This document shows positions 1-14,542 of a stretch of DNA of 14,542 nucleotides, piece after piece. Source of the stretch: Sphingomonas bacterium (GTDB taxonomy: Bacteria > Pseudomonadota > Alphaproteobacteria > Sphingomonadales > Sphingomonadaceae); NCBI GenBank assembly GCA_026785965.1, contig JAJAYY010000051.1, positions 1-14,542 of the forward strand, given 5' to 3'. Both the position numbers and the translations under genes were made by a program. Within the stretch, counting starts at the first letter, position 1. Each line of letters opens with the position of its first letter. The notes under the pieces were generated by a model that made no database searches, had not been told where the DNA came from, and worked only from the letters and a program-made list of their open reading frames with translations.

Positions 1-730
1 GCCCTATTGGATCCGCCTGGATGTACCGCCCCGTGGTGGTGTCATAGTCGCGATATCGATTGTAGTAGAGGTCGGCGAGCGTTCGGGTTTGACCCGGGAA
101 CCCGACCGCGGTGTAGCCGGTGGGGGTAGCGGTCGCTCCTGACGCATTGGTGGTGAGAAGCGGAACACCGAGGTGGCTGCCGTGCACCCAGTACAGCGTG
201 GCCGCCGCGCCCGATCCGCCGACCAGGGCGAGTGGGGCGTAGCCCGCGGTGCCGTCGTTGCCGCCGAACATATTGTCGTTGGCCACCTCCGGCTGCATCC
301 AGATGGTCTCGGCAAGCGGTGCCGCGGCCGAGGCGCCATATTCACCGAGCAGACGGCCGTCGGGATCATAGACATAGGTCCGCGTATTGGCCTTGGTGGT
401 GCCGAACTTGGCGCTCACCGTCACGCGGTCGTCGAGGCCGTTATAGGCGTTGGTCTGCGCTTCGCTGCCGGTGCGGTTGTAGGTCAGCAGACGTCCGTAG
501 CCATCGTAGCTGGTCGAGACCGAGATGTTGCCGGGCCGGCTCGCCGAGCTGGTGTTGCCACGCGCGTCGTATCCGATCGTGCGGGTGCCCGAGGCGCTCA
601 CGATCGAGGCCAGTCGATTGGTGCCAGTGGTCCGGTTGTAGGTGTCGCTCGCCACCGGATTGGCATCGGTGGCGTTGGTCCGTTGCTGGACGCCGGTGCG
701 GTTGCCGTTCCCATTACGGTGACAGTGCAC
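1..730 (-). pseudogene. Rhs/YD-repeat protein, C-terminal core fragment, 5'-truncated
   Basis: Reading the minus strand, one frame is open from just after a TGA at 731-733 to the left edge, about 243 codons. It shows YD-type repeats (NGNRT, IGYDARGN, SYDGYGRLLTYN, YNGLDDRV, YVYDPDGRLLGEY), then WVHGSHLGVPLLTT and finally the Rhs-associated core signature LYYNRYRDYDTTTGRYIQAD near positions 1-72. Rhs proteins are usually over 1,000 residues: a repeat barrel that ends at this core and then a variable toxin or tip domain. Here the tip lies off the left edge and most of the barrel is missing at the 5' side. The first usable start would be GTG at 728-730, with no Shine-Dalgarno that I can see. I infer a remnant of a larger rhs gene, cut where a duplicated ATTACGGTGACAG motif begins (713). 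It could instead be an orphan rhs tip cassette of the kind that reshuffles by recombination, but it has no credible start of its own. Confidence 0.85.
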
Positions 731-853
731 TCAATTCACCTTTCCGCCTGCCACGCTTGGCTGGGGTGATCACTCGCCCGCTATCCCGTTCCAGCATCAT
801 AAGCTAGGCGCTGCCGCCGATCGGCCGGTCGAATTACGGAATTACGGTGACAG
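713..853. repeat. Segment bounded by a 13-bp direct repeat ATTACGGTGACAG
   Basis: ATTACGGTGACAG occurs at 713-725 and again at 841-853 in the same orientation. The second copy is preceded by a partial extra unit (ATTACGGA at 833-840). The segment separates the truncated Rhs frame from the acnA upstream region. The arrangement fits a decayed insertion or a small dispersed element whose ends are this motif. No intact transposase or inverted ends are present. Confidence 0.5.
714..800 (-). pseudogene. Possible transposase C-terminal remnant (28 codons)
   Basis: A 28-codon minus-strand reading ends in the basic tail PAKRGRRKGELSALSP just before TAA at 714-716. Tails of this basic kind followed by a GELSALSP-like end recall the C-termini of small IS200-like/REP-associated transposases, but this is from memory and weak. 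No catalytic part remains. The stop lies inside the ATTACGGTGACAG copy at 713-725, exactly where the Rhs frame is disrupted. The alternative is that this is non-coding intergenic sequence. Confidence 0.3.
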
Positions 854-921
854 ATACCGAATCTCCTGATCTGCGTGAGGCCGACTTTAGCTGATGCTTC
901 GGCGTCCGTGAAGGCAGGTGG

Positions 922-942
922 ATCCCGGCTCGAGGCCGGGAT
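922..942. repeat. Palindromic dispersed repeat, ATCCCGGC-5 nt-GCCGGGAT
   Basis: Perfect 8-bp inverted arms (922-929 and 935-942) enclose a 5-nt loop TCGAG, with GTG before and GACG after. Elements of this form (the translated shadow reads RHPGLEPGS) are scattered in many copies through sphingomonad and related alphaproteobacterial genomes. As RNA it would fold into a strong hairpin. There is no T-run after it, so I do not call it an intrinsic terminator. Confidence 0.75.
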
Positions 943-1065
943 GACGATGAGCGGGCCGAGTCGCCCCCCGCCCTTTTGCTCTCGCCCGCGCCCCTTTGCC
1001 CTCGCCGACCCAACTTGCTAGGGCGCGCGCAGCTTCGCGGCCTCTCGGGCTGCGTCCCAGCAGAT

Positions 1066-1069
1066 GAGG
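1066..1069 (+). promoter_or_regulatory. Shine-Dalgarno GAGG deciding the acnA start
   Basis: GAGG is 6 nt before ATG 1076 and overlaps the alternative ATG at 1064. This makes 1076 the better start. Confidence 0.6.
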
Positions 1070-1075
1070 TCCACG

Positions 1076-3747
<2,672 letters not shown>

Positions 3748-3751
<4 letters not shown>

Positions 3752-4017
3752 CCCTGGACGTGCTGATGGAAGTGGTCGGCTGGATCGGCGCGATCTTGAT
3801 TCTCGCGGGCTATGGCTTGCTCACTGCCGGGCGACTGACCGCGAAAAGCCCCGCTTATCAGTGGATGAACGTCGTCGGCGCGCTTGGCTTCATCGCCAAT
3901 TCGGCGTGGAACGGCGCCTGGCCCTCGGCGGTCCTCAACGTCATCTGGGTCGGGATCGGAGCAGTCGCAATATGGCGCATGATAGCACGCGAAGGCTCGT
4001 CGACCTCAGCCACGTGA
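3748..4017 (+). CDS. Small CBU_0592-like integral membrane protein
   Basis: This 89-residue protein has a hydrophobic helix at about 7-27 ([17 protein letters not shown]), a short polar loop (SPAYQWMN), and a second long hydrophobic stretch at about 42-78 that can form two helices ([15 protein letters not shown], then [16 protein letters not shown]). The pattern, including the [12 protein letters not shown] segment, resembles the CBU_0592 family of small bacterial membrane proteins, whose function is unknown. The start ATG overlaps the acnA stop by 4 nt, and its 3' end overlaps the next gene by 46 nt, so the three genes are likely one transcript. No catalytic residues are apparent. Family assignment is from memory of the sequence pattern. 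Confidence 0.8.
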
Positions 4018-4643
4018 TCCGGGCGGGGATGACGACCTACAAGGGCTTCCCCGGCCCGGCGCTGTGCGATTTTTGGACCCGCGAGCAATCGGCATCGCAC
4101 TATGACGACGGCTCGAGTTTTCAGATCGGGCGGATCGACATGATCGCCAACACCGGCACTTATGTCGACGCGCCGTTCCATCGCTTCGCCAACAGTGCCG
4201 ACCTCGCCGGGCTTGCGCTCGAAACGCTCGCCGACCTCGACGCGCTGGTCGTCCGCCGCCCGTATCAGCAAGATCTCGCCACCGACGCCCCCGACGTCGC
4301 GGGTCTGGAAGTTCGCGGCCGCGCGGTGCTGGTCCACACTGGCTGGGACCGCTTTTGGGGCACCGACGCATACTTCGACGCCCACCCTTTCCTGACTGAA
4401 GCCGCCGCCCGCCTCCTCGCCGACAGCGGTGCCGCCTTCGTCGGCATCGACAGCCACAATATCGACGACACCCGCACAAGATCGCGCCCGGTCCATACCA
4501 TCCTGCTCGGCGCTGGAATCCCGATCGGCGAGCATCTTACCAACCTCGCCGCGCTCCCCGACGAGGGCGCCCGCTTCACCGCGGTCCCGCCCAAGATCGC
4601 CGGCATGGGGACGTTCCCGGTGCGCGCGTTCGGGGTGGTGTAG
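3972..4643 (+). CDS. Cyclase/kynurenine-formamidase-fold protein with altered metal motif
   Basis: This 223-residue protein of the cyclase family (PF04199 type) includes metal-dependent hydrolases such as kynurenine formamidase. Visible family features are the N-terminal [12 protein letters not shown], a central motif at residues 60-70, VGIDSHNID at about 160, and HTILLGAGIPIGEHLTNL near the C-terminus. The usual motif HxGTHxDxPxH reads N60-T-G-T-Y64-V-D66-A-P-F-H70 here, so two expected metal-ligand histidines are Asn and Tyr. It may be a divergent enzyme subgroup or a non-metal paralogue; the substrate cannot be told. The start ATG at 3972 is needed to include LVDLSH and has GGAG 10 nt upstream. 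This puts the first 46 nt inside the preceding gene in another frame. It is probably the last gene of the acnA transcript. Confidence 0.85.
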   Translation: MAHDSTRRLVDLSHVIRAGMTTYKGFPGPALCDFWTREQSASHYDDGSSFQIGRIDMIANTGTYVDAPFHRFANSADLAGLALETLADLDALVVRRPYQQDLATDAPDVAGLEVRGRAVLVHTGWDRFWGTDAYFDAHPFLTEAAARLLADSGAAFVGIDSHNIDDTRTRSRPVHTILLGAGIPIGEHLTNLAALPDEGARFTAVPPKIAGMGTFPVRAFGVV

Positions 4644-4676
4644 CGCGCCTTGACTGCAGTGGGTAGAAAGCGCTTG

Positions 4677-5183
4677 TTAGGTGCTGGTCTTCACGGATGT
4701 TTCGAAGGGGAGGCGAATGTAAAACTCCTCTCCATCGAAGAAGTTAGCCTCGCCAGCGCCCGTCCTTAGGTCGAAGATGGCCAGCCCCGTCCGCATCTCG
4801 CCGGAGGTAAGGTCGGAGCGAGGCTTCACCGCGCGGACGCCAGTGTGGGCGACCTCCGAAAGCGCAATCTGAGATTGGACGTAAGTATCTACCTTTGTCG
4901 GCGACGAGATGACCGCAACGACATAAGCGATTTGGCGCTCGCGGTTTTGCAAGATGCGAGCCTCATCCGGTTTGCCGTCCCCGTTAAAGTCGGCAGTGAC
5001 ACCTAGAAAGCCACCAGGTGCAGCCAGCCTCGTCTTATGTTCGGGAGTGCTCTCGACGTCCTTGAGGCGGACCTCTTTGAAGCCCATCGAGAGGAACGCG
5101 ATGGGAGGCAGGTCGGCGGCCGCCGAGTGGCACGTCAGGACAGCCAAAAGACCAGCTAATCCGAATCTCTTTTTGATGCTCAT
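4677..5183 (-). CDS. Hypothetical secreted protein with a DxNxDGxxD calcium-type loop
   Basis: No family is recognised. From ATG at 5183 the 168-residue product begins MSIKKRF, followed by a hydrophobic core GLAGLLAVLTCHSAA and a likely signal-peptidase site at AAA|D, so it should be exported to the periplasm. A second motif, DFNGDGKPDE, is a calcium-binding loop of the kind seen in VCBS/FG-GAP and EF-hand-like proteins. An upstream ATG at 5249 would add 22 residues that bury the signal peptide, so I prefer 5183. The gene converges with the cyclase gene, ending 33 bp from it. Its codon use and GC appear lower than in neighbours, which may mark a recent arrival. Confidence 0.7.
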   Translation of the reverse strand: MSIKKRFGLAGLLAVLTCHSAAADLPPIAFLSMGFKEVRLKDVESTPEHKTRLAAPGGFLGVTADFNGDGKPDEARILQNRERQIAYVVAVISSPTKVDTYVQSQIALSEVAHTGVRAVKPRSDLTSGEMRTGLAIFDLRTGAGEANFFDGEEFYIRLPFETSVKTST

Positions 5184-5255
5184 TCTCCATAGTTCGCACT
5201 CACCGCCAGTCCGCAATGGGTCGAAGCCGGCAATTTGAGGTCTTAACATAATCGC

Positions 5256-7238
5256 CTACCGAACCCGCAACCCCACCCAAACCGTTCTCTGCAACGCCCG
5301 CTCCCGCGTGCCGTCACTGGCGAGGGTGGCGATAACTTGTTTGTTGAGCAGGTTTTCGGCGCGGAGTTCGAGCGTGAAGCGGCGCGACAAAGCGAGGCTG
5401 GCGCCGGTGTCGAAGGTCAGCGCGGCGGGGAGGGGGCGGGTGTTGCTGTCATCCTCAAACTGGCGCCCGGTGAAGCGCGCGGTCGCGCTCAGTCCGACTG
5501 TTCCGAGCTCCCAGCCGAGCGACGCCGACCCGCTATGCCGTGCGACCTGCGCCGGGCGCTTGCCGTTGAGCGCGAGCGCCGCACCGCTGGCGCGCAACTT
5601 GGCGTCGGTCAGCGCGTAGCTCAAGCTCCCGCGCCACACGCCGCGGGACCAGTGGCCGTCGACCTCTATCCCGCGCGACACGATGGCATCGGCATTTTGC
5701 CGCATTCGATAAACCCCGCCCACCGCGATGAAGCCGGCGCCGGGGAACACGCCTGGCCCGCTGCCGAGCGAGACATTGGCGATGGCACCACCCAGCCGGT
5801 TGGCGAACGCTGTCGCCGACAGCTTCGAGTGTGAAGCGGGTGTCCAGTCGATCCCAGCTTCGACCCCGCGCAACCGCTCAGGGTTGAGCCCAGCATTTGC
5901 GGCGGTCGCGTCAGGGCCGACGCGGAAGGGGCGGTACAGCTCATTGAGCGTCGGCAGCCGCCACCCGCGATAGACCGCCGCGCGCAGCGCGACCGACTTA
6001 CCCACCGCTCGCCCGCCCGCGACCCGCCCGCTGCCTTCCCAGCCCGACCGGTCGCCGAACCGGCTGTCGGTCAGCGCGACCCCGCTCAAACTAGTCTCGA
6101 TCAGCCGCCCATCATCGATCGTCCAATGGTCAGCGCGCGCTTCGATTCCGGCGCTCCAACCGCCCGCCGACCAGTTGACCGCGCCAAACAGCCCGGCGGT
6201 GGTGCTTGTCCCGCCCGCCATACGCCGCCGCGTCGCTGTGCCTGCGACGAAGCGGAAATCTTCTTCGGTCTCGCCCGACACCCGCCGCCACTCGGCGCCG
6301 AGCCGAAGGTCGAACGGCCCCAGCGTCGGCGCGACTTCGACCCGCGCCCCCCAGCCGCGCGCCGGGACGCGCTGCTGCAGAACTTGCGCTGCCGCGCTGC
6401 GCTCGGCGTTGACCGAGGCGAATTGGCTGTCGAAGCGGCGGTCCTGAACATAGGCCAGCGCCGACCAGCGCGTTGCACCATTCCCGACCAGTCGCAGCGA
6501 AGCGTCGTTGCCGCGCTGGCGATTGTCGCTAAAGTCGGTGCCGCGGGTCCGCCGATCGCGATAGGTCGACACGCTCAATTGCACTTCGGCCGTTGATCCA
6601 ATCGACTGCACCAGCCGCGCCCGCGCCGCGCCTTGGGCGTAGGGCGCGCGCTGGTCGGCGGCGCCGCGATCTTCGGCGACCACCGGGACGAAGCCGTCGC
6701 CGCGTGCAACACTTCCCGACACGCTGGCGAACCCTTCGCTCCACCGCGTTCCAGCGAGCAGGCGCGCATCGAGCGACGATCGTGAACTTGCCGAAAACAA
6801 CGTGTCGACCGGCGCCCGCGCCGCGACGCTGCGGCTGTCGATGTCGATCGTCCCGCCGATATTGCCCAGTCCCGCGCTGCCGCCGCGCGTCACACGGATG
6901 CGGTCGATGGCGTGCGGATCGAGCGCGGTGAACGCGATCCAGCCGCCGAATGGATCGGCCTGCGGCACCCCGTCGAGGCTGACCGTGACCCGGCTCGCGG
7001 CATTGCCGCCGAGGCCTCGCAGCGTCAGCCCCTGGCTGGTCGGGTGCGCGCTGCGCGAATCCGATCGGCGAAAGCTCGCCAGCCCGGCGACATCGCGAAG
7101 CACATCTTCGATCCGCCCCGACGCCAATCGTTCGATCTCGGCGCGGGTCAGGGTGCGGCCGGCGGTAAGTTTGTCACTGGCCTCCAGGCCGCGGCCGGTC
7201 ACGACCACGACCTGCTCGACCGGCGCGGCGTCAAGCAT
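5256..7238 (-). CDS. TonB-dependent outer-membrane receptor lacking a signal peptide
   Basis: The 660-residue product has a TonB-box-like VEQVVVVTG (about 7-15), a plug domain to about residue 136 (IEDVLRDVAGLASFRR, TLRGLGGNAASRVTVSLDGV, DRIRVTRGGSAGLGNIGGT), then a long beta-barrel rich in alternating aromatic strands. It ends FTLELRAENLLNKQVIAT...VGLRVR rather than in a terminal Phe/Trp. Ligand unknown. ATG 7238 overlaps the last 8 nt of ygfZ. The 40 in-frame codons further upstream (to ATG 7358) are out-of-frame ygfZ sequence, polar and Cys/Arg-rich, so they cannot be a signal sequence. The protein therefore starts almost at its mature N-terminus, and without export the receptor could not reach the outer membrane. 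Either the signal-coding 5' end was deleted or an unusual start was missed. The rest of the frame is intact. Confidence 0.9.
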   Translation of the reverse strand: MLDAAPVEQVVVVTGRGLEASDKLTAGRTLTRAEIERLASGRIEDVLRDVAGLASFRRSDSRSAHPTSQGLTLRGLGGNAASRVTVSLDGVPQADPFGGWIAFTALDPHAIDRIRVTRGGSAGLGNIGGTIDIDSRSVAARAPVDTLFSASSRSSLDARLLAGTRWSEGFASVSGSVARGDGFVPVVAEDRGAADQRAPYAQGAARARLVQSIGSTAEVQLSVSTYRDRRTRGTDFSDNRQRGNDASLRLVGNGATRWSALAYVQDRRFDSQFASVNAERSAAAQVLQQRVPARGWGARVEVAPTLGPFDLRLGAEWRRVSGETEEDFRFVAGTATRRRMAGGTSTTAGLFGAVNWSAGGWSAGIEARADHWTIDDGRLIETSLSGVALTDSRFGDRSGWEGSGRVAGGRAVGKSVALRAAVYRGWRLPTLNELYRPFRVGPDATAANAGLNPERLRGVEAGIDWTPASHSKLSATAFANRLGGAIANVSLGSGPGVFPGAGFIAVGGVYRMRQNADAIVSRGIEVDGHWSRGVWRGSLSYALTDAKLRASGAALALNGKRPAQVARHSGSASLGWELGTVGLSATARFTGRQFEDDSNTRPLPAALTFDTGASLALSRRFTLELRAENLLNKQVIATLASDGTRERALQRTVWVGLRVR

Positions 7239-7941
7239 CCGACTTGATCCACTGCGGCAGGATCGCTTCGGGCGGCACCTCGTCGATCCGCAAATGCGCG
7301 ACCGCCAGCCCCAGCTCGGGATAGGCAATTCGGACCCGCGCTGGCGGCGCGATCCCAATCGGCACCACGAACAATCGCCGGTTGACCTTGCCCCGCCAGT
7401 TCATCCGCGCGGTATTTTCCTGGCCCACGAAGCAGCCTTTCGCAAAGCTCACGCCATGCAATTCGTCGGCATTGCACTCGAGCCACAGCAGATCGCCGAG
7501 CTCGGCGCGCCCCTCGCACACCCCGAGCCGCAGCCGGTGCTCGAGCCAGCCGGACGCGAGGTCGGAAGGCGGCGCGATCCAGCGTCGCCCTAGCGCTGCC
7601 AGTCGCGGATCGGGCACGCCGTCTGCCTCGACATTCCAATGAACCGACAGCCCCTCGTCGCGGGCAATAGTGATCGCTCGCCGCAACCGATACATCGACA
7701 GCCGTTTGATCAATTCATCGGCCGCGCTCGTCTCGCAATCGAGCAACAGGTCGTCGCCCCCTCCTTCGAGTGTGCCCCACACCACGAAATCGAACAGGCA
7801 CTTGCCCTGCGCGCTGCGCAGCCCGGCCCACACTGGCAGCGCCCCGCTCACGTCGGAGGTAACTAGCCCCTGCATGAATAAGCGAACATCTTCGCCCGCC
7901 ATGCGGACGACGGCGCGATCGGTGAGGGTGGTGGAGACCAT
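7231..7941 (-). CDS. ygfZ: YgfZ/IBA57-type folate-binding Fe-S cluster assembly protein
   Basis: This 236-residue protein of the YgfZ/GcvT-like family helps mature or repair certain [4Fe-4S] enzymes in the cytoplasm and binds tetrahydrofolate. The family hallmark K-G-C-[YF]-x-G-Q-E is present as FAKGCFVGQE, with the conserved Cys at residue 170. It is preceded by ECNADELHGVSF, as usual. The N-terminus TLTDRAVVRMAGEDVRLFMQGLVTSD is typical and supports ATG 7941. It lies head-to-head with pyrC, start codons 22 bp apart, and its stop overlaps the downstream TonB receptor start by 8 nt. Aconitase, a [4Fe-4S] enzyme, is encoded nearby on the other strand, but no operon links them. Confidence 0.93.
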   Translation of the reverse strand: MVSTTLTDRAVVRMAGEDVRLFMQGLVTSDVSGALPVWAGLRSAQGKCLFDFVVWGTLEGGGDDLLLDCETSAADELIKRLSMYRLRRAITIARDEGLSVHWNVEADGVPDPRLAALGRRWIAPPSDLASGWLEHRLRLGVCEGRAELGDLLWLECNADELHGVSFAKGCFVGQENTARMNWRGKVNRRLFVVPIGIAPPARVRIAYPELGLAVAHLRIDEVPPEAILPQWIKSDA

Positions 7942-7963
7942 GACCTTCAGTTAGGGAGCGGGC

Positions 7964-8992
7964 GTGACAATGCAAACACTGACCATCCGCCGCCCCGACG
8001 ATTGGCACGTCCATTTGCGCGACGGTGACATGCTCGCGCTCGTCGCGCCGTACACCGCGCGCCAGTTCGGTCGCGCAATCGTCATGCCCAATCTGGCCCC
8101 GCCGGTGACCAGCGTCGCGGCGGCGGCGGCCTATCGCGACCGCATCCTCGCCGCGACCGCTGGCCTCGACTTTACCCCGCTAATGACGGCTTATTTGACC
8201 GACGACAGCAACCCCGACGAGATCGAACGCGGGCGTCGCGACGCGGTGTGGATTGCCGCCAAGCTGTATCCGGCGGGCGCGACCACCAATTCGGCGCGCG
8301 GTGTGACTGAGATCGGGCGCATTTCGCGCGTTCTGGAGCGCATGCAGGCGATCGGCATGCCGCTGCTGGTGCATGGCGAGGTGACCGATCCGCAGGTCGA
8401 CACGTTCGACCGCGAGGCCGTGTTCATCGACCGCATCCTGCTCAAATTGCTTGCCGATTTCCCTGCGCTCAAGGTCGTGTTCGAGCATATCACGACTCGC
8501 CAGGCGGCCGAGCTCGTCGCGTCCGACGATTTTCCCAACCTCGCCGCAACGATCACGCCCCAGCACCTCATGCTCAACCGCAATGCGCTGTTCGACGGCG
8601 GCCTGCGCCCGCATGCTTACTGCCTGCCGGTGGTCAAACGCGAAGAACATCGCCTTGCGGTGCGCGCAGCGGCGGTATCGAGTTCACCCAAATTCTTCCT
8701 TGGCACCGACAGCGCCCCCCACGTCGCTGCGGCCAAGCAAAGCGCGTGCGGCTGCGCCGGCCTGTTCAACGCTCCATTCGCGATCGAGGCCTATGCGCAA
8801 GTGTTCGACGAGGAAGGCGCGCTCGATCGGCTCGAAGGCTTCGCGAGCGAACACGGTCCGCGCTTTTACGGGCTCGCGCTCAATCCAGGCCAATTGACAC
8901 TCGAGCGAGGCGGATGCGCGGTGCCCACGGCGATCGGCGATGTCATTCCGTTCGGCGCCGGCGGCCACTTCGCCTGGCGATTGTCGAATTAG
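7964..8992 (+). CDS. pyrC: Dihydroorotase (pyrimidine biosynthesis)
   Basis: Catalyses the reversible ring closure of N-carbamoyl-L-aspartate to dihydroorotate, the third step of UMP synthesis, in the cytoplasm. At 342 residues it is close to the E. coli-type class II enzyme and colinear with it. It has metal ligands H15 and H17 in DDWHVHLRDG, the carbamylated Lys at 100 in AAKLYPAGATTNS, His in LLVHGEV and VFEHITT, the block ATITPQHLM, and catalytic Asp249 in FLGTDSAPH, followed by SACGCAGLFNAP. The start is either GTG 7964 (AGGGAG ends 5 nt upstream) or ATG 7970 (11 nt); I use GTG. The gap to the divergent ygfZ start is 22 bp, so its promoter probably lies inside ygfZ. Confidence 0.97.
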   Translation: MTMQTLTIRRPDDWHVHLRDGDMLALVAPYTARQFGRAIVMPNLAPPVTSVAAAAAYRDRILAATAGLDFTPLMTAYLTDDSNPDEIERGRRDAVWIAAKLYPAGATTNSARGVTEIGRISRVLERMQAIGMPLLVHGEVTDPQVDTFDREAVFIDRILLKLLADFPALKVVFEHITTRQAAELVASDDFPNLAATITPQHLMLNRNALFDGGLRPHAYCLPVVKREEHRLAVRAAAVSSSPKFFLGTDSAPHVAAAKQSACGCAGLFNAPFAIEAYAQVFDEEGALDRLEGFASEHGPRFYGLALNPGQLTLERGGCAVPTAIGDVIPFGAGGHFAWRLSN

Positions 8993-9037
8993 AGTCTGTT
9001 CGACTTTTATGGAGGCGGCGTCTAACTGAAATGGAGT

Positions 9038-9799
9038 TTAATCGATCTTGCCCAACCCGCCGGGGCCGATGATGTCGCCGAAAAAGCGTTCGACCTCATC
9101 GTAACATTCGCACGCCAGGCGCTCGAGCCCGGCGCGATCATTGATCTCGATCGTCCCGCGACGAGTGGTGATCAGCCTGTCGCCGGCAAGGTCGCGCGCG
9201 ACCGCGTTGATGGTGGTGCGCTGCACGCCGAGCAATCCCGCCAACGCCTCCTGTGTCAGCACGAGCCTGCTTCCCGACCGGTCGTCGGCGGTCAACAGCC
9301 AGCGCGCCGTCCGGGCCTCGATCGGGTGAAAGCTGTTGCAGGCCACCGACTGCATCACCTGCGCAAGCAGGAAATCGGCATAGCGGCAAAAGACATTGCG
9401 CAAATGGCCCGATTCTGATTTGGCTTCCTCAATGATCCGCATCGGTACGCGCATCGCCGGACCCGCGACGATCACTTCGGCACGCGTGAAAGCGGGCGAA
9501 TGTCCGCAACTGACGATGCCGCCAACCGCGCCCTCTTTGCCAACCGATGCGACCTCGATCGAGCGGCCGCCGACCAGGTCAACGACCATCGAAATCATCG
9601 TCGTCCCGAACGGGAAGACAGATGTTTCGACATCGACCCCGCGCTGAAGCACCGTATCGCCCAGCTCAAGCTGAACGATGTGCATTTCATCGCGAAGACG
9701 CTTGCGAAGGTCCATCGGGAAGGTGGCGAGCAAGCGATTGTCGATGAATGCCTTTTCGCCCGCGGCAATCGCGGCGCGGGTAGGGCCGATGTCGGCCAT
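9038..9799 (-). CDS. Crp/Fnr-family transcriptional regulator
   Basis: The 253-residue product has an N-terminal cyclic-nucleotide-binding-like beta-roll (LELGDTVLQRGVDVETSVFPFG, ISMVVDLVGGRSIEVASVGKEGAVGG) and a C-terminal winged helix of the Crp type (LTQEALAGLLGVQRTTINAVARDL, then TTRRGTIEINDRAGLERLAC). The beta-roll lacks an obvious cAMP-binding RxSx pocket, and no Fnr-like N-terminal cysteine cluster is seen, so the effector is unknown. Similar two-domain regulators are abundant in sphingomonads. ATG 9799 is chosen because homology begins just after it; a 39-residue upstream extension (to 9916) is Arg-rich and unlike the family. Only a weak AGGA lies 10 nt upstream. It converges with pyrC across 45 bp and diverges from the tRNA. 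Targets cannot be deduced. Confidence 0.9.
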   Translation of the reverse strand: MADIGPTRAAIAAGEKAFIDNRLLATFPMDLRKRLRDEMHIVQLELGDTVLQRGVDVETSVFPFGTTMISMVVDLVGGRSIEVASVGKEGAVGGIVSCGHSPAFTRAEVIVAGPAMRVPMRIIEEAKSESGHLRNVFCRYADFLLAQVMQSVACNSFHPIEARTARWLLTADDRSGSRLVLTQEALAGLLGVQRTTINAVARDLAGDRLITTRRGTIEINDRAGLERLACECYDEVERFFGDIIGPGGLGKID

Positions 9800-9921
9800 G
9801 AAGCTGGTGTCCTGTGCAGCGCGCGGGTTCCGGAGCGCCAAACGCCCTCGTCTAAAACATCTGGCGCGCAATTCGTTTCCCATCGCCAACGACTTATCGC
9901 AAATGCCGTTGCCCAAGGTGG

Positions 9922-9950
9922 TTGAACGGCGCCAAAGCCTTCGCTACAGC
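9922..9950 (+). promoter_or_regulatory. Candidate sigma-70 promoter for tRNA-Ser
   Basis: TTGAAC (9922-9927) and TACAGC (9945-9950) are separated by 17 nt, with the tRNA 5' end 20 nt beyond the -10. The -10 is a poor match, so the call rests mostly on position. Confidence 0.4.
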
Positions 9951-9970
9951 CCCGCTTCGCGCTGCCAGCC

Positions 9971-10060
9971 GGAGACGTGGGTGAGTGGCTGAAACCAACG
10001 CTTTGCTAAAGCGTCATACGGGAAACTGTATCGAGGGTTCGAATCCCTCCGTCTCCGCCA
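9971..10060 (+). tRNA. tRNA-Ser (anticodon GCU)
   Basis: This is a 90-nt cloverleaf with encoded CCA. The acceptor arms GGAGACG/CGTCTCC pair perfectly, followed by discriminator G. The anticodon stem ACGCT/AGCGT holds loop TTGCTAA, with anticodon GCT at 10005-10007 (reads AGC/AGU serine codons). A long variable arm (ATAC...GTAT) marks a class II tRNA, as expected for serine. The T arm is GAGGG-TTCGAAT-CCCTC. A decayed recombinase lies just 3', so this gene may have served as an integration site. Confidence 0.96.
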
Positions 10061-10227
10061 TGGCGTCAAGCCATTGATATGATTGTGATTTACGGCACAC
10101 AAAAAATGCCGGAAAGCCCCGATAAACGGAGGCGAGACGCACTCAGGAGAGCGTATCTCCATGCCCCATCTCTCTGCAAATATGGACTTTTCTCCCGAGG
10201 CGAATTCGCCAGTGCAGGATTCGCTCA

Positions 10228-10596
10228 GTTCAAGTTTTTTAGAAGAGGTGCAGCGCCAATCGCTGCTCAGCCCAGCGGGGGTCCAACGATACCTGCGCCG
10301 CTTAGTCGATCGACCGAGATGTGCGCTGGCGCGGTGCCGTCGAAGATCGCGGTGAGGATAGACGGGTCGAGGAAGGCCAGTCGAACAAGGCGCAGCACGT
10401 AGCCGCCGGTAAGATTTTCCCGCTGACCGATTGCATGAAGGGTCAGGCCAGGTTGGCTGCACAGCTCCTGCCACCAGTCTCGGCCGCGGACGATCGCCCG
10501 GACGAGCGTGCGGTCAACGCTGGCGTTGGACGCAACGCCGCGTAATAGCCGAAGATGGGCAACACCGTGCCGAGAAATCCGATCAGGATCGGCCGA
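10228..10596 (-). pseudogene. Serine-recombinase C-terminal fragment, decayed
   Basis: A minus-strand frame is open from just after a TGA at 10597-10599 to a TGA at 10267-10269. It contains SVDRTLVRAIVRGRDWWQEL and ENLTGGYVLRLVRLAFLDPS, then ILTAIFDGTAPAHISVDRL. This is the C-terminal pattern of large serine recombinases (family form: DxxLxxAxxRAxxWxxxL...YVxRLLRLAFLAPDIVEAILxGxQPxxLTAxxL). After the stop, another frame continues with SSDWRCTSSKKLEL, like the usual LPLDWxxQxxxLGF end, which suggests a frameshift. The resolvase catalytic domain is absent. No start or Shine-Dalgarno is visible. The fragment lies between tRNA-Ser and the ASRT gene, 26 bp from the latter's stop. I infer a relic of an integrated element; borders are approximate. 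Confidence 0.7.
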
Positions 10597-10622
10597 TCAG
10601 CAGCTTCCGCAACCGCCGCTAA

Positions 10623-10997
10623 TCATCCCGCGAACGCCATCGTCGACAAGAGCGCGAACTGCGCCTGCCGCGAATCGAGCCGTGTGTGCTGGACGACGAT
10701 CGGCACGTCGGAGACGATCAGCGAGGCATAATCGGTATCGCGCGGCACCGGCTCGGGATCGTCGAGCTCGTTGAAGCGCAAGCGCAGCGTGCGCTGTGCG
10801 GGCACGACCACCCGGTATGGCCCAACCGGAACGTGATCGACGAAATAGATCGTGATCGCGATATGCGCATCGACATCGCCGGCGTTGAGAATACACGCCG
10901 CCTCGTGGCTCAACAGCGAACGCCCGGCGCCGGGCAGGCTCTCGCTGGGGATGAAGCCTTCGGGAATCGCCCAATGGGTCCGGCCGATCGCCATCAT
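10623..10997 (-). CDS. ASRT-like (sensory-rhodopsin-transducer family) small protein
   Basis: This 124-residue soluble protein matches the Anabaena sensory rhodopsin transducer superfamily (PF07100 type) from end to end: IGRTHWAIPEGFIPS, SHEAACILNAGDVDAHI, ITIYFVDHVPVGPYRV, RTLRLRFNELDDPEPVPRDT and VPIVVQHTRLDSRQAQ. The founding member forms a beta-sandwich tetramer that binds a microbial rhodopsin; the wider family has been proposed to bind small molecules such as sugars. No rhodopsin is in this window. The start ATG 10997 overlaps the previous gene's stop by 4 nt (ATGA), with GGAG at 11003-11006, 5 nt upstream. It is the last gene of a four-gene overlapping operon with a glycosidase, a hydroxy-acid oxidase and a thiamine enzyme, so a metabolite-binding or regulatory role fits better than light signalling. 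Confidence 0.9.
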   Translation of the reverse strand: MMAIGRTHWAIPEGFIPSESLPGAGRSLLSHEAACILNAGDVDAHIAITIYFVDHVPVGPYRVVVPAQRTLRLRFNELDDPEPVPRDTDYASLIVSDVPIVVQHTRLDSRQAQFALLSTMAFAG

Positions 10998-12775
10998 GCT
11001 TTCTCCGGCAGAATGTTGGCGAGCACCTGCCGCGCCGCGCCGGCGATGCTGTGAAGCCCACCGCTATCGCCCTTCGCCGCGAAGCTGACGAAATTGCGCG
11101 CCTGTTCGAAACTGATGTGCGGCGGCAGCGGCGGCACTTCTGGATCAGCCTTGACCTCCAGCACCACCGGGCGGTCCGCCGCCAGCGCGCGATCCCACGC
11201 CGGCCCCAGCTGCTCGGGATCGTCGACGAAGATGCCCTCCAGCCCGATCAGCTCGGCAAATTTGTGGTAGGGTACGTCGGGCAGCGATTGGGTGGCGTCG
11301 AACTTCGGATTGCCCTCCATGATCCGCTGCTCCCAGGTCACCTGGTTCAGATCTTCGTTGTTGAGCACCATCACGATCAGCCGCGGGTCGGCCCAGCGCT
11401 GCCAATATTTGGCGATGGTGATCAGCTCGGCCATGTTGTTCATCTGCATCGCGCCGTCGCCGACCATGGCGATCACCGGCCGGTCGGGATAGGCGAACTT
11501 GGCGGCGATCGCATAGGGCACCGCCGCGCCCATCGAGGCGAGGCCGCCCGACAGCGACGCCATCATGCCGCGCCGGATCTTCAAGTCGCGCGCATACCAA
11601 TTGGCGCACGATCCCGAATCGCTGGTCAGGATCACGCCGTCGGGCAGGCGCGGCGACAATTCGGTGAACACGCGCTGCGGGTTGACCGGCGTCGCCGGCA
11701 CCTTGGCGCGCGCGTCGAGCGTCTTCCACCAGTCATCGACCCAGCCGGCGATCCCATCGCGCCAGGCGGTGTCGGGTTTCTGGTCGAGCAGTGGCAGGAG
11801 CGCGGTGAGCGTCGCGCCGACATCGCCGGTCAAATTCGCCTCCATCGGGTAGCGGATCGACAGCATCGCCGGATCGAGATCGACCTGCACGCCGCGCGCC
11901 TTGCCCTCTTCGGGCAGGAATTCGGCATAGGGAAAGCCCGATCCGAGCATCAGAAGCGTGTCGCACGCCATCATCATCTCATAGCTCGGCCGCGTGCCGA
12001 GCATGCCGATCGATCCGGTGACCCAGGGAAGGTCGTCGGGCAGCACCTGCTTGCCGAGCAGCGCCTTGGCCGCGCCCGCGCCGAGCCGGTCGGCGACCGC
12101 GATGACGAGGTCGGTAGCATGTTTCGCGCCTGCACCGACGAGGATCGCGACCTTCTTGCCCGAATTGAGAATGTCAGCGGCGCGGAATAGATCGGCATCG
12201 ACGGGCACCACCTTGGGCGCGCTCCAGCCTATCCCTGAGAACACCGCGCCGTGCTTGCGCGGCGGCGCCTCCATCGGCAATTCCTGCAGGTCGTTGGGCA
12301 GGATCAGCGCGGTGACCTTGCGATGCCCCAGCGCGATCCGCACTGCACGATCGACCAGATGGCGGACCTGCGCCGGCACCATTGCGGTCTGCACGAACGC
12401 GGTCACGTCGGCGAACATAGCCGAGAGATCGACCTCTTGCTGGTAATGCGCGCCCCTCGCGGTGCGTGCCTACTGCCCGGCGATGGCAAGCACGGGCATG
12501 TGATCGGCCCTGGCATCATAGAGCCCGGTGATGAGATGTGCCGCGCCCGGGCCGGAGGTGGCGAGGCACACGCCAAGCTCGCCGGTGAATTTGGCATGGG
12601 CCGACGCCATGAACGCCGCCATCTCCTCGTGCCGGACCTGGACGAATTCGAAATCGTCGCGCTTCTGCAGCGCGCCGAGCAGCCCGTTAATGCCATCGCC
12701 GGGATAGCCGAAGATCCGGCGCACGCCCCATTGGTGGAGCCGTTCCCAGAAGAAATCACTGACGGTCTGGCTCAT
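10994..12775 (-). pseudogene. Thiamine-diphosphate pyruvate-oxidase-like enzyme, interrupted by one in-frame amber codon
   Basis: Family members (pyruvate oxidase/PoxB and acetolactate-synthase-like) bind thiamine diphosphate, often FAD, and oxidatively decarboxylate 2-oxo acids. Read through, the frame is 593 residues. The PYR domain has GYPGDGINGLLGAL and the catalytic Glu in VRHEEMAAF (about 50). The middle domain has VAILVGAGAK and PYAEFLPEEGKARGVQVDLD. The PP domain carries the cofactor motif GDG (439-441) ... NNEDLNQVTWEQR. Codon 102 is TAG (12470-12472), inside what should be GQQARTARGAHYQQEV, where the family has Gln. Both halves share one frame. A restart at ATG 12418 would give 474 residues without the catalytic Glu. 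The start ATG 12775 overlaps the previous stop by 4 nt and has GGAGG 5 nt upstream. The likely partner is the upstream hydroxy-acid oxidase, which would supply its 2-oxo acid. Confidence 0.9.
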
Positions 12776-14013
12776 GCGGTCCTCCGGGTTGGTTTGGTGT
12801 CGAGTGGCAGCGCCATCGTGCCGCTCGCGGCGAGCAGATGCGGTCCAAGGGCGTCGAGCGAGGCGACACCCAGCAGGCCCATCGCGTCGCAGGTTTCCTT
12901 GTGAAGAATTTCGAGGGCGCGCGCGGCGCCGGCGCTGCCGGCCGCGCAGAGGCCATAGAGAGGCGCGCGGCCCGCCATCACCGCATCCGCCCCGAGCGCC
13001 ATCGCCTTCAATATGTCGGTGCCGCGCCGGATGCCGCCGGTCATCATCACCTGCATCCGATCCCCCGCGATATCGCGGATGCGCGGCAACACGTCGAGCG
13101 CCGACACCGCCCAATCCATCTGCCGCCCGCCATGGCTGCTGACCACGATGCCATCGACGCCGCTGTCGAGCGCGATTTGCGCGTCGATCGGACTGAGGAT
13201 ACCCTTCAGCAGGAACGGACCCTTCCAGCGCTTGCGGATGGCGGTGACGGTGTCCCACGACAGCGACTTCGGCATCTGCTGGCGAATCCACGTCGCGCTG
13301 GCAAAAAAGCCGCGATGCTCCTTCGGTACGAAGTCGATCACATTGCTGAACACCGGCATGCCGTGAAGCAAAGTCCGCGCAATCCAGGCCGGATAGGTGG
13401 CGACGTCGACGATCGTCGCAAGCGACGGCTTGCCGTTCACCTGCGTGCGGTCTTCCCATTCGCGGTTGCCAAAGATTTGTGAGTTGCTTGTCAGCACCAG
13501 CGCCTCGCAGCCCGCCGCCGCAGCACGATCGACGAGGTTGTGCCAGATGCGGTCCTCGCCGAATATGTAGAGCTGGAACCAGTGGCGCAGGCCTTCGACT
13601 GCGGCGACATGCTCGATCGTGTCGTTGGACATCGTGCTTTGGGCGAACGGCACGCCCGCCGCCGCCGCGCCCGTCGCCAGCGCGACATCGGCGCCGCGGC
13701 AGAACACGCCGTTGAGGCCGGTCGGCGCGACGATCAGCGGCATCGGCGCCTTCACGCCGAGGATATCGTGTTCGGGCGTCCGGCCGCTGACGTCAACCAA
13801 CGTGCGCGGCACGAAGCGCCATTCGTTCTGTGCGGCGCGCTCTCGCGCCAGCGTCGCCTCGTCCTCCGCGCCGCCTTCGAGATATTCGAGCACAAAGCGC
13901 GGCATTCGCCGGTGGGCGCGCGCACGCAGATCCTCGATCGTCAGCGCGCGCGCGAGGTTCGGTCCGGTATAATGAGAACGACGCGGATGGCCGCGAAATT
14001 GCGCGATCGACAT
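12772..14013 (-). CDS. FMN-dependent alpha-hydroxy-acid oxidase/dehydrogenase (lactate-type)
   Basis: This 413-residue TIM-barrel flavoenzyme belongs to the family of L-lactate dehydrogenase (LldD), mandelate dehydrogenase and glycolate oxidase, which oxidise 2-hydroxy acids to 2-oxo acids. It has N-terminal Tyr44 in LEYLEGGAEDE, FMN-site APTGLNGVF, active-site HWFQLYIF, Lys in FLLKGILSP, catalytic His294 and Arg297 in SSHGGRQMDW, and phosphate-binding MTGGIRRGTDILKAMALGA followed by GRAPLYG. The insert at about 200-240 (PAWIARTLLHGMPVFSNVID) is consistent with the membrane-associated dehydrogenase branch, but the acceptor and exact substrate are uncertain. ATG 14013 overlaps the preceding stop by 1 nt (TGATG); an upstream ATG at 14223 would only add antisense-like Arg-rich sequence. 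It overlaps the thiamine-enzyme gene by 4 nt. Confidence 0.93.
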   Translation of the reverse strand: MSIAQFRGHPRRSHYTGPNLARALTIEDLRARAHRRMPRFVLEYLEGGAEDEATLARERAAQNEWRFVPRTLVDVSGRTPEHDILGVKAPMPLIVAPTGLNGVFCRGADVALATGAAAAGVPFAQSTMSNDTIEHVAAVEGLRHWFQLYIFGEDRIWHNLVDRAAAAGCEALVLTSNSQIFGNREWEDRTQVNGKPSLATIVDVATYPAWIARTLLHGMPVFSNVIDFVPKEHRGFFASATWIRQQMPKSLSWDTVTAIRKRWKGPFLLKGILSPIDAQIALDSGVDGIVVSSHGGRQMDWAVSALDVLPRIRDIAGDRMQVMMTGGIRRGTDILKAMALGADAVMAGRAPLYGLCAAGSAGAARALEILHKETCDAMGLLGVASLDALGPHLLAASGTMALPLDTKPTRRTA

Positions 14014-14542
14014 CAGCCGCGCCTGATCGTCGCGCAGCGCAGATCCTGGTCGGATTGCGAGTAATAGAGCTGCACCTTGCCGTCGCGCTCGACCGCCGAG
14101 GCGGCGAAGGCGATGTCCGTCGAACCCTCGGAGAGTGAGCCCTCGGGACAGATCAGCGGATCCTCGCAGCGCTCCGCGAGCTTGGTCAGGCTTTCGTCGA
14201 AGGTCGCCCAGCCGATCCGCCATTTCGCATCCTGCGTCGCGCCATTGTAGAACATGGTCGGCCGCTTGGTCCCTTCACCGACGATCGGTCCGGCGCTCAG
14301 ATGCCAGCAATCCCATTTGTCGCGACGCGGCGTGATCGAAGATTGGGCAATTTTGTCCCTCGGGCCGTCCAGATCGTCGGCCGAGGCTTGCCCGATCAGC
14401 GACGCGCCATGTGCCGCATATTCGAAATACATCCTCCAGCCACCCGACCCGACCGCGGCCACCGTCGCTTCCTTTGTATTTGTTAAGTCAGGGGTCGAAT
14501 CGCTCGCGAGCCCCGCTTTGGCGAGCTTGGCGACCCCAGGGC
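14013..14542 (-). CDS. GH130-like beta-propeller glycosidase/phosphorylase, partial (5' end off window)
   Basis: A minus-strand frame is open from the right edge to TGA at 14013-14015, giving the last 176 codons. It shows PDLTNTKEATV, GGWRMYFEYAAHG, WDCWHLSAGPIV, RPTMFYNGATQDAKWRIGWA, LTKLAERCEDPLI, DIAFAASAVERDGKVQLYYS and the end DQDLRCATIRR. These resemble the C-terminal blades of GH130-type enzymes (mannosyl-oligosaccharide phosphorylases and hydrolases) and related five-bladed propellers. The catalytic Asp that would lie in early blades is outside the window, so the reaction cannot be fixed. The frame continues upstream of a possible GTG at 14462 without a stop, so that codon is not the start. 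Its stop overlaps the oxidase start by 1 nt, making it the first visible gene of the operon. Confidence 0.85.
   Translation of the reverse strand, partial: PGVAKLAKAGLASDSTPDLTNTKEATVAAVGSGGWRMYFEYAAHGASLIGQASADDLDGPRDKIAQSSITPRRDKWDCWHLSAGPIVGEGTKRPTMFYNGATQDAKWRIGWATFDESLTKLAERCEDPLICPEGSLSEGSTDIAFAASAVERDGKVQLYYSQSDQDLRCATIRRG

Follow-up and report, generated by a model that had tools for sequence, protein, structure and literature searches.

A four-gene operon ending in a stand-alone ASRT gene, a candidate compact variant of a sugar-acid oxidation module in a Sphingomonas bacterium

The window, a 14,542-nt stretch of DNA that is an entire contig of a Sphingomonas bacterium MAG about 80% complete, carries a run of four genes, all on the minus strand, beyond the 3' end of a tRNA gene:

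14013..14540, minus strand: GH130/GH43-like enzyme, C-terminal 175 aa, 5' end lost at the contig end
12772..14013, minus strand: FMN-dependent 2-hydroxy-acid oxidase/dehydrogenase, 413 aa (PF01070, FMN_dh)
10994..12775, minus strand: PoxB-like ThDP enzyme, 593 codons, interrupted (NCBIfam PRK08273, NF006129; TPP_enzyme_N/M/C)
12470..12472, minus strand: in-frame TAG at codon 102 of the ThDP gene, a sense codon in 44 of 44 distinct aligned relatives
10623..10997, minus strand: ASRT, 124 aa (PF07100), with the ligand-pocket signature SHEAACILN
9971..10060, plus strand: tRNA-Ser(GCT), the last genus-conserved stretch

The stop codon of the glycosidase fragment (14015-14013) has 1 nt in common with the FMN_dh ATG, and two 4-nt overlaps of the form ATGA follow: the ThDP ATG at 12775 overlaps the FMN_dh stop (12774-12772), and the ASRT ATG at 10997 overlaps the stop codon of the ThDP gene (10996-10994). 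The gene order, overlaps and family names given in the first-pass annotation are correct by sequence and Pfam. The start of the operon is out of sight because the window is the whole contig, and a search of the MAG with a relative's sequence gave no match to the missing N-terminal part of the glycosidase. Positions 9700-11100 yielded no sigma-70-type promoter and one terminator-like site, below the shuffle mean.

The glycosidase fragment, what the contig end leaves of a gene (roughly its C-terminal 60%), reached no family in a Pfam search and matched the NCBIfam model for beta-1,2-mannobiose phosphorylase (GH130-type) weakly (29.2 bits; curated cut-off 550). A relative with 54% identity over the fragment (G279, L117) passes PF04041 (39.7 bits; cut-off 26) and lies in one run with SMP-30/gluconolactonase and FMN_dh genes. 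We take the GH130/GH43-like fold of the fragment to be a five-bladed propeller, and the GH130 catalytic Asp presumably lies in the N-terminal part, which for the window enzyme is off the contig. What stands of the original label "glycosidase" is a weak GH130-like relationship of a contig-edge fragment without a Pfam family. The FMN enzyme matches PF01070 over profile positions 1-349 of 350 (391 bits, E 6e-117), with (S)-mandelate dehydrogenase and L-lactate oxidase as its nearest solved relatives, and scores below the curated cut-offs for LldD (246.8 versus 550) and PRK11197 (283 versus 376). In four fetched stretches a second FMN_dh type lies near ThDP genes, and the G279 member of this type exceeds the PRK11197 L-lactate dehydrogenase subfamily cut-off (398 versus 376).

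The thiamine enzyme gene had been read as intact; the in-frame TAG at codon 102 was overlooked. None of the 61 matches to this frame (a number that includes duplicate fetches; 44 are distinct at codon 102) has an internal stop. With the stop masked, Pfam finds three TPP_enzyme domains, and the part after it (codons 104-593), otherwise open over 490 codons, reaches 838.6 bits against NF006129 (cut-off 724). Either the gene is broken as assembled or the contig is in error at this point; with the stop in place, the copy in the window may be inactive. The enzyme exceeds the cut-off of PRK08273 and, of the 25 families shown, that of no other, the pyruvate oxidases included: the part after the stop scores 253.2 versus 792 for the ubiquinone-dependent pyruvate oxidase and 193.3 versus 637.85 for SpxB, and an intact Stakelama relative (L019) also falls short of both (377.6 versus 792, and 324.3 versus 637.85).

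We compared the enzyme with E. coli PoxB (PDB 3EY9) by way of this Stakelama protein, which is 77% identical to the window frame. The two are homologous over nearly their whole length, with 186 of 549 aligned residues identical, the same domain order and Glu50 kept, whereas PoxB residues after 552 are unaligned. The difference lies in the pocket: at the positions aligned to PoxB F112, V380 and F465, which we take to be hydrophobic pocket-lining residues, the Stakelama protein is polar and the window enzyme has Q, S and Q. Across 40 distinct relatives (55 rows with duplicate fetches) the combinations are QSQ in 32, QSE in 3, QSM in 3, QAQ in 1 and QCQ in 1, and never F, V, F. Judged from this alignment, the ThDP pocket is polar where that of E. 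coli PoxB is hydrophobic.

The ASRT protein matches PF07100 over all 119 profile positions (1-119; 167.8 bits, cut-off 25, E 1e-49), carries the SHEshChhN ligand-pocket signature as SHEAACILN and has the conserved W as W9. It shares 78 of 121 residues with Anabaena ASRT (PDB 2II7) over the full length; unlike that protein, it has no adjacent rhodopsin, and the DNA contact N113 is F in the window. Across 85 ASRT loci the pocket W, H and N are kept in 84 (the exception is a partial match) and the C in 82, whereas the reported DNA contacts vary, with R109 in 85/85, Q110 in 53/85 and N113 in 17/85.

These 85 loci, 79 chosen for their resemblance to the ASRT of the window and 6 from a family sample, formed the survey of PF07100 neighbourhoods that the first-pass annotation had proposed, with five same-contig duplicates removed before linkage and motif counts. 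ASRT proved to be linked to these enzymes elsewhere as well, a ThDP gene being present at 32 of the 85. A 2-hydroxy-acid oxidase accompanies 21 of these 32 (GlcD-type FAD/Fe-S in 17, FMN_dh in 5, both in 1) versus 1 of the 53 others (Fisher p 5e-11, only indicative, since many loci come from related genera and are not independent), and that lone locus (L028) holds a truncated ThDP gene. Eight of the other 11 ThDP-bearing loci have GMC and Gluconate_2-dh3 genes, a gluconate-2-dehydrogenase-like pair, and an MR_MLE dehydratase, typical of the module but not on the window's contig, occurs at 25 of the 32. Sugar-active partner genes in relatives comprise GH15, GMC with a gluconate-2-dehydrogenase subunit, an aldonate-type dehydratase and a lactonase. 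By genome, the ThDP enzyme is present in 5/12 with ASRT versus 10/286 others (p 1e-4, or 9e-4 excluding the window's own genome). By these gene-order counts, the ThDP-ASRT linkage is more than chance and recurs in many lineages. Within the flanks examined, some of them short, 53 of the 85 loci have no ThDP gene, so a sugar-acid pathway is not the sole setting of ASRT.

Strand order separates what is general from what is local. ThDP, FAD/Fe-S oxidase and ASRT genes share a strand in 17/17 loci having all three; FMN_dh and ASRT lie on opposite strands in 5/5 other loci having both, as do ThDP and ASRT in 10/32, which makes the four-gene fusion peculiar to the source MAG. The suggestion that the four products are made together thus holds on this contig, but the FMN-ASRT coupling is not conserved. 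In the family sample, an FMN_dh gene lies within about 1 kb of a ThDP gene at 10 of 15 places, 8 of them without ASRT in the fetched stretch.

Relatives also carry a signature of the general stress response a short way upstream of ASRT, ThDP and FMN genes, the EcfG motif GGAAC-N17-20-GTT, as published for Sphingomonas melonis Fr1 (PMC6599016). At this published spacing, and with alphaproteobacterial labels assigned by record titles and kinship, it precedes 17 of 30 alphaproteobacterial ASRT genes (0.57 expected; 13 of 30 are without it) and 1 of 54 elsewhere, a partial match (L092) having been left out of the 55 non-alphaproteobacterial loci. The motif also precedes 7 of 10 ThDP genes in Alphaproteobacteria and 0 of 22 elsewhere, and 3 of 5 FMN_dh genes, against 9 of 320 control ORFs from these loci, which were chosen by a simple greedy rule and may include false ORFs. 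Among ThDP genes of at least 70% identity it is found at 8/8, versus 0/7 in the 63-66% group. These counts suggest that the ASRT module is often part of the bacterial general stress response. The window itself has zero matches to GGAAC-N15-18-NGTT, the form used for its scan; the operon's promoter lies off the contig. In the source MAG the best NepR score was 13.5 bits, below cut-off, and no PhyR was found, which is weak evidence against an EcfG machinery because the MAG is about 80% complete.

The link between ASRT and metabolism, which the first-pass annotation thought undescribed, was published in 2009: De Souza, Iyer and Aravind described ASRT operons that lack a rhodopsin and contain pyruvate decarboxylase/oxidase together with an enzyme resembling glycolate oxidase, proposed sugar sensing by ASRT from such neighbourhoods and posed the role of ASRT outside Anabaena as an open question (PMC2739507). 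The metabolite-sensing role put forward for the window's ASRT is thus plausible but not new. Those ASRT/ASRAH operons have in common with the window a stand-alone ASRT, a ThDP enzyme, a 2-hydroxy-acid oxidase and no adjacent rhodopsin; they differ in having as oxidase a glycolate-oxidase relative that uses FAD, and in the dehydratase/racemase named there, whereas the window has an FMN enzyme of another family, a GH130-like enzyme and a single overlapping run, and EcfG does not appear in the 2009 text (PMC2739507). In the open-licence literature searched, that paper was the only one found naming PF07100/DUF1362, no experimental test of its sugar-sensor proposal was found, and no paper joining ASRT to EcfG; neither "rhodopsin" nor "thiamine" occurs in the main text of either of two papers on sphingomonad regulons (PMC6599016, PMC7083833).

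The reading we prefer, to which we give slightly less than an even chance, is that the operon represents, in compact form, a widespread module for sugar-acid oxidation with ASRT as its sensor, under EcfG control in many Alphaproteobacteria. A glycan-active enzyme (GH130-like in the window; GH15 trehalase-like or amylase/trehalose enzymes in relatives) would supply a sugar for conversion to an aldonic acid, the predicted substrate. The FMN enzyme would convert the 2-hydroxy acid to a 2-oxo acid, and the PoxB-like enzyme, probably using FAD with its ThDP, would decarboxylate this oxidatively to an acid one carbon shorter, passing electrons to the respiratory chain if flux runs in this direction. 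ASRT may bind a substrate or product of the pathway and adjust its partner enzymes or their expression. EcfG, the general stress sigma factor, would turn the module on in many Alphaproteobacteria, and possibly the window's operon too. The two-step logic of the first-pass annotation is well supported by comparison, with the oxidase at 21/32 loci. Of its phrase "central carbon or sugar-acid", the second half is favoured; central carbon (pyruvate/lactate) is less likely because both the pocket residues and the partner genes indicate substrates with several hydroxyl groups.

A more ambitious and, we think, improbable extension is a general-stress pathway in which sugar acids are trimmed in successive rounds of alpha-oxidation, with ASRT as its metabolite sensor. 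The 2-hydroxy-acid oxidase would make a 2-oxo-aldonate and the PRK08273 enzyme the next lower aldonate, again a 2-hydroxy acid and able to re-enter the cycle. Respiratory electrons could in this way be drawn from storage or compatible sugars (trehalose, glycans) with neither glycolysis nor phosphorylation, in Alphaproteobacteria under the control of EcfG, and FMN, FAD/Fe-S and GMC oxidases would have been recruited from different families to the same step. The comparison yields a defined set of enzymes, a prediction of the class of substrate they use, and EcfG as the predicted switch in tractable Alphaproteobacteria. If the proposal is true, ASRT serves stress carbon metabolism as a sensor, and a function is gained for PRK08273, called only "thiamine pyrophosphate-requiring protein" in NCBIfam.

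The same genes could instead form a lactate/pyruvate overflow shunt. The FMN enzyme would then act as an L-lactate dehydrogenase and the ThDP enzyme as a pyruvate oxidase yielding acetate and CO2, while ASRT would be either a bystander or a redox sensor. The nearest characterised families are indeed lactate/mandelate dehydrogenases and PoxB, the second FMN_dh type of G279 passes the L-lactate dehydrogenase cut-off, and E. coli poxB is reportedly under the general stress sigma factor. We nevertheless consider a shunt unlikely: the window's own FMN enzyme is under both lactate dehydrogenase cut-offs, its ThDP enzyme is placed in PRK08273 and not among the pyruvate oxidases, the three aligned PoxB pocket residues are polar in most relatives, and the partner genes are sugar-active. 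That ASRT is mainly a DNA-binding regulator of its own operon, rather than a sensor of pathway metabolites, we regard as quite unlikely. One study reports that Anabaena ASRT binds and loops DNA and alters reporter expression, but also that a random sequence looped more than the promoter fragment (PMC8660804). The identity of the window ASRT to the Anabaena protein and the invariant R109 favour such a role; the variable Q110 and N113, set against a near-invariant ligand pocket, led us to reject ASRT as mainly a DNA-binding protein, and DNA binding and ligand sensing are not exclusive. Fur control of Anabaena asr-asrt, stated in a further paper (PMC12282138), has no bearing on the window.

Another possibility, somewhat unlikely in our judgement, is that the locus was acquired horizontally and is decaying, functionless in this strain. 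A search for ASRT in 70 other genomes of the genus, 53 with a completeness of 90% or more, found none, and the locus starts just past the tRNA-Ser, where nucleotide similarity to five same-genus genomes stops (10060-10061), with the exception of one 42-nt match within FMN_dh (L168). Yet GC and GC3 of the locus agree with core genes, and eight proteins scanned from the flanks of the five genomes included no integrase, so a mobile element at the tRNA-Ser was set aside. The TAG in the ThDP frame speaks for decay; against it, the remaining frame is open, and one lone stop codon may come from a mistake in assembly or sequencing.

The earlier description of the ASRT gene as "without any rhodopsin" needs narrowing: on the contig the operon has no rhodopsin gene as a neighbour (sequence upstream of the glycosidase lies beyond it), but a C-terminal rhodopsin fragment is present elsewhere in the MAG, on contig C229. 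That ASRT serves this rhodopsin in trans for light sensing is very improbable. Rhodopsin occurs in 2/12 ASRT genomes versus 41/286 others (p 0.54), no co-occurrence beyond chance, and the fragment, on its separate contig, adjoins a Brp/Blh dioxygenase gene; a retinal-making enzyme beside a rhodopsin is the arrangement of light-driven pump cassettes.

On the minus strand of the 14.5-kb contig (C51, here in its entirety; the MAG comprises 1.8 Mb and is about 80% complete), a run of overlapping genes ends at 10623: a GH130-like fragment, an FMN-dependent 2-hydroxy-acid oxidase, a PoxB-like thiamine (ThDP) enzyme, and a member of the Anabaena sensory-rhodopsin-transducer family (ASRT). The run noticed in the first-pass annotation is real, its order and its overlaps of 1, 4 and 4 nt being visible in the sequence, and one of its genes, for the ThDP enzyme, is broken by an in-frame stop. 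By sequence, the family assignments of the FMN oxidase, ThDP enzyme and ASRT are firm.

Features of the window
2–730, minus strand: ORF at the left contig edge
9041–9916, minus strand: CRP/FNR-type regulator (HTH_Crp_2), same strand as the operon and just downstream
9971–10060, plus strand: tRNA-Ser(GCT), where conservation with five same-genus genomes ends
10623–10997, minus strand: ASRT (PF07100)
10994–12775, minus strand: PoxB-like ThDP enzyme (PRK08273)
12772–14013, minus strand: FMN-dependent oxidase, FMN_dh (PF01070)
14013–14540, minus strand: GH130-like fragment, cut by the contig end

We surveyed 85 ASRT loci, 79 from one scan of GTDB genomes and six further unique loci found when 298 genomes of the window's family were sampled; 12 of these genomes, the window's own included, carry ASRT. 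This PF07100 neighborhood survey bore out the proposed links, with a ThDP gene in 32 of the 85 loci and an FMN oxidase in 5; SDR (36), GH15 (30), MR_MLE dehydratase (29) and GlcD-type FAD/Fe-S oxidase (18) genes also lie nearby. A 2-hydroxy-acid oxidase occurs in 21 of the 32 ThDP loci (17 FAD/Fe-S, 5 FMN, one locus with both). Where no ThDP gene was scored (53 loci), a single locus has an oxidase, and its contig (L028) begins inside a ThDP gene; GMC and Gluconate_2-dh3 genes, a gluconate-2-dehydrogenase-like pair, are present in 8 of the 11 oxidase-free ThDP loci. From this distribution, the FMN enzyme seems to have taken the place of the FAD/Fe-S enzyme in one and the same step, which is the main new support for the two-step logic of the first-pass annotation (2-hydroxy acid to 2-oxo acid, then oxidative decarboxylation). 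The genes for ThDP enzyme, FAD/Fe-S oxidase and ASRT share one strand in all 17 loci holding the three, but FMN_dh and ASRT lie on opposite strands in 5/5 loci; in the window, the FMN-ThDP-ASRT genes running in one direction are thus a local layout of a conserved gene set and not a conserved operon. Three loci (L026, L064, L089) hold two ASRT paralogues about 1.2–1.3 kb apart, the second 34–43% identical to the window ASRT.

In the family sample, the ThDP enzyme (E-value threshold 1e-120) was found in 15/298 genomes, comprising 5/12 ASRT genomes versus 10/286 others (p 1e-4). At 10 of the 15 ThDP places outside the window, one of two FMN_dh types is encoded no more than about 1 kb away. Aligning the intact Stakelama relative to E. 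coli PoxB, we found Glu50 conserved and F112, V380 and F465, which we take to form the pyruvate/FAD pocket of PoxB, replaced by Q, S and Q. Across 40 distinct relatives these positions read QSQ in 32, QSE in 3, QSM in 3, QAQ in 1 and QCQ in 1, and a polyhydroxylated 2-oxo acid would fit such a polar pocket better than pyruvate does. The stop in the window, overlooked in the first-pass annotation, is a TAG at codon 102 of an otherwise open frame. All 44 distinct aligned relatives have a sense codon there (Q 35, A 7, T 2), and the full set of 61 matches, with duplicates counted, is free of stops; the TAG may be a real lesion or an assembly error.

Around ASRT gene starts (200 nt upstream through 30 nt into the gene), we searched for the motif of EcfG, the general stress sigma factor, given for Sphingomonas melonis Fr1 as GGAAC-N17-20-GTT in PMC6599016. 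It occurs at 17/30 alphaproteobacterial ASRT loci, where the loci's own background predicts 0.57, and at 1/54 loci of other groups. Altered spacers match at 1 to 4 of the 30 loci, and the motif is found in 9/320 other ORFs of the same loci. ThDP genes have it in 7/10 alphaproteobacterial and 0/22 other cases and FMN_dh in 3/5; matches also precede 1/10 GH15, 2/6 amylase and 1/6 TreS genes, and SDR (0/12), GMC (0/6) and dehydratase (0/6) genes show no excess. In the family sample, the motif lies 48–77 nt upstream of the inferred start in 8/8 ThDP genes with 70% identity or more and in 0/7 of the more distant ones. These matches point to a general-stress promoter in relatives. Counted against it are the 13/30 alphaproteobacterial ASRT genes without a motif, the lack of a match inside the window (the operon's own promoter lies beyond the contig end) and the failure to find NepR and PhyR in the MAG, itself about 80% complete. 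Our searches of open-licence literature turned up no paper joining EcfG with ASRT.

A second, diverged ThDP group, 64–66% identical in four loci (L146, L147, L148, L150), adjoins another FMN_dh type and GMC/Gluconate_2-dh3 genes and has no EcfG motif directly upstream. In five loci (L099, L139, L140, L141, L144), a ~270-aa protein with hydrophobic stretches, conserved His residues and HFRGAYHNPxMWxP-like motifs is encoded between the ThDP and Gluconate_2-dh3/GMC genes; the two members scanned had no Pfam match, and it is perhaps a membrane cytochrome or anchor.

The GH fragment is a C-terminal part whose best named relatives, at weak scores, are beta-1,2-mannobiose phosphorylases; a full-length relative in genome G279 scores above the GH130 cut-off and is followed in a single run by SMP-30/gluconolactonase and another FMN_dh, which suggests a sugar link for this gene. 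Matches occur in 26/298 family-sample genomes, 25 besides the window's own, of which two (G123, G191) also carry ASRT. Because ASRT lies near the GH match only in G123 (about 1 kb away, in opposite orientation and separated by an SDR-like match), the GH gene is the least conserved part of the operon.

Comparing the window with five same-genus genomes, we found its order of acnA, pyrC, CRP-type regulator and tRNA-Ser kept in four; in the fifth, L168, tRNA-Ser is inverted and further off. Similarity stops at tRNA-Ser in 5/5, except for one 42-nt match in L168. ASRT is missing from all 70 other genus genomes, of which 53 reach a completeness of 90% or more. The operon is an accessory locus and was probably acquired; its GC and GC3 match core genes, and no integrase was present among the flank proteins scanned. 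The CRP/FNR-type regulator is matched in 24/31 genus genomes searched and is therefore not specific to the operon. Genes scanned near tRNA-Ser vary by genome (metal ATPase with multicopper oxidase, glycosyltransferase, thiolase, AsnC-type regulator). The ORF at 2–730 has no Pfam match; its motif is like that at the C terminus of RHS-repeat proteins, and it presumably encodes such an end.

The window ASRT is identical to Anabaena ASRT at 78/121 residues. Of the pocket residues, W, H and N are retained at 84/85 loci and C at 82/85, whereas R109, Q110 and N113, reported as DNA contacts in PMC8660804, are kept in 85, 53 and 17; this conservation favors ligand binding as the putative shared function. 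De Souza, Iyer and Aravind (2009, PMC2739507) had already reported ASRT operons lacking a rhodopsin but holding a pyruvate decarboxylase/oxidase and a glycolate-oxidase-like enzyme; they suggested that ASRT senses sugars and state a rhodopsin link for Nostoc only, so the claim of an undescribed metabolite-sensing role falls, its headline idea having been in print since then. The analysis adds three points of value: interchangeable oxidases at a single step, a polar pocket in an uncharacterised ThDP family and the candidate stress promoter in relatives. Elsewhere in the MAG, on contig C229 (L093:3-1300), the C-terminal part of a rhodopsin gene precedes one for a Brp/Blh beta-carotene dioxygenase (PF15461, TIGR03753); together they probably form a light-driven pump cassette.
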